Source: Candidatus Altimarinota bacterium (lineage in GTDB: Bacteria > Patescibacteriota > Gracilibacteria > BD1-5 > UBA6164). Taken from it: DNA of 64,000 nt. The notes beneath the pieces were generated by a model. The model had not been told where the DNA came from, made no database searches, and worked only from the letters and a program-made list of their open reading frames with translations. Within the stretch, counting starts at the first letter, position 1; each line of letters starts with the position of its first letter. The DNA lies in contig JAAXWG010000004.1 of the NCBI GenBank assembly GCA_013350285.1, forward strand, positions 1 through 64,000. Direction: 5' to 3'. Positions 1 through 64,000 of this stretch are shown here, in pieces. The translations under genes were made by a program, and so were the position numbers.

Positions 1-1
1 A

Positions 2-157
2 GACCAAAGACATCTTGATAGGATGAGTTTAAGAAATCCAAGACATCTTTATACAAGAAACTGTGATAAGTGTGGAAAAGAAATACAGACAACTTATGCT
101 CCTGAAAGACCTGAGATTGTGTATTGTGAAGAGTGTTATAATAAGGAGGTGTATTAA
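2..157 (+). CDS. Cys-rich repeat family protein, C-terminal end (partial)
   Basis: Only the last 51 residues lie in the window; the gene begins upstream. The visible part is the conserved C-terminal domain seen in six other genes here: a DQRHLDR-like segment, then CDKCGKEIQTTYAPERPE and a final CEECYNKEVY. The CxxC...CxxC spacing looks like a zinc ribbon. The last codons are nearly identical to the genes ending at 3924 and 5841, so this is the first visible member of a head-to-tail array. Function unknown; not a family I can name. Confidence 0.85.
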   Translation, partial: DQRHLDRMSLRNPRHLYTRNCDKCGKEIQTTYAPERPEIVYCEECYNKEVY

Positions 158-187
158 AAGATTAAAAAAGGAAAAGTATAAAAGATT

Positions 188-217
188 TGTAGAGATAATT
201 CTACGAATTATCTGAAA
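188..217. repeat. AGATAATTC/GAATTATCT palindrome
   Basis: An inverted repeat (AGATAATTC, short spacer, GAATTATCT) preceded by TTTGTAG, between two Cys-rich genes. Closely related copies lie near 10070-10096, 16582-16608 and 18462-18490, always beside a member of this family. There is no clear U-run here, so it is either a degenerate terminator or a repeat that travels with the genes. Confidence 0.6.
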
Positions 218-240
218 AAATTATTTCTTTAAAAATTTAT

Positions 241-2028
241 ATGTTTGAAAATAAAAAAATAGTAGAAACTCGTATTTGCAAACATTGTTCCAGCAAGTTT
301 GATATTACTGATAAAGATTTGGAATTTTATGAAAAAGTCAGCCCAAGTTTTTGAGGAAAAAAATACCTTGTTCCAACACCAACTCTTTGTCCCAATTGCA
401 GGCAACAAAGACGATTATCGTGGAGAAATGAGAGAAAACTCTATAAAAGAAAATGTGATGCGAGTGGAAAAGAAATTATTTCTATTTATTCCCCAGATAA
501 AAACTATACAGTGTATAATCAAGATTTTTGGTGGAGCGATAAATGGAATTCTCTTAATTATGGAATAGAATTGGATTTCAAAAAAAGTTTTTTTACTCAA
601 TTTAATGAACTGAATAATAAGGTTCCAAAACTTGCAATTATTTGAGCAAACAATGAAAATTCAAGTTATTGTAATCTTTCGGCTGATAATAAAAATTGTT
701 ACTTAATTTCTGAAAGTTCCAATAATGAAGATTGCTTTTATGGGCATTGGCTTCAGAAAAGTAGAGATTGTGTTGATTGTAGTTTTATTCACGAATGAGA
801 AAATTGTTATAATTGTGATGATTGTTTTAATTGCAATAATTCATTTTTTCTCTCAAGTTGTAAAAATTGTTATAATTGTATTTTACTAGAGGATTGTTAT
901 GGCTGTAAAAATTGTTTTTGATGTGTCAATCTTCAGGATAAAGAATATTATTTTTTTAATGAAAAATTAACAAAAGAAAAATATGACGAAGAAACAAGGA
1001 AAATAAAGATAAATGAAGCTACAATAAATCGATTTAATGATTTTAAAAAACAATTTCCAAAAAAATATTCAAGGATTTTGAGATCTGAAAATTGTAGTGG
1101 TGGACAAATAGAAGATTCAAAAAATTGTACTTATAGTTTTCATGCATACGATGCTGAGGATTGTAAGTATGCGGAACATGTATGGAGAAATGCGAAAGAT
1201 TGTATGGATGTTAGCACCGCAGGAAGGGATGCAGAACTTATTTTTGAAACAATAAATTGTTGAATTGGAGTGTATAAAAATATTTTTTCTGCTGTTGTTT
1301 GGGAATGCCAAAATATGTCCTATTGTTTTTCTTGTTTTAACTCTCACGATTGTTTTTGATGTGTGGGACTTTGTGATATGTCTTATTGTATTCTTAATAA
1401 ACAATATTCAAAGGAAGAGTATGAAAAATTAGTGCCGAAAATTATTTCTCATATGTCCTCACCCCAACCCTCTCCTTTAGAAGAAGGAGTAAAAGAATGG
1501 TGAGAATTTTTTCCTAGTTCTCTTAGTCCTTTTGGCTATAATGAAACCGTTGCGAATGAATATTTTCCAATTTCACTTAAGACCGGTCTTGAGTGAAAAA
1601 TAAATTATATTGATAGAGAATGAAATATTTATAATACTATTGAAGAAGTTTGAGAGAGACCGGTCTTTAAGTATAGCAATTATGAAACTCCTTTTCCAAA
1701 AGTGGAAAAAATAATTCCTGCAAGCAAATTACCAGAAAATATTGCAGATATTCCTGATGATATTCTTAACTGGGCAATTGAATGTGAAATTAGCAAAAAA
1801 CCTTTTCGAATAATAAAACAAGAACTGGAATTTTATAGAAAACATAACTTACCCATTCCAAGACTTCATCCTGATATGAGACATATAATGAGATTAAAAC
1901 TAAAAAATGCAATAAAATTATATGAGAGAAAATGTGCTAAATGTAAAAAAGAAATTCATACAACTTATGCTCCTGAAAGAACGGAAATTATTTATTGTGA
2001 AGAGTGTTATAATAGCGAGATTTATTAA
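241..2028 (+). CDS. Cys-rich repeat protein with flanking zinc-ribbon-like domains (copy 2)
   Basis: 595 residues when TGA is read as Gly. Three parts are visible. The N-terminal part has CKHC, then CPNCRQQRR, then RKCDASGKEI, which suggests a Cys4 zinc-binding module. The middle, about residues 130-400, is packed with NC, CxxC and CxNC units spaced 3-10 residues apart, resembling a cysteine-laddered solenoid. The C-terminal module has WAIECE, KPFRIIKQELEFYRKHNL and CAKCKK...CEECYN. There is no signal peptide, so it is probably cytosolic. A palindromic AAGACCGGTCTT unit is read in frame near 1578-1593 and again near 1654-1670. Function unknown. The start is the ATG giving MFENKKIVETRICKHC, which matches its paralogues. 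Confidence 0.85.
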
Positions 2029-2091
2029 ATTCTGTAGAGACAAAAGATTTTTTGTCTTATAAATTCACCTTATTTTTCTAAAAATTTTTTT

Positions 2092-3924
2092 ATGTTTCAA
2101 GATGAAAAAGTTATAGAAACAAAAATCTGTAAACATTGTTCTTGTCAGTTTGATATTACCGACAAAGATATAGAATTTTATGAAAAAATAAGTCCATCAT
2201 TTCCAAGTCCGGACTCAAAAGAGTCCGGACTTAAGAAATATATTATTCCCTCACCAACTCTTTGTCCCGATTGCAGACAACAAAGAAGATTGACATTTCG
2301 TAATGAAAGAAAACTCTACAAAAGAAAATGCGATGCAAGTGGAAAAGAAATTATTTCTATTTATTCCCCAGATAAACCCTACAAAGTATACAATCAAGAT
2401 TTTTGGTGGAGTGACTGATGGGAAGCTCTCGACTATGGAAGAGATTTTGATTTTAGTAAAACTTTTTTTGAGCAGTTTGGAAAATTGATAAGAGAAGTGC
2501 CAAGAATGTCCGTTTTTGGAAAAAATAATGAAAATAGCTTTTATACGAATCATACAGATTGAGCAAAAGATTCATATATGGCTATAGATACAGCAAATTC
2601 ACAAAATATTTATTATTCAAAATGGGTAGTAAATAGTACAAATTCTATTGATTGTTATTTTATAGATAAATCCGAATTATGTTATGAGTGTATGAATATA
2701 GATAATTGCTACAAATGTTTTTATTCTTATTATTCAAATAATTGTAAGAATTGCTCCTATATTTATTTTTGTGATAATTGTGAAAATTGTTTATTTTGTA
2801 CAAATTTAAAAAATAAAAAAAATTATATATTAAATAAAGCTTATAATGAAATTGAATATAATAAATTATCCAAAGAAATTTTTGCAAATAAAAATCCTTG
2901 AGAATATTTTCAAGAATTTTTAAAAAATCAAATAAGAAAACCTACTCTTATTTATAATTCTGAAAATGTCTTGTGAGATTTTATATGGAATAGCTCTAAT
3001 GTGTTTAATTCTTTTACAATTATAGATGGGGAAAAACTTAAGTATTGTCATGATAGCTGATGGATAAATAATTCTTATGATGTATATGAAGCAGCATTTG
3101 AATGCAATTTTCAATATGAATGTCATGCATGTAATCGTTGAAAAAATACATTATGATGACATGTAAGTTATGATATTTATAACTGTTTTTATATTGATAG
3201 CTGTCATAATTCTTCAAATCTTTTTTGATGTATTTGACTCAAAAACAAATCTTACTGCATCCTCAACAAGCAATATACAAAAGAAGAATATGAAAAAATT
3301 GTTCCAAAAATTATAGAACATATGATGAAAACATGAGAATGGTGAGAATTTTTTCCTAGTTCTCTTAATCCTTTTGGTTACAATGAAACAGTTGCTCAAG
3401 AATATTATCCTCTTACTCGTAAAGATGTCATTCCTGCGAAGGCAGGAATCTATGAAAATGAAAACATTTCTTTTGAGACCGGTCTTGAGTGAGAAATAAA
3501 TTATATTGATAGAGAATGAAATACTTATAAAACTCTTGAAGAAGCTTGAAAAAGACCGGTCTTTAAATACAGCACTTATGAAGCTCCTTTTCCTAAGGTA
3601 GAAAAAATTATTCCTGCAAATAAACTTCCAAATAATATTTCAGATATTCCTGATGATATTTTGAACTGGGCTATTGAGTGTGAAGTAACTAAAAAACCTT
3701 TTAGAATAATAAAAGAAGAACTCGCTTTTTATAGAAAACATAATCTTCCCATACCAAGAAGACATCCAGACCAAAGACATCTTGATAGGATGAGTTTAAG
3801 AAATCCAAGACATCTTTATACAAGGAAGTGTGATAAGTGTGGAAAAGAAATACAGACAACTTATGCTCCTGAAAGACCTGAGATAGTATATTGTGAAGAG
3901 TGTTATAATAAAGAGATTTATTAA
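2092..3924 (+). CDS. Cys-rich repeat protein (copy 3)
   Basis: 610 residues, same three-part plan as the preceding gene: N-terminal CKHC/CPDC/RKCD module, a Cys/Asn/Tyr-rich repeat region, and a C-terminal WAIECE...CEECYN module. It follows the previous gene by about 60 bases, and the short spacer is almost identical to the one before the next gene, as expected from tandem duplication. Three kinds of palindrome are translated in frame: a TCCGGA type (2205-2232), a CCTGCGAAGGCAGG type (3424-3454) and an ACCGGT type (3475-3490 and 3551-3566). They sit in loops where paralogues differ in length. Function unknown. Confidence 0.85.
2205..2232. repeat. In-frame TCCGGA palindrome
   Basis: AAGTCCGGACTC, an AAAA loop, then GAGTCCGGACTT: a near-perfect 28-base inverted repeat inside the coding sequence, between the first CxxC and CPDC of copy 3. 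Equivalent units occur at 4143-4170, 18253-18282 and 20273-20303. A related unit is intergenic at 62100-62131 and 63504-63534. Confidence 0.85.
3424..3454. repeat. In-frame ATTCCTGCGAAGGCAGGAAT palindrome
   Basis: GTCATTCCTGCGAAGGCAGG followed by AATCTA, read as VIPAKAGIY in copy 3. The same unit occurs at 20407-20437 (in frame), 55618-55648 (intergenic) and 61433-61461 (in frame, other orientation), with decayed copies at 11368-11412 and 28797-28830. This is a dispersed REP-like element that tolerates translation. Confidence 0.85.
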
Positions 3925-3987
3925 ATTCTGTAGAGATAAAAGATTTTTTGTCTTATAAATTCACCTTATTTTTCTAAAATTTTTTTT

Positions 3988-5841
3988 ATGTTTCAAGATG
4001 AAAAAGTTATAGAAACAAAAATCTGTAGACATTGTTCTTGTCAGTTTGATATTACTGATAAAGATTTGGAATTTTATGAGAAAGTAAGTCCAGTTTTTCA
4101 AAGACCGGTCTCTTTAAAGGAGACCGGTCTTAATTGAGAGAAAAGTCCGGATTCAAAAGAGTCCAGACTTAAGAAATACCTCATTCCAACTCCAACTCTT
4201 TGTCCCGATTGCAGACAACAAAGAAGATTGACATTTCGTAATGAAAAAAAACTCTACAAAAGAAAATGCGATGCAAGTGGAAAAGAAATTATTTCTATTT
4301 ATTCCCCAGATAAACCCTATAAAATTTATGAGAGAGATATTTGGATTTCTGACAAATGGAATCCTTTGGATTATGGAATGAACTTTAATTTTGAACAAAA
4401 TTTTTTTTCTCAATTTCATGAGCTAATGCTAAAAGTTCCAAGAAAATCGAATAATCTTCACATTGAAGCTGAAAATAGTAATTATTGTAATCAATCTTGG
4501 TACATAAAAGATAGTTATCTTTGCTTTAATGTGGGGTATGCAGAAGATTGTTGTTATAGTCAAGAGATATATTTCAGTAAAAAAATCATGGATAGTCTGA
4601 TGATAAGAAATTCAGAATTGTGCTATCAATCTTTTAATTGTGATAGGTCTTTTTATATCTTTTTTTCTAGTTCTTGCAATCATTGTTCTCATACTTTTTT
4701 TTCGTATGATTGTGATGGCTGTGATAATATTTTTATGTGTCAGAATCTCAAAAATAAAAATTATTGCATAAAAAATAAACAATTTTCAAAAGAGGAATAT
4801 TTTGAAAAAATAAAATATCTTAGTTTTCAAAAATATGATGATTTAGTAAAGCTACTTTCTGAATATGAGAAAATGGAAAAAACATCTATAAATAAAGAAA
4901 ATAATAATTTAAACACAGAAAAAAGTACCGGTGATTATCTCAATGAAGTCAAAAATAGTTATCTTTGTTTTAATTTGTACAAGGCAGAAAATTGTAAATT
5001 TGTGTGTGATCTTGATAGTGATGGAAATAGTTGTTATGATATGAATTATCTCGTTGAAGCTGAAAATTGTTATGAAGGAATGAGTGTTACTGGATATAAC
5101 AACATTTTTTGTAATATGACTATTTATGGAAAATATAATTATTATTGTGATTTATGTATTAATTGTGAAAATTGTTTTGGTTGTATATCACTTGAAAAAA
5201 AATCTTACTGCATCCTCAATAAACAATATGTCAAAGAAGAATATGAAAAAATTGTTCCAAAAATTATAGAACATATGATGAAAATATGAGAATGGGGAGA
5301 ATTTTTTCCAAGTTCTCTCTCTCCTTTCGGCTATAATGAAACGGTTGCAAATGAATATTATCCGATAAATACTCCCCCTATCCCTCACCCTTTCCCCCAA
5401 AAGGAGAAAGGGAATAATTCCTGTCTTTTTTCTTTCTCCCTTGGGGGGAAAGATGCCTGAAAGGCAGATAGGGGGACTTTTAACTGGTCTACTTATGAAG
5501 CTCCTTTTCCAAAAGTAGAAAAAATTATTCCTGCTTCAAAACTTCCTCAAGATATCAAAGAAATCCCTGATGATATTTTGAACTGGGCTATTGAGTGTGA
5601 AATTACTAAAAAACCTTTTAGAATAATTAAGCAAGAATTAGAATTTTATAGAAAACATAATCTTCCAATACCAAGAAAAAGTCCAGATCAAAGACATCTT
5701 GAAAGAATGAAACAGAGGAATCCGAGAAAATTATTTAAGAGAAAGTGTGATAAATGTGGAAAAGAAATACAGACAACTTATACTCCTGAAAGACCTGAGA
5801 TTGTGTATTGTGAAGAGTGTTATAATAGGGAAATTTATTAA
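3988..5841 (+). CDS. Cys-rich repeat protein (copy 4)
   Basis: 617 residues. The N-terminal module (CRHC, CPDCRQQRR, RKCDASGKEI), the central NC-rich repeats (for example NCENCFGC) and the C-terminal CDKCGK...CEECYN module are all present. Between the first two Cys pairs it carries two successive palindromes, ACCGGT type (4101-4131) and TCCGGA type (4143-4170), both open in frame. Near residues 460-495 a longer insert, with an internal inverted repeat built on CCCCCAAAAGGAG, encodes a Pro/Lys-rich linker. Last of the head-to-tail group at the window start. Function unknown. Confidence 0.85.
4101..4170. repeat. Two adjacent in-frame palindromes (ACCGGT and TCCGGA types)
   Basis: AAGACCGGTCTC...GAGACCGGTCTT (4101-4131) is followed after 11 bases by AAGTCCGGATTC...GAGTCCAGACTT (4143-4170). 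Both lie within the coding sequence of copy 4 and lengthen the loop between the first CxxC and CPDC. The second has compensating and non-compensating mismatches, so it is older or decaying. Confidence 0.8.
5371..5477. repeat. In-frame C/G-tract inverted repeat
   Basis: CCCCCTATCCCTCACCC..., with CCCCCAAAAGGAGAAAGGG and a matching CTTTCTCCCTTGGGGGG arm, ending GCAGATAGGGGGAC. The outer arms (CCCCCTAT / ATAGGGGG) also pair. The whole unit is translated in copy 4. Homologous inserts are at about 17021-17132 and 18920-19028 in the minus-strand copies. Base composition is strikingly unlike the AT-rich surroundings. Confidence 0.75.
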
Positions 5842-6047
5842 AAACTCTCAAAAAGAAGACAAATAAAATTAAATTTCACCAAAAAGAGATTTGTTTTTAA
5901 TCAATGTAAAGATGATAATTTTAATATTTTAAAAGGTTTTTTCCTATAAAAAAGAGCAAGAATCCTACAATTTTTATATTTATTTGTCAGCAGAAGATAA
6001 AAAAGAAAAGTGAAAATTTAATTTTTTCAAGAAAAATAGAAAAAGAT

Positions 6048-6077
6048 TTGACAAATAGAGAAGAAATAAAGTATAAT
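6048..6077 (+). promoter_or_regulatory. Sigma70-type promoter
   Basis: A perfect TTGACA (6048-6053) and a perfect TATAAT (6072-6077) are separated by 18 bases, 31 bases before the ATG at 6108. This is among the best vegetative promoter matches in the window. The 5842-6047 stretch upstream holds no gene I can support. Confidence 0.8.
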
Positions 6078-6107
6078 ACTATTACTTTATCAATAAATTA
6101 TATTACA

Positions 6108-7046
6108 ATGGGAAAAATACAACAACCAGGAACAACCAGGAACAACCAGGAACAACCAAAATGATGAGCAGATTCTCAATCAAATATTTGACCTAAAGTA
6201 TCAAGTATAACAGAAGATACTAGGATATTAGTTGATTTTATTTCTAACCCACAACTCGTTATAGATAAAGTTTATGAAGCAGATGATAGTATGCTTCAAG
6301 TTTTTGATATACAAGGGATGTGAGGAGGAGATAGGGAGTCAAAAAATTGGTTAAAATATTTTATTTCTGGAAAGGAATTTCCATGAAATGATGAAGCTGT
6401 ACATAATATAGAAATTTTAGATCATCTCCGCATAACTGGATTAGCGAATTCACTTATTGTAAAATATAAAATTAGGTGAGATTCTACCATAAAGTATTGT
6501 AGAATCGGTGGAAAAAATGTTGAAATTGATAAAAAAGAAGGAGGTTGAGAAGAATCTCTTTGAAAAGAATTAGTAAATTGAAGTTGAGATGACTATGTAA
6601 ATCTTATTTCAAATAGGTTAAATACAAAGGATATAATAAAACAAAGAAAATTTTTTATGGAATTTGTTGAATTTATATCAATACAAGATGATGATTACTT
6701 CAAATTTAATGCCAGTAATTATGATAAACTCATAAAAATAATTACTATTTTTAATACCAATGGTACATTTAATAATCACTCAGATTTAGTCAGAAGCGGA
6801 GAAGTAGAAGAAAATATGACAAAAAAAATTATGAAATCTACATGATTAGATGAAAAATTATATGCATCATCTTGATTTTGAGTAGATAATTTTAGAAATC
6901 CGACAAATTTTGCTATTAATATAAATCTTAGAGTTGATTGAGATATTTCATATGTAGATAGGTATATATTTACTAGAGACTGAAAAGTAACTAAAGATGA
7001 AATTAATTGGAATCATTCCTCAAAGAAAGAAAAGGATATGGATTAA
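6108..7046 (+). CDS. Unknown protein with decamer repeat at its 5' end
   Basis: 312 residues reading TGA as Gly. Not recognised. The first 17 codons are built from AACAACCAGG repeats, giving a Gln/Asn/Pro/Thr-rich start. The rest is soluble and charged, with ILVDFISNPQLVIDKVYEAD and FVEFISIQDDDYF segments, and no obvious membrane span or known motif. It has its own strong promoter just upstream and no close partner gene. Because the repeat unit is 10 bases, loss or gain of one unit would shift the frame. Confidence 0.7.
6121..6158. repeat. Tandem decamer AACAACCAGG x3.8
   Basis: Three exact AACAACCAGG units followed by AACAACCA, starting 13 bases into the coding sequence at 6108. The unit length is not a multiple of three, so each copy is read in a different frame. 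Confidence 0.95.
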
Positions 7047-7096
7047 AAAAAAGAATAATATTCAGTAAAAAAAAATTTTTTATTATGTCTAAGCCT

Positions 7097-7370
7097 TTAT
7101 CTTTGATTGGTAATTTTTGAGAGATTTTTTCCATTCTGTCCTTTCAAACTCTCTCCAAGCAATAATAAAAGCTCTTTTATTCAAATATTTTTGAAAGTGG
7201 AAATGGGAATTATTCTTTGCCCGAAAAAGATTTCTTGGCTGTGGTCAAGGGATTTTTTTATTTCATTGTTTGAAAAACGATCAACCTTACTCAGAGCGAT
7301 AAACTTTGGCTTTTTTATTTCCTTTAAAATAGTTTTTCCTATTATATTTTCCTTAGCATAAAGTGCATTA
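7097..7370 (-). pseudogene. Fragment of a P-loop GTPase C-terminal half (Obg/Era-like)
   Basis: On the minus strand an open stretch reads ALYAKEN..., KPKFIALSKVD, then IIPISTFKNIGIKELL and stops at 7097. SKVD matches a G4 box (N/TKxD) and PIS a G5 box, in the order and spacing of Obg/Era-type GTPases. No G1-G3 region and no start codon are visible; the frame is closed by TAG upstream and overlaps the TrmB-like gene's 3' end. It is most likely a remnant. It explains the otherwise empty 7047-7341 interval. Confidence 0.45.
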
Positions 7371-8130
7371 AATCGGAAAATTCACTACTTTCTATTTTTA
7401 TTCCAAAGGGAATTTGTTTAAAAATTATAAGATAAATTATTTCTCCTACAATAAAAAAATTGAGCGAATTATTTCCGACTGATAAAGTTTTAATATCAAT
7501 CATTTCATAGGATTTTATCATTTGTTCAAGAGTCAAAACTCCCGTTCACAAATAAGTTTCTATTTTTATCTTATTTTTTTCTAATTCTAGAAAAAAATCT
7601 CAGGCATAACTTTCTAAATTTCTGTTATTAATAGATAAGCTTTCGAGTGTATTTGAACTAATACATTTGATAGTAGAATATTTTTTTTCTTTTGTTTCTA
7701 AAAGTATATCCTTAAAAAGGCTCAAAATTCAGTCATTTCCTTCAAAAAATCTCATTTTTGGTATAGGAGAAATATTTTGTTTATCAAATTCTGCAAGACT
7801 TTGCTCAATTTTTGGCAAAAGAAGTTCTTGTTTTTCAATATTTTTTTTCTCTTCTTCTATTTTTGATCTTAGTATTTCTTTATTTGCGACAAAAAAATGC
7901 TTTACATTTCATTTTATATTTTCTGCAATAAATCCTTCTCTTACAAGAGTTTGAAGAATTTTATAAGTATTTGTTCTCTCCTCTCCTATCATTTTTGCTA
8001 TAAAAGAAGCGGGTCTTGCACCATATTTATAAAGAATTATAAAAACTTCTGCATGTTTTTTTGAAAATCCTAATTCTTGTAAAAGCTCTATTATTTGCAT
8101 ATAATTATATGTTGTGAAATTATACTTCAC
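7342..8130 (-). CDS. TrmB-family transcriptional regulator
   Basis: 262 residues. The N-terminus (MQIIELLQELGFSKKHAEVF, ARPASFIAKMI, RTNTYKILQTLVREGFI) is the winged helix-turn-helix of TrmB/ArsR-like regulators. A coiled coil follows (KIEEEKKNIEKQELLLPKIE), then a phospholipase-D-like sensor region typical of TrmB proteins. An upstream ATG at 8130 gives ten extra residues; the ATG at 8100 is an equally plausible start. It is divergent from the Cys-rich gene at 8208, whose start lies 77 bases away, so it may regulate that gene; this is inference. Confidence 0.75.
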
Positions 8131-8207
8131 ACTTATTATACATATTTATTTGACTATTGCAATTATTTATGTAAATTTTTAATACTTTATTATTAATTTC
8201 CTTTTTT

Positions 8208-10049
8208 ATGTCAAAACTTATACAATTTTTGGAAAAAAATGATAGCAAAGTCATAGAATATAGAAAATGTAAATGGACAGGAGAAGAATTTCCTATATTT
8301 GAAAAAGATATTGAAATGCTTACAAAACTTTCCCCTACGATTGGATGACAAAAATTTCCTATTCCACTTCCGACTCTTTCACCAAAAGCAAGACAAATAA
8401 GAAGACTTCTTTTTAGAAATGAATGGAATTTTTATAAATCAAGAAGTAATAAAACTTGAGCTTCTATGATTAGTCTTTATTCTCCTGAAAATAAAGCTTG
8501 TATTTTTGAACAAAAAGAATGGTGGCAAGAAGATTGGAATCCTATGGATTTTGGGGTAAAATTTGATTTTACAAAAAGTTTCAATGAGCAATTTTATGAA
8601 ATGAGAATAAAAGTTCCAAGACTCAATCTTGTGACCGTTGATAATGAAAATAGTGAATATACGACTGGAACTGCTTATTGTAAAGACTGCTATCTTATTA
8701 ATTCTTCAGAAAACTCAGAAAATTGTTATTATGGAAAATTATTTCAAGACTGTAAAAACTGTGTTGATTGTACTTTTGTGTATAATTCTGAAAAACTGTA
8801 TCAGTGCCTCAATGTAAAAAAATCATATAATTGTATATATCTCCACAATTCTTGAGAATGCAATTATTGTTATTATAGTGATGATCTCATTGCCTGTGAT
8901 CATTGTATACTTTGTAGTAATTTGAGAAATGCAAGCTACTATTTTGAAAATAAACAATATTCTCGTGAAGAGTGGGAAAAATTGGCTTCAAATTATAGAG
9001 GAAAAAGAACATATATCAAAGATGCTTTAATAAAATTTGAAGAAGTAAGAAAAAATAAAAAGAAAAAATATGCATCCATTCAATCAAGTGAAAATTGTTA
9101 TGGAAATATAATCAATGAAAGTAAAAATTGTTTTTATTGTTATGATGTTAACAATAGTCAGGATAGTAGATATGTAAATATAGGAGTGGAAGTAAAAGAT
9201 AATATGGATTGTAATAATATGTATTTAAAACCAGAAAAAAGCTATGAAGTCCTTGGAACGATAGGAACTTATAATATTCATTTTTGTACTTATGTATTTC
9301 ATTCAAGTGATGTATTTTTTAGTCATGATTGCCATCACTCAAATCATTTATTTTGATGTATTGGGCTAAGAAATAAAGAATATTGTATTTTTAACAAACA
9401 ATATGAAAAAAATGAATGGGAAGAAAAAGTAAAAGAAATTATCAATTATATGATGTGAACTTGAGAGTGGGGAGAATATTTTGATGTCAAAAATACAGCT
9501 TTTCCTTACAATGATTCTCTTGCAGCAGAATATTTTCCTATAAAAGAAGTGGTCAATATGAAAGATGGAGTTATAAAATCAAAAAAAATAATAAATGAAA
9601 AAGGTTCTTGAGCAGTATATATTCTTGATGAAGAGAGTGAAATATCACAAGCAAAATTGGATTTGTGATGAGAAGTAAAAATAGATATTTTATGGAAAAC
9701 AAAAAATAAAGAAATTGGGGTTCCTGAAAATACTTTTTTCTTGGAAGCAAAAGACTTAAAAGAAACAATAGAAGAAGAAGGAGAAGAAATAATAAAAAAA
9801 GTAATTAAATGTGGAATTACAGGAAGACCTTTTAGAATTATAAAACAAGAATATGATTTTTACAAAATGATGAATCTTCCTATTCCAGATACTCATCCAA
9901 ATGAAAGATATTTTTCAAGACTTGCGATGAAGCCTGAAAGAAACCTTTATATACATAATTGTATAAAGTGTGAAAAAGAGGTTGCTTCTGTTTATGATGA
10001 AAAAAATTCTGTTTATTGTGAAGAATGTTATAATAAAGAGATTTATTAG
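8208..10049 (+). CDS. Divergent Cys-rich repeat protein (copy 5)
   Basis: 613 residues with the family plan but clearly diverged. The N-terminal module keeps the fold signature (RQIRRLLFRNEWNFYKS, SLYSPENKA, WWQEDWNPMDFG), yet CxxC and CPxC are replaced: CKWTGEEF and LSPKARQ. The first zinc site has probably been lost. The middle repeats (NCYYG, DCKNCVDC, CDHCILC) and the C-terminal CIKCEK...CEECYN module are retained. It carries none of the palindromic inserts found in its relatives. It ends in TAG rather than TAA. Probably an old paralogue with a separate role. Confidence 0.8.
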
Positions 10050-10212
10050 AAAAAGAATAATGTAAAAATTTGTAGAAATAATTCACGAATTATCTGAAAT
10101 CAAAAAAACTAAAAAAAGGAAGAGAAATTTTTATTTTCTCTTGTAGAAATATTTATTGAAAATTAAGAATTTTTTTTTATTATAGAGTAATAAAAAATTT
10201 TTACTAAGCTTT

Positions 10213-11322
10213 ATGATAAACGAAAAAAAAGTTGCAATTATATGTGATTGGATAAAGGATTTAGGTGGGGCAGAACTTGTTTTGGAACATATTATAGAAT
10301 TATTTCCAAAAGCAGATATATTTACTTCTGTTTTTTGGCAAGAGTGAAATCCTCTTTTTGCATGAAAAAAAATTACAACAAGTTTTATTCAAAAAATCCC
10401 TTTTCTCAATAAAAGTCATAAACTTGCTCTTAGTCTCCGACCTCTTGCTTTTGAAAGTTTTGACTTGAGTGAATATGATATTGTAATCTCAAGTAGTTCA
10501 GCCGAAAGTAAAGGAATTATTACAAAGCCTAAATGTATTCATATTTGTTATTGTCATACTCCAACAAGATATTTTTGGAGCCATTATCATGAATATATCA
10601 CTATGATGGAATTTGGAATTCTTAATCCTTTATGAAAATGGCTTATGCCAAAAATAGTTCATACATTGAGGCAATGGGATTTCATTGCTTCAAAAAGAGT
10701 TGATTTTTTTGTAGCAAATAGTGAAAATACAAAGGAAAGAATAAAAAAATATTATAAAGAAGATTCTCAAGTCATTTATCCTTGAATTGATACTGATAAT
10801 TTTTTCTTCTCAGAAATCAAAAAAGAATATTATTTTTATATTGCACGATGTATTCCTTATAAAAAAATGGATTTACTTGTAGAAACCTTTAATAAAAACA
10901 AGAAAAAACTTATTCTTGCAACGAATACAGACAACAAACTTTATAGAAAACTAAGAAAAAAATCACTTCTCAATATTACTTGGATATTTAATCCAACAAA
11001 AGAAGAAATAAAAAAACTGTATGCTGAGGCTCGTGCTTTTATTTTTCCTCCAGAAGAAGATTTTTGACTTGTTCCTCTTGAAGCAATGGCAAGTGGGACA
11101 CCAGTTATTGCTTATGGAAAATGATGAGCAAGAGAGACGGTTATACAATGAAAAACATGAATATTTTTTGATAATCAAACTCCAACAAGTATCAATAAAT
11201 CCTTGGAAGAATTTGAAGAAATGAGTTTTGATTACAAGATAATTCAGGAATATGCAAAAAAATTTGATAAAAAAGTATTCCAAGAAAAATTTATATCCTT
11301 TGTAAAAGAAAAAAGCTCTTAA
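10213..11322 (+). CDS. GT4-family glycosyltransferase
   Basis: 369 residues. The N-terminal domain has CDWIKDLGGAELVLEHII, typical of the acceptor-binding half of GT-B enzymes, and CHTPTRYFW, seen in bacterial mannosyl/glucosyl transferases. The C-terminal domain has EEDFGLVPLEAMASGTPVIA, the E-x7-E nucleotide-sugar site of family GT4, with the Gly before LVPLEA encoded by TGA. Cytosolic, acting on envelope or exopolysaccharide precursors; donor and acceptor cannot be told. The start is the ATG giving MINEKKVAIICDW. Confidence 0.88.
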
Positions 11323-11367
11323 AAAACTCTATTTTATTATTTTTGCAAATTTTAAAAATAACTTTTT

Positions 11368-11412
11368 GTCATTCCTGTACCAATTCGGGTATAAACTTCA
11401 ACAGGAATCTAT
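11368..11412. repeat. Decayed ATTCCTG...CAGGAAT palindrome
   Basis: GTCATTCCTGTA ... CAACAGGAATCTATT resembles the REP-like element at 55618-55648 but has a longer, unpaired centre. It lies in the 151-base gap between the GT4 gene and the convergent pseudopilin. Confidence 0.6.
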
Positions 11413-11473
11413 TAAAATAGAAAAAACTTTTTAAAAAAAACTAAATAATTTTATTGTTCCAAACTTTTTTTCC

Positions 11474-13210
11474 TTAATTTCAAATATATTTTTTGAATAA
11501 AAAACTTTTTATTAGATTTTTTTCATCATCATAACAAGAAAAATTTTTGTAATATTCCAAATAAACAGAAACAAGATTTCCTATATAAGTAAAAGAAAAA
11601 GTTTTTATAGGATTTTTGAGAAAATATTTATATGGATAATCTTTGAAAAAAGAAAAATTAAACGAAGATAAAGATCAAGTAGAATCAATATTTCATGAAT
11701 TTTCGTCTAACACATATTTCGTTCTTGAGAAAAAATCATTTGTTATTATATTTGAACCAACTTTATAAATTCCTGTAGGATAAGAAAAAGAAGAAGCAAA
11801 AACACTTGAAGTATTATCTCAAATCGTCATTATATTATCATCTCCGTTTGTAAAATATGGTTTATAAAGAGTATAGATTTCTGTTACTCAAGAAAAAAAA
11901 GAAATTTTTGTATAATATGAACCTGTTGTAGAAAAATTTCAAATTAAATTTGAAACATTTATAGAATAATTATTTCAAGATAAAATTTTATTTTGTAATG
12001 TTCCTATGATTCCTATTCAAGTATCAGTACATTTTATAGGATTTCCAGAAGCAAGAATATAATTTCCAGAAGTACATCAAGTTTGACTTGTTTCAGGATT
12101 TGTATAATTTGAAAAATAATACTCTATCATATTTCAATTTATTCTCTCAAAATCTTCTTCTTGAGTTATTCAAGAAAAGCTAATACCTCAAGTATTTGTT
12201 GGAGAAGCAAGATTTACTCATGCTCAAGAAGCAGAAAAAAAAGAAAGAAAGATTTTATTTATTGTTATAGAAGGATTTATAGAAAAAAGAAATTTTGGAG
12301 CAATTGGAACTGTTACATTTTGAGCATCTATTTTTAAAATTTCTCATTTTCCACTATTAACAATATAGAGTCTTTTTTCTGTATTATCATAATATAATCC
12401 TGTTGGTTCTACGAGACCATCTTGACTTGAAAAATAAGAATATACTTTTTTTGTCAAAATATTATATTGCAAAATTCTATCATTAAGACTATCACTAATA
12501 AAAAGATTTTCTCAAATAAGAGCCATTCAAGTAGGTTGATTGAGGTATACATCTTCTCAATTTTGTCAAGAAATTATAGTATTTCCTGCTTCTCAAGTTC
12601 AAACAATTTTTATTCAAGGCTGAGTTATATTATTTGTATCAAATTCTAAAATTTGATTTCCTTTTGTATCAGCAATATATAAAGTACTTCAAGTAAATAA
12701 AGCATTTGTTGGTCAAATAATATTTCCTGTAAGACTTGTTCCACTATATGCAATAGAAGCATTAAAATAATCAATTTCTATTCACGAAAAAGAAAAATTT
12801 TTTCAAGTTCAAAATAAATCACCTCATTGTCCTTCAAATGGAAGAAATGAAACTAAAATAAGATTATTTGTTTCTTGGTGAGGAGAATCAGCTCAACAAA
12901 CTTTTCAAGAAAAACTAGCCTCTCAAAGATAAAAAAAGCCTCAAGAAAAAAGAGATTTTTCCATTTTTAACAAAGCTCAGGAAGAAAAAGTTTTGAGTAA
13001 ATTATTTTTTTTAGCATCATTAACAAAATCTTGTAATTTTTTAAAAAAACTTAATTCTTTCACTCAGGAATCCAATATTTTTTTTTGAAAAGTAATATTT
13101 TTTACTCCTTCTGTCACAAAAATAGAAATAGAAACCATAAGAAGCATAAATATTCCTATACTTATCATCATTTCAGCAAGAGTAAAAGCTTTTTTTGTAA
13201 GTTTTTTCAT
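11474..13210 (-). CDS. Pseudopilin-like protein with NHL-repeat domain
   Basis: 578 residues. The N-terminus MKKLTKKAFTLAEMM followed by a hydrophobic helix is a type III prepilin signal: FTLAE with Glu at +5, cleavage after KA. The body carries repeated GNQILEFD, PTGMALIGENLFISD and PTGLYYDNTEKRLYIV units that match NHL beta-propeller blades. A pilin stalk fused to a propeller suggests a minor tip pilin or adhesin exported by the type IV pilus machinery. Many Gly residues are TGA codons. It is divergent from the PKD protein at 13382. Confidence 0.78.
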
Positions 13211-13381
13211 AAAATTATTATTATTTTTTAAAAGTATAGTAATATTTTTTTTTATGTAAAATATCTTATTGAATTTTTATAGTATGAAAAAGGAAATATA
13301 TATACTTGTCAAATGAAAATATTATATTTTTTCCTTTTTTTATGGTATTATTAAAGCATATTATTTATCTAAAATTATTTT

Positions 13382-16051
13382 ATGTCTCAAGAAGAAAATA
13401 ATCCTCTTAACTCTCTTAATGAAGAGCAAACAACAAATATTTGAGAAGAAAAAAAAGAAGATTTTTTACTCCCTTCTATCCAATGAGAAGAAAAAGAAGA
13501 AAGCATTTTAAATCAAATTCTTCAAAACACACAGCAAGAGGAAGATAAAAAAGAAGAAATAATTGATATTAAAAATTTTGATAGTCTTGTTCAAATAAAT
13601 ATAAAAAAAGAACTTGATTATATAAGAATTGAACCTCTTCAAGAAAATGTAGAGTTAAGTTTTGTAAAAAATGGAAAAGAAATAGAAAAAAGAAATATTA
13701 GTTATCCTCTTTATTCTCAGATAGTTCTTGCTCTCAAAAATTTGAGTAAAATGAATCTTGCAGAAACAACAAAGGTTCAAGATGGAAATGGAGAATATAT
13801 ATTTGATTCAAAACTTTACAAACTTATTACCAAAGTTTCTCCTTCTCAATTTTGAGAAAAAGCATTTTTAAAAATAAAGATTCTTGAAGAAAAAATAAAA
13901 AAAGAAAAGAAACAAATTCCTCTTTCTAAAATTCTATGAATCTTTTGAGCAGTAGCATTTGTTTCACTTATTCTTTGAGTTGCATTCATCACATTTATTG
14001 TTCTCAATGCAAAAACGGTAGATGATGTTAAATTTTTCTATTCTCTTTGAATAAACCTTAATGACATTAATACTTTTATCTTGAAAGTAGTTACTGTTAT
14101 TTTTTCTATACTTCTCTTTCTTGAGACAGTTGTTCTTGCTATAAGTCTCTTTAAAACTATTCTTACAAAAAAAGAAGAAAAAAGAAAGAAAACAGCCTTT
14201 TTTCTTTTATCTATTTTTATTCTTATAATTACCTTTTCTACTTGAACTGCTTGGATGATTATTGATAAAAAAATTAAAAATCTTCCAAACTGGCAAGAAG
14301 TTGCTTATTGAGATATACAAATATTTGATAATGCAAAACTTATAAGTGATAAATTTGATAAATGATGAGCTTTATTAAAAGATATGAGTAATCTTATTTG
14401 ACCTATTACTTTAAAATATGATCTTTCTTTGTTTGCAAAAAGAGAAACTCAAAAATGATTTGAAATTCAAAGATATATTTGGGATTTTGGTGATGGAAAA
14501 CAGATAGAAGAGCTTAACCCAACAATAATTAAAACCTTTGATAAAAAATGAACTTACGATGTTTCCCTTATTGTTCAAGAAAAAGATAGTACAGGAAAAG
14601 AGATAGAAAAAAAAGTAGAAGGAGTTAAAAGTTTAAGTATAGGAAATATTGTAAAAATAAATGAAACTAAATTAAAGAATTGATGAAAAACAGTAGAATT
14701 TGATGCTTCAGATTTAAAAGATCTCTGAAAAATAGAATGGTATTTTGAAGAAAATCTTAATAATCCTGTATGGGAAGGGGAAGTTTTCAAACCTTCTAAG
14801 ATATTTTTTGAAGAACAACTTATAGGAATGTATATAAAAAAAGAAGGAGAAAAAGCTACTATTTTTGATAAAATATTTATTATTTGATGAGAAGAATGAA
14901 GTTCTCTTGAGGGACAAATAACATACGAGCAATCTCTTGTAAATGATCTTGATTTTACTTTTAAAGTAGAAAATGTGAAAAATGATTTTGGTGATGGTTT
15001 TGTAAGTGAATTTAAGTGGATTATTTGAGAAAGAGAATTTACAAAAAAAGCTGATGTAACCAATCTTGAGAAATCATCAGAAATTAAACATACTTTTTTA
15101 AGTTATTGAAAATATACAATAACTGTTCGTATTAAAGATGGTAACGGAAATGAAAAAAGTATTACAAAAGAGATAAATATTTCAAAAAATTTAAAGATTA
15201 CTAATCCTCTTTCTATTTATAATGAATTATGAGAAATAGATGATATAAAATATGATACAAAAACTCATGAATATTTTTTAAATTTATGAATTCCTACAAA
15301 ATTAAAATTTGATGCAAGACTTCTTAAAACTGATAATTATCTTTATTCTCTTAAAGAGATAAATTGGGACTTAAATAATGATGGAGATAAAGATACGAGT
15401 GGAAAAACTGCTGAATATACAATAAGTTCATGATGAAATTATACTGTTTCTGTTGAATACATATTTCAGCATAGAAAAATAAAAGATGATATTATAAAAA
15501 TAACTGAAAAAATTTATATAGAATGAGTAAAAAAAGAAGCTATACTTGATTTAAAAATAAAAAAAGAAAGTGATTATGTTCCTGTGGTTGTAAAATTTGA
15601 TGCTTCTTTATCACAAGTAAGAGATGATAATATAGTAAAATTTATTTATGATTATGGTGATGGAATAAAAGAAGAAAGAGATGCAATAAACCCTTGACAT
15701 AGTTACACTAAAGAAGGAGATTATAAAGTAAAACTTACTGTTGTAACAGAAAAATGAAAGGAATATTCTACAGAAAAAAGTCTTATTCTAAAACCAAAAC
15801 CTCAAAATGCAGAAATTTGATTAAGTATGAAAGAAGCACCTATATGACAAGCTATTGATTTTACCTCTGATGAGTCAGAAGGGCAAATTGTTTCATATTT
15901 TTGGGATTTTTGAGATGGAGTTACAAGTACTGAAGCAAATCCGAGTCATTCCTACAAAAAGGCTGGAAATTATGATGTAAAATTAAAACTTTGATTTATA
16001 AATAATAATTTTCAAGAAGATACAATAAGTGTAAATATTACCGAAAAATAA
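13382..16051 (+). CDS. Membrane protein with multiple PKD-like domains
   Basis: 889 residues. The first ~170 are acidic and cytosolic. Hydrophobic helices lie near residues 180-215, 235-265 and 280-300. The C-terminal two thirds carries PKD-type motifs: IWDFGDGK with GTYDVSLIV (about 365-400), IYDYGDGI with GDYKVKLTV (about 755-790) and FWDFGDGV with GNYDVKLKL (about 840-870). PKD domains mediate surface contacts. No enzymatic domain is visible. It overlaps neither neighbour; the methyltransferase starts 3 bases after its stop, so the two are probably cotranscribed. Confidence 0.8.
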
Positions 16052-16054
16052 ATT

Positions 16055-16579
16055 ATGAACCCATTATTAAATTTTTTTCTTCTTATTATTATTGCTTCCC
16101 TTGCTATTCCATCTCTTTCTATAGCTCCTTTTGCTCCTACAAGAAAAAAAGATTTGAAAAGAATACATACTATTATGAATTTAAAAAAATGACAAAAAGT
16201 TCTTGAAATAGGATTTTGAGATGCAAGAGTTTCAAGTTATCTCGCAAAAAATAATAAAGAATCGGATTTTATTTGAATAGAACTTTCTCCAATTCTTTTC
16301 ATCATAGCAAAAATAAATTTATTTTTTTCTCATACAAAAAATCTCAAATTAAAACTTAAAAATGCATTCAAAGAAGATTTTAAAAGCTATGATTATATTT
16401 ATATATTTTGAATGCCTGATGTATTAAAAAATAAATTAAAAGAAAAATTTATAAAAGAAATGAAGCCATGAGCAAAAATTATTTCTTATAGTTTTGATAT
16501 AGAATGATGGCCTTGAAAAAAGATAAAAGATAAGCCGAGTCCTGAATTTCTATCTATTTATATTATGACTAAAGAATAA
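16055..16579 (+). CDS. Membrane-anchored class I SAM-dependent methyltransferase
   Basis: 174 residues. An N-terminal hydrophobic segment (LLNFFLLIIIASLAIPSL) is followed by a Rossmann-type motif I, KVLEIGFGDARVSSYLA, and an acidic motif II, FIGIELSP. The later strand DYIYIFGMP and the final part are consistent with a small class I fold. The Gly in GFG is TGA. Substrate unknown; the anchor suggests a lipid or membrane-associated target. It starts just after the PKD protein and ends in a strong terminator. Confidence 0.7.
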
Positions 16580-16617
16580 AAATGTAGAGATAATTCACTA
16601 ATTATCTCTACATTTTT
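16578..16617. terminator. Bidirectional intrinsic terminator
   Basis: AAAAATGTAGAGATAATT, a CACT loop and the perfect complement AATTATCTCTACATTTTT make an 18-bp stem with T-runs on both strands, between two convergent genes. It contains the same AGATAATT core as the palindrome at 188-217. Confidence 0.9.
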
Positions 16618-16656
16618 CCTTTTTTTCTTTTAATCTTTTTCACTATTCTCTCTTCT

Positions 16657-18438
16657 CTAATACATCTCCTTATTATAACACTCTTCACAATAGACTATCT
16701 CAGGTCTCTCAGGAGCATAAGTTGTTTGTATTTCTTTTCCACACTTATCACAGTTCCTTGTATAAAGATGTCTTGGATTTCTTAAACTCATCCTATCAAG
16801 ATGTCTTTGGTCTGGATGTCTTCTTGGTATGGGAAGATTATGTTTTCTATAAAAAGCAAGTTCTTCTTTTATTATTCTAAAAGGCTTCTTAGTTACTTCA
16901 CACTCAATAGCCCAGTTCAAAATATCATCAGGAATATCTGCAATATTTTCAGGAAGCTTACTTGCAGGAATAATTTTTTCTACCTTAGGAAAAGGAGCTT
17001 CATAAGTAGACCAGTTAAAAGTCCCCCTATCTGCCTTTCAGGCATCTTTCCCCCCAAGGGAGAAAGAAAAAAGACAGGAATTATTCCCTTTCTCCTTTTG
17101 GGGGAAAGGGTGAGGGATAGGAGGAGTATTTATTGGATAATATTCTTGAGCAACCGTTTCATTGTAACCAAAAGGACTAAGAGAACTAGGAAAAAATTCT
17201 CACCATTCTCATGTTTTCATCATATGTTCTATAATTTTTGGAACAATTTTTTCATATTCTTCTTTTGTATATTGCTTGTTGAGGATGCAGTAAGATTTGT
17301 TTTTTAATCCAGCACATAAAAATAAATTTTTAGAAGTTTGACATGTATCTATATAGTAAGAATGACTATTATACCACGATGTATAAGCAAAAAGTGTATT
17401 ATAACAGTTTATGCCACTAATTGTTTCATAACATTTCTGAGAATCATCAACTATTACATATGAATCATAACAATCTTTTATACCAAATCAATAGACAATA
17501 TTTTTACAATATTCTATTCACTCTGCATCAAAACAATTTGTAGATTTTTTTGATTGTTTTATAAAATCTCATGTTGATTTTTCTATTCAAAAACCATGAT
17601 AATATAAAACTTTATCTTGTTTTATTTTTTCTTTTGAAAATATTTTTTCAATTTCTTTAAAATATTGCTCTTTAGGATACTCCTTATTTTTTATATGATA
17701 TGATTTTCAAATAAGTCATTTACAATTATAACAATCATGACAATTCACTAAATCTTGAGAATAATAACAATTGTAGCAATTATCAGAATCTATACATTCA
17801 TAACAATTTTCACTTTTATTTACTCATAAGCTATCAACTACATTTTTTGAATACATTATACCATTTCCGTAAAAGCAATTTTCATTATAATCACTTACAA
17901 AAATCATATAGGAATTCTTATTTTTCTGAGCTCAATTTGTATACTCTGAATTTTCATTTTGACTTTGAAAAAAAGGAATTCTAGGAACTTCTTTTAATAA
18001 TTCGTCAAATTGCTCAAAAGCACTTCTTGAAAAATCAAAATCTTTGGCATAATCAACTCCAGACCACTTATCACTTAACCAAAAATCCATATTATATACT
18101 TTGTAGGGTTTATCAGGACTATAAATAGAAATAATATCTTTACCACTAAAATCACATTTTCTTTTATAGAGTTTTCTCTCATTACGAAATGATAATCTTC
18201 TTTGTTGTCTACAATCAGGGCAAAGTGTTGGAGGAGGTATGAGATATTTTTTAAGTTCGGACTCTTTTTTTGAGTCCGGACTTTTCTCTCAATTAAGACC
18301 GGTCTCCTTTAAAGAGACCGGTCTTTGAAAAATTGGACTTACTTTTTCATAAAATTCTAAGTCTTTGTCAGTAATATCAAAACTTCCATTACAATGCCTA
18401 CAAATTTTTGTTTCGACTATTTTTTCATTTTCAAACAT
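16657..18438 (-). CDS. Cys-rich repeat protein (copy 6)
   Basis: 593 residues, same family as the genes at 241-5841. The last 87 residues are nearly identical to those of copy 3, differing mainly at RNCDKCGK and the last KEMY. The N-terminal module contains ACCGGT and TCCGGA palindromes in frame (18294-18326 and 18253-18282), in the same positions as copy 4 but in a different order and with different decay. The C/G-tract insert is at about 17021-17132. Together with the gene at 18555-20660 it forms a second tandem array, on the opposite strand. Confidence 0.85.
18253..18326. repeat. In-frame TCCGGA and ACCGGT palindromes in copy 6
   Basis: AAGTTCGGACTC...GAGTCCGGACTT (18253-18282) and AAGACCGGTCTCC...GAGACCGGTCTT (18294-18326) lie within the coding sequence, separated by 11 bases, mirroring 4101-4170. 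Confidence 0.8.
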
Positions 18439-18461
18439 ATAAATTTTTAAAGAAATAATTT

Positions 18462-18490
18462 TTTCAGATAATTCGTAGAATTATCTCTAC
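18462..18490. repeat. AGATAATTC/GAATTATCT palindrome between copies
   Basis: TCAGATAATTCGTAGAATTATCTCT, the reverse complement of the element at 188-217 with almost identical flanks, in the gap between the two minus-strand Cys-rich genes. The spacer was duplicated with the genes. Confidence 0.75.
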
Positions 18491-18554
18491 AAATCTTTTA
18501 TACTTTTCCTTTTTTAATCTTTTTCACTATTTTCTATTCATTATTCTCTATTCA

Positions 18555-20660
18555 CTAATACACTTCCCTATTATAACACTCTTCACAATAGACTATCTCA
18601 GGTCTTTCAGGAGCATAAGTTGTTTGTATTTCTTTTCCACACTTATCACAGTTCCTTGTATAAAGATGTCTTGGATTTCTTAAACTCATCCTATCAAGAT
18701 GTCTTTGGTCTGGATGTCTTCTCGGTATAGGAAGATTATGTTTTCTATAAAAAGCGAGTTCTTCTTTTATTATTCTAAAAGGTTTCTTAGTTACTTCACA
18801 CTCAATAGCCCAGTTCAAAATATCATCAGGAATATCTGCAATATTTTCAGGAAGCTTACTTGCAGGGATAATTTTTTCTACCTTAGGAAAAGGAGCTTCA
18901 TAAGTAGACCAGTTAAAAGTCCCCCTATCTGCCTTTCAGTCATCTTTCCCCCAAAAGGAGAAAGAAAAAAGACAAGAATTATTCCCTTTCTCCTTTTGGG
19001 GGAAAGGGTGAGGGATAGGGGGAGTATTTATTGGAAAATATTCTTGAGCAACGGTTTCATTATAACCAAAAGGAGAGAGAGAACTAGGAAAAAATTCTCC
19101 CCATTCTTGCTCCCCCTGCTTCACTATCGCTCAGCTTTCCCCCTCAATTGAGGGGGATTTAGGGGGAGTCATCATATGCTCTATAATTTTAGGAACAAGA
19201 ACTTCATATTCACTTTTCGTATATTGTTTATTGAGGATGCAATAGGATTTATTTTTGAGTCAAATACATCAAAAGCAATTATGGCATCAAATAATAACAT
19301 CACTATAGTAAATATTTGAACTATTTCACCATATATTTGTATCAAAACAACAGCTAAGATTATTATCTCAAGAAGAAACAACTTCATAATGAAGTTCTGA
19401 ATAATATCACCCAACATCAAAATCATAAAAATTTTTTGCATCACTCATTATAGAGCAATAAGCTGTATTTTCATCAGAAAAGCAATCAAAACAATGATAA
19501 GCATTTTTAACATTCATTAAATTATTTCATAAAACATTTTCAGAATTTTTTATATTTGCATACAAATGAGGAAGTTTTTTCTTTAATTGATTAAAATTAT
19601 TAAATAATTCTTGCATATTTTGGCTGTAATATTTTATTTTTTCAAAATATTCTTCTTTAGAATATTCTTTATTTAATATATGATATTGTTTATTTTGGAG
19701 ATTTATACAAGCAAAACAATTATTACAACTATCTAAATTATAAGAATTATTTATATAGGATGAATCTTTACAGTCTTGTAAAAAAAATCAATGAAAACAA
19801 TTTTTTATATCAATTGAATTATAACAATTTTCACAATTATCAGCATTGAAAATGTCTATACAATTAGTACATTTAAAAGCATTATTACAATAAATACAGT
19901 TTTCAGAAAAATCTGTATTATATGATAAATAACAGGATTTAGAATAGCCACATTGATTTACAAATTCACTATTTTCATTTCACAATACATGAAGTCCTAC
20001 TCGTGGTACTTTTTTTATCAATTCTTCAAACTGCTCAAAAAAACTTTTATTAAAATCAAAATCTCTTCAATAATCCATAGCATCCCACTTATCACCCCAC
20101 CAAAAATCTTGATGATATACTTTATATGGTTTATCAGGAGAATAGATAGAAATAATATCTTTTCCATTAAAATCACATTTTCTTCTATAGAGTTTTCTTT
20201 CATTCCTAAAACTTAATCTTCTTTGTTGTCTACAATCAGGACAAAGGGTAGGAGGAGGAATGAGATATTTTTTAAGTTCGGACTCTTTTTTTGAGTCCGA
20301 ACTTTGCTCTCAATTAAGACCGGTCTCATGAAAAGAGACCAGTCTTTGTTCTGAAAATTGTCATTCTGAACTTGTTTCAGAATCATTAGAAGATCTTTTT
20401 TCATTTTCATAGATTCCTGCCTTCGCAGGAATGACAGCTCCCCCTTTTGTTTCCCCTCAATTGAGGGGAATATTTTCTTCCACTTCTTTCTCCCTTTGGG
20501 GAAAAGCTTGTTTTAACCTCGGGGTTTCTTTTTCAACCCCGGGGTTTGGGAATACAGGACTTACTTTTTCATAAAATTCCAAATCTTTATCTGTGATATC
20601 AAAACTAGCTCCACAATGTTTACAAGTTTTTGTTTTTATCACCTTTCTATTTTGAAGCAT
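18555..20660 (-). CDS. Cys-rich repeat protein with multiple palindromic inserts (copy 7)
   Basis: 701 residues, the longest member. Family modules are intact: CKHC ... CPDCRQQRR ... RKCD at the N-terminus, NC-rich repeats, CDKCGK ... CEECYN at the end. The extra length is mostly inserts between CKHC and CPDC: a CCCCGGGGTT unit (20517-20546), CCCCTCAATTGAGGGG (20453-20468), a CCTGCCTTCGCAGG unit (20407-20437), and ACCGGT and TCCGGA units (20316-20347, 20273-20303), all open in frame. Near 19108-19170 a further insert with CCCCCTCAATTGAGGGGG is translated. A clear record of repeated element insertion into one gene. Confidence 0.82.
20273..20546. repeat. Cluster of five in-frame palindromes
   Basis: From 20273 to 20546 five different inverted repeats follow one another inside one reading frame: TCCGGA type, ACCGGT type (one arm ACCAGT), CCTGCCTTCGCAGG type, CCCCTCAATTGAGGGG and CCCCGGGGTTG...AACCCCGAGG. 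No stop codon arises if TGA is Gly; TGA codons do occur between the units. Confidence 0.85.
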
Positions 20661-20722
20661 AAAAAAATCCTAAAAAATAAGTTTAATGGTATTTTAAGAT
20701 AAAATATAATATTTTCAATAAT

Positions 20723-20754
20723 AAAAAGAGAGTTTCTTATGGAACTCTCTTTTT
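20723..20754 (-). terminator. Intrinsic terminator
   Basis: AAAAAGAGAGTTTC ... GGAACTCTCTTTTT, a stem of about 14 bp with one G-U pair and T-runs on both sides. It sits 27 bases past the stop of the small minus-strand gene at 20781-20909. Confidence 0.8.
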
Positions 20755-20780
20755 ACGACAAAAGGTTAAGGCTCTTAGAC

Positions 20781-20909
20781 TTATAACTCAAGTATTTTTA
20801 AAGCTTCTCTATGAAATATATCACTTATTTCAAGTATTTCATCACTTACAGAATCTATGGTCTCCAAAATGTTTTTATTATATTCTTTTAACCGATGATA
20901 TATTGTCAT
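20781..20909 (-). CDS. Small unknown protein (42 aa)
   Basis: A 42-residue open frame starting MTIYHRLKEYNKNIL and ending REALKILEL with TAA. It is amphipathic and probably all-helical (IDSVSDEILEISDIF). A good intrinsic terminator lies right after the stop, which supports a real short transcript. No family recognised. It is the only coding candidate in the 20661-20977 gap. Confidence 0.4.
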   Translation of the reverse strand: MTIYHRLKEYNKNILETIDSVSDEILEISDIFHREALKILEL

Positions 20910-20977
20910 AAAATTTACTTTTAAGAAGTAATTGATATAATTTTAGCAAATATTTTTTCTCTTAGCAAAAAAACTCT

Positions 20978-21805
20978 ATGGACATTTTTTGAATTTATTT
21001 AAATAAGCTTAAAAAAGCTGAATTTCTTGAAGAAATAAAGACATTAAAAAAACAATCTATTATTTTTACTCCCAATCCTGAAATACTTTTAAAGCTGAAA
21101 AATGATGGAGAATTTAGAGACATTCTTGAAAAAGCTTCATATCTTATTCCTGATGGTATAGGTATTTACCTTGCTTATCAAATTCTTGAAAAAAAATATT
21201 CTTTTTTTACTTCAATTTTTTTACTTCCTTATTTTATTTATAAACTCATTTTTAAAAAGAAAGAATTGTATGAGCTTTATTGAGAAAGAATTTGTGGAAG
21301 TGATTTGACAAAAGATTTACTCAGATTTGCTGAAGAAGAAAAAAAACAAATTGTTATTATAGATCTTTATAATCCTACAGATAGCAAAAAACAATTAAGC
21401 CAAAAAGTTTTTGCTTCTAAGATAAAAGAAAAGTATGAAAAACTTACATTTGACTATTATATTTATAATCCAAATGAAAAAGAACAAATTATAGAGAATA
21501 TATCAAATTCATCTTGAGAAATACTTTTTTCTACTCTCGGAATGAAGACACAAGAAAAAAGTATCCTAGAGATAATGGAGAAATGTAAAAATATAAAAAT
21601 AGGACTTTGAATTGGCTCAAGTTTTGATTATATTGTAGGATTTCAAAAAAGAGCCCCTGAATTTATGGTAAAATCTGGTTTTGAATGGTTCTATCGTATA
21701 TTTTTTTGACCTCAAAAAATAAAAAGAATAAAAAGGATTTGGAATGCTATTTTTGTTTTTACTTATGAGGTTTTTGTTTATAAAAAGGGAAAAAATAGAA
21801 AATAA
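20978..21805 (+). CDS. WecG/TagA/CpsF-family glycosyltransferase (GT26)
   Basis: 275 residues. Conserved GT26 features are visible: TPNPEILLKL near residue 30, the catalytic-region IPDGIGIYLA near 60, GERICGSDLT near 105, and later LGMKTQEKSI and GIGSSFDYIVGFQKRAPEFM. These enzymes transfer N-acetylmannosamine to undecaprenyl-PP-GlcNAc in teichoic acid or enterobacterial common antigen synthesis. Acts at the inner face of the membrane. The C-terminus RIWNAIFVFTYEVFVYKK matches the membrane-association appendage. Followed by gpsA, which in Gram-positives supplies glycerol-3-phosphate for similar polymers. Confidence 0.88.
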
Positions 21806-21872
21806 TTTTTTATTTACAAAAGGGGTAAATTTTTTATAATTAGCACCTAGTTTATATTTTTTTTAAAAGAAA

Positions 21873-22838
21873 GTGAATATATTAGTTGTTTGAGTTTGAG
21901 CTTTTGGTTTTGCTATATTAAAACATATAGGAGATAATCAAGCTCACACTATTTATGCTTATGAAAAAGATGAATTTAGTATCAATTTTTTCAAAAAGTT
22001 TAGGAAGCATCCATATTTTTTTAATGATATAAAGCTTGATGAAAAAGTTATTTTTGTTTCTGAAACAAAAACTATTTTGTGAGCAATAGATTTGGTTATT
22101 CTTGCTATTCCGTGTCAAGCTATTCCACAATATATAACAGAAATGAAAGATTTTTTAAAGCCTTGAGTTCATATTCTTAATCTTTCAAAAGGAATAAATA
22201 ATAAAAGTTTTAAAACAGTAGGAGAGGAGGTAGCTGATATATTAGGTGAATTTGACTATAAATATGCTGTTTTATCATGAGGAATGCTTGCAAGTGAACT
22301 TGTGTATGGAGCTCCTTTAGGATGAGATATTTGAATAAATGAAATAGAAACAGGAGATATACTTAAAGAATTATTTCACATAAAAGCTCTTGAAATATCT
22401 CTTAAAATAGGTGAAGTAAAAAATATAGAGCTTTATGGAGCCTTAAAAAATATTTTTTCTCTTATAATGGGGTATTATGAAGGAAAGGGATATGAAGGGT
22501 CAGCAATAAGCTATTTTTTTTGTAAATATTTTGATGAATTTGCGAGGCTTGTAGAATTTTGTGGGGGAAACAATTTCACTCATTTTGACACCATTACTCA
22601 TTTTAATACTTTTTCTCTTTGATGAGATTTATTGACAAGTTGTTATTGAAATTCTCGTAATCGTTATTTTTGAAAACTTCTTGGTATGGGAAAAAGGGTA
22701 CAAGAGATACAAGAGATTATGAAACAAGAAAAAAAGACAGCCGAATGATTTGAAACATATAAAGGAATTTATCCTCTCATAAAAGACAAAGAGTGATTTG
22801 ATATAACAAAACAAATAGGAGCAATTCTTTTTGAATAA
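21873..22838 (+). CDS. gpsA: NAD(P)-dependent glycerol-3-phosphate dehydrogenase
   Basis: 321 residues starting at GTG. The Rossmann motif VVGVGAFGFA (GxGxxG) has two of its glycines as TGA. AIPCQAI, LSKGIN and GALKNIFSLIMGYYEG are GpsA hallmarks, the last containing the catalytic Lys of the NIxA/GxxDG region. It reduces dihydroxyacetone phosphate to sn-glycerol-3-phosphate for phospholipids. Length is normal for the family. No in-frame ATG lies near the conserved start, which favours GTG. Confidence 0.88.
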
Positions 22839-22863
22839 TTTTTATTTTTTAAAATAATTTGGT

Positions 22864-23514
22864 ATGAATAAAGTAGTTCAAGAAAAAATGAAAAGACTTA
22901 TTATGGTAATAAAAAATGATATTCTTTTTTCTGAATCTGAAAGAAAAGATGGATTTTATGATAATGGAGATAGTTTAGAACAAGCAATTTTGAATAATTA
23001 TGAATATATGATGAGAGGAGAAGCAGAAGTAAACTATAACTATAAACAACCTATTCCATATTGAATAGTTATTTCTCAGGATAAAAAAATTTTTGTATAC
23101 AAAAGATGAGCAAGTTGAAGTAATGCATGAGAGTCTCGTTTACATTCAAAAATTTCTTTTTGAGTTGGGGGACATATAGAAGAAAAAGATCAAGAAAATG
23201 AAAATATTTTACTTGATACTTTAAAAAGAGAAATAGAAGAAGAGATAAAAATTATATCAGAAGATATTATAAATATAAGTTTACTTTGATATATAAATGA
23301 TGATACAAATGATGTTGGAAAGGTTCATTTTTGAATTTCCTACATTATTGAAGTGAAAAATACAAATACGAGTCTTGAAGATTGAGAACTTGCAAATGGT
23401 GAATTTTTAGATATTAATGAAATAGAAGAAATGATGCAAAGTGAAGATTATGATGTTGAAACTCGGTCTAAAATAATTTATGAGCCTCTTAAAAATTTTC
23501 TTGAAATAAAATAA
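22864..23514 (+). CDS. NUDIX hydrolase
   Basis: 216 residues. The Nudix box GGHIEEKDQENENILL followed by DTLKREIEEEI matches GX5EX7REUXEE with a slightly long insert. Upstream, GIVISQDKKIFVYKR is the usual first strand pair. About 60 extra N-terminal residues are unusual for a minimal Nudix enzyme. It hydrolyses a nucleoside diphosphate-linked substrate that cannot be told from sequence. It starts 25 bases after gpsA and is convergent with secA across a shared terminator. Confidence 0.82.
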
Positions 23515-23525
23515 AAAATAATTTT

Positions 23526-23560
23526 AAAAAAATCTCCAAAAATTTTTGGAGATTTTTTTA
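23526..23560. terminator. Bidirectional terminator between the NUDIX gene and secA
   Basis: AAATCTCCAAAAATTTTTGG followed by AGATTTTTTT: a 12-bp perfect stem with A/T runs on both sides, between convergent stop codons at 23514 and 23563. Confidence 0.9.
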
Positions 23561-23562
23561 TT

Positions 23563-26163
23563 TTATACTCTTATTTTTACCTTTACATCATTATTTTGAG
23601 GAGTATTAAGAAGAGGATTTACTTGAGGGTTTTTCTTATTTAAAAGAGATGGATTTAGATTTATCTCATTCAAGATAAAATCAGACTCATCAAGACTTAC
23701 TTCTTCTACTTGAATATTATTTTTTATACTAAACATTGCTTTTGTTGTTTTGAATTCTATTTCATTCATCAAATCTCCAAATTTTTGAAAAGCTTTTTCT
23801 TTATAGACAATAAGAGGATTTCTTTGTGCATATCACTCAAAAGCAACCTCTTCTCTTAAATGACTCATTGCATCAATATGATTCATCCAAAGTTCATCAA
23901 TACTTTGAAGAACTATTCTTCTTTCAAGCTCAAGAAAATTTTCTAAAGACATCATATCTTTTCTACTACTTATAAGTTCATCAACAGCAAGTTGTCAAAC
24001 ATACTTTGCAAGTTCTTTTATATTTTTTATTCCAAAAATATCATCTTTTTCTATACTTTCATTAATAAGTTCAATTCCGAGAAATTCATTTATTTTGAGA
24101 GCAAGTTCTTTTTTATCAAGATTTTCTCCAGCTCTTAGTGCTTCAGATTCCACAAAAATACTTACTTGATTTTGAATCATTGCTTGAACATCTTCATCTA
24201 TATTTTCACTTGCAAGGATTTTATTTCTTTTTCCATAAATAATTTCTCTGTGCTTATTTATAACATCATCATACTCAAGAATATGCTTTCTGATATCAAA
24301 ATTATGTCCTTCTACTTGTTTTTGAACACTCGTTACTCTTTTTGTAAGCATTCCACTTTGAGCAAGTGGTTCATCATCTGGTAGTGATGCAAAAATAGGA
24401 GAATTAAAGACAGAAAAAAGCTTATCTCCTCCAAAAATTCTCATAATATCATCATTTGGGGAAACAAGAAATTGAGTTACTCAAGGGTCTCATTGTCTTC
24501 AAGCTCTTCCTCTTAATTGATTATCTATTCTTCTTGTTTCGTGTTTTTCAGTACCAATTATAAAAAGTCCTCCAAGCTCAACTACTCCTTCTCCAAGTTT
24601 AATATCTGTTCCTCTTCAAGCCATATTTGTTGCAATAGTAACTGCTCATTTTTGTCATGCTCCTGCAATTATTTCTGCTTCTTGTTCATGATATTTGGCA
24701 TTGAGAACATTATGAGGAATTTTTTCTTCTCTCAGTCTTTGACTTAAATATTCAGATTTATCAACAGAAACAGTTCAAACAAGTATTGGTTGTCATTTTT
24801 CATGGAGTTCTTTTACCATTTTGACAACATAATCAAATTTCCCTTTTTCATTTTTAAAAAGCAAATCAGCCTTATCTTCTCTAATAATTGGCTTATTTGT
24901 TGGAATTACAAGAGTATCAAGAGCATAGACTTTATAAAATTCTTCTTCTTCTGTTTTTGCCGTTCAAGTCATTCAAGAAAGTTTCCAATACATCCTAAAG
25001 AAGTTTTGAAAGGTGATACTCGCAAGAGTTTTACTTTCTTGTTGGATTTTTACTTTTTCTTTTGCTTCTATTGCTTGGTGAAGCCCTTCACTATATCTTC
25101 TTCCAGAAAGTACTCTTCCAGTATGCTCATCAACAATAAGCACTTCATCATTTACAACAATATAATCTTTATCTTTTTTGTATACAGCCATAGCCTTAAG
25201 GGCATTTTCTATATGATGGAGATCGTTATAGTGAGTGGAAATATAAATATTTTCTACTTTGAGCAATTCTTCAACTTTTTGTATTCCAGCTTCTGTCAAA
25301 ACTGCTGTTTTCTGTTTTTCATCTATGGTATAATGAGTTTTTTCTTCAAGAAGTTTTATAAGCTCAGCAAATTTTATGTATTTTGTTGTTGGTTCATTAT
25401 CTGGCATAGAAATAATAAGAGGAGTACGAGCTTCATCAACGAGAATAGAATCAACTTCATCAATAATAGCAAAAAAAAGTTTACTTTGAGACTTATCATC
25501 ATTTCTTATAACCATATTATCTCTCAAATAATCAAAGCCCATTTCATTATTTGTCGCATAGACAATATCTTTTTTGTAAGCTTCTTTTTTTGCAGATTTT
25601 CATTGATTATGAGTGATTACCCCTACAGAAAGTCCAAGTAAAGAATACAAAATTCCCATTTCTTCCGCATCTCTTTTTGCAAGATAATCATTCACCGTTA
25701 CTATATGTACAGGATTTCCAGAGAGAGCATTAAGATAAGCAGGAAGGGTTGCAACAAGTGTTTTTCATTCTCATGTTTTCATTTCTGATATTCATCCATA
25801 ATGGATATTGAGTCCTCCTATGAGTTGTACATCGTATGGTATCATATTCCAAACAATTTCTTTTCCAGAAGGGAGGGTAAAAATTTTTCCATATAAAAGT
25901 TTTGTTGCTTGTTTTACGAGAGCAAAAGCATCAACTTTTATATCTTCAATAATTTTTTTTATTTTCTCAGAATCTTCACTTTTTTTAAAATCAAGTCAAG
26001 TAAAAAGTGCTTTGAATTCAAGAGTTTTATTTTTTACATCTTCTTCGCTTAATTTTTCAAAGTCTACTTCTCTTGCTTTTATTGACTCAACAATTTTTTG
26101 ATAATTTTTAAGTTTTTTTGTATCAATATCGCCAAATAAACTTTTTATTATTTCTTCAATCAC
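23563..26163 (-). CDS. secA: Preprotein translocase ATPase SecA
   Basis: 866 residues. Visible in order: Walker [45 protein letters not shown], the [18 protein letters not shown] box, [46 protein letters not shown]. Both glycines of GEGKT and the first Gly of MAGRGTD are TGA, direct evidence for UGA = Gly. SecA drives export through SecYEG at the inner membrane. The C-terminus ends DVKVKIRV without the usual Cys-rich zinc tail. The start appears to be GTG ([12 protein letters not shown]). Confidence 0.97.
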
Positions 26164-26308
26164 GAGTTTAATCTTAATTAATAAATTTTTTGTTCGTCAA
26201 TTATATGAGGAAAAAGAATTTTTTCAAAATTTTCCTAAATTTTTATTGTTTCTTTTTAATTTTAAAGTATTATTATTAAAATAAATTTAATTTTTATATA
26301 TTCTTTTT

Positions 26309-26914
26309 ATGATAGCATATCTTGAGGGAGAAATTATTGATTTATCTTTTCATTCTTTGATTATAAAGACAAATTCTTGAATTGGGTATGAAATCAATAT
26401 AAATGAGTTTACTTTTTCTCAACTAAGTTTTTGAGAGAGAAGCTCTTTTTTTATCTATCATAGTATATCAGAATGAAGAGAAAGCCTTTATGCTTTTTTA
26501 GAAAAAGAAGAAAGGCAAATATTTACAGAAATTATAAAGATCTCTGGAATAGGAGGAAGGATGGGATTAAATTTACTCAATTTTTGATATGAAAAACTTA
26601 TGGAAGCTCTTCAAAAAGGGGATAAAAGCTTTTTTGAAAATGTAAAAGGAATAGGAAAAAAACTCGCAGAAAAGATACTTATAGAGATGAAAGATAAGGA
26701 TTTTGTAAAAATGCATTTTTCTTGAGAGAAATGAAATATTTCTGAAGAAAGGGCAAATATAATAGAAACAAATGAACTTGGTGAAGAAATAAAAAAATCG
26801 CTTGTAGGGCTTGGTTATAAAGAAGGAGATGTAGAAAGAGAGTTAAAAAATCTTCCTCTTTGATATGAAAGTCTTGAAATGATTTTACCATATATTATAA
26901 AGAAATTAAGTTAG
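26309..26914 (+). CDS. ruvA: Holliday junction DNA helicase subunit RuvA
   Basis: 201 residues beginning MIAYLEGEIID, the OB-fold start of RuvA. Two helix-hairpin-helix units are visible (ISGIGGRMGLNLL and VKGIGKKLAEKIL), and the C-terminal domain III (LGEEIKKSLVGLGYKEGDVE) binds RuvB. RuvA tetramers hold Holliday junctions for RuvB branch migration. The stop overlaps the spacer to the next gene by one base (TAGTATG), so translation is probably coupled. Confidence 0.93.
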
Positions 26915-26915
26915 T

Positions 26916-27959
26916 ATGCATATTAGTATTTTTGCTTCTATATGATGTCAAAATCTTTGAGATGAACTTATATTAAAAAATGAGATTCTCATATTTGAGA
27001 AAACTCCAAGCATTTTTTGATTAACTGAATTTAAAGATATTCCAAATTTTAATATCTTTACTTATGATACAGAAGATATTTTTTTTGAAAAAGAAAATAT
27101 TAGTTACAAAGAGTATTTTCCAAAAGATATAAGAAATCCAAAAAAAATTTTAAAAAATATTAAAAATTATTCCTCTTTTCTTGAAAGTATTATTTTTTCT
27201 GATTTTCTTGTTATTGGATGAGGGGGGCTTTTTTATGATAGTGAGTTACAAACCTCTACAAAAAATCTAGATTTATGGCTTTGGAGAATCAAAAAATTCA
27301 AAAAATATAAGAAAAAAATTATATTTTATGGAGTGAGTATTGATATAAAACAAGAAGAAAATAAGGAAAAAATTAAACTTATATTTTCTCCTGCTTACAA
27401 AATATTTGTAAGAGATGAACACTCAAAGAAATTTTTGTGAGAAATGTGAATTTCTTCAGAAATTATATTAGATCCTGTCTTTTTTGATAATTGAAAATTT
27501 TTTCCTGATAAAAATCTTCTTCTTTGAAATTTTCCCTCAAAATGATTTGATACAAAAAATCTTTCTTCTTATGATTTTACTGGAAAAATTGTCGGACTTG
27601 CTCTCAGGTGATGATATTTTTCAAAGTCTAGGGAAGAGGAAAATGAAATAATAAAAAATATTCTTTGATTTATTTTGAGTGCTTGAGCAAGAGAAGTCTT
27701 ACTTCTTCCTCATAGTTTTCATAAAACTGATATACAGGCAAATGATAAAATATTTTTAGAACAATTTGTAGGAGAAGATATAATCATAGGATGAGAAAAT
27801 ATAAAAAAAATCTATGAGATATACAAAAATAAGCAAATAGATATATGTTTTTGTATGCGACTTCATTCTATTATTCTTTGTCAGGTATATAAGATTCCTT
27901 TTATCACACTGAGCTATGCAAAAAAAACTGATGAAACAATAAAAAAACTCCAAGAATAA
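26916..27959 (+). CDS. csaB: Polysaccharide pyruvyl transferase family protein
   Basis: 347 residues. The N-terminal IGGQNLGDELIL, then VIGGGGLFYDSE, FYGVSID, VRDEHSKKFL and the final MRLHSIILC...PFITLSYAKKTDE are the diagnostic segments of the CsaB/WcaK family. These enzymes add ketal-pyruvate to cell-wall polysaccharide; in CsaB this anchors SLH-domain S-layer proteins. Here the acceptor is unknown. The start ATG is one base after the ruvA stop. Several of the GG motifs use TGA. Confidence 0.88.
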
Positions 27960-27976
27960 TTCTTGGAGTTTTTGAT
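27946..27976 (+). terminator. Intrinsic terminator after the pyruvyl transferase
   Basis: AAACTCCAAGAATAATTCTTGGAGTTTTTG: a 12-bp stem overlapping the stop codon of the upstream gene, followed by a T-run. Confidence 0.9.
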
Positions 27977-27992
27977 TACAAAAAGATATTTA

Positions 27993-28610
27993 TTATCCAC
28001 ATTGATTTCAGGCAGTTTCAGGATTTCAATTGACAATTATTAAAGCATTTGTAGCTCCAGCAACAGCTCAAGCGGGAGTACAAGCTCAAGACTCTGGAGT
28101 AACAGCTCCTCCATCTACATCTGTATCTAAATCTCCTATAGATATACCAGTTTCCCATCTAAGATTATCATTTCCATTATCTGTTTCTCCTTTTGATGTA
28201 CGATTTCCACTATTTTCAAAAGCAGTAGAAAGTTCATAAATTCAAAGCTCTATACCATTTTCATCATCATCAGCTAAGTAAGCAAGAGCACAATCGGTAG
28301 TAGCAGCTCATGATCCACTACAACCTTCACCATGTTTAGAATCTTTTGGAAGACCATTCATCATATAAGGTTCCATTTGAGTTACAAATGTAGTAGCAGC
28401 AGGATAACTTGAGTCATCTTGATATACTTGCTCAACTGCCGATTGAAGAGCTTTTACATCATTAATTCTTGTAGTATCTCTCGCTTTTTGTATTTGGCTT
28501 GTATATACAGATATAGCTCCAGTTGCAAGGATTCAGATGATAGTGATAACAATCAAAAGCTCTATAAGAGTAAAGGCTTTTAAATTATTCAAAGAAATAT
28601 TTTTTTTCAT
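27993..28610 (-). CDS. Type IV pilin / pseudopilin
   Basis: 205 residues. MKKNISLNNLKAFTLIELL followed by IVITIIGILATGAIS is a classic prepilin: cleavage after KA, FTLIE with Glu+5, then a long hydrophobic helix. KARDTTRINDVKALQSAVEQ follows, as in major pilins of CPR bacteria. A C-terminal Cys pair region (GACTPAGA ... ETAGNQCG) may form a D-loop disulfide. Pilin would be exported and assembled by the type IV pilus system for attachment or DNA uptake. No other pilus genes are in the immediate neighbourhood. Confidence 0.9.
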
Positions 28611-28796
28611 AAAATAAAGGGGGTTAATTTTTATTGTCGTAATTGTAATTATATTTTTTTTTACAATTTGTCAAAAAAATAAAAAAATAGCATTTTTATT
28701 TTTAAAAAAATAAAAAATATATATACTCTCTTTTAAGAAAATTAGAAAACCATGAAAGACTTAAATAAATTATCTTTAGAAAAATATTTTTTTCTA

Positions 28797-28830
28797 TTTT
28801 AATAGATTCCTGACTTCTCAGGAATAACAA
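28797..28830. repeat. ATTCCTGACTTCTCAGGAAT palindrome
   Basis: TAGATTCCTGACTTCTCAGG followed by AATAAC: a variant of the dispersed element seen at 55618-55648, here in the 270-base gap between the pilin and the GT2 gene. Otherwise that gap holds only AT-rich sequence. Confidence 0.75.
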
Positions 28831-28880
28831 AAACTAAGTTTTTCAAATATTATTTAAAAATAAGATTAAAAAATTTATCT

Positions 28881-29831
28881 ATGAAATTGATAGTTCAAAT
28901 CCCTTGTTACAATGAAGAAAATACACTTTTCTCTGTTCTTGAAGAAATTCCTAAAAAAATAGAGGGAATTGATAGTATAGAAACAATGATTATAGATGAC
29001 GGAAGCCAAGATAATACAATAGAAATTGCAAAAAAATATTGAGTGAATCATATTATAAAACATATTGGAAATAAAGGACTTGGAAATGCTTTTAAATCGT
29101 GAATAGAAAAAGCACTCAAAGAATGAGTAGATGTACTTGTAAATACTGATGGCGATAATCAATATCCTGGAAAATATATTGAAGAACTTATTTTTCCTCT
29201 TTTAAAAAAAGAAGCAGATATTGTTATGGGAGATAGGCAAACGGCAACAATACAACATTTTTCTCATATAAAAAAGTTTTTTCAATGGCTTTGAAGTTTT
29301 TTAGTGAGGCTTTTGTCTTGAGTACAAATTCCTGATAGTGTCAGTGGATTTCGTGCTTATAGCAGAGAAGCACTTTTACGACTCAATATAACTTCAGAAT
29401 TTAGCTATGCAGTAGATACTCTTGTTCAAGCAGGGGCAAAAAATCTCAAAGTTACTTCTATAAAAATCATTACAAATAAACCGACACGACCATCAAGGCT
29501 TTTTAAAAATATAGGGCAACATATGTATCAAACATTTAAAATTCTTTTTAGAGTCTATGCGATGTATAATCCTCTCAGAGTATTTTTTGTTTTAGGAACT
29601 CCTTTTTTTGTAGTTTGAATATTTTGAATAGCGAGATTTTTATATTTTTTCTCTCTTAATCCTCTCACAACAGGAAAAACTCAGTCTCTTGTTCTTGCTT
29701 GAGTTTCTCTCATTATTGCTATGCAGTTTTTTGCACTCGGGATTATTTGAGATCTCATAGCAAAAAACAGAAAACTAACGGAAGATAATCTTTATTTTAC
29801 AAAGAAACAATATTTTAACATCAAAGATTAA
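28881..29831 (+). CDS. GT2-family glycosyltransferase with two membrane helices
   Basis: 316 residues. The GT-A domain has VQIPCYNEENTLFSVL, IDDGSQDNT, HIGNKGLGNAFKSGI and NTDGDNQYP (DxD-like), as in dolichol/polyprenyl-phosphate mannose synthases. SGFRAYSREAL follows. Two hydrophobic helices near residues 235-260 and 275-300 anchor it, as in PgaC/ArnC-like polyprenyl-phosphate glycosyltransferases. It probably charges undecaprenyl phosphate with a sugar at the cytosolic face. The exported nuclease gene follows 27 bases later. Confidence 0.88.
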
Positions 29832-29858
29832 AGTATTGAAAGATTAAGGATTTTTATA

Positions 29859-32800
29859 ATGAGGCTAAAAAAATTATATCACATTCTTTTTTTATTGCTT
29901 ATTTTCTTTTTCATAAGCAAAGATTATGTTTTCTCAGAAGAGGAAATACCTGTATCAAATTCTCAAGAAATCAACGAATCAAATATATGAGAAAATTGAT
30001 GAGAAGAACTATCAAATCCTACACTTTTACAACAAGAAGAAAATTTTTGAATTGGAGAGCAAGCAGATTGAGAACAAAATATTATTCAAGAAAATTCTAT
30101 TCCTGCAATTATTTATACTCTTCAATCACCTTCTTATCTTATTCAAAAAAGCGAAAATATATATGAATGTGATGCGAGTAAAAGTGAATGTAAAGTAAAT
30201 TTTGACCTACGAGATACTTTTTCTTGATATGTTTCGACAAAATATGAATGTACAATAGATTTTTGATTGTATACTTGAGAAGAAACAAAATGTAATCCAA
30301 GTCCAATAATTTTTCCCAAATGAATTTTTTATGTAAAATTTATCATACAAGAAAAGAATAATCATCATATTTTTAGAGAAAAAGATCTCACTATTATAAA
30401 TAAAGAAATTATAAAAGAAGTCCCTAATCCTATTCTTACAATTCAAAGTTGACTTACTCAAAAAGAAGAAAATTATTTTGAATGCAAAACAGAAGAATGT
30501 AGTGCAAATCTGACTTTGGAAGACTCTTTTCTTTCTTGAAGTATTTCTTCCTATATTTGTACTTGGAATTTTTGAGATTGAGTTTTTGAAAGTCCAGATA
30601 CTCCACAAAAATGTAATCCTTCCTATATACAATTTCCTTTTTGAAAACACTCTTTGAAAGCAAAAATTAGTGAAAAATGAAATGAAACAAATTTCAAAGA
30701 GTTATATTTTACTATTGAAAATAATTTTTCTCAAAAAAATACTGATGAGGAATTAAGTTCTTCTTGAACAATAAATTTTACCCCCAATATTATTCCTCCT
30801 CTTGAAATAACTCTTCAATCACCATCATATTTAATCCAAAAAGCTGAAGATACCTATGAATGTGATGCAACAAAGTGAGATTGTAAAGCAAATTTTGATT
30901 TACGAGAAACTTTTGGCTGATGATATATTCCGACAAAATACGAATGTCATATAGATTTTCCTTTTTGGACAGGAGAAGAAGCAAAATGTAATCCAAATAC
31001 AATACTTTTTCCAGAGTGAGTTTTTGAACTAAAATTTACAATTCAAGAAAAAGAAAATCCTTTCAATTTTAATGAAAAAATTATAAAAATATCAAACCTC
31101 AAAAAAGAAACAAGTTCAGCCTCTTCTGAATCTTTATCCCAAATTGATGACGAAAAAAAAGATGAAAGAGAAATAATTATTCAATGAGGCTTAGAAAAAG
31201 AAACAAATGAAAAGTTTATATGTGCAGAAGAAATGTGTGGAGTAAATTTTACCTTTAAACAAAAATCAAAAGAAAGCTGTCTATGGGATTTTGGAGGAGG
31301 AAATTTTAAAGAAAAATATAAATATACTTGTAATCCCTGAAAGGTATATTTTACAAATGGTGTTTATAAAGTTTCTCTTCAAGTTTTTGATGAAAAAACA
31401 TTTCTTACAAGGCAATATTTTTTTTCTTTTGAAAATAAGTATTTTGAAAAAATGAGACAGACAAATACTCCTCCTCAAGCAAAAATAAGTATCCAATGAA
31501 AATTAGCAAAAAATAAAAAATTAGAAAGTAATAAACTTGTTTGTTATGATACTCTTGAATGTAGTATCAATTTCACGGGAAAAGAAAGTATTGATTTAGA
31601 AAAAAATTCTTTAGATTATTTTTGGGATTTTTGAGATGGAGAAACTTTTTCTTGAGTCAATCCAAATGCAAAAAAATATCCCCCTTGAAAATATAAAATC
31701 AGTCTCACTGTTAAAGATACTTTTTCACAAAGTAGTGATTATTTTTTTGTAGAAATTCTTGCTTCTGGTCAAATAGAAGAGAAATTTTTGGATAAAAATA
31801 TTTTTACTTCTCTCAAAATATCAAGAGTAAATGCAAATCCAAAATGAGTAGATAATAATGAATGGATAGAAATCAAAAACACTTCTTTTTCTCTTCTCAA
31901 TCTCAAATGACTTATTATAGAAGATAGTATGCTTTGATGAAGTAAAAAATATACTATTACAGATGATTTTTACCTTTTCCCTCTTGAAAAGAAAAAATTT
32001 TATAAGTCTCTTACCCATATTAATCTCAATAATGATAAAGATGAAGTAAATCTCATCTATAATATGAAAGTTATAGACACAATGTCTTGGAATTTTCCTC
32101 TTATGGATGATTATATTTTGACAGCTGAAAATTTGAATATAGAGTCACAAAAAGTAAAAGTTATAGAAGTGATAGATGGAGATACTATTCTCATAGAGTT
32201 TTTTGATGGAAGACAGGAAAAACTAAGACTTATAGGAGTAGATACACCAGAGACAAAGCATCCAAAGAAAAAAGTAGAATATTTTTGAAAAGAAGCCTCA
32301 GATTTTACAAAAAAAACACTTTCTTGAAAAGAAGTATTTCTTGAAATAGATAAAGAAAATTATAGGGACAAATATGGAAGACTTCTTGGATATATTTATT
32401 TTGAAGAAAATGAAGAGAAAAAATCGTTTAATCTCCGACTTATAGAGCTTGGATATGCAAGAGCCTATCTTGTTTTCCCTTTTAAATATAGTATTCTTTT
32501 TAAAGAAGCCCAAACTCTTGCTCGTAAAAATCTTGTCTGAATGTGGTGAGATGAAGAAATGGTCAAAGAAATAAAAATTTTGGAAAAAGAAGAAAAGGAG
32601 CTCATACAAGAAGAGCAAATACAACTCATAGAAGAAAATAATCTTGAAGTATTTGCAACAAGATTTTATGATTTTATGGAACAAGATGATTTCAATTTTT
32701 GAAAAAAATATTTTTCAAATAAAGTTCTCTCTATGTATAAAAGATGGCAACTCGGAGAAAATACTATAAAAATCTCAAATTTTTCTGAAAAAGAAAAACA

Positions 32801-33338
32801 AAATATACAAAAAACTTTTCGTATCAGTATAGCAAAACTTAAATCATGACTCAGATTTTCAGGAACAACTCTTCCATTTTCAACCATAAGAATATATTAT
32901 GATGATTTTGTTTATGAAACTTTTTCAGATGAAAAATGAAAATATAGCTATAAAACATTAGAAAATATACAAGTTTGAAATTATGAAGCAAGATTTGAAG
33001 TCATGGAGAAAAATGGGAGTGTTCATACAATAGAAAAAACAAAAACTTTTTCTCTCTCAAAAGAATATGTGAATAGTATTCAAGCCGTTCTTGTGAAAAA
33101 ATATGAAAAAGAGCTAAAAAAACTCCAAAAGAAGAAAAAAGTAAAGAAAGCAAAAAAGAAAAAGCCAAAAAAATCAAAAGCACCCAAAGAAAAAAAGATA
33201 GCAATACGAACAGAGTATAAAACAAATAATTTTGTTGCTTCCTGACAAAATATAGATATGAGACTTCTCAATTTTCTTGTCCTTATATTTTGAGTTTTAG
33301 TGTTATATCTTGTATTGAATAAGGGGGAAGAAAAATAA
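29859..33338 (+). CDS. Large surface protein: PKD-like repeats, lamin-tail domain, thermonuclease domain
   Basis: 1159 residues. Signal peptide MRLKKLYHILFLLLIFFFIS, then several PKD-like units with DxxF/WNFGDG and FWDFGDG motifs and conserved Cys pairs (to about residue 630). Residues ~650-755 (NANPKGVDNNEWIEIKN) resemble a lamin-tail domain. Residues ~765-900 (VIEVIDGDTILIEF, LRLIGVDTPET, YRDKYGRLLGYIY) match staphylococcal-type nuclease with its Arg/Glu/Arg catalytic set. A Lys-rich stretch and a C-terminal helix (LLNFLVLIFGVLVLYLVL) anchor it. Likely a cell-surface nuclease supplying nucleotides or processing DNA for uptake; this role is inference. Confidence 0.88.
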
Positions 33339-33370
33339 CTATTTTTCTTTTGCTTGATAATTATAATTTC

Positions 33371-34489
33371 TTATTCAAAAAAACTTTTCGCAAGAGTATG
33401 GGCTTCACTCCAAGCAAGTTGGAGATTAAACCCACCACTTTTTCCTGTGATATCAAGAACTTCACCAATAAAATATAATCCAGAAACTTTTTTTGATTCA
33501 AAATTTTTACTCAGTTCATTAAGTTTTACCCCGCCACCCGTCACTTTTGCTTCTTTCCAAGATCTAAAATCATTTATTTTTAATATAATTTCATTTTTTT
33601 CTTTATCAAAAAGAGGAAAATTTAGGATTTTTTTTGGAATATTGTCTCAAGAAAAAATAAGTTTTACATCTATATTTTCTTTTATATAAGGTATTTCATT
33701 TTCATATGTTATTCCTTTATTTCTTATATATTCCCCAATTTTTAAAACAATGTGAAATATAAGTGGTCAAGAAATTCAAAAATGAGTAAAAAGCATATTT
33801 CATTTTTCTTTAAAAAAAGTTTTTTCTTTGTCATAAATATTACACTCAACAAGGCAACTTATTCATGAAAGAGAAGAAAAATCTTCCTTTGTTGTAATAC
33901 CACAAAGTCCTTTATAAGGCTCTACTATTTCTATACCAAATTTTTTAGCAAAATTGTATCCCCATCAATCTGTTCCAATTTGAGCAAAACTTTTTCCTCC
34001 TGTTGCAATAATCACTTCTCTTGCACATATTTTTTCTCAATTTTCTCAGAGAATGATAAAAGTATCATCTTTTTTTTCTATATCATTGACACTAAAATTT
34101 GTTTTTAAGATAGCATCATTTTCTTGTATTTTTTTTTCAAAAAGCTTTACAATCTCTTCTGATTTTCCACTATCAAGAAGAATTCTTCCATTGTCTTCCG
34201 TATGTGTTTTTATTCCTTCTTTTTCAAGCCAATGTATCATATCATATTGAGAAAAATGATGAAAAAGTGAAAGAAGAATTTTTTTATTTTCTCCGACATA
34301 GTCCTTTTCATCTTCAATATACATATTTGAAACATTACACCTTTCTCAACCAGAAAGAAGAACTTTTGTTCCGATTTTATTTGTTTTTTCTAAGATGATT
34401 TTACTCAAATTTTTTGGAAGATGAATAGCACTAAAAATTCCACTCGCACCCCCTCCAACAATGGCGATGTCAAAAATATGTTCTTGCAT
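33371..34489 (-). CDS. HI0933/BaiN-family flavoprotein (NAD(P)/FAD-dependent oxidoreductase)
   Basis: 372 residues. The N-terminal FAD-binding motif AIVGGGASGIFSAIHL, then KIGTKVLLSGGERCNVSN, VIIATGGKSFAQIGTDGWGY, and near the end KVTGGGVKLNEL and GEVLDITGKSGGFNLQLAW are all typical of the HI0933/YhiN family. Its physiological reaction is poorly defined. Convergent with the upstream nuclease gene (32-base gap). Slightly shorter than the usual ~400 residues. Confidence 0.88.
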
Positions 34490-34551
34490 AAATTTCTTAA
34501 GAAATAATATGAATATAAGTATAATAAGAGATTAAAAATAATCAAAAAAGC

Positions 34552-35432
34552 TTATTTTTTATATCAAAAATAAAGAGAAATAAAACTGAGAATTATTGCA
34601 AAAATATCTGATTCACTTTGTGAACTATGAAGAAGCTTTAAAAACTCTTCTCCACTCGGAGTATGTCATAAAAGAAGGATAAAATTACTTGTAAACTGAA
34701 CTCATGTTTTAATCTTTCCAGATCATTTTGCTGCTCATAAACTTTTCTCTTTTACAAAATTAGTATCTTGTTCTCAGGCAAAAAATTTTTTAAATATTCC
34801 CATCTGTTCTTCCAAACTTCCTCTTTCTGGAGTAAATTGTTTTTGGAAGTGATTTATTTCTTTTAAAGAATTTGCTATTATTCAAGCTAGTTGAGTTGTA
34901 TTATTTTGAATTTGTAAAATTCCAATAAATGAAGTAATAATTTCACTAAATTTATCTATAAATGGATCAAATGCTTCTCCACTTTTTGTTCATTTTTTAC
35001 ATTTTCTTGCGACCAATCCATCAGTCGCATCAAGAGCAAGGGAACTTCATATTGTAGCAACTCATAATTCAGGAATATTTCAAAAAAGGTAAATAATACT
35101 TCATATCAATACGAGATAACTACGAATTACTCCTATATCATTTGGACTAATATTGGCTTCATCAAATGATTTTACAAAACCTATCCCATCACCTTTTTTC
35201 CATTCTCAAGAAATAATTTTTTGAATACATACAGAAAAATTTTTTGTAAAAAATGGAATAAAATCAAGTATTTTCCATCATAAATTTTTGTCTCTCCATT
35301 CTACTTGAGGAATTCTCAATATATCTAAAAATTTTGTAGAAAAGTCTGCTTGATTTTCATTTCAAAACAATGGTGAAAGTCTAGGAATAGAATTTTCATT
35401 AAAGTTTAATAATTGATCTTTTTTAGAACCCA
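34552..35432 (-). CDS. CDP-alcohol phosphatidyltransferase, apparent frameshift near the start
   Basis: The main frame (34552 to about 35421) contains a perfect CDP-OH-P motif: DATDGLVARKCKKG then TKSGEAFDPFID, that is D-x2-DG-x2-AR-x8-G-x3-D-x3-D, with hydrophobic helices on both sides. Such enzymes join CDP-diacylglycerol to an alcohol in phospholipid synthesis. The expected ATG at 35432 (MGSKKDQLLN) is one base out of frame with the rest, and a TAA closes the main frame at 35422-35424. Either a one-base error or mutation lies near 35401, or translation begins at a non-ATG codon such as TTG at 35370. Confidence 0.72.
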
Positions 35433-35542
35433 TTTATAAGAATAAATAATAACATATTATTTATAAAACATTATTATAAAAAAGCAAATAAAAATCTATT
35501 GAAAAAAAATAAAAAAATATATAATTCTTCCAACTTGATTTT

Positions 35543-35648
35543 TTGTATCAAGAGAGAGTGAGAGAGAATAGGCTCGTTATCATCACTCCAGCAACCTGTC
35601 TTTTAGATAAGGTGCTAAGTCCTACCCAGTAAAGAGGGAAAGATATAA
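35543..35648 (+). promoter_or_regulatory. SAM-I (S-box) riboswitch
   Basis: The element has the SAM-I core: TTGTATC pairing with GATATAA (P1), AAGAGAGAGTGA...TCACTC (P2), GCAACCT...AAGGTGCTAAGTCC (P3 and J3/4) and CCC...GGG (P4). It lies directly upstream of metK and is followed by an intrinsic terminator, so it most likely turns metK off when S-adenosylmethionine is high. S-box elements are known mainly from Firmicutes and related groups. Confidence 0.88.
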
Positions 35649-35670
35649 CAACGATTTTTTTCAAGCTTAT

Positions 35671-35712
35671 AACTTTTCTTCTTTTACAAAGGGAGAAAAG
35701 TTTTTTATTTTT
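35671..35712 (+). terminator. Riboswitch expression-platform terminator
   Basis: AACTTTTCTTC ... GGAGAAAAGTT followed by TTTTATTTTTT, between the SAM-I aptamer and the metK start at 35728. Confidence 0.85.
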
Positions 35713-35727
35713 TAAAAAAGAGAAAAT

Positions 35728-36861
35728 ATGAAATATTATATAACTTCAGAGTCAGTAACTTGTGGGCATCCAGATAAAGTTTGTGATCAAATAAGTGATG
35801 CTATTTTAGATGCTTGTCTTGCAGAAGATAAAGATTCAAGAGTCGCTTGTGAGTGTCTTACGACGACTTGAACAATTGTTGTAAGTGGTGAAATTACGAC
35901 AAATGCTTGGGTAAATTTTCAAGATATTGCTAGAAAAGTAGTTCGTGATATTGGTTATGATAGTCTAGAAGCTGGTTTTAGTGCTGATGATGTAAGTGTC
36001 CAAATTCTTATCAATTCTCAGTCTCCAGATATTGCTCAATGAGTAGATACAGGATGAGCTTGAGATCAAGGAATAATGTATGGATATGCGACAAATGAAA
36101 CAGAAAATTATCTCCCTGCTCCGATTAGCTTTGCTCACAAGCTTTCTCGCAGATTAGAACAGGTAAGAAAAGAAAAAATACTTCCATTTCTTCTTCCTGA
36201 TGGAAAAACTCAAGTTACAATAGAATATGATGAAAATGGAAAAATTCAAAGAGTTGATACGATTGTTATTTCCAGTCAGCATAAAGTAGATGTAAGCCAA
36301 GAAGAAATTCATAAAGGAATAAAATCACAAGTTATAGATCCAGTTTTGGGAAAATATATAGATGAAAAAACCATTATTCATATCAATCCAACAGGAAAAT
36401 TTACGATAGGATGACCAAAATGAGATTGTGGGCTGACAGGAAGAAAAATAATTATTGATACTTACGGAGGAGTAGGAAGACATGGATGAGGAGCTTTTTC
36501 TGGAAAAGATCCATCAAAAGTAGATAGAAGTGGTGCTTATGTAGCAAGATATATTGCAAAAAATATAGTCGCTTCTGGAATCTGTGATAAGTGTGAAATT
36601 CAGCTTTGATATGCGATAGGAGTTGCAGAACCAGTTTCTATTTATGTAGATATGTTTGGAACAGAAAAAGTTTCAAGAGAACTTGTTATAGAAACTATTA
36701 AGAAAAATTTTGATTTAAGTCCAAGAGGAATTATTACTCTGCTTGATCTTAAAAAACCAATTTATCAAAAAACAGCAACCTATGGACATTTTGGAAGAGA
36801 TGATGTGAGTTGGGAACATCTTGATAAAGTAGAAGTTTTTAAAACTCTTTTGAAAAAATAA
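35728..36861 (+). CDS. metK: S-adenosylmethionine synthetase
   Basis: 377 residues. [50 protein letters not shown], and [42 protein letters not shown] are invariant MetK segments; many of their glycines are TGA. It makes S-adenosylmethionine from methionine and ATP. Controlled by the SAM-I riboswitch just upstream. Its 3' end overlaps the convergent kinase gene by 23 bases. Confidence 0.97.
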
Positions 36862-37390
36862 ATTCTTTTACGATAGTATCTATTTTTTTATATAAATCCT
36901 CTATTTCTCATTCATTTTTTAAGCATATATCTGCTTGTTTTATACAAGCAGATATTTTTTGTACTGATTTTCAATCCTCTTCTTTTTCAATTCGTATAAA
37001 TTCTTCTAAACTTTCAGGTTCTCATGGGCGATTTCTTTTTTGCATTCTTAAAAAACGGATTTCATCACTTGCTTCTATTGCAATAAGTAAAAATTGAGTA
37101 TTTTCTTTTAAATATTTAATTTGTCATTTTTGTCTCATACCAACAATTATGATAGTATTTTCTTTTGCATCTTCAATGATTTTTTCCGCAATATAGCCAT
37201 CTCAGAATTTTTCGCTTAAACTACGAGAAAAATTTATAAGTCATTCGCGAGAAATATGGTCTTTTTCCCCAAGAGATTTAACTTTTCAACTGATAGAATA
37301 AAGAGGAAGAGCATATTTTTTACTTATATATTCTCATACACTATCTTTTCCAGCACAAAGTTTTCCAATAATTCCAATAACTTTTTTCAT
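36839..37390 (-). CDS. UPF0200-like P-loop nucleotide kinase
   Basis: 183 residues. P-loop [17 protein letters not shown], then [47 protein letters not shown] and [18 protein letters not shown]. The pattern resembles UPF0200 / dephospho-CoA-kinase-like proteins of Archaea and CPR bacteria. Substrate unknown. The stop codon lies inside the metK coding sequence on the other strand. The start is the ATG giving [10 protein letters not shown]. Confidence 0.7.
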
Positions 37391-37451
37391 AATTTTTATA
37401 AAAAAATAGACTTCTAGATTATATGTTTTTCTCCAAAAATGTAAAAACCCC

Positions 37452-38342
37452 TTAACACACTTTATAATTATATTTCTCTTTAAATCCTTTTGAAAAAGAA
37501 ATATTTCCGTTTTTAGAGATAATAATTCAATCAATAAAGTTTTTATTTAAGAAATTGAGCCCATCAATTTCTCCCATATTAAAAATAGAAGTTGCTATTG
37601 CATCAGTAAAAAAAGTTTTTTTTCAAACGATACTGACACTTATAAGTTCATTTTCATTTTTACCAGTTAGAGGATTGAAAATATGATGATATTTTTTATT
37701 GTCATATTCCCAATTTCTCCTATAGCTTCACGAAGTTGATATAGAAGCATCTTTGACTTCTATAATTCAAAAATTTTCTCCTATAGAACGAAATGGATTT
37801 TGTATTCCTATGGTCCAATTCTCTTTTTTTGTATATTTTCAAGCAAGATAAATATCTCAACCAAAATTTACAAAAAAATTTTTTAATTTATATTTTTTTA
37901 AATGAGAGCAAATAATATCTACGACATATCATTTTGCAATTCATCATAAATCAAGACAAGCTTCTCATAAAAGAGATATTTTATTTCATTGTATAGTGAT
38001 ATTTTCATCAAAATTTTTTGAAAAGAGAAAATCTCAATTTTTTTCCCCATATCCAAGATTTCATAAATTTAAAAAAGGATTAAAATATCCATTTGTAAAA
38101 GTATAAATTTCTTTTGATAATCGTATCAATTTCAAAAAAATCCAAGAAACCTCCTTTTCTTTTTTTTCATTTAATTTTGAAATATCTGATTCTTTTTTAA
38201 ATCGTGAAAAAAGAAATTCATAATTATCAATAATCTTTTCTATTTCAAAAAAGATAGACTTTTTATCTTCTTGAGAAATTTCATCTTGTATTTGTAAAGA
38301 AAAAGTAGTGCTGTATTTTTTGAGATTCAAATTAACTTGCAT
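37452..38342 (-). CDS. apbE: FAD:protein FMN transferase
   Basis: 296 residues. LSKEIYTFTNGYFNPFLN, LDLGGIAKGYVVDII, FFVNFGGDIYLAG, HHIFNPLTGKNE and FFTDAIATSIFNMG match ApbE, which transfers FMN from FAD to Thr residues of target proteins outside the membrane. It has no signal peptide of its own. Its start overlaps by 11 bases a small lipoprotein gene, so the two are translated together. A flavinylated redox lipoprotein partner would be expected; none is obvious here. Confidence 0.87.
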
Positions 38343-38526
38343 GAGTATTTGTATTTGGAGTGTTATTTTGAGATTTTATAGTATTTTCATTATTACTATA
38401 ATTATTTCAATTATTTTTATTTGAAATTGATGGAGTATCTGTATTATTTTGGCTATTACAACTCGAAAATAAAATACCAAGAATTCATAAAAGAATAATA
38501 AAAATATTTTTGTTTTTCCTTTTCAT
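38332..38526 (-). CDS. Small Asn-rich lipoprotein
   Basis: 64 residues. MKRKNKNIFIILLLGILGIL then FSSC is a lipoprotein signal with lipobox Cys near residue 24. The mature part is Asn/Ser/Thr-rich and low complexity, ending NTNTHAS. The stop overlaps apbE by 11 bases. The last 25 bases are nearly repeated at the end of the next upstream gene, which ends in the same STNTHAS-like tail. Confidence 0.7.
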
Positions 38527-38542
38527 AATAAGTAATTAAAAA

Positions 38543-39049
38543 TTAACTTGCATGGGTATTTGTTGAAGGGGGACTTGGTGGAGTTTCTATAATAGGTGGA
38601 GTTGTCTCTACTGTTCCTGAATTTGTTTCTGTACTAAAACTTGTTTTTGTAGAGGAAGAAGAAGGATTTTGAATATTGTTTAAAGTATTATTACCAGAAT
38701 TATTAGGAGATATTTTTGTTGTTGGATTTGTAGATGAAATAGAAGTTGTAGTGTTTCCTTGAGAAATATTATTTGAATTATTAGAATTTAAATTAACTGT
38801 TTCTGTTTTTTTATAATCTTTTTTTGAAGATATTATATTTTGTTTTGGAGTTGGGACTAAAGTATCTCAAGAAGAATTATTTTTTATATTTTCTCAGGTA
38901 TTTACAAGAGTTTCTTTTTGCTTTTCTTCTTGTCTTATTACATTGTTAGATACTTCTTTATTTTCTTCATCTTTTATATCTAAATTTTCATTTTTTGAAC
39001 AAGAAAAGGTAAAAAATAAAAGGAAAATATAATAAAAAATATTTTTCAT
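38543..39049 (-). CDS. Ser/Thr/Asn-rich lipoprotein
   Basis: 168 residues. MKNIFYYIFLLFFTFSC is a lipoprotein signal with the lipobox Cys at about residue 17. The rest is a low-complexity linker of Asn, Ser, Thr and Pro with no recognised domain, ending PSTNTHAS. It lies upstream of the smaller lipoprotein and apbE on the same strand, so it is probably in one operon. Role unknown; it may be a surface spacer. Confidence 0.7.
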
Positions 39050-39217
39050 AAAGATATATTCTAAATAATAAAACTTATGCAAGTATAATAATAAAAATTT
39101 ATCTTTCCGTCAAATAAGATTTTTTAATATTATCCTTTTTTAAACTCAATTTAAACAATCTTCTTACTATTAGCTTATCAAAAGAAATTTGATATATTTA
39201 TTTACTAAATTATTAGT

Positions 39218-40321
39218 ATGAAAAAAAATAATGTATTTTTACTTGCATCACTTATAGTAAGTATATTTTTATCAGTTGGTTTAGAATCAACTTATGCATC
39301 AAATACAAATGCAAAAGGGAAAAATACAAATTCTCATATGTGATATATGAAAAATGGTTCTGGTGCAGAAATGCAAAAATTTTGAACTTGAGCTTGAAAT
39401 CCAAGATATGCTTCTTGATCTGAAATGAGAGAAAAAGGCGAAAATCATTCAGAAATGCTTGCAAATGTAGCAACTTGATCACTCTCAAGCCAAGAAGAAC
39501 AGGATCTTTATTATCAATATAGAGAAGAAATGCTCGCAAGAGATATGTATAATTATTTTTACTCTTTGTATAGTGAAGAAACTTTTAAAAATATAGCTTC
39601 TTCTGAGCAACAACATATGGATGCAGTAAAAAGCCTTCTTGATAGATACAATCTTACTGTACCAAGTGGATATGGAGAACTCCAAGATGAATTTGATAGT
39701 CTCAAAGATAAATGAAATGATTCTCTCAAAGATGCTTTAGAGGTAGGATTAAAAATAGAAATGCTCGATATAGAGGATATTGTAGATTCTCTCAAAACAA
39801 CAGATAATGATGATATAAAACTTATTTTATCAAATATTGGAGGAGCTTCTTACAATCATTTAAGAGGATTTGCTTTGGCTCTCACAAAAAATAGTCTTAC
39901 AACAAGTATAGATTATAGTGCTTATCTTGATACAAGTGATACAGATAATAAAGGAAATATAAAAGATAAGCTTATGGAAAGACTTGATGCAGAGGGAATT
40001 ACTCTTCCAGCAAAAGTTTGAGCAAAAAATGGAGCTTATGGAGATATGCAAAACGACAATAATTCTTGAAAAACAAATACTTGAAACAATACAAACAAAA
40101 ATTCTCAAAATAAAAAGGATAAATACAAAACAAGTATTAAGTCAAAATATGGAAAAAGTATAGAAAAACTAAATGATAGTTCAAAAGGAAAGATTTTAAA
40201 CAAGGTAAATTCTGCGATAGATAAAGTAGAAAATTCTTCTACTTATTCAGATGCAGAAAAACAAAACTATCTTTCTATTTATGAAGCCTTAAAAGAATAC
40301 ATAGAAGAGCTTTTGAACTAA
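39218..40321 (+). CDS. DUF2202-like secreted ferritin-fold protein
   Basis: 367 residues. Signal peptide MKKNNVFLLASLIVSIFLSV, then a Gly/Asn-rich stretch. The central part (EEQDLYYQYREEMLARDMYN, FKNIASSEQQHMDAV, ALEVGLKIEMLDIEDI, SNIGGASYNHLRGF) has the E...ExxH-like pattern of DUF2202 domains, a ferritin-like fold that may bind metal. The C-terminal ~100 residues are Lys/Asn-rich and helical. Probably outside the membrane. Role unknown. Confidence 0.78.
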
Positions 40322-40351
40322 AAAAGAGAAGTGATAATCATCTTTTTTCAA

Positions 40352-40384
40352 AAAAATAGAATAGAGAAACTATTCTATTTTTTT
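40352..40384 (+). terminator. Intrinsic terminator
   Basis: AAAAATAGAATAG, AGAAA loop, CTATTCTATTTTTTT, a 13-bp stem following the DUF2202-like gene. Confidence 0.88.
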
Positions 40385-40410
40385 GTTATTTGGGAGGAGT
40401 GAGGGGAAAA

Positions 40411-41076
40411 TTAACTTTTTATAAAAATCTTATTTTGATGATATTCTAAATATCTTTCTCTTCATTCTATTGGTAAATCTTTTATAAATTGATTATTTGA
40501 AATTCATAGCAAATTTATATTATATTCATTTATTGAGTTTGATATTATTATTCTCTTGTTAAAATCAAAAGTAATAATTCATTTATCAAATAATTTATCA
40601 AAAGTTGGACTAAGAAGAAAGCCATTATTTATATCTAATCTTTCTTTATTGTCTGACATAACCCAAGGTTTTATGTGACTAGCATTTAAAATTCTTGTAT
40701 CATTTATTCAAGTTATGGGACACTTTTTTAAAGATAAAACTAATTTTTTTCTAAATTCAGCTTGTCAAATTCTTATATTTATCAAAATTTCTTTTGAAGT
40801 ATTTTTATCAAGAATATCTTTTTCATCAGTAAATAGAAGCTTGTTTTCATCATAATCCAATAAAGAGAAAATTCATTCATCTATTTTTTTAAAATTTTCA
40901 TTTTTATAAATCTCTCTATATAAAACTCCTCTTAATGCGGCTTGCCAATCTTTAGGATCTTTAATTTTTGGATAATATTTTTCTATTTCATTATAAATAA
41001 TTTCCCAAGTTGCAATTCATCAATTATCCTTTAATAATTCTCTTAAGGCTCAAACCTTTGTAATCTCTTTTTCCAT
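40411..41076 (-). CDS. HNH endonuclease
   Basis: 221 residues. The C-terminal half has [20 protein letters not shown], then [19 protein letters not shown], an HNH-type nuclease core in which ASHIKPW carries the catalytic His and [10 protein letters not shown] the Asn/His-equivalent helix. The N-terminal half ([20 protein letters not shown]) looks like a small winged-helix DNA-binding domain. Such proteins are stand-alone restriction-like or mobile nucleases. It begins 3 bases after the stop of the small gene at 41079-41351. Confidence 0.82.
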
Positions 41077-41078
41077 AA

Positions 41079-41351
41079 TTAAATATTTGAGATATTAAAT
41101 TTAGTATACCTATATTTTCAAACATTTTTTATTTTACTTAAAATAGAACTATATTCTTCAAAAAGCTTTTCTTCATTTTCATTTTTAAAAATAATTTTTA
41201 AATTAGAAAAACTTTTAATTAGTAAATTATCAATAATATTATTGATTTTATCAATATCTTGCTCCCTTTTTATTTTTCAAAATCAAGTAAAAAAACATTC
41301 TATTAAGTTTTTTATAAAAATTTTCATTATTTTATTTCTTAAATTAAACAT
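41079..41351 (-). CDS. Unknown 90-aa protein coupled to the HNH nuclease
   Basis: 90 residues, MFNLRNKIMKIFIKNLIE at the start, then basic and helical (REQDIDKINNIIDNLL, NENEEKLFEEYSSILSKI). Contains TGA-encoded Gly residues. Its stop is 3 bases upstream of the nuclease start, so both are probably read from one message. It has no recognised motif. A regulator, inhibitor or specificity partner of the nuclease is possible but not shown. An internal ATG at residue 9 is an alternative start. Confidence 0.5.
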
Positions 41352-41387
41352 ATTATTTTCTTTATTTTTTCAAATAAGTTGTAATTT

Positions 41388-42296
41388 TTACCCTCTGTGT
41401 AATATATCTTCATGCACACTATTCGCAGAAAGACACCCCTCCGCAGCACTCATAATTGCTTGTTTAAATTTATTACTATTTGTACTCACATCTCCAGCTG
41501 CATAGAGTCAAACGACACTCGTTTGTTGTCTTTTATCTACGATGAGACAGCCTTCTTCATCTTTTTGTGGATTGAGTCCATCTACTATATGAGTAAAAGG
41601 ATCAGACCCGATAGCTACAAATATACCATCTACTTTGAGATTTTTTCCACTTTTGAGTTCCACTTCTTCTACAAATAAACTTCCTTTTATTTCTTTGACT
41701 TCTTCATTGAGCACCAGCTCGATATTTTCTTTTTTCTTCACTTGTTGCACCCAAATATCTTCGGCTCTAAAAGTATCTTTTCTATGAATAAGCTTTACCG
41801 ATTTACAAATATCAGCAAGATAAAGAGCTTCTGTAAGAGCAGAGTTTCCTCATCATACGATAGCTATATCTCTGTTTTTAAAAAACATTGCATCACAAGT
41901 CGCACAATAACTTACTCATTTTCCTAAAAATTCCCTTTCTCACGGCACTCCAAGTTGCCTATATTTATTTCCAGTTGCGAGGATAACAAAATCACTTGTA
42001 AATACTTTGTTTGATTCTGTCATGATAGTAAAAATATTATTTTCTTTTGAGACTTCTTTGACGGTATCAAAAAGTATTTCACTTCCTGCCGTTTCTGCAT
42101 GATGTCTAAAATTGTCCATTATATCTTTTCCACTGGCACTTATGGTTCACGGATAATTTTCTACTTTGTGAGAAGTGGCTAAGGCTCCTCATGGCATTGC
42201 TCCAATGATAAGATTTTTTATATTGTAGCGACTCGCATACATTCAAGCAGGAAATCAAGCACTTCAAGCTCAAATAATTATAAGTTCATAATGCAT
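41388..42296 (-). CDS. trxB: Thioredoxin reductase
   Basis: 302 residues. FAD motif IIIGAGSAGFPAGMYASRY, the redox-active YCATCDA (CxxC), the NADPH motif DIAIVGGGNSALTEALYL, and GLYAAGDVS near the C-terminus. It passes electrons from NADPH to thioredoxin. Several motif glycines are TGA. Length is normal. A gap of about 37 bases separates it from the small minus-strand gene. Confidence 0.93.
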
Positions 42297-42414
42297 AAAT
42301 CTTTAATTAAAATATAATTTTCATTATTTCCCATAGTATAGAAAATTAATTATTTGTAAAATTTTTAAGTTTTTATACAATGAATATTACTTTTTAATTT
42401 TTTATAAAAATATT

Positions 42415-43017
42415 ATGGAAAACAAAGGTTTTATGCAAGAGTTTAAAGAATTTGCTCTCAAGGGAAATGTTCTTGATCTTGCTGTCGCAGTTGTTATTGG
42501 TTGAGCTTTTGGAAAGATAGTTTCATCACTTGTTGCTGATATTATCACTCCGCTTGTTTGAATTCTTCTCGGATGAGTTGATTTTACAACTCTTGCTTAT
42601 ACCGTTATCAATCCTATAAGTAATCAGCAAGTATCATTAAATTATGGAAATTTTATCCAAAATATTTTTGATTTTATAATTGTTGCTTTTTCTATATTTA
42701 TTTTTGTAAAAGTTTTGAATAGTGGAATGTCAAAGGTCTCAAAATGATTATCAAAAGTATCTGAAAAAGTAGTAAAAAAGGAAGAAAAAAAAGAAGAAAA
42801 AAATGAGAAAAAAGAGCTTAAAGAAGAAGTAAAAGAAGAAAAAAAGGAAGTAAAAATTTCTCCGAAAGTAGAAAAAAAGGAAACAAAAAAAGCTCCTTCT
42901 AAAAAAGAAAAGATTTCTCCTGAAAAAGTTTCAGAAAAAAAAGTAAAAGTTGTACCCAAAAAAGTAAAACCATCAAAAAAACCAGTTTCTCCAAAAAAAC
43001 CTTCAGTAAAAAAATAA
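42415..43017 (+). CDS. mscL: Large-conductance mechanosensitive channel with long Lys/Glu tail
   Basis: 200 residues. Residues 1-110 are a normal MscL: EFKEFALKGNVLDLAVAVVI for TM1 and FIQNIFDFIIVAFSIFIFV for TM2. The remaining ~85 residues are Lys/Glu/Pro-rich (KKEEKKEEKNEKK, KKPVSPKKPSVKK), far longer than the usual C-terminal bundle. It opens under membrane tension to release solutes. The tail may interact with nucleic acid or ribosomes; this is speculation. Ends with two stop codons and a terminator. Confidence 0.93.
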
Positions 43018-43020
43018 TAA

Positions 43021-43050
43021 AAAAAGAGTATTGAAAAATACTCTTTTTTT
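43021..43050. terminator. Intrinsic terminator
   Basis: AAAAAGAGTATT, GAAA loop, AATACTCTTTTTTT between convergent mscL and the LysE/RhtB gene; T-runs on both strands. Confidence 0.9.
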
Positions 43051-43062
43051 ATAAAATAAAAT

Positions 43063-43698
43063 TTACTTGATCATTGATATAAATTTTATTCAAAATACAA
43101 TGAGTATTGTTCAAAATATTTTGTTTAATTTTGTTTGTATTTTTTCATATAAAATTCTAATTTTTTTATTATTCATAATTATAGCGATAAAAGAAAACCA
43201 GAGAAAATTATTTAAAATAATTGCAAAAGAAGAAACAAATAGAGTAAAATTATCTTGTTTTTCATTCATAAGCATTGTAAATAAACTTAAAAAAAATAAT
43301 ATTGCTTTGGGATTGAGAATATTGCTAAGAAATCATATTTTTATTGCTTCAAGAAAAGATATTTCTCGTTGGATAATAATTGTATTTTCTTGTAATTCTT
43401 TTTCTAATTCCAACTTGGAAATAAATAAATTGAGTCAAAAATAAATAAGATACATTGCTCACAAAATTTTTATAATTCAAAATAATAACAATGTCTTTGA
43501 GAGAATAATTCATAATCATAAAAGACTATAAGATACATGAAACAAAACTCATAAAGAGCTTCAAATTGCCATATAAATTCCTGTCTTTTTTGAAGAAGAT
43601 AATGAAGTTTTTATTATCATTATAAGATCAGGTCATGGGAGAATAAGAGCAAGGAGGTGAATAGATACAATAGTAAGTATAAGAGCTTCTCTTTCCAT
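43063..43698 (-). CDS. LysE/RhtB-family amino-acid exporter
   Basis: 211 residues with six hydrophobic segments. The N-terminal LALILPGPDLIMIIKTSL is the family signature (PGPdxxx), followed by GSSLGVLFHVSYSLLGLGII and GFLSNILNPKAILFFLSLF, also diagnostic. LysE/RhtB proteins export amino acids such as Lys, Thr or homoserine. A Phe-rich leader peptide and attenuator-like terminator lie just upstream, so its substrate may be an aromatic amino acid; this is inference. Same strand as and downstream of DAHP synthase. Confidence 0.87.
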
Positions 43699-43730
43699 AG
43701 TTTTTATTATTTAGAGATTAAAATATTTAC

Positions 43731-43763
43731 AAAAAAAGTTCCTCAGTATTTTGCTGAAGAACT
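43731..43763 (-). terminator. Attenuator terminator in front of the exporter gene
   Basis: On the minus strand AGTTCTTCAG, CAAAATA loop, CTGAGGAACT (one G-U pair) followed by TTTTTT. The 5' arm GTTCTTCAG is also perfectly complementary to CTGAAGAAC within the leader peptide gene (43799-43807), giving mutually exclusive terminator and antiterminator hairpins. Confidence 0.82.
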
Positions 43764-43783
43764 TAGTTTTTTTTAATAAAATT

Positions 43784-43858
43784 TTAGCACAAAAACTCGT
43801 TCTTCAGATTGATAAAGAAGAAGAAAAAGAAGAAAGATATTTTTGTAGTTGGTTTCAT
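43784..43858 (-). CDS. Phe-rich leader peptide of the exporter
   Basis: 24 codons starting MKPTTKIS, then seven consecutive Phe codons (43814-43834), ending NEFLC with TAA. It begins 29 bases after the DAHP synthase stop and ends just before the attenuator hairpin. Codons 18-20 (CTG AAG AAC) form the antiterminator arm. The arrangement is that of pheL-type attenuation: a ribosome stalled on Phe codons leaves the antiterminator free. No good ribosome-binding site is visible upstream. Confidence 0.72.
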   Translation of the reverse strand: MKPTTKISFFFFFFFINLKNEFLC

Positions 43859-43886
43859 AGGGAGAATTTTAGAGGCTAAAATTATT

Positions 43887-44990
43887 TTAAGCGGATTGGA
43901 GACGAATACTAGATGCTGAATTAAGCATTTCAAGCATTGATTCAGTTCACTTTTCTCAATCTATAGGAGTACATTCATCGGTTATACTTAACCATTCTTG
44001 AATATCATTAGGGGCATTTTCTCAAGGAGTGTAACTTTGGCTTCATCCCTTAAAGTATCATTCTATCATAACTCATGCAATTTTTCTATTTCCTTCTAGT
44101 ATTTGTCTTGATACTTCTTTACAAACCTCTATTTGATTTTCCCATTTTTTTCAACTGTTTGCATGTGAAAAATCAACAATTATTCATTTATGAATTCAAT
44201 GCTTTTTTTGTAGAGCCTCTATTTTTTCTATATCTTCTTCAGAGTAATTTGGCTTCGTTCATCATCTTGCTATGAAGTGTCAATCAGGATTTCAAGAAGT
44301 TGTTATTCTTGCTGCTTTTCAATTTTTTGTAACTGATAAGAATGAATGGCTTTTTTCTCATGCTTTAATTGCATCTATAGCAACTTGTGGATCTCATTTT
44401 GTTCAGTTCTTAAAACCAATTGGCATAGAAAGTCATGATGCTAATTGTCTATGTGTTTGGCTTTCTACCGTTCTGGCTCCTATAGCTCACCAGCTTATAA
44501 GATCAGCAATATATTGAGGAGTTACTGGATCTAAAAATTCAGTTGCACAAGGAACTCATAATTGATTTATTTTTAATAATAATTCCCTTGCTAGCTTGAG
44601 ACCTTTATCTATATTGAAGCTTTCATCAAGATCAGGATCATTTACAGATCACTTCCATCATACAGTAGTACGAGGTTTTTCAAAGTAAACTCTCATTATA
44701 ATTTCAAGTTGAGGATATTTTTCTCTCCATTCTTTTACTTTTTTAGCATATTCAAGAGCTTCTTTATGGTTATGTATAGAGCAAGGTCATACTATAACAA
44801 GAGGTTTTGTTTTTATATCTTTAAGATTTATAATATCACTTATTTTTATTCTACTATCTTCTACAAATTTGGCAGTTACATTGTCTAGGGGAAATAACTT
44901 AATTAACTCTTTTGGAGTTATTATTTCTTCCACATTATCAATTCTTTTATCATCTACAATTGATAAAGTATCATTTTTTGGTTGTGTCAT
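43887..44990 (-). CDS. aroG: 3-deoxy-7-phosphoheptulonate synthase (class I DAHP synthase)
   Basis: 367 residues. LVIVGPCSIHNHKEALEYA, MRVYFEKPRTTVGWKG, GVPCATEFLDPVTPQYI, GARTVESQTHRQLASGLS, PIGFKNGTKG, and the late HANSGKKWENQIEVC and GVMIEGYFKGGSQ are the hallmarks of the AroF/G/H family. It condenses phosphoenolpyruvate and erythrose-4-phosphate, the first step of aromatic amino-acid synthesis. The start is ATG (MTQPKNDT). A Phe-rich leader and terminator lie upstream. Unusual in CPR bacteria, which mostly lack amino-acid pathways. Confidence 0.95.
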
Positions 44991-45010
44991 AAACAATAAA
45001 ATTAATAAAT

Positions 45011-45040
45011 AAAAAAGTTCTTCATTTTGCTGAAGAACTT
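45011..45040 (-). terminator. Attenuator terminator in front of DAHP synthase
   Basis: On the minus strand AAGTTCTTCA, GCAAAA loop, TGAAGAACTT, then TTTT: a perfect 10-bp stem and U-run, 21 bases before the DAHP synthase ATG. Its 5' arm plus loop (CTTCAGCA) is exactly complementary to TGCTGAAG at 45079-45086 in the leader gene. Confidence 0.85.
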
Positions 45041-45072
45041 AGGTTTTTTGTAATAAAATTTTAGCACAAAAA

Positions 45073-45141
45073 CTAATCCTTCAGCATTTCTCTAAAGAAG
45101 AAAAAGTAAAATCCAAAAGATATATATTTACTTGCATTCAT
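45073..45141 (-). CDS. Phe/Tyr-rich leader peptide of DAHP synthase
   Basis: 22 codons starting MNASKYIS, then FGFYFFFF, ending MLKD with TAG. An AAAGGAA Shine-Dalgarno lies 5-6 bases before the ATG. The codons ATG CTG AAG near the end provide TGCTGAAG, the antiterminator arm. Followed by 24 bases identical to the exporter leader region (from AGTTTTTGTGC onward) and then the terminator. Almost certainly a transcription attenuator sensing Phe-tRNA (and perhaps Tyr-tRNA). Confidence 0.78.
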   Translation of the reverse strand: MNASKYISFGFYFFFFREMLKD

Positions 45142-45236
45142 AATATTTCCTTTTGTGTTAAAAATACTTTTATACCATAATCATTTTTTTATAAAAAGCA
45201 AACTTTTTTATGAAAAAATAAAAAGACTAAAAAAAT

Positions 45237-45264
45237 TTGACATACAAAGCTATATTTCTATACT
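45237..45264 (+). promoter_or_regulatory. Promoter of tRNA-Gly(UCA)
   Basis: TTGACA (45237-45242) and TATACT (45259-45264), 16 bases apart, ending 22 bases before the tRNA. Confidence 0.75.
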
Positions 45265-45286
45265 ACATAAGCTTTTTGAAAATTAT

Positions 45287-45365
45287 GCGAGGGTAACATA
45301 AAAGAGTGAGTGTACTAAGGCTTCAACCCTTGGGTGTGCGAGTTCAAACCTCGTCCCTCGCTCCA
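45287..45365 (+). tRNA. tRNA-Gly(UCA), the UGA-decoding tRNA
   Basis: Acceptor stem GCGAGGG (45287-45293) pairs with CCCTCGC; discriminator T and an encoded CCA follow. T arm GCGAG-TTCAAAC-CTCGT. The anticodon stem TAAGG/CCTTG encloses the loop CTTCAAC, giving anticodon UCA (45323-45325), which reads UGA. The U discriminator fits glycine identity. The D arm (ACAT/GTGT) is weak and one extra base seems to lie between it and the anticodon stem. Short variable loop, so it is not a selenocysteine tRNA. It explains the TGA = Gly readings throughout the window. Confidence 0.9.
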
Positions 45366-45402
45366 TAAATTTTAAAAGTTGAGGAGGTTTGAAAAGAGGT
45401 TT
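45347..45402. repeat. tRNA 3'-end repeat, copy A
   Basis: AAACCTCGTCCCTCGCTCCA and the following TAAATTTTAAAAGTTGAGG to GGTTTTTTG form a unit of about 55 bases that recurs almost exactly at 45474-45530. Confidence 0.88.
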
Positions 45403-45473
45403 TTTGTGAAAGCAAAAATTTGAAAGCGATGAATAAGAGCTTTCAAAACGGATGGCTGACCCGTAAGGGCACC

Positions 45474-45530
45474 AAACCTCGTCCCTCGCTCCATAAATTT
45501 TAAAAGTTGAGGAGGTTTGAAAGGAGGTTT
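45474..45530. repeat. tRNA 3'-end repeat, copy B
   Basis: A second copy of the tRNA 3' part with CCA and its downstream sequence, without a full tRNA 5' half. The 70 bases between the copies (45403-45473) hold no supported gene. This could be a duplicated terminator region, a decayed second tRNA, or the scar of an integration event. Confidence 0.85.
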
Positions 45531-45685
45531 TTTGCTCTTTTCTTTAGCCTTAAAATAAAGAAAGAAGTAAAAAAATGAAAAATAGAAATTAGAAAAAAGA
45601 ATCAAAACTTTCTTTTCTCGCTTGTGTTTTTCATTTTTTTTGTTAATATTCCATTATATTTTATATTTTGAGTTTTAATTAGTTT

Positions 45686-46018
45686 ATGGCAAATAGTCAC
45701 GGTCTTACTTCAAGAATCGTAAAAAAGCAAGCAGCAGCAAGAAGGTTATCTAAAAATAAAAAGGCAACTTTTCAAATATATATTGGAAATGAAAATCCAC
45801 AAACAAGAAAAAATACAAGTTATAAAGCGAGAATTCATTATTTTGAAAATAAACAAAATTTTCCAAAGAAAAGATTGATGACAAAAAATCCACAAAGCCT
45901 TATAGAACAAGGAATTATTGATGAAAGAGGGTTTTTTGTAAAAGGAAAAAAGAAAAATTTCCTTACAAAATCTATGGTAGATAAGACTGGACTTGATTTT
46001 TATGGTATGCCAAGATAA
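45686..46018 (+). CDS. Unknown basic protein (110 aa)
   Basis: 110 residues, MANSHGLTSRIVKKQAAARR at the start, rich in Lys and Arg (KNKKATFQIYIG, KGKKKNFLTKSM), ending LDFYGMPR. It looks like a small nucleic-acid-binding or ribosome-associated protein, but I do not recognise the family. No TGA codon is used. It lies 19 bases upstream of rsmE on the same strand, which fits a ribosome-related role. The 155 bases before it contain no gene. Confidence 0.65.
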   Translation: MANSHGLTSRIVKKQAAARRLSKNKKATFQIYIGNENPQTRKNTSYKARIHYFENKQNFPKKRLMTKNPQSLIEQGIIDERGFFVKGKKKNFLTKSMVDKTGLDFYGMPR

Positions 46019-46036
46019 AAATAATATTTTCCAAAA

Positions 46037-46744
46037 ATGCACAGATTTTTTATAGCAAATTTTTCTTGAAATCAAGATTTTATTCTTAAAGATAAACAAC
46101 TAGTTCACCAAATTATAAATGTATTTCGTGCAAAAGTGTGAGATGCATTTATTTTTTTTGATGGAAAAACTCTTTTTGATTTTGTTTACAAATTATCAAA
46201 AAGAGAAAAAAATGAACTTCATTTTTATTTTGAGGGGAAAAAAGAAAAATCATGATTAAAAAAAGAAATTTTTCTTTTTCAGGCTTTGCCAAATAAATTA
46301 TCAAAAATAGAATATATTTTGCAAAAATGAGTAGAGGTAGGAATTTCTCATTTTTTATTTTTTCAAGCAGAAAGAAGCCAAAAACTTATTATTTCTCCAA
46401 ATAAAGAAGAAAGACTTCTTTCTATTATGCAAGAAGCACTTGAGCAATCATGATGAAATATTTTTCCAAGTCTTCAGTTTCTTGATAAAAATAATTTTGA
46501 TATAAAGGAAGGGGAAACAATTTTTTTTCATCATGAAGCAGATAAAAAAGCTCTTTATTTAAAAAATATTCCTTTTTGAGAAGATGAAAAAATAAATATT
46601 ATTATTGGTCCAGAGTGAGGACTTAGTGAAAAAGAAGTACAGGTTTTTCAAGAAAAATGATATATTCAATCCTATTTATGATCAAATATATTGAGAACAG
46701 AAACCGTTTCTTCAGTTGTTTGATTTTATATTCTCCAAAGCTAA
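46037..46744 (+). CDS. rsmE: 16S rRNA m3U1498 methyltransferase
   Basis: 235 residues. Start MHRFFIANF, then QALPNKLSKIEYILQKGVEV, FFQAERSQ, EALEQSGG, and the SPOUT knot motifs IIGPEGGLSEKEV and LGSNILRTETVSS. RsmE methylates U1498 of 16S rRNA. Several of these glycines are TGA. Length is standard. Confidence 0.93.
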
Positions 46745-46837
46745 ATTAAATTGCTTGAGAAAATATTTTAAATCTGGACTTTTTGTTTTTAAAAAGATTT
46801 CTCTACTTCAGTCAAATGATAAGATTTTTTCTTGGTA

Positions 46838-47587
46838 TTATTTCACAATGTATTCTTTATCCTTGTATTTTTCTTGAAAATCTTTAACCAAAGCCCAAAA
46901 ACTATTTTCTATAAGTCATGGAATTTTTGTTTCAAAATCCCAAAGCTGTTTTTTGATTTTGTTTCTCATCGTTGTTTCTCCAATAGGACAAGAACAAGGA
47001 GAAAAAGGAATATTTTTTTGATTACAGAGAGTTTGTATATCTTTTTCTCTGACATAAGAAAGTGGGCGAATAAAAGTAAAATCTCAGCATTCCATCTTAT
47101 TTATAGGAGGCATAATTTTTAGTTTTCGTCCTTGAGTCATATTCATAAAAGAAGTCGTTACAATATCATCCATATGATGCCCAAGACATATTTTTGTTGC
47201 TCCTATTTTATTGGCAGTTTTCATAAGAGCTATTCTTCTTGCATAAGCACACCGTTGACAACTTTGACCTAGTCCATCGTTGAGTTTTGAATCTTTTGGA
47301 AGTTTGAGATTGATTTTTTCAAGAGGAATTTTTAATACTTCTTCATAATATTTTCTTTTTTCTTCAAATTGTATATCACAATTAATAAGAAATTCTTTGA
47401 AAATATAAACTCCATAAAGTTCAAATTTTTCTTTTCTTTGTTTTTTTAATTCGCTTAGTATATACCCAAGAATCATACTATCTTTTCCTCATGATACTCA
47501 GATGATTACTTTTTCCTCTCCTTGTATCATTCCAAAATCTTTTATGGCTCTTTTTGTAAGAGCAATTATATTTTTTTCTAGAGACAT
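46838..47587 (-). CDS. TtcA/TilS-family tRNA-modifying ATPase
   Basis: 249 residues. PP-loop motif VIIGVSGGKDSMILGYIL, then SCQRCAYARRIALM (CxxC) and LGHHMDDIVTTSFMNM, as in TtcA, which makes 2-thiocytidine 32 in tRNA using an iron-sulfur cluster. A further CSCPIGE pair is near the C-terminus. The two motif glycines GVSGG are TGA. Convergent with rsmE. TtcA is the best guess; a TtuA-type 2-thiouridine enzyme is possible. Confidence 0.85.
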
Positions 47588-47630
47588 ATATTTATTTTAA
47601 GATTAGGAAAAGAGAATAATAAAAAAGTCC

Positions 47631-47654
47631 TCTTTTTCAAGAGAACTTTTTTTT
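47631..47654 (-). terminator. Intrinsic terminator
   Basis: AAAAGTCCTCTT, TTTC loop, AAGAGAACTTTTTTTT: a stem with one mismatch just past the lipoprotein stop at 47668. Confidence 0.8.
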
Positions 47655-47667
47655 ATTTTCTACCAAA

Positions 47668-47907
47668 TTATTCAGCAGTAGCTTCTTCAGTAGTAGCTTC
47701 TTCAGTAGTAGCTTCCTCAGTAGTAGCTTCTTCAGTAGTAGCTTCTTCAGTAGTAGCTTCTTCAGTAGTAGCTGCTTCTTCAGTAGTAGCTGCTTCTTCA
47801 GTAGTAGTTTCTTCTGAAGTAGTTTCTTCAGTAGTTTCAGTTTTAGTACCACAAGAAGCTAAAAAAGCTAATGCGATAACTGCAAATAGAGCTAATAATT
47901 TTTTCAT
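47668..47907 (-). CDS. Lipoprotein with TTEEA tandem repeats
   Basis: 79 residues. MKKLLALFAVIALAFLASC is a lipoprotein signal with the lipobox Cys at residue 19. The whole mature part is a 5-residue repeat (EEATT with variants such as EEAATT), encoded by 15-base units; it is highly acidic and Thr-rich. No domain follows. It may act as a flexible surface spacer. Upstream in-frame codons exist, but the hydrophobic signal starts best at this ATG. Confidence 0.75.
   Translation of the reverse strand: MKKLLALFAVIALAFLASCGTKTETTEETTSEETTTEEAATTEEAATTEEATTEEATTEEATTEEATTEEATTEEATAE
47674..47845. repeat. 15-base tandem repeat (VNTR) in lipoprotein gene
   Basis: About ten or more units of AGTAGTAGCTTCTTC-type sequence (plus strand), with occasional 18-base units where GCTGC replaces GC. 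The unit length keeps the reading frame, so copy-number changes would lengthen or shorten the protein. Confidence 0.9.
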
Positions 47908-48122
47908 ACGAATTTGTATTATATAATAAATAAGCCAGTACATTATAACAAGAAAAAATATTTTTCAATATTATTTCCCTTTATTGCTATTTACTTTTTA
48001 TTTTTATATTTTTTAATAAAAACTAATCATACATTTTTTGAAAAAAACTAAATGTTTATTTGTATTTTCTGATACTTTTTTTACAATAGGAGGAAAGTAT
48101 TTATTTTATTTTAAAAAAATCT

Positions 48123-49523
48123 ATGAGAAACAGAAAAAGAACAAATAATAACTTCCAAATATGGAAAAATATTAAGGATTATTCTATCCCTTTAGTTGTT
48201 ATTATTATCATACTTCTTTTGATAATAAATTTTATTTTTTCATCTTGAAAAAAAGATTTAAATAAAGAAAATAAGAATGGATTAAGTATAAGTCTTGATT
48301 CTCCTGATTCAGAAGCATATGTACAGTATCCTTGAGATTATAAAAAGAAAATAGAAGCAGGTTTGAGTCTATATAAATGAGAAAAAATAATAGTAAAAAC
48401 AGGGACTCTTACAATAAAAGAAAAAAATATAGGAGAATATAGGCTTAATAAACTTTGAGAATTAAAATATAATGAAAATGGAAGTTTTTCACTTTTTTCT
48501 TCTGATGTGTGGGTAAAAAATAAAAATCCTGTCACTGTAGATATGCGATTTGCAAGTCTTAATATTTGAGAAAATTCAGTATTAAATCTTACACAAAATG
48601 ATGTACTAAGCACTATTTATCTTTTGGATGGTTTTGTAGAAGTATCAAATCTAGCTGGAAAAAATACAGTTCTTGCTCCATGACAAAAAATAATGATTGC
48701 GAGAACAGATGCGGCAAAAGAAGATATTGATATAGCACTTCAAAAAGAAGATATAGATGATTATTTTAAGGCAAGCGATTGGTTTATCAAAAATAATGGA
48801 GAAAGTTATTTAGTGGAAGCAAAAAACTCTAGTGGAACAGGAAAAACACTTTCTTGAGCAACAAATAATGAAGATATGCTTATTCATTTTTCTGATTTGG
48901 AAGATGAACAGACTGTTTCTGAAGAAAATATATCTATCAATGGAACCTTTGATGACGAAGAGATAGCAGATATAACACTTTGAAATATAAAAGCCAAAAT
49001 AGATAAACAAGAAAAAACTTTTTCTTTTTCCCAAGTTTCTCTCGATAAAAAAGTAAATGATCTCATATTTAAGGTATATAACCAAGATGAAGTAGTAGTT
49101 TGAAAATATGTTTATACAATATATTCTACTATTTGAGAAGAAAATACAGTTAAGGCATCTGATGAAGAGGATGATGAAGAAAATAATCCTTTTGATGTAA
49201 AAAATTATTCTTTGGATTCTACCAATTTTAAATTTATTTCTCCAAAGCAAAATCCTTATACAACAAGTGATGATGTTGTAATGATAGAATGAATGGTTCC
49301 ATCAAAAACAGTTGCAAAAATTGAGGTAAACGACTTTGTATTGACTAAATTTATCTCAAACTGAGCTTATTGGAAATATTATGCAAACAAAGATTTTTGA
49401 AATCTAAAAGAATGACTCAATGTGTATGAAGTAAAATATTATAATGCTTCTTGAAAAATGATTTATAAAAATGCTTTTTCTATTATAAAAAGTGCTTGAG
49501 TTGGATCAGGGGGAACAAATTAA
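48123..49523 (+). CDS. FecR-like membrane-anchored protein
   Basis: 466 residues. A single N-terminal helix (YSIPLVVIIIILLLIINFIF) puts the rest outside. The next part (VKTGTLTIKEKNIGEYRLN, NGSFSLFSSDVWVKN, LTQNDVLSTIYLLDGFVEVS, LAPGQKIMIA) has the repeated beta-strand pattern of FecR domains. The C-terminal part contains a second beta domain (FISPKQNPYTTSDDVVMIEG). No sigma factor is adjacent, so a signalling role is not supported; it may be a surface beta-protein. Confidence 0.65.
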
Positions 49524-49541
49524 TAATTAATTCTATTTATT

Positions 49542-49862
49542 ATGGAAAAATATTGGTTTAAAACAAAAAAATATTGATATGGATTTACTCCTGTATCATG
49601 AGCCTGATGGGCGGCAACTTTTATATTTACTTTTTTTATAATTGCTATACTCTATAGTCATAATTTTTTTGTTGACTTATGACCAAGTAAACAAGAAATA
49701 GTTGAATGAATTATAGAAATAATACTTTCCCTCTGAGTGTTTTCTTATTATTTTGAGAAAAAAACAGAGTGAGAACTAAGATGGAGGTGGTGAGAGTGAA
49801 TAAAATCAAAACCTAAAATTAAATCTTACACAAAAAGTAAGGTCAAAACTAAAAAAAAATAG
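49542..49862 (+). CDS. Small two-helix membrane protein
   Basis: 106 residues. MEKYWFKTKKYGYGFTPVSG then hydrophobic GWAATFIFTFFIIAILYS and IEIILSLGVFSYYFE, then a basic tail (GEGIKSKPKIKSYTKSKVKT). Proteins with a WFKxKxYGYGxxPVSxxGW start are common in CPR genomes, but their function is unknown. It follows the FecR-like gene by 18 bases, probably in one operon. Confidence 0.7.
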
Positions 49863-49891
49863 TGTTTCTCATCTGAGAAACACTATTTTTT
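49861..49891 (+). terminator. Intrinsic terminator
   Basis: AGTGTTTCTCATCTGAGAAA then CACTATTTTTT: an 11-bp stem overlapping the stop of the upstream gene. Confidence 0.9.
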
Positions 49892-50250
49892 AATGACCAC
49901 AACTACATCATCATCCACAAGAATATCCATCATCTTCACAATCATCATCTGAACAACAAGATTCTCAACAACAAGAACTTTCTTCTCCTCCTCAAATAAT
50001 ACTTAAAAACATTGTTTTTAATTCTTCCTCTTCTGGAATCATTCCTTCAAAAATAATATCTTTAAAATCAATAGATTCTTCTTCAATTATTAGAGCAGGA
50101 TTTGCAGATATATTAAGTTCTTCTTTTAGAGTCTTATCATTTGTTTCTTCTACTGTAATAAAGTCATTGAGACCAAGCTCAAGAAGACTATTTTGTACCC
50201 TTTTTAGAAGTTCAATTCAACTCTCTGTTTCACTATAAATTATTACTTTC
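49890..50250 (-). CDS. Thioredoxin-fold protein with Cys-rich tail, apparent frameshift
   Basis: The main frame reads GIELLKRVQNSLLELGLNDF, then ISANPALIIEEESIDFKDII, a small thioredoxin-like fold, and ends in a Cys/Gly/His tail with seven Cys residues (SSCCGESCC, DDDC, YSCGGG, CSCGH). The natural start MKVIIYSETE at 50250 is one base out of frame with it; a +1 shift near 50220 would join them. Without a shift, GTG at 50231 would give a protein lacking the first beta strand. The tail suggests metal or redox chemistry. Sequencing error is an equally good explanation. Confidence 0.6.
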
Positions 50251-50274
50251 ATACATAGTTAAAATTAAAAATAT

Positions 50275-50316
50275 AAAAAAATATTCCTCTTTTATTATAG
50301 AGAAATATTTTTTTTA
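50275..50316 (-). terminator. Intrinsic terminator after rplY
   Basis: AAAAAATATTCCTCT...AGAGAAATATTTTTTTT, a stem of about 14 bp with one mismatch, 20 bases past the rplY stop. Confidence 0.8.
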
Positions 50317-50334
50317 TAAAGTATTTTTTCAAAA

Positions 50335-50943
50335 TTATTCAGATTTTTCTTCTTCTGTAACTTCTACTGGAGCTTCATTTGATTCTTCAACAACTTTTGG
50401 TTTTGCAGCAGAAACAATAACATCTTCTCCATGAACAAGAACCTCAAATTTACTTGCATCTATTTTTACATCAGATACTCTTACAGCATCACCAAATTCT
50501 ACAAGAAGAGATAAATCCACTTCAAAATTATCTACCAAATCTTTAGGAAGACATTTTACTTCTATTTCTTTCATATGTTCTTCTATGATCGCCCCTTCTC
50601 TTTTTGCCTGAGACTCTCAAATAAAATGGAGAGGAATATGAGTAATAAGCTTTTCTCCTTTTGTAATAGCATAGAAATCTACATGGATAAAATCTCCTGT
50701 AACTGGTGCTTTTTGAAAATCATGAATAAGAACCTCTATGTCTTTTTTCCCAACAATAAGGTTTATAATATGACTTTCACCAGCCTTACGATAAGTTTTT
50801 AGTATATCTGAGTGGTCAAGTTTTAATAATATTGGTTCTTGAGAATGACCATATACAACACAAGGCACTTTCTTTGAATTTCTTATAGTACTTAATTTTT
50901 CATCACCTATTCTTATCTCGGCAACGAGTTCTATTTTTTCCAT
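50335..50943 (-). CDS. rplY: Ribosomal protein bL25 (CTC type)
   Basis: 202 residues. N-terminal 5S rRNA-binding domain (VAEIRIGDEKLSTIRNSKKV, PCVVYGHSQEPILLKL, DFQKAPVTGDFIHVDFYAI) and the longer C-terminal TL5/CTC domain (EIEVKCLPKDLVDNFEVDLS). The tail is acidic (VEVTEEEKSE). Binds 5S rRNA in the large subunit. One TGA codon joins the two halves. Confidence 0.93.
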
Positions 50944-51081
50944 AATATGTTTATAAATAATAGAATAATAAATTATTGCTCACCGATTTTATACAAAAAA
51001 AGAAAATTATCAAAACTTTTTTGTAAAAAAAGAAATTTAGTTTATAATTTAAGAGAATATAAAAAAATAAAAATAAAAAAT

Positions 51082-51303
51082 ATGAAAAAAAGACAAAAAA
51101 GAATTCTAAGACATATTTTTAGAAATACACAGATACTTCTTGCCTCTATTGCTGTCATTATGGTATGGAGAGGAGTATGGAATTTTTTGGATTATTATAT
51201 CTTTCCTGAGTCTTTTTTCGTATCAAACTTTATCAGTATAATCCTTTGAGGTCTTATAATTTTCTTTAATGATTTTGATATTGAGGAACTAAAAGGACAA
51301 TAA
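51082..51303 (+). CDS. Small membrane protein upstream of yebC
   Basis: 73 residues: a basic start MKKRQKRILRHIFRNT, a hydrophobic helix (ILLASIAVIMVWRGVWNFLD), then FFVSNFISIILGGLIIFFND and an acidic end. The pattern resembles small CPR membrane proteins with a WRGxWNLxDxYxFP core. Function unknown. It starts 15 bases before yebC ends its spacer and is probably cotranscribed with it. Confidence 0.65.
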
Positions 51304-51317
51304 TATATTAAAAAAGT

Positions 51318-52097
51318 ATGGCAAGACATAGTAAATGGCATAATATAAAACATAGAAAAGCAGCTCAAGATGCAAAAAAATGAAAAATGTATGCAATTCA
51401 TGCAAAACTTATAGCAATGGCTGCAGTATCATGAGGAGACCCTTTAAAAAACTCAAGTCTTGATATGGCTATTATCAAGGCAAAACAAGATGGTGTTCCT
51501 GCAGAAAACATAGAAAGAGCAATAAAAAGAGGAACGGGACAAGATAAAAATGATACAGAAATTCTCAGTATTGTGTATGAATGATATGCTCCTTGATGAG
51601 TTGCTGTTGTTGTTTCTGTTGTTACCGATAATAAAAATAGAACAGCTTCAAATATAAGGCATATATTTTCAAAATATGGGGGAAATATGGGGGAGCCTTG
51701 AAGTGTATCTTGGATATTTCAAAAAAAATGAGTACTTGTTTTTGAAAAAGAAAATACAGATATTTCAAAACTTGAAGAGCTTGTTTTTGAAACAGATGTT
51801 GAAGATATGAAAGAAGAAGATGATATAGTGAAACTTATAGTTGCACCAGAGAGTTTTTGAGAAGTAAGAAAATTTTTTCTCAATAAATGATTTACAATAA
51901 ATGAATCCTGAACAGAATTTATTCCAAATAATGAAGTAGAAGTAAATGAATTTGATAAAGTGCTTAAGATTACAAAAATGATAGAAGCACTCGAAGAAGA
52001 TGAAGATGTGGAAGATTATGCAATGAATTACAATATAGATGAAAAATTGCAAGAAGAAGTAGATGAATTTATAGAAAAAAATACTTTTAGGACATAA
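51318..52097 (+). CDS. yebC: YebC/PmpR/TACO1-family protein
   Basis: 259 residues. [20 protein letters not shown] is the diagnostic start; [60 protein letters not shown] follow. YebC proteins act in translation (relief of ribosome stalling at proline runs) or as DNA-binding regulators. Many of the Gly codons are TGA. A clean terminator follows. Confidence 0.95.
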
Positions 52098-52104
52098 AAT
52101 GCTA

Positions 52105-52137
52105 TAAAAAAGACATTCATTATGAATGTCTTTTTTT
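52105..52137. terminator. Intrinsic terminator
   Basis: AAAAAAGACATTCATTATGA followed by ATGTCTTTTTTT: a perfect stem between convergent yebC and the gene at 52140. Confidence 0.92.
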
Positions 52138-52139
52138 AC

Positions 52140-54059
52140 TTATTTCAATATCAATTTATCATCAGAAACTTCAAAATTTATTTTATAAATTCATTTTTCA
52201 TTGAGAGCATAGAGTTCTCCATCACGATGAATATAAAAATCTTTTATTTTATAAGTTTTTCCTTCAATTTGCCCAATATAAGTGAGACTTTTTACATCTT
52301 GATAATTTTTTGCATTTGGCTTAAATACCCAAATTTTATTGTTCATAAAGAGGTAAAGATAAGAAAGTTCAAGTCTTGTTTTCAGCTTTACAGGAGCACT
52401 TCATTCTTCTATAGAATAATTTTTTGGGAGTTTATTTATCATTATACTTTCTATTCTATAACGAGGACTAGAAAATACCTTTACGATAGATAGATCTTTT
52501 TTTAAAATATAAATTCCCCCATCTATAGCAATACTTATTATTTTTCCTATATTTTTTGTATCTGCTTCTTCAAGATAATTTGTTCCTGCTTCAAAATTAT
52601 CTCCTCTTTTTTTATGCCTTGTAATTTGATTTCCATCTTTTTTGAGAGTATAAATATTTTCTGTAAAAGTTTCTATTTGCTCCATTTCTTCCCAAGTTGT
52701 TTGTCCTATAGCATCAGTATAGCGAAAATAAGCATTTGAAGTAAATGTAACAAGTTTTGAAAGTTTTGTAGAAATAAGAATGCTTCCATTTGACATTACA
52801 ACAGCATTTTTGAAACTATCCTCCAAAGCAAGTTTATCAAAAACTTTTTCTTTTGGATTTTCCTGTCAAGGAATAATCGGTCAAATAACACTATTTTTTG
52901 TAAGAGCATAAATTTTTCCTCACATTTCTAGTATATGAGTCGCTTTTGCCGAAACTTTGTCGCTTATAAGCTTTTCTCCATCTTCTTCAAAAGATTCTAC
53001 TCCATTAAATTCTTTTTTTATGATAGTGATATCATCAAGAATTTTTGATAAGTCATTAAGAAAAAGTTTTTTATCTTTTATTTCATAGACGATTTCTTCA
53101 GCTTTTTTGATATTGAGATCAAATACATCAGGATTTGCAATATTTTCGTTTGCAACTCTTATATAGTCTCTCGCTTTTTCAAGATTGAGTTGTGAATTTG
53201 CTACATCCTTGCTTACTTTTGAATTTCCTAAAACTCCTCCAATAATAGCATATAGAAGAAATACAGAAACAAAAATACCAACAACAAGAATAGCATTTTT
53301 TATGCTTTTACTTTGTTTTGAGATATTTTCATACCAAAGCATACTATTTGCAATACTTGTTTTTACGATTTTATTATCAAATACTTTCATTCAGAGATAT
53401 TTTGCTCTTGAGAGGTAATTTTTTATTTTTGTGTCCTCTTTTGGTATCACAAATAAATTATTTCTCATACAAACAATTCCTATATTTTCTTCAATATTTT
53501 CTCATTTTAAAATATTTTCAAGATTTTTACACATATTTTCAGCTTTTTCAAGAGAAGCACTTTCTCTAATATCACTTCTTGAAAGGTAATCAAGCAGTCT
53601 TCCTGTGGAAAGAACGACAACTTCTCCATCATTTATATCTCCGCTTGAAATAAAACTAAATTCCTTCTTTATATCTCATTTTTCTATAATCTCTACCAGT
53701 TCGCTATCTCCTTTTATGAGATATCCCGAAACTCTTCCAATATTAGAAAATGTAAGATTGGATTTATTAAGGATTCAAATAAAAATATTGAGTCCTTTTA
53801 TTTTATTTTTTTCATCTTGCCAAGTTTTAAGAAGGGCATTAATCCTTTCCAAAGCATTAGAAAAATCCTTATAAGTATTGTATTTACTTATATTTCCTAT
53901 AATAGTATCAAGAATATTGGTCAGAATAATATCTTTGATTTTCTTATCTTCTGAGTCAATAAGAATAAAACATTCAAGATCTACATCAAGATTTATATGT
54001 CTTAGGGTAATGTCATTTTCTCTTTGTATATCTATTTTTGCCTGATGAATATCAAACAT
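52140..54059 (-). CDS. Membrane protein with phosphatase-like N-terminus and beta-propeller-like C-terminus
   Basis: 639 residues. The N-terminal ~230 (MFDIHQAKIDIQREND, LECFILIDSEDK, FSFISSGDINDGEVVVLSTG) look like a degenerate PP2C/PPM-type fold: GDxNDGEVVVLSTGRLLDYL resembles the phosphatase core, but most metal-binding Asp residues are not apparent. A single helix (NAILVVGIFVSVFLLYAIIG) lies near residue 260. The outer part has repeated strands (GGKIYALTKNS, GGIYILKKD, YLYLFMNNKIWVFK) like a propeller. Probably a surface sensor or scaffold; no enzymatic activity can be assigned. Confidence 0.6.
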
Positions 54060-54227
54060 TTCAAAAAATTTTAATCAAATAATAATAAAAATTATGCCCC
54101 TAATAATATTTTTTAAGAGAGTTTTGTCAAACGAAAAAGCAAATCTCTTTTGATGAAAAATTTCTTTTTGAAAAAAAGGAAAAAATACTTAAAATTCTCC
54201 TAGTTTTATTATTAATTATGCTTATAA

Positions 54228-55502
54228 ATGTTTGTAGTTTCTTGATGAAAAAGCCTAGAATGAAAGGTAAAAATAAGTGGAAGTAAAAATGCAGTTTTGC
54301 CTATACTTGCAGCAAGCTTACTCATAAAATGAAAAATTACTCTCAAAAATGTCCCTATTATTGGGGATGTAAAAACTTTTCTTGAAATTTTTAAACTTTT
54401 TGGAGTTGAATATAGTTTTGATAATAATACTCTTTTTCTTGATACGACAAAACTCAAAAATTCTCGTTTTGACCTTTCTTTGATGAAAAAAGTAAGAGTA
54501 ACTATATTGCTTCTTGCTCCGATATTGTATCATTTTTGAAAGATTGAAATACCAGTTCCCTGAGGATGTAGTATAGGAAAAAGACCAGTAGATGCTCATC
54601 TCGAATGACTTAAATCCATAGGCTATACTTATTCATACGAAGGAGAGTTTATAAAACTTAAATGAAAAGTCATAGAAGGAGACAAAGTAATCAATGCTTG
54701 ATTTTGAGTAACATCTACTGAAAACATAATCGTAGCAAATGTACTAAGAAAATGAAAAACAACAATAAAAAATACTGCCTTAGAGCCACATGTGATGAAT
54801 CTTATAGATTTTTTGAGACAACTGGGAGCAGATATAAAAATAAAATTTGATCATAGTATTGTCATAGAAGGAGTAGAAGAACTCAAAAATGAAATAGAAT
54901 TTGAAGTTATTTCTGATTATATCCAGTCATGAACTTATATGATATTGTGAGCCTTGCTTGCAAAAGAATATATAGATATAGAAAATGCAAGAATAGAAGA
55001 CCTTTATAGTTTCCTAGAAAAACTTCAAGAAGCAGGAGTAAAAATAGAAGATATGTGAAATGATACTTTGAGAGTCTATAAAGCAAAAAAAATAAAAGCT
55101 GTTTCACTCCAAACAAATATTTATCCTTGATTTCCAACAGATTTACAATCACCATTTTGTGTACTCCTTACTCAGGCAGAATGAATGTCAAAAGTTCATG
55201 AAGTTCTTTTTGAAGGAAGACTAAATTGGCTTGTAGAATTGGAAAAAATAGGAACAAATATAGCCCTTCTCAATCCACACCAAGCAATGATTTTTTGACC
55301 AACAAAATTTAAAGCTGGAAAAGAACTTACAAGCTGGGATTTGAGAGCTTGAGCTGCCGTGCTTATTGCATCGCTTCTCATAAATGGAAAAACGAAAATT
55401 ACAAATATAGATTACATAAAAAGAGGCTATGATGATATTGTAGCAAATTTGAGAAGTCTCGGAGCAAGTATAGAAGATTTGCAAGAAATAGAGATAAAAT
55501 AA
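54228..55502 (+). CDS. murA: UDP-N-acetylglucosamine 1-carboxyvinyltransferase
   Basis: 424 residues. VKISGSKNAVLPILAASLL, PVPGGCSIGKRPVDAHLEGL (with the catalytic Cys of the GGC loop), DYIQSGTYMILGALLA, GFPTDLQSPFCVLLTQA and DLRAGAAVLIASLL are MurA hallmarks. First committed step of peptidoglycan synthesis. The start is the ATG giving MFVVSGGKSLEGKVKISG, with the GG and EG glycines as TGA. RPVDAHL replaces the more common RPVDLHL. Confidence 0.94.
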
Positions 55503-55617
55503 AGAAGAGAAAAAAATATGTCATTTCTACAGGAATGGAGAAATCTTTATTGAAGGAGAAATATGAAAAAGATTTCTCGACAAGCTCGAGATGATAGAAG
55601 TGGATTATTTTTTAAAT

Positions 55618-55648
55618 TATAGATTCCTGCCTTCGCAGGAATGACAGA
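55618..55648. repeat. Intergenic TAGATTCCTGCCTTCGCAGG palindrome
   Basis: TAGATTCCTGCCTTCGCAGG plus AATGACAG: the cleanest intergenic copy of the dispersed element that is in frame at 3424, 20407 and 61433. Nearby GAGACTGGTCTC (55662-55673) resembles half of the ACCGGT unit. The 229-base gap 55503-55731 holds no gene. Confidence 0.85.
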
Positions 55649-55731
55649 AAAGAGAAAATTGGAGGAATGACAAAAAGAAGTGAGACTGGTCTCAACTAAA
55701 TAAAAATTTATTTTTTTAATTATAAAGAATT

Positions 55732-55926
55732 ATGAAACTTTTCCCTCTAACACTTATTGTTTTCGGAATTATACTTATAGTATTTCCAGAAATAATAGCC
55801 TATCTTTTAGGATGATTTTTTGTTTTTATAGGAATTAATATGCTTCTTATCACTGCTTCTTTTGGAAAGAAAAAAAGTGGAGATGATGAATTTATAAAAT
55901 TTGGGAAGTACAAAATATATAGATAA
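55732..55926 (+). CDS. Small membrane protein (64 aa)
   Basis: 64 residues with two hydrophobic segments (LFPLTLIVFGIILIVFPEII and LLGGFFVFIGINMLLITASF), then a basic tail. Resembles small DUF-type membrane proteins common in CPR genomes; not named. It lies 12 bases upstream of the CDF transporter on the same strand. Confidence 0.6.
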
Positions 55927-55938
55927 TCATTTAAAATT

Positions 55939-56847
55939 ATGCTTATACTTTCAGAAAAAATTGCAGTAAAAGTATCTTCTTGAATCGCTTTTATTCTTGT
56001 CTGCACAAAAATATTTATTTGAATACTTACTGGCTCTATTGCTGTGCTTTCATCAGCTATGGATTCTTTGCTTGATTTATTTGTCTCTCTTTTTAATCTG
56101 GTTGCTATCAAAAATGCTTCAAAACCAGCAGATGAAAATTTCAATTATGGAAGAGGAAAGATGGAAGGACTTGCTTCTTTTTTGGAAGGATTTATCATCA
56201 CAATTTCAGGGCTTTATATCCTTTATGAATCAGTATTTAAGCTTATAAAAAATGAAAAAATAGCCTATATTTGACCAGCAATATGAGTAATGATTTTTTC
56301 TGTTTTTATGACTTCATTACTCGTTGTCTATCTCCAAAAAGTTTATAAAAAGACAAATAATATCGTGATAGAAGCAGATTCTTTTCATTACAAGACAGAC
56401 CTCTACACCAATATCTGAATTTTGATTTCGCTTGTTGTGATAAAATATACTGGATTTTATATTATAGATGGAATTGTCGGTATAATCATTGCTTTTTATA
56501 TCATTTTTTCGGCTTTTCATATTTTGAAAAAATGATTTTTGATGATACTTGATATTGCTCTTTCAAAAGACAAAGTAGAAAAGATACGAGAAATTATTAT
56601 TTCTCAGCCAAGTATTGCGGATTATCATTTTTTGAGGACGAGGCAAGCTGCAAAGATTAATTTTGTGCAAGGACATCTTGTTTTCAAAGATCCAAATATT
56701 ACACTGATACAGGCTCATGATGTTTCAGATATTATAGAGTGCAAGATAGCTTCTCTTGATACAGAAAAAGAATGGCTTATAGATTTTCATCTTGATCCTT
56801 ATGATGATAAGGATGTAGATAAAAATGAAAAATGTAAATTGTTGTAA
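55939..56847 (+). CDS. Cation diffusion facilitator family transporter
   Basis: 302 residues with about six membrane segments. The metal site DxxxD is SSAMDSLLDLFVSL, and HxxxD is DSFHYKTDLYTN; NYGRGKMEGLASFLEG follows the second helix as in MMT1/FieF proteins. A cytosolic C-terminal domain (HFLRTRQAAKINFVQGHLVF) is present. It exports divalent metals such as Zn, Fe or Mn in exchange for protons. Confidence 0.9.
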
Positions 56848-56872
56848 AAAAATAAGTTTGATCTTTACATTA

Positions 56873-56911
56873 AAAAAAATACAATATAATGCATACGATT
56901 GTATTTTTTTT
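56873..56911 (+). terminator. Intrinsic terminator
   Basis: AAAAAATACAAT, loop, ATTGTATTTTTTTT between the CDF gene and the methyltransferase gene. Confidence 0.82.
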
Positions 56912-56919
56912 ATTTCTTT

Positions 56920-58614
56920 ATGAAAAAAGAACTTACTGTAATTGATTTTTTTTGCTGAGCAGGCTGATTTTCAGAATGATTTAGACAACAATGATTTAAA
57001 ATAGTTAAATGAATAGATTATTGGAAACCAGCAATATATACACACAATCTTAATCATAATCTAAATGATACTACAAAGAGTATCTTAGATTTTTGGACAG
57101 AAGATTCTTCAGATATTTTAGAAATAGAAAAATTAGAAGATACTTTTTGTATAGTAGGAAGCCCACCTTGTGTTTCTTTTTCTTCTTCAAACAAGTCATG
57201 ATATGCGGACAAATCTCATTGAATAAAATTAATTGAGGCCTTTCTTCGTGTTATTGCAGTGAAAAAACATAAAAAAAACTCAAAATTGAAATGTTGGTAT
57301 ATGGAAAATGTTCCAAATTCTCAAAAATTTGTTGAAGTAGAATATTCATTTGATAAATTAAATCTTTGAAAATGGGCTAAAAATAATTGAAAAAATCCAG
57401 AAGATATAGCTTTGAAAGTTAGAGATAATTGAGATATATTAGATTCTTGAGATTATTGAGCTCCTCAAAGTAGAAAAAGATTTATTTGTTGAGAATGGTG
57501 TGAAACTTGAGATTTTTTACTTCCACAAAAAACTCATGAAAATAAACATATTACATTAGGAGATATTTTGGCTAAATTACCAAAGCCCAATTTATCTAAA
57601 AAAGAAGTTTTTGAAAAGAAATATATTGATCCAAATTATGCTAATTTAATAATTGATGGGGATAAATTAACAGACCATTTTTATGATACATGACTTTATA
57701 AAATAGAATGGTATGATGCTAAATATTTAAAGCAAAATCATTCCTATATGTGAAAAATGTCTTTTCCAGAAAATATAGATAGACCTTGTAGGACTATTAT
57801 GGCTACTCGTTCTGCAAAAACAAGAGAGTCTCTTGTTTTTAAATCTGAATATGAAAGAATTGGTAATTGAGAATATCGTTTACCAACTATTCGTGAAATA
57901 GCTTCACTAATGTGATTTCCAATAAATTATCAATTTACTGGATCAGAATGAAGTAAATGGAGGCAAATATGAAATGCTGTTTCTCCACACTTGAGTTCAG
58001 CTTTAGCTAAAGTAGTTAGAAAAAAATTAAAGTTAAAACAAATAAATCCTAATTTTGAAGATTTAGGTGATTTATATGAAAAAGTAGAGATAAAATTAAA
58101 TACTTTTGAAATGTCTCCATTAGATAAACCTAAAAAAAGAATGAAAAATTCTAAATTTAGGAGACATCCATATAAATCTTGAAATATTACAGTTGAATTA
58201 ATGAATTATATAGAAGAGAATAAAAATGATATTCCTTGAAAAAACTGGTATATAAAAATGTATTTCTGAACTGGTATAGAGCACAAAGTACAAGTGATTA
58301 CAAGAAATGATTATTTGTTTATAGAGAAATATTTAGAAAAAAATATTAAAGAATTTAAAAAGTTTAAAATTGACTTTGAAAGAAATTTTTCTACTATATT
58401 TTGAATAACAAAAGAAGAATTTCAAAGCAGGTATGAAGAAGATTTACACTTAGTAGAAAAAAGAAATCCACTTTTAATAGTGGAGGAAGTAGGATATTTA
58501 ATTCAGAAAAGAAAAGAAAAAGATGATGTAGTAAATATTGAAATAGTGGAGAAAAATGAAATTCCATTATGACAGTTATATGCTATATATTCTTTAGGAA
58601 AGTTTATTTTTTAA
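56920..58614 (+). CDS. DNA (cytosine-5) methyltransferase with C-terminal extension
   Basis: 564 residues. Motif I VIDFFCGAGGFSEGFRQQG (residues ~8-25), motif [17 protein letters not shown] (~80) with the catalytic PC, motif VI MENVPNS (~128), motif [13 protein letters not shown] (~183) and motif X IGNAVSP (~350). Beyond about residue 375 a 190-residue extension ([31 protein letters not shown]) is unlike usual Dcm proteins. It methylates cytosine in DNA, target unknown. It heads a run of same-strand genes (58627, 59266) that look like one modification or defence operon. Confidence 0.93.
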
Positions 58615-58626
58615 TTTAAAATAATA

Positions 58627-59247
58627 ATGTTATCAACTTCTAATATTTTAGAAATAGAAAACTCTTTGAAAATATTTTTTGATAAAGTAGATAGAGAAGT
58701 TAATTCTGAATCAAGAGAATGAAAAACATATTTGAAAAAATATTCTGAGAGAGATTGAATGAATATATTAAATAAAGTTTATGACTATAGTTTAAAAGTT
58801 TGTGATAAAGTTAATCAAGATGTTATAGATTGATATGATAATTTTAATTTAATATGAGTACAGGTAACAAGTACAAAAACTAAAACACCAAAATACAATA
58901 TAAAAACTGTTGATAAGTTTCCTCCAAATGAATATCCTCAGTTAAATAAACTTAAATTTTTTGTTTTAACATTTGATTCAAGGTGGAGAGTTTATGAAAA
59001 TTGGACAGAATTAAATAAATACTTTTTTAATTGTAAAGCAGATATAATAACATTATTTACACTAAAAAATGATATTATAAACATAACTGATATTACAAAA
59101 ATATTAGATATTATTAAGACACTATACTTAATTTTTTCCAAAGAATTTGAAGATTTAATGAATTATTTATCACCAATATTATTGAAGTCAAATAATATAC
59201 AAAATATTAATTCTACTACTGCTGATTTTAAAACATATACATTTTAA
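58627..59247 (+). CDS. SMEK-like / putative nuclease-fold protein
   Basis: 206 residues. The N-terminal part ends in NFNLIGVQVTSTKTKTPKYN (about residues 72-92). The I-x-VQVTST pattern resembles SMEK domains and the core strand of PD-(D/E)xK-type proteins found beside methyltransferases. The remainder (FPPNEYPQLNKLKFFVLTFD, LYLIFSKEFEDLMNYLSP) is alpha/beta with no known motif. It starts 12 bases after the methyltransferase and ends 18 bases before the DGQHR gene. It might be the nuclease or sensor of the system; weak evidence. Confidence 0.6.
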
Positions 59248-59265
59248 TTTATAATATAAAAGTTT

Positions 59266-60735
59266 ATGAAAAATAATTATTTTTTTATAAAAGTGAATCA
59301 GAATATTGATTTTAATATGTATGTATGAAAAATTAATATTTTAGACTTATATGAAATTCATGAAGTTCAGCCTATAAATGAAAATGCTGAAAAAATTGAT
59401 ACAGAGAATCCAAAGGATTTTTTAAATAATTGATTAATAGCTCAGAGAAAGGAGAATGCAATTAGGATATCTGATATTTCAAAATATGTTTCAAATTGAG
59501 TAGTTCCAAATTCAATAATTTTATGAAATGAAAAATGAGAAAAATGAATAATTTTTGAAGAACAAGATAATTGATTTTATAAATTGATAATTAAAAATAG
59601 TTTAAATGAAAAAGAGAAATTATTTGTTATAGATGGACAGCATAGACTTAAATGAGCAGCCTTGAATTTATATAATCAAATATTAAAAAAACTGATTATT
59701 AAATATGATAATAATTCTGAAGAATTAAAAGAATTATTAATTATTGAAAAAGTAAAAAAATATTTTGAGAAAATAGAGAAAATTAAGTTTTTTATTGAAA
59801 AAAATAATCTAAATGATGTTTTTAAAGAAGTTAATATTATAGAGTTTTCAGTAGTAATTTTGGATAATATATCAAATGATAAAATAGTTGAAATATTTAC
59901 AGATATTAATTCTTCTCAAAAACCTTTAGATTCAAATATTTATAGGTATTATTATTGAAGATTTACAACAAAATATCCTTATTTTAATATTTCTGTAAAT
60001 ATAGCAAAATTATTAAATGAACATAAAGATTCACCATTATTTAGCTTAATTAAAATGCCTTATGATGTAGATTTTTATAAAGAAAATCTAAAATGATATA
60101 GTAGGGTATGAGTTTGAGCATTTTGTGAAAGGTTTAATTGAGTTTCTGAAATAAATAATATAAATATTTGAATAGAAAAAATAGATTTTTATAAAAAACC
60201 GTTAGGTATATTTATAAATTATAATTTGATAAAATGAAATGATAAAATTGTTATTTCAGAAGATTCAATAATTAACTCAATAAAATTCCTTTTTAGTTTT
60301 ATGATATATTCATACAAAGAGATTTATGAATTATATATTTCATTATTAAAAGATATTTGAATAGGTATAAAAAACGAAGAATTTAAAAATTATAAATTTA
60401 TTGATTCAACTACAAATGAGCTTTATTTTGATATAATAAGATTACTATTAATATTTTTAATTGTTGATTTAAACTACAATATTGAAAATATTTTAAAACT
60501 ATCTAAAGATGATTTAAAGAAATCAATTAATACAAATTTTGATAAAATAAAGAATGGATTAATTTATATTTATAAAGAAAATAAATATTTTAAAAGATGA
60601 GAAATAGTTTGAACTGGATGGGCAAAAAGTACTAAGATAATAAAAGAATTTGAGAAAAAAGTTGAAATTATTAATGAGAAAAGCTTTATATTAGAATTTA
60701 ATAATTCAATTATTAATTATTTAAAAAAAGATTAA
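59266..60735 (+). CDS. DGQHR-domain (DndB-like) protein
   Basis: 489 residues. The motif LFVIDGQHRLKGAALNL lies near residues 118-135, then IIEFSVVILDNISNDKIVEI and FTDINSSQKPLDSNIYRYYY, the two conserved regions of the DGQHR/DndB family. DndB is a regulator of DNA phosphorothioation; other members sit in varied defence islands. No DndACDE genes are visible. Pairing with a C5-methyltransferase and an SMEK-like gene suggests a different system. GGs and motif Gly residues include TGA codons. Confidence 0.82.
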
Positions 60736-60794
60736 ATTAACTTGATCTTTTTCAAAAAATCAATAGATCATAATAGTTTTATTTAATAACTTTT

Positions 60795-61226
60795 ATGATT
60801 ATGAAGATCTCTAGAGAACTTGCAATAAAAATTTTGAAATATTGTTTTGAACATCCAAAGTTTTATTTTCCATTTTTGGTAATGTGTCAAGAATATACTC
60901 CAGAAGATGATGATTTTGTTGAAATAGAGGCAGATGAATGGGAAAATATTCAGGAAGATGAAATGTATCAAACTTTTGAGCTTTGGGAAAACTTACAAAA
61001 TTTGGAAAGTGATACAACCGAATTATTGGCAAAATGATTTATTGAGAAAATTACTAATGAATATTTAGAGAATGAAATTAGATTGTTATGTGAATATTAT
61101 TGAAAACTATATAAGGAAAATTTAACTGAAAGTGCAAAAATTTTAGAATATTGAGAAAATGAATTTTTTTGATGAAAGAAAGAAGCTTTTGAAGATATTT
61201 TAGAATTATTTAAAAAATATAAGTAG
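60795..61226 (+). CDS. Unknown acidic protein upstream of a methyltransferase
   Basis: 143 residues: MIMKISRELAIKILKYCFEH then PEDDDFVEIEADEWENIQED and a helical end (AFEDILELFKKYK). Not recognised. Its stop TAG (61224-61226) overlaps the next reading frame, a methyltransferase with no obvious start. The two may be translationally coupled, or a +1 frameshift at the end may fuse them. Confidence 0.65.
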
Positions 61227-62034
61227 ATGAAATTGGTCGCCTGAAGTGGTGAGAAATCTTATTTTGAGATATTCAAAAGAGTGAGATACTTTACTTGATC
61301 CGATGGTTTGAGGAGGGACAACAGCAATAGAATGCAAACTCCTTGATAGAAAATTAATTGCTTTTGATGTAAATCCTTTGGCAGTTGAGCTTACAAAAAA
61401 TGCTTTGAATTTTGAAAAAGAAGATATAAGTAATAGATTCCTGCCTTCGCAGGAATGACAAAAGGAGCAGGAATGACAAAAGGAGCAGGAATGACAAAAG
61501 GAACAGGAATGAAAAAAAGGACAGGAATGACAAGATTGGCAAAAATGACAAAAAGAAGAAGATGAAAAGGGAGAAGATGAAAAGGGAGAAGAAAATATAC
61601 AAGTTCATTTGTGAGATGCGAGAAAATTATTGCAAAAGGTAAAAGGAGAAAGTATTGATTTTGTGCTTATGCACCCACCGTATGCTGATATAATTAGTTA
61701 TAGTGAGGGAAAAATAGAAGATGATTTATCAAATATTCATAATCTTGATGATTTTGCCGATGAAATACAAAAGATAGCAAAAGAATCTTTGAGAGTTTTG
61801 AAGCCGTGAAAATATTGTGCTATTTTGATGGGAGATACCAGAAGGAAAAAAATGTATAAGCCTCTTGCTTTCAAAGTCATGCAAAAATTTTTAAAAGAAG
61901 GATTTGAGCTAAAAGAAGATATTGTCAAAGTTCAGCACAACTGCAAAGCGACAGGTTTTTGGGTAAAAAAAAGTAAAGATTTTAATTTTCTCCTCATTAT
62001 GCACGAGCATTTATTTATTTTTCAAAAAAGCTAA
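61204..62034 (+). CDS. DNA methyltransferase (N6-adenine/N4-cytosine type) with in-frame repeat insert; start uncertain
   Basis: About 270 residues. NWSPEVVRNLILRYSKEG, then LLDPMVGGGTTAIECKLL (motif I), IAFDVNPLAVELTKNAL, FVLMHPPYADIISYSEG (motif IV, HPPY for DPPY) and SLRVLKPGKYCAILMGD match DNA methylases. No ATG or GTG precedes NWSPE in frame; the frame opens after TAG at 61201-61203. Between motifs I and IV the CCTGCCTTCGCAGG element (61433-61461) and short tandem repeats of GQKEQE-type codons are translated, about 50 extra residues. They use TGA as Gly. Whether the enzyme remains active is unknown. Confidence 0.78.
61433..61580. repeat. In-frame REP-like element plus tandem AGGAATGACAAAAGGAGC units
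   Basis: The palindrome TAGATTCCTGCCTTCGCAGG is followed by AATGAC and then several 18-base units of AGGAATGACAAAAGGAGC with decay, and two GAAGATGAAAAGGGA repeats. All are in frame with the methyltransferase, coding Gln/Glu/Gly/Lys. The tandem units look like expansion of the element's own right end. Confidence 0.85.
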
Positions 62035-62131
62035 TAGAAAGAACCCCGGGATTGTGAAAATTTTAATCCCGGGGTTAGGTTAAGTGTAGTGTAAAACAAA
62101 GCCCGGACTTCGGACTTTTTTAAGTCCGGGC
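61999..62131. repeat. Direct repeat A flanking the hom gene
   Basis: From ATGCACGAGCATTTATTTAT, the last codons of the methyltransferase, through AACCCCGGGATT...AATCCCGGGGTT, GGTTAAGTGTAGTGTAAAAC and AGCCCGGACTT...AAGTCCGGGC. It recurs at 63388-63534. The CCCGGG and TCCGGG palindromes are strong hairpins and the second may terminate transcription (A-run after it). Confidence 0.88.
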
Positions 62132-62179
62132 TAAAAAAAATACGAGGACGAGGAATGAAAAGTATTTTCATAAATAAAT

Positions 62180-62208
62180 TTGACAAAAAGCAATAATATA
62201 TATTATAT
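62180..62208 (+). promoter_or_regulatory. Probable promoter of hom
   Basis: TTGACA at 62180-62185, with TATTAT at 62201-62206 or TTATAT at 62203-62208 (15-17 base spacing), 30 bases before the ATG at 62238. Confidence 0.6.
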
Positions 62209-62237
62209 GAGTAATTATTATTTAATTATTTTAAAAT

Positions 62238-63386
62238 ATGTCTAATTTTATAAGTAATCAACAAACTCCACATATTTCCTTGGTATGACCATGAGATATA
62301 TGAACTACATTATTTACTATATTATGTAATCTTGATTTTGGTAAAAAGGTGAGGAGAGTTATAAATTCTACTCATTGTCTTGAATTAGAAAATTGAAAGA
62401 TTGGTAATGATAATCTTAATGAACTTATTTTAGAATTAGTTAATGGTTGAAAAACAAGGAAAGAAGCTTTTAGTGAAATATTATTACAACAATGAGAAAA
62501 ATATGATTCTATTATTAATTGTTTTCCTCAAGAAGAAAAAGGACTTCTTATAGATACAAGTAATTGAGATGAAGGTTTCACAAATCTTTACTATAAATTA
62601 CTTTTAGATAATAACGATGTAGTTACAGCAAATAAAAATCCATTTATATGAGATTATAATGCTTATAAAACACTTATTGATACTTCTAATTTTTTATGAA
62701 AAGGTGCTACAGTTATGGCTTGATGAAATCCTATAATGGATGAACTTTCTAATTTAAAAAACTCATGAGAAAAAATAGTATCTTTAGAATGATGTTTTTC
62801 TTGAACACTTGGTTACATCACTTCAGAGTTAGAAAAATGAAGAAAATTTTCAGAAATATTGAAAGAGGCCATAGAAAAAGGGTTTACTGAACCAAATCCT
62901 TGGTATGATCTCAATGGTTTTGATGTAGCAAGAAAACTACTCATACTTGCAAGAGAAGCATGATATAATGCAGAAATGAAAAATATAGAAGTAAAACCAT
63001 TTATTGATGAGAAATATTGGGACTCTGAGAATGAAAAACTTATAGGAAATATAGATGAATTAGATAATTATTTTAGTGATTTATATAAATCAGCTAAGCA
63101 AAAAGGAATGACATTAAAATATGTAGCATCTTTTGTTCTATGAGATGATTGAAGTATACTTTTAGAAGTAAAACTAAAAGAAGTTTTTCTCAATTCACAA
63201 ATAGGAAATTTGAAAGGATCAGGAAATATAGTAGTTTTAGAAACAGAAGAATTATATCCTAAAGAAAATCCTTTTGTTTTTGGAAAACCTTGAGCTTGAC
63301 CGAAAGTTACAACACAAGCAATACTAAAAGATGTAAAAAAAATTATGGAAATTTATAATCTATTAGAAAAAAATAAAAGAAATTAA
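62238..63386 (+). CDS. hom: Homoserine dehydrogenase
   Basis: 382 residues. Nucleotide-binding [16 protein letters not shown] near residue 17, [28 protein letters not shown], then the highly conserved [40 protein letters not shown] and [14 protein letters not shown], as in ThrA/MetL C-terminal halves; [13 protein letters not shown] closes. It reduces aspartate semialdehyde to homoserine for Thr and Met. No aspartate kinase or threonine genes are nearby. It stands between two direct repeats, as if inserted. Confidence 0.92.
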
Positions 63387-63387
63387 T

Positions 63388-63534
63388 ATGCACGAGCATT
63401 TATTTATATTTAAAAAGAGCGAGTAGCTCTTTTTTTTGTCGAGAGAACCCCGGATTGGGAAAATTTTAATCTCGGGGTTAGGTTAAGTGTAGTGTAAAAC
63501 AAAGCTCGGACTTTGGACTTTTTTAAGTCCGGGC
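63388..63534. repeat. Direct repeat B flanking the hom gene
   Basis: Begins 1 base after the hom stop with ATGCACGAGCATTTATTTAT, a short in-frame remnant (MHEHLFIFKKSE) of the methyltransferase 3' end. Then AACCCCGGATTGGG...ATCTCGGGGTT, the shared GGTTAAGTGTAGTGTAAAAC, and AGCTCGGACTT...AAGTCCGGGC. Copy A carries the gene's real end, so copy B is likely the derived one. A third decayed AACCCTGGGATT...AATCTTGG unit is at 63555-63585. Confidence 0.88.
63412..63437 (+). terminator. Intrinsic terminator of hom
   Basis: AAAAAGAGC, GAGTA loop, GCTCTTTTTTTT. This hairpin is absent from repeat copy A, where the methyltransferase stop lies. Confidence 0.85.
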
Positions 63535-63710
63535 TTGAAGGATGAGCAGAAAAAACCCTGGGATTGGGAAAATTTTAATCTTGGTGTTGATACGAATAAG
63601 TAAAAAAGACTTTTTTGTCTTTATTTTGACGATTATCAGTTTGCTTTGTTTTATAAATTAGAGAAGTTTTTATTTATCCTTCAAAAATAATTAAATTTTC
63701 TCATATTTTT

Positions 63711-63738
63711 TTGAAAAAAAATTTTTTTTTCGTATAAT
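63711..63738 (+). promoter_or_regulatory. Promoter of the terminal lipoprotein gene
   Basis: TTGAAA (63711-63716) and TATAAT (63733-63738), 16-base spacing, 28 bases before the ATG at 63767. Apart from the repeats and terminator, 63538-63710 holds nothing I can assign. Confidence 0.7.
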
Positions 63739-63766
63739 TCCTTTATAGTTTTTAATAAAAAAGTTT

Positions 63767-64000
63767 ATGAAAAAAATACTTATTTCCTGTGTAATCCTTT
63801 TAATACTTACTTCTTGTTCATTTAATAATAAAAAAGATCAAGAACAAACAGAGACAGATACTTGAGCAATAACAACAGATTTTGAGGAACAAGATGAAGA
63901 TGAAACTGCTACTTGAGAAGAAATCCAAGAACAAAAAAACCAAGAACAAAAAACTTCATCTTGAAATACAAATACTTCTTCACAAAATACTTCTTCAAAA
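63767..64000 (+). CDS. Lipoprotein, N-terminal part (runs off the window)
   Basis: 78 residues visible. MKKILISCVILLILTSC is a lipoprotein signal with the lipobox Cys at residue 17. The mature part is acidic and Gln/Glu/Thr/Ser-rich (EQTETDTG, EEQDEDETATGEEIQEQ), a low-complexity linker like those of the other lipoproteins here. The functional domain, if any, is beyond the window. Confidence 0.8.

Follow-up and report, generated by a model that had tools for sequence, protein, structure and literature searches.

The Phe-codon leaders of Escherichia coli, pheL-pheA and pheM-pheST, use a terminator/antiterminator switch to act on genes for Phe synthesis and Phe-tRNA synthetase, and in Corynebacterium glutamicum the export of amino acids by LysE serves as a safety valve. 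The Gracilibacteria attenuators described here appear to use the same switch as pheL-pheA and pheM-pheST, and members of the family also precede prephenate dehydratase and PheS-like genes; unlike in pheL and its Rfam family RF01859, the antiterminator arm lies inside the leader open reading frame (ORF) and is predicted to pair directly with the terminator. The closest likeness is to the C. glutamicum aroR leader (Phe-Tyr-Phe), which stands before the DAHP synthase gene aroF and is induced by Phe limitation (PMC11802643 and PMC4046766; the attenuator is that of Neshat et al. 2014, as described in PMC11802643). The two share a short Phe-codon leader, a DAHP synthase target and read-through under Phe limitation, which is predicted here, but they belong to unrelated lineages, and the cited passages on aroR-aroF describe no second attenuator or exporter target. 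In Bacillus subtilis, excess Trp inhibits growth, Phe and Tyr relieve the inhibition and loss of the exporter AexB worsens it, so that removing one aromatic amino acid relieves a shortage of the others; AexB is reported as a novel exporter and not as one of the LysE family (PMC13170310). Both AexB and C. glutamicum LysE resemble the carrier considered below if that carrier, too, exports as a safety valve. We know of no report that places either of them under a starvation attenuator. A literature search of limited coverage found no attenuator from Gracilibacteria and no LysE-family gene under an attenuator. As far as we found, the type of switch is classical, and what would be new is the lineage, the exporter target and the arrangement of two attenuators for the same signal in series.

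The locus lies in a 64-kb window (the whole stretch of DNA that was analysed, positions 1-64,000 of contig JAAXWG010000004.1, assembly GCA_013350285.1) from Candidatus Altimarinota bacterium, whose genome of 1.28 Mb is represented by a 98% complete assembly. TGA encodes glycine, as is typical of Gracilibacteria, and the genes of the window are intact under translation table 25 only. The minus strand carries, in order, a probable promoter, attenuator 1, the DAHP synthase gene, attenuator 2 and a LysE/RhtB carrier gene (here called lysE), and in each attenuator, a short ORF containing a run of Phe codons is accompanied by a terminator whose 5' arm is complementary to a segment of the leader. In window coordinates, the features that surround attenuator 2 are these:

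45169..45177, minus strand: extended -10 element TGGTATAAA, part of the probable promoter of the operon, ahead of leader 1 (read from the sequence)
45073..45141, minus strand: predicted leader peptide 1, MNASKYISFGFYFFFFREMLKD and stop, with 6 Phe and 2 Tyr codons (sequence and homologous leaders)
45075..45085, minus strand: antiterminator arm 1, GCTGAAGGATT (pairing energy, covariation)
45015..45040, minus strand: terminator 1, a 10-bp stem followed by a U-run (terminator scan, covariation)
43887..44984, minus strand: class I DAHP synthase of the AroFGH type, 365 aa with TGA read as Gly (TIGR00034, PF00793)
43063..43698, minus strand: LysE/RhtB-family amino-acid carrier, 211 aa with TGA read as Gly (PF01810, TIGR00949)
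43020..43049, no strand assigned: bidirectional, terminator-like hairpin AAAAAAGAGTATTGAAAAATACTCTTTTTT (read from the sequence)

The ATG of leader 1 is preceded by AAAGGA, and homologues of this leader precede DAHP synthase at 7 other loci. Arm 1 lies within the leader ORF, ends at its stop codon and forms a duplex of -16.6 kcal/mol with the 5' arm of the terminator. Attenuator 2 occupies the space between the two genes:

43784..43858, minus strand: predicted leader peptide 2, MKPTTKISFFFFFFFINLKNEFLC and stop (sequence and codon statistics)
43814..43834, minus strand: control region of seven consecutive Phe codons, 5 TTC and 2 TTT (sequence)
43799..43807, minus strand: antiterminator arm 2, CTGAAGAAC (sequence, pairing energy, covariation)
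43774..43797, minus strand: 24-base stretch identical to 45051-45074 in the DAHP synthase leader region (sequence comparison)
43736..43764, minus strand: terminator 2, AAGTTCTTCAGcaaaatacTGAGGAACTT plus a T-run (terminator scan, covariation)

Leader 2 starts 28 bases past the DAHP synthase stop codon and runs for 24 codons, none of them TGA, from an ATG at 43858 to a UAA ending at 43784. Arm 2 is placed immediately after the Phe run, whose first and last codons start 27 and 9 bases ahead of it, and it is a perfect 9-bp complement of GTTCTTCAG in the 5' arm of terminator 2, which has an 11-bp stem, a 7-base loop, a folding energy of -12.9 kcal/mol and a U-run extending to about 43730. The region contains 3 terminator-like sites, compared with 0.3 expected from shuffles. 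Positions given in an earlier note on this DNA for the leader, its seven Phe codons, the complementary arm and the terminator all check out on the minus strand. The element thus has the parts of a putative Phe attenuator, namely, a leader ORF of cognate codons, an intrinsic terminator and a mutually exclusive antiterminator helix. Its stop codon lies 12 bases past arm 2, a layout similar to that of three related leaders (L013-L015), so a terminating ribosome would mask the arm less well than in leader 1.

We compared the two leaders directly. The 24 bases common to both, reported in the earlier note, are AGTTTTTGTGCTAAAATTTTATTA, and exact copies of a 22-base core, TTTTTGTGCTAAAATTTTATTA, occur at these two places only in the 1.28-Mb genome. 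Leader 1 ends in CTG AAG GAT TAG and leader 2 in CTG AAG AAC GAG TTT TTG TGC TAA; leader 2 is the frame of leader 1 continued past a lost stop codon to an in-frame stop that is present downstream of leader 1, and the extension carries an eighth Phe codon beyond the arm. Arm 2 pairs with its terminator by Watson-Crick pairs throughout, while arm 1 has some G-U pairs, and terminator 2 has 11 stem pairs to the 10 of terminator 1, which indicates that pairing was kept after duplication. Judged by sequence, attenuators 1 and 2 are homologous, and the shared anatomy and bases support the original proposal that the second Phe attenuator is a paralog of the one before DAHP synthase.

To estimate how often such a combination arises by chance, we scanned the window for an ATG with at least four in-frame Phe codons, an antiterminator arm of at least 8 bp and a terminator. 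The scan recovered these two loci only, and 40 dinucleotide-preserving shuffles gave no match. None of the 46 window genes of at least 150 aa contains a run of four Phe. In those genes TTC accounts for 6% of the Phe codons, against 5 of the 8 in leader 2 (binomial P of ~4 × 10^-5), and the Phe enrichment of leader 2 (8 of 24 codons) is equally improbable (P of ~4 × 10^-5). The use of this rare codon may reflect a choice of control codon or the avoidance of pure T runs; under either cause, the Phe run would be under maintenance.

DAHP synthase genes elsewhere in the family are preceded by the same anatomy; MWAAKKYTYFFFFFSKFLLKD, MLSLKKSYFFFFFFNTSLLKD and MRNLKQNYFFFFGNKFFFKGGFFSI, each closed by a stop codon, are examples of their leaders. 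We built a covariance model from five attenuator copies and searched 288 genomes of the class, obtaining 28 matches at an E-value of ≤0.01, of which ~three would be expected by chance because E-values were computed per genome. The matches fall in 24 of the 288 genomes, every one in the order to which the window belongs; we did not rely on the weakest few (E-values near 0.004), of which two, L139 and L144, lack a Phe leader. Downstream genes encode two types of DAHP synthase, prephenate dehydratase (L121, L122 and L137), shikimate kinase (L140), a PheS-like synthetase (L128) and, in L142, chorismate mutase followed by DAHP synthase, while several copies precede small proteins without a Pfam family. 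This distribution before aromatic-pathway and PheS-like genes lends support to the aromatic amino acid regulon that the earlier note had suggested. In the alignment of 27 distinct copies, 95.1% of the antiterminator helix is paired and both sides have changed at 9 of its 10 pairs, although the alignment was fitted to this helix and leans towards it; versions of the helix slid along the alignment are 39 to 61% paired, and none of 500 shuffles reached the covariation score. The terminator helix, to which the alignment was not fitted, is 93.7% paired (47 to 59% when slid), with both sides changed at 6 of 9 pairs. That one 5' arm is used in both helices is the signature of an attenuator, and the arms pair best or nearly best inside their own lineage. 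The anatomy, homology, covariation and codon bias of the element are, in sum, supported by sequence and comparison. The raw MAFFT alignment, in which the arms were misaligned between lineages, yielded only 4 pairs with RNAalifold and was set aside in favor of the model-guided alignment. Weak additional model matches in the source genome (best E-values of 0.1 and 0.36) were rejected since they have no Phe leaders. An Rfam search of the window yielded no attenuator match at the gathering threshold, RF01859 (Phe_leader) included; in one relative (L125), RF01859 gave an E-value of 0.044 and 33.3 bits, short of the gathering score of 55.

Several relatives show variations on this arrangement. Seven loci (L125, L127, L130, L131, L133, L134 and L135, ~1460-1610 in gene orientation) have leaders rich in Trp, Phe and Tyr, such as MNTQIFSTSTWNFFYFFFSKYGRVSYCV, with the same switch, mostly followed by small Pfam-less proteins and then a thioredoxin reductase gene. 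Possible related attenuators with weak model scores occur at L143 and L144 (~1480-1610), where Leu-rich frames replace the Phe-rich ones ahead of a small unknown protein and an M20 peptidase. At L121, L122 and L124, the first gene after the attenuator (start at 1640 in gene orientation) encodes a protein of ~150 aa that has no Pfam family (checked in L122) and is followed by prephenate dehydratase in two of these genomes.

We assign a probability of about 0.8 to the reading that attenuator 2 is a working ribosome-mediated attenuator that senses charged Phe-tRNA, was copied from DAHP synthase to lysE and now stands in a tandem series with its parent. The DAHP synthase attenuator would have been copied into the gap between the DAHP synthase gene and the carrier gene. 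When Phe-tRNA is sufficient, the ribosome would cross the Phe codons and the antiterminator arm, the terminator would form and transcripts would end after DAHP synthase; when it is scarce, the ribosome would stall on the Phe run, leaving the arm free to pair with the terminator's 5' half, and polymerase would enter lysE. If transcription of lysE relies on the promoter upstream, its two gates, which respond to the same signal, would multiply, keeping lysE tightly off and inducing it only at a real Phe shortage. We infer the read-through under starvation, the cotranscription and the direction and substrate of the carrier.

The DAHP synthase and lysE genes are probably one transcription unit, as suggested by the 28-base gap, the lack of a promoter-like site before lysE and the bidirectional hairpin after it, which ends the operon and has a convergent mscL-like gene on its other side. 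The extended -10 element at the head of the operon was not picked up by the consensus promoter scan; two relatives (L012 and L016) carry TTGACA-N16-TATAAA at the matching place before their DAHP synthase leaders. As an alternative, lysE could have its own promoter at a weak site, TTGAAA-N16-TAGTAT (9/12), at 43933-43906 in the 3' end of the DAHP synthase gene, although promoter-like sites in the region are no commoner than in shuffles. These hexamers would suit an explanation in which the hairpin is mainly the 3' terminator of DAHP synthase, the leader is a by-product of duplication and lysE, free of Phe control, is expressed weakly or from a promoter within the DAHP synthase gene. Attenuator 2 does stand exactly where a DAHP synthase terminator is needed, and the other lysE copies of the order are without an attenuator. 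However, a bare terminator needs neither leader features nor a matching arm, whereas leader 2 retains an ATG, an open frame, rare TTC codons and a pure Phe run longer than that of leader 1, and arm 2 is a perfect Watson-Crick complement despite bases that differ from leader 1. The scan also found no minus-strand promoter-like site between terminator 2 and the lysE start. We therefore regard this explanation as unlikely, if still the one to be taken most seriously beside a working attenuator.

The carrier protein belongs to the LysE family (PF01810, 115 bits against a cut-off of 25.6) but scored below every specific NCBIfam efflux model, reaching 159.2 bits with TIGR00949 (homoserine/threonine efflux; cut-off, 183.95) and falling far under the cut-offs for RhtC, LeuE and LysE. 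It groups with the LysE proteins of the order (support of 0.87) on a long branch, and we found no related solved structure. Among 77 genomes of the order, 6 have LysE genes, seven copies in all, and the window copy is the one with an attenuator: it is absent from the second LysE gene of the source genome and from those of L007, L008, L009, L035 and L036. LysE searches of 48 family and 77 order genomes gave no second attenuator-lysE pair, nor did the attenuator model in the 288 class genomes, and in GTDB contigs we found only LysE proteins of other phyla, at ≤35% identity. The conservation of the leader-terminator pair before other LysE/RhtB genes, proposed earlier as a check, thus turned out negative, as the other copies in the order lack the attenuator. 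The attachment of LysE to the attenuator is private to the source genome, and an arrangement found in a single genome allows no cross-species conservation test of attenuator 2. The other LysE gene of this genome comes immediately after a gene for a PepD-type dipeptidase (TIGR01893, 400 bits against a cut-off of 344), a neighbor that fits an overflow role in draining amino acids released from peptides.

The scores below every efflux-subfamily cut-off leave some room for a carrier that imports Phe or a precursor, and the regulatory logic would then become trivial, with synthesis and uptake induced jointly as in ordinary starvation regulons. Against this, the protein matches efflux models only, and to our knowledge, the characterized LysE/RhtB members are exporters; we consider import improbable.

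We sought the remaining pathway genes of the genome through protein family searches. The DAHP synthase itself is assigned by TIGR00034 (432.8 bits against a cut-off of 173.2) and a PF00793 match, and it scored 424 with the AroG equivalog model, below the cut-off of 568; among solved enzymes, it gave 343 bits with Phe-sensitive AroG and up to 322 bits with Tyr-sensitive ones. It carries aroB, aroA and aroC together with two chorismate mutases. Searches of the 98% complete assembly revealed no prephenate dehydratase (PF00800) and no prephenate dehydrogenase (PF02153), which leaves the product served by the pathway in doubt: the gene may lie in the unassembled part, another enzyme may take its place or the cell may be a Phe auxotroph whose shikimate pathway is under Phe control. 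The missing dehydratase is the basis for a further proposal, in which Phe shortage in an auxotroph would run the shikimate pathway to prephenate and a product would be exported through the carrier in exchange with a partner organism, in place of making Phe in the cell; we think this a long shot. Across the order, the shikimate pathway is a patchwork: of 77 genomes, 45 encode prephenate dehydratase, but 9 encode chorismate synthase and 7 dehydroquinate synthase, and several genomes, including the 99% complete G045, have a Phe-attenuated DAHP synthase without chorismate synthase and prephenate dehydratase.

The polarity of the proposed attenuator would be the ordinary one, with Phe starvation leading to read-through. 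The Phe run lies upstream of the arm and the stop codon downstream, so a ribosome stalled on the early Phe codons would leave the arm free. All homologous leaders of biosynthetic genes have this order, and a shortage of Phe should therefore open the two gates alike. An inverse leader, by which Phe abundance would induce lysE and the carrier would be a Phe safety valve, would suit a Phe exporter and could appeal to the eighth Phe codon past the arm, at which a stall would place the ribosome over the arm, but seven Phe codons ahead of the arm would stall ribosomes first and the order of elements is that of the homologous biosynthetic leaders, making it very hard to credit.

With a working, starvation-induced attenuator as the preferred reading, a Phe-short cell would turn on export along with synthesis. 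The earlier note saw little sense in this unless the carrier imports or the leader is inverted; that view is not supported, given the usual starvation-induced geometry and the fit of a non-Phe exporter (compare AexB, PMC13170310). The paradox had assumed Phe as the substrate, and it is gone if the carrier expels a different amino acid. The AexB case makes an exporter that removes a competing aromatic during Phe shortage coherent. We give a safety-valve role somewhat less than even odds. The carrier would be an overflow valve for a non-Phe amino acid, in the simplest version a surplus aromatic that blocks the pathway by feedback and so brings about the Phe shortage; in another, equally possible version, it would release amino acids that accumulate while translation is limited by Phe.

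These data are evidence that ribosome-mediated aromatic attenuators form a family spanning this order of the Gracilibacteria, a group that reads UGA as glycine and whose regulation is little described. A duplicated attenuator would here have recruited an amino acid carrier into a starvation regulon, and should the carrier export a different amino acid, the locus would show directly how starvation for one amino acid can command the export of another. The arrangement bears on why small, probably host-dependent cells retain amino acid exporters and makes that question testable.

Other features of the window were also recorded. A SAM riboswitch (RF00162, 50.9 bits) at 35542-35649 on the plus strand indicates that the genome uses a metabolite riboswitch too. 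A short minus-strand ORF at 47668-47943 encodes a lipoprotein-like product built of TTEEA repeats. Divergent from the DAHP synthase promoter is a plus-strand tRNA gene (45287-45365) with anticodon TCA, which reads UGA; ARAGORN labels it tRNA-SeC, but as TGA encodes Gly here, it is probably the recoding tRNA. Its 3' end is partly repeated at ~45475-45515.

Follow-up and report, generated by a model that had tools for sequence, protein, structure and literature searches.

The gene at 45287-45365 of the DNA analysed here is very probably a working tRNA-Gly(UCA) with an anticodon stem of six base pairs, and the segment directly behind it (45366-45493), judged by its sequence, a small mobile element inserted at the T loop. 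The evidence supports this gene as the tRNA by which a Gracilibacteria genome reads UGA as glycine, the identity bases pointing to charging with glycine. The window, i.e., the whole stretch analysed, comprises the first 64,000 nt of contig JAAXWG010000004.1; the genome is called G000 below. All features of the tRNA locus lie on its plus strand.

A single tRNA was found in the window by ARAGORN, at 45287-45365 with the anticodon tca (45323-45325), exactly where the earlier, sequence-only reading had placed it. The tRNA model RF00005 scored it at 45.4 bits (Infernal), above the 29-bit cut-off. Scores with that model run from 41.7 to 73.8 bits over the genome's 35 tRNA genes, so this one stands towards the lower end, and a fast-filter Rfam scan of the window did not detect the gene; together, the low score and the miss mark the tRNA as unusual but real. 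It has a 7-bp acceptor stem, U8 and A9, a 4-nt variable loop, a 5-bp T stem and, as had been claimed, a discriminator U (U73) and an encoded CCA. The near-consensus promoter was found as well: the sigma-70-like TTGACA-16-TATACT at 45237-45264 matches the consensus at 11 of 12 positions, and TTGAC..TATA-type hexamers also precede the gene in many relatives. The ARAGORN default label, tRNA-SeC, agrees with the anticodon UCA. Selenocysteine tRNAs have an 8-bp acceptor and a long variable arm. The 7-bp acceptor and the 4-nt variable loop seen here contradict that label, as do the frequent UGA codons within genes and the lack of a release factor RF2 match over cut-off; selenocysteine identity was rejected and is scarcely credible.

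Matches to the tRNA(UCA) were obtained in 64 of 99 genomes including this one, the best in each genome being 78-100% identical over all 79 bases; at the sensitivity of that search, none was found in 22 genomes outside the order. The bases G1-C72, C2-G71, G3-C70 and U73 are invariant in 23/23 distinct sequences, relatives included, and by the rule of Shulgina & Eddy (PMC8629427, as given in the part consulted) they are glycine identity bases, which is how the proposed check on glycyl identity came out. The anticodon loop, CUUCAAC, is constant in the same set. The D arm, earlier called weak, does look so: the 4-bp D stem, ACAU/GUGU, ends in a U.G pair and is followed by an A before the anticodon stem, and the 10-nt D loop, AAAAGAGUGA, is without the usual GG. 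It is conserved, however, with compensatory changes at pair 1 (A-U/G-C) and pair 3 (A-U/U-A), an invariant U.G at pair 4, and GAG in the D loop of all 23 sequences where most tRNAs have GG.

An additional tRNA(UCA) elsewhere in the genome had been named as evidence against this assignment, and none occurs among the 35 tRNA genes of this 98%-complete genome. A second tRNA-Leu(CAA)-like gene (contig C8, 216842-216924; L034), with a poor acceptor and no encoded CCA, is likely a pseudogene. In a search of the genome with the RF2 model no match passed the cut-off; the sole match, at 264.6 bits where 370 are required, was an RF1-like protein, which has the PET and GGQ motifs and four in-frame UGA codons. 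When the DAHP synthase encoded in the window was aligned with PDB 9j7h, glycine stood at 16 of the 22 aligned UGA columns, the others being serine (3), alanine (1), cysteine (1) and aspartate (1), with one more UGA opposite a gap. For RsmE aligned with 1vhk, glycine occurs at 4/9 UGA columns. A nuclease domain alignment held few UGA codons and was left out of this count. The window also encodes a 1159-aa protein (29859-33338) in whose reading frame UGA occurs 40 times; its domains include PKD, lamin-tail and staphylococcal-nuclease-like ones. A SAM riboswitch (35542-35649, 50.9 bits) lies in the window ahead of an ORF at 35728-36861. Identity bases, the sole UCA tRNA, the absence of an RF2 match over cut-off and glycine at UGA columns thus uphold the proposal that this tRNA is the basis of UGA = Gly, an assignment already published for this group (PMC8629427, PMC4032931 and PMC13092985, in the sections consulted).

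The D-arm junction had been described as unusual, with one base too many. The extra base is real but is no defect: C45315, between the D stem and the anticodon stem, pairs with G45333 as a sixth anticodon-stem pair, C-G in 22 and U-A in 1 of the 23 distinct sequences, all of which have seven bases, not six, between the D stem and the anticodon loop. The resulting 6-bp stem, CUAAGG/CCUUGG, flanks the loop. Only the tca and ccg tRNAs of this genome have two bases between the D stem and the anticodon stem. Over 183 distinct tRNAs from the loci examined, the extra base is present in 23/23 tca, 2/2 ccg and 1/4 Trp(cca) tRNAs, the last with an ambiguous D stem, and in 0/154 others.

The tRNA(CCG) of this genome (contig C1, 145276-145352; loci L031 and L297) is called Arg by ARAGORN and has A1-U72, G73 and the extra base. 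A search of the order gave matches in 33/77 genomes. Among 29 distinct genes (30 loci), the outer pair covaries (C-G 13, A-U 9, U-A 6, U.G 1) and the tryptophan-type bases A1-U72 and G73 are present in 29/29; the innermost pair is an A.C mismatch in many. In the T loop of most of these relatives UGCAAUU replaces UUCAAUU. CGA and CGG are read as Trp in Absconditabacteria, and CGG as Trp in some Gracilibacteria, according to the part of Shulgina & Eddy consulted (PMC8629427). With the counts above, this indicates that, within the set examined, the extra base accompanies the two tRNAs linked to changes of the code. When the origins of the two tRNAs were compared, the nearest tRNA changed with the part compared. 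The longer anticodon stem probably tunes the decoding or charging of tRNAs that are given a new codon. Does it allow a tRNA with a reassigned codon to decode that codon without errors at neighbouring ones? The question is testable; a shorter stem has been reported to let tRNA-Trp read UGA (PMC13092985, from a partial text). The extra base or 6-bp stem is not mentioned in the consulted parts of PMC8629427, PMC13092985 and PMC4032931, and, judged by titles or the starts of abstracts, no report in the open-access literature describes its sharing by tRNA(UCA) and tRNA(CCG).

The region behind the tRNA is built around a direct repeat of 62 nt that the sequence-only reading had missed, 45345-45406 and 45473-45534, with 98% identity and the second copy 128 nt downstream. 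It contains the part of the tRNA that begins at C56 of the T loop and ends with CCA, plus the next 41 nt. The first copy thus runs from the tRNA through an 18-nt trailer (45366-45383) and an arm into the start of the element. The folded element (45384-45472) starts 18 nt 3' of the tRNA with the 10-nt arm GAGGTTTGAA (45384-45393), the reverse complement of the tRNA T-loop/T-stem bases TTCAAACCTC (10/10 complementary), which forms helix P1 with the orphan 3' half. The core (45394-45472) holds P2, P3 with the loop GATGAATAAGA (45428-45438), and P4; covariation, a DNA fold z of -4.26 and a match to covariance model R2 (45384-45480, 101.6 bits) support it. There follow the tRNA 3' half once more, as an orphan from C56 to CCA (45473-45493, 21/21 identical), a second trailer (45494-45511, identical to the first at 18/18 positions) and the beginning, cut short, of another element unit, GAGGTTTGAAAGGAGGTTTTTTG (45512-45534), where the second repeat ends. 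The general layout is therefore [complete tRNA]-[trailer]-[10-nt arm]-[core P2, P3, P4]-[orphan 3' half C56 to CCA]-[trailer]. A chance repeat is ruled out by the 98% identity and the covarying relatives. A small protein encoded in the element was rejected as well, the frame ATG AAT AAG being stopped early in G018 and G023 (by eye). The next gene after the tRNA, a 110-aa ORF (MANSHGL..., 45686-46018), holds the same place in several relatives and has no Pfam or NCBIfam match.

Copies of the element were sought in relatives by pattern and by covariance models. A pattern search found it in 8/77 genomes of the order (reversed control, 0). A first model, built from nine copies, gave matches in 27/353 genomes of the class at E<=0.05, all matches of at least 40 bits falling within the window's own family; a second, built from 61 matches, found the element in 23/48 family genomes at E<=0.001, with about 80 matches and up to ten insertions per genome. 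A longer pattern matched 25 loci in genome contigs, 24 titled Gracilibacteria or Altimarinus and one Halolactibacillus; the last was judged by eye to be chance. Two pattern matches in viruses, without the element's other features, were rejected, and the longer pattern gave none there. A set of 60 copies was examined (the 61 matches minus L113:1-54, which is cut off, and the weak L177:5546-5663, plus L112), and 54 of them have a tRNA on the same strand within 200 nt upstream. Of the other six, two form a pair at a tmRNA (the first of them immediately follows it), one lies at a contig start in a tandem array, and three are without a tRNA. For these three (L106, L107 and L114; one in G023, two in G037) ARAGORN found no tRNA within 1.5 kb on either side; they have a longer 3' region and flanks in common, and possibly represent another target or another form of the element. 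In L112, L178 and L185 the P4 region is expanded. Weaker matches added 20 loci, 17 with a tRNA just upstream. The target range covers 22 anticodons and tmRNA: 19 anticodons from the 54 copies, and Asn, Ser(GGA) and Arg(CCG) from the weaker matches.

The 10-nt arm is complementary to the T-loop/T-stem strand of its target tRNA. Over the 54 copies (the six for which ARAGORN gave no tRNA upstream are left out), the arm matches its own tRNA at a mean of 4.80 of six variable positions, against 3.67 after shuffling and a maximum of 4.0 in 2000 shuffles. An anchor served to place the arms, and this can go wrong: L112 scored 4/10, whereas by eye its arm is GAGGTTTGAA at 10/10, and another placement gives 10/12. 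The orphan has 21/21 tRNA bases in most copies, not all; low scores (10-15/21: L155, L166, L173, L174, L163, L183, L177, L158, the second Val copy of L153, and L112) are partly truncation or misplacement and partly decay. The tRNA stays intact because the segment running from C56 to the CCA end exists in two copies, which in some cases take in a piece of the trailer. In many copies the two trailers match over a few bases only, and their shared prefix averages 5.1 nt, against 1.1 nt in mismatched pairs.

Related genomes also provide an empty site. The tRNA-Ile site is unoccupied in G043; in G035, a genome from the same genus, the element stands at that position between matching flanks, and G003, G022 and G030 carry it there too. 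The element lies at the T loop of its target, a tRNA or tmRNA gene, with the junction between U55 and C56; its arm would have to change with each new target. Within one genome the cores are near-identical and the arms and orphans differ, which indicates movement with retargeting, or core conversion between copies. A non-mobile RNA that acts in cis on the processing or regulation of the tRNA, its arm pairing with its own T arm or with the orphan as a decoy, would account for the covarying fold and for the position, nearly always on the same strand and close behind a tRNA; in the predicted fold of a long transcript (45265-45540), moreover, the T-arm strand pairs elsewhere and the cloverleaf is broken. 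By that prediction, the insertion may lower tRNA yield. The sister genome empty at the same tRNA and the 25/48 family genomes in which the element was not found speak against such an RNA, as do terminator-like hairpins between tRNA and element in some copies (G038 and G016, by eye) and the tandem arrays in G038 and G030. It is judged quite improbable, and insertion of a mobile element remains the preferred reading.

The fold was examined for signs of DNA or RNA. In an alignment fitted to the structure (the first alignment was made by MAFFT), 94.7% of helix cells are paired and 311 cells show double changes, against 82.5 after shuffling. P1 cells are 84.4% paired, and the helices covary. Among the 1147 paired cells of P2-P4, 11 are G.U, compared with 7.6% in the acceptor and 6.5% in the T stem of host tRNAs, a scarcity that could partly stem from shared descent. 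At the inner pair of the P3 loop, C-G stands in 28 and T-A in 27 cases with no wobble, and the P4 loops are mostly GNA triloops, as C(GNA)G or T(GNA)A. GNA triloops are stable in DNA. The fold z of the window copy is -4.26 (plus strand) and -3.71 (minus strand) as DNA and -3.77 as RNA, and since these values are similar, folding energy alone does not decide between the two. Covariation, the near-absence of G.U, the lack of wobble and the GNA triloops together favour, and from sequence suggest, a folded single-stranded DNA.

An RNA route would have a ribozyme-like RNA pair with the T loop through its arm and reverse-splice between U55 and C56, a reverse transcriptase then copying it with a staggered cut, so that the 3' half and trailer form a target-site duplication. 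The duplication does extend from C56 variably into the trailer, as the shared prefix shows, the arm spans the junction, and the RNA fold z fits. The near-absence of G.U pairs argues the other way. Reverse transcriptase, present in 23/48 family genomes, does not track carriers (element in 11/23 genomes with it and 13/25 without). Of the Rfam families searched on the element at three loci down to E 10, only tRNA reached its cut-off, the rest being weak and far below theirs. This route is considered unlikely.

The 24 carriers in the association tests are the 23 from the second model and G018, found by pattern only. Y1 transposase occurs in 17/48 family genomes; neither it nor reverse transcriptase is associated with carriers, and both were rejected as drivers. 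A second tyrosine recombinase is present in 9/48 family genomes, 8 of which are carriers (Fisher p 0.023, kinship ignored), and the mean number of element copies is 4.2 in genomes with it and 1.1 in those without. All three recombinases tested pass the XerA/integron-integrase model NF040815 and score 207-214 bits with TIGR02249, below its 265 cut-off; the other six of the nine were grouped with them by eye. This recombinase is absent from the present genome, which has one Phage_integrase match (C1:197055), and in the stretches searched no element lies close to its gene. It is a candidate enzyme and a lead only. With not quite an even chance of being right, the proposal is that the element acts as a folded single-stranded DNA whose shape is recognised by a tyrosine recombinase, as for integron attC.

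Integrative islands that target tRNA genes are classically marked by a duplication of the tRNA 3' end. Since such duplications are present here, the copies could be remnant att sites of ordinary integrative elements that lost their genes; at a tmRNA in G011 (C27:8000-13800, L151) two 176-bp copies do flank two larger ORFs, of 455 aa (ATP-grasp-like by eye) and 320 aa (beta-lactamase/transpeptidase-like by eye), a locus where Rfam found tmRNA alone. Such an origin is nonetheless rather doubtful, given the same folded core at 22 anticodons, the arm-to-orphan distance of 85-91 nt in most copies, and the arm matched to each tRNA.

Taken further, and held tentatively as something that may well prove otherwise, the element could represent a new class of mobile DNA: about 90 nt, folded, able to insert at the T loop of tRNA genes of nearly any kind and of tmRNA, keeping the gene whole and having its arm rewritten for each target. 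It would be integron-like with tRNA genes as receiving sites, possibly served by a XerA/integron-integrase-like recombinase, and the extra base and 6-bp stem would mark the two tRNAs with reassigned codons in this lineage. Judged by titles or abstract starts, the open-access literature holds no description of the element, nor does the consulted part of a Gracilibacteria genome paper (PMC6851277). The question opened is how a genome bears up to ten insertions behind essential tRNA genes unharmed; the insertions may be harmless through the tRNA left whole and the arm matched to it. If true, recognition of the universal T loop by a fold would be a new means of locating a safe place to insert.

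Among known systems, the tRNA-Gly(UCA) of Absconditabacteria and Gracilibacteria (code 25) has the same anticodon and glycine identity bases, with no RF2 and UGA at glycine positions; compared with the published accounts, as far as consulted, the tRNA described here has in addition the 6-bp anticodon stem with the extra base, common to tRNA(CCG). The latter resembles the tRNA of published CGG = Trp (PMC8629427, in part) in its anticodon CCG, G73 and A1-U72, a likeness drawn here from tRNA genes alone.

For the element, group II or other retro-introns are set apart by reverse transcriptase, of which 11/24 carriers have an RVT_1 match, and IS200/IS605 or REP elements by Y1 transposase, with a Y1_Tnp match in 8/24. 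Integrative elements of tyrosine recombinases have in common with it the tRNA/tmRNA 3' part as target and a gene restored by a duplicated 3' end; the ssrA islands of Dehalococcoides (PMC3146451) are reportedly of this kind, residing in tmRNA genes. Unlike them, the element is short, has no integrase gene, and forms one family over 22 anticodons. Integron attC sites and cassettes share with it a folded site with complementary outer arms, to which the pairing in P1 and the covarying helices would correspond, as well as tandem arrays and one fixed insertion point. The integron attC is a single hairpin with a GTTRRRY core site. In contrast, no integron integrase gene lies nearby, most copies of the element are without genes, the receiving site is the T loop with the junction UU|CRA, and there are three covarying inner hairpins and an outer arm that follows the target tRNA.
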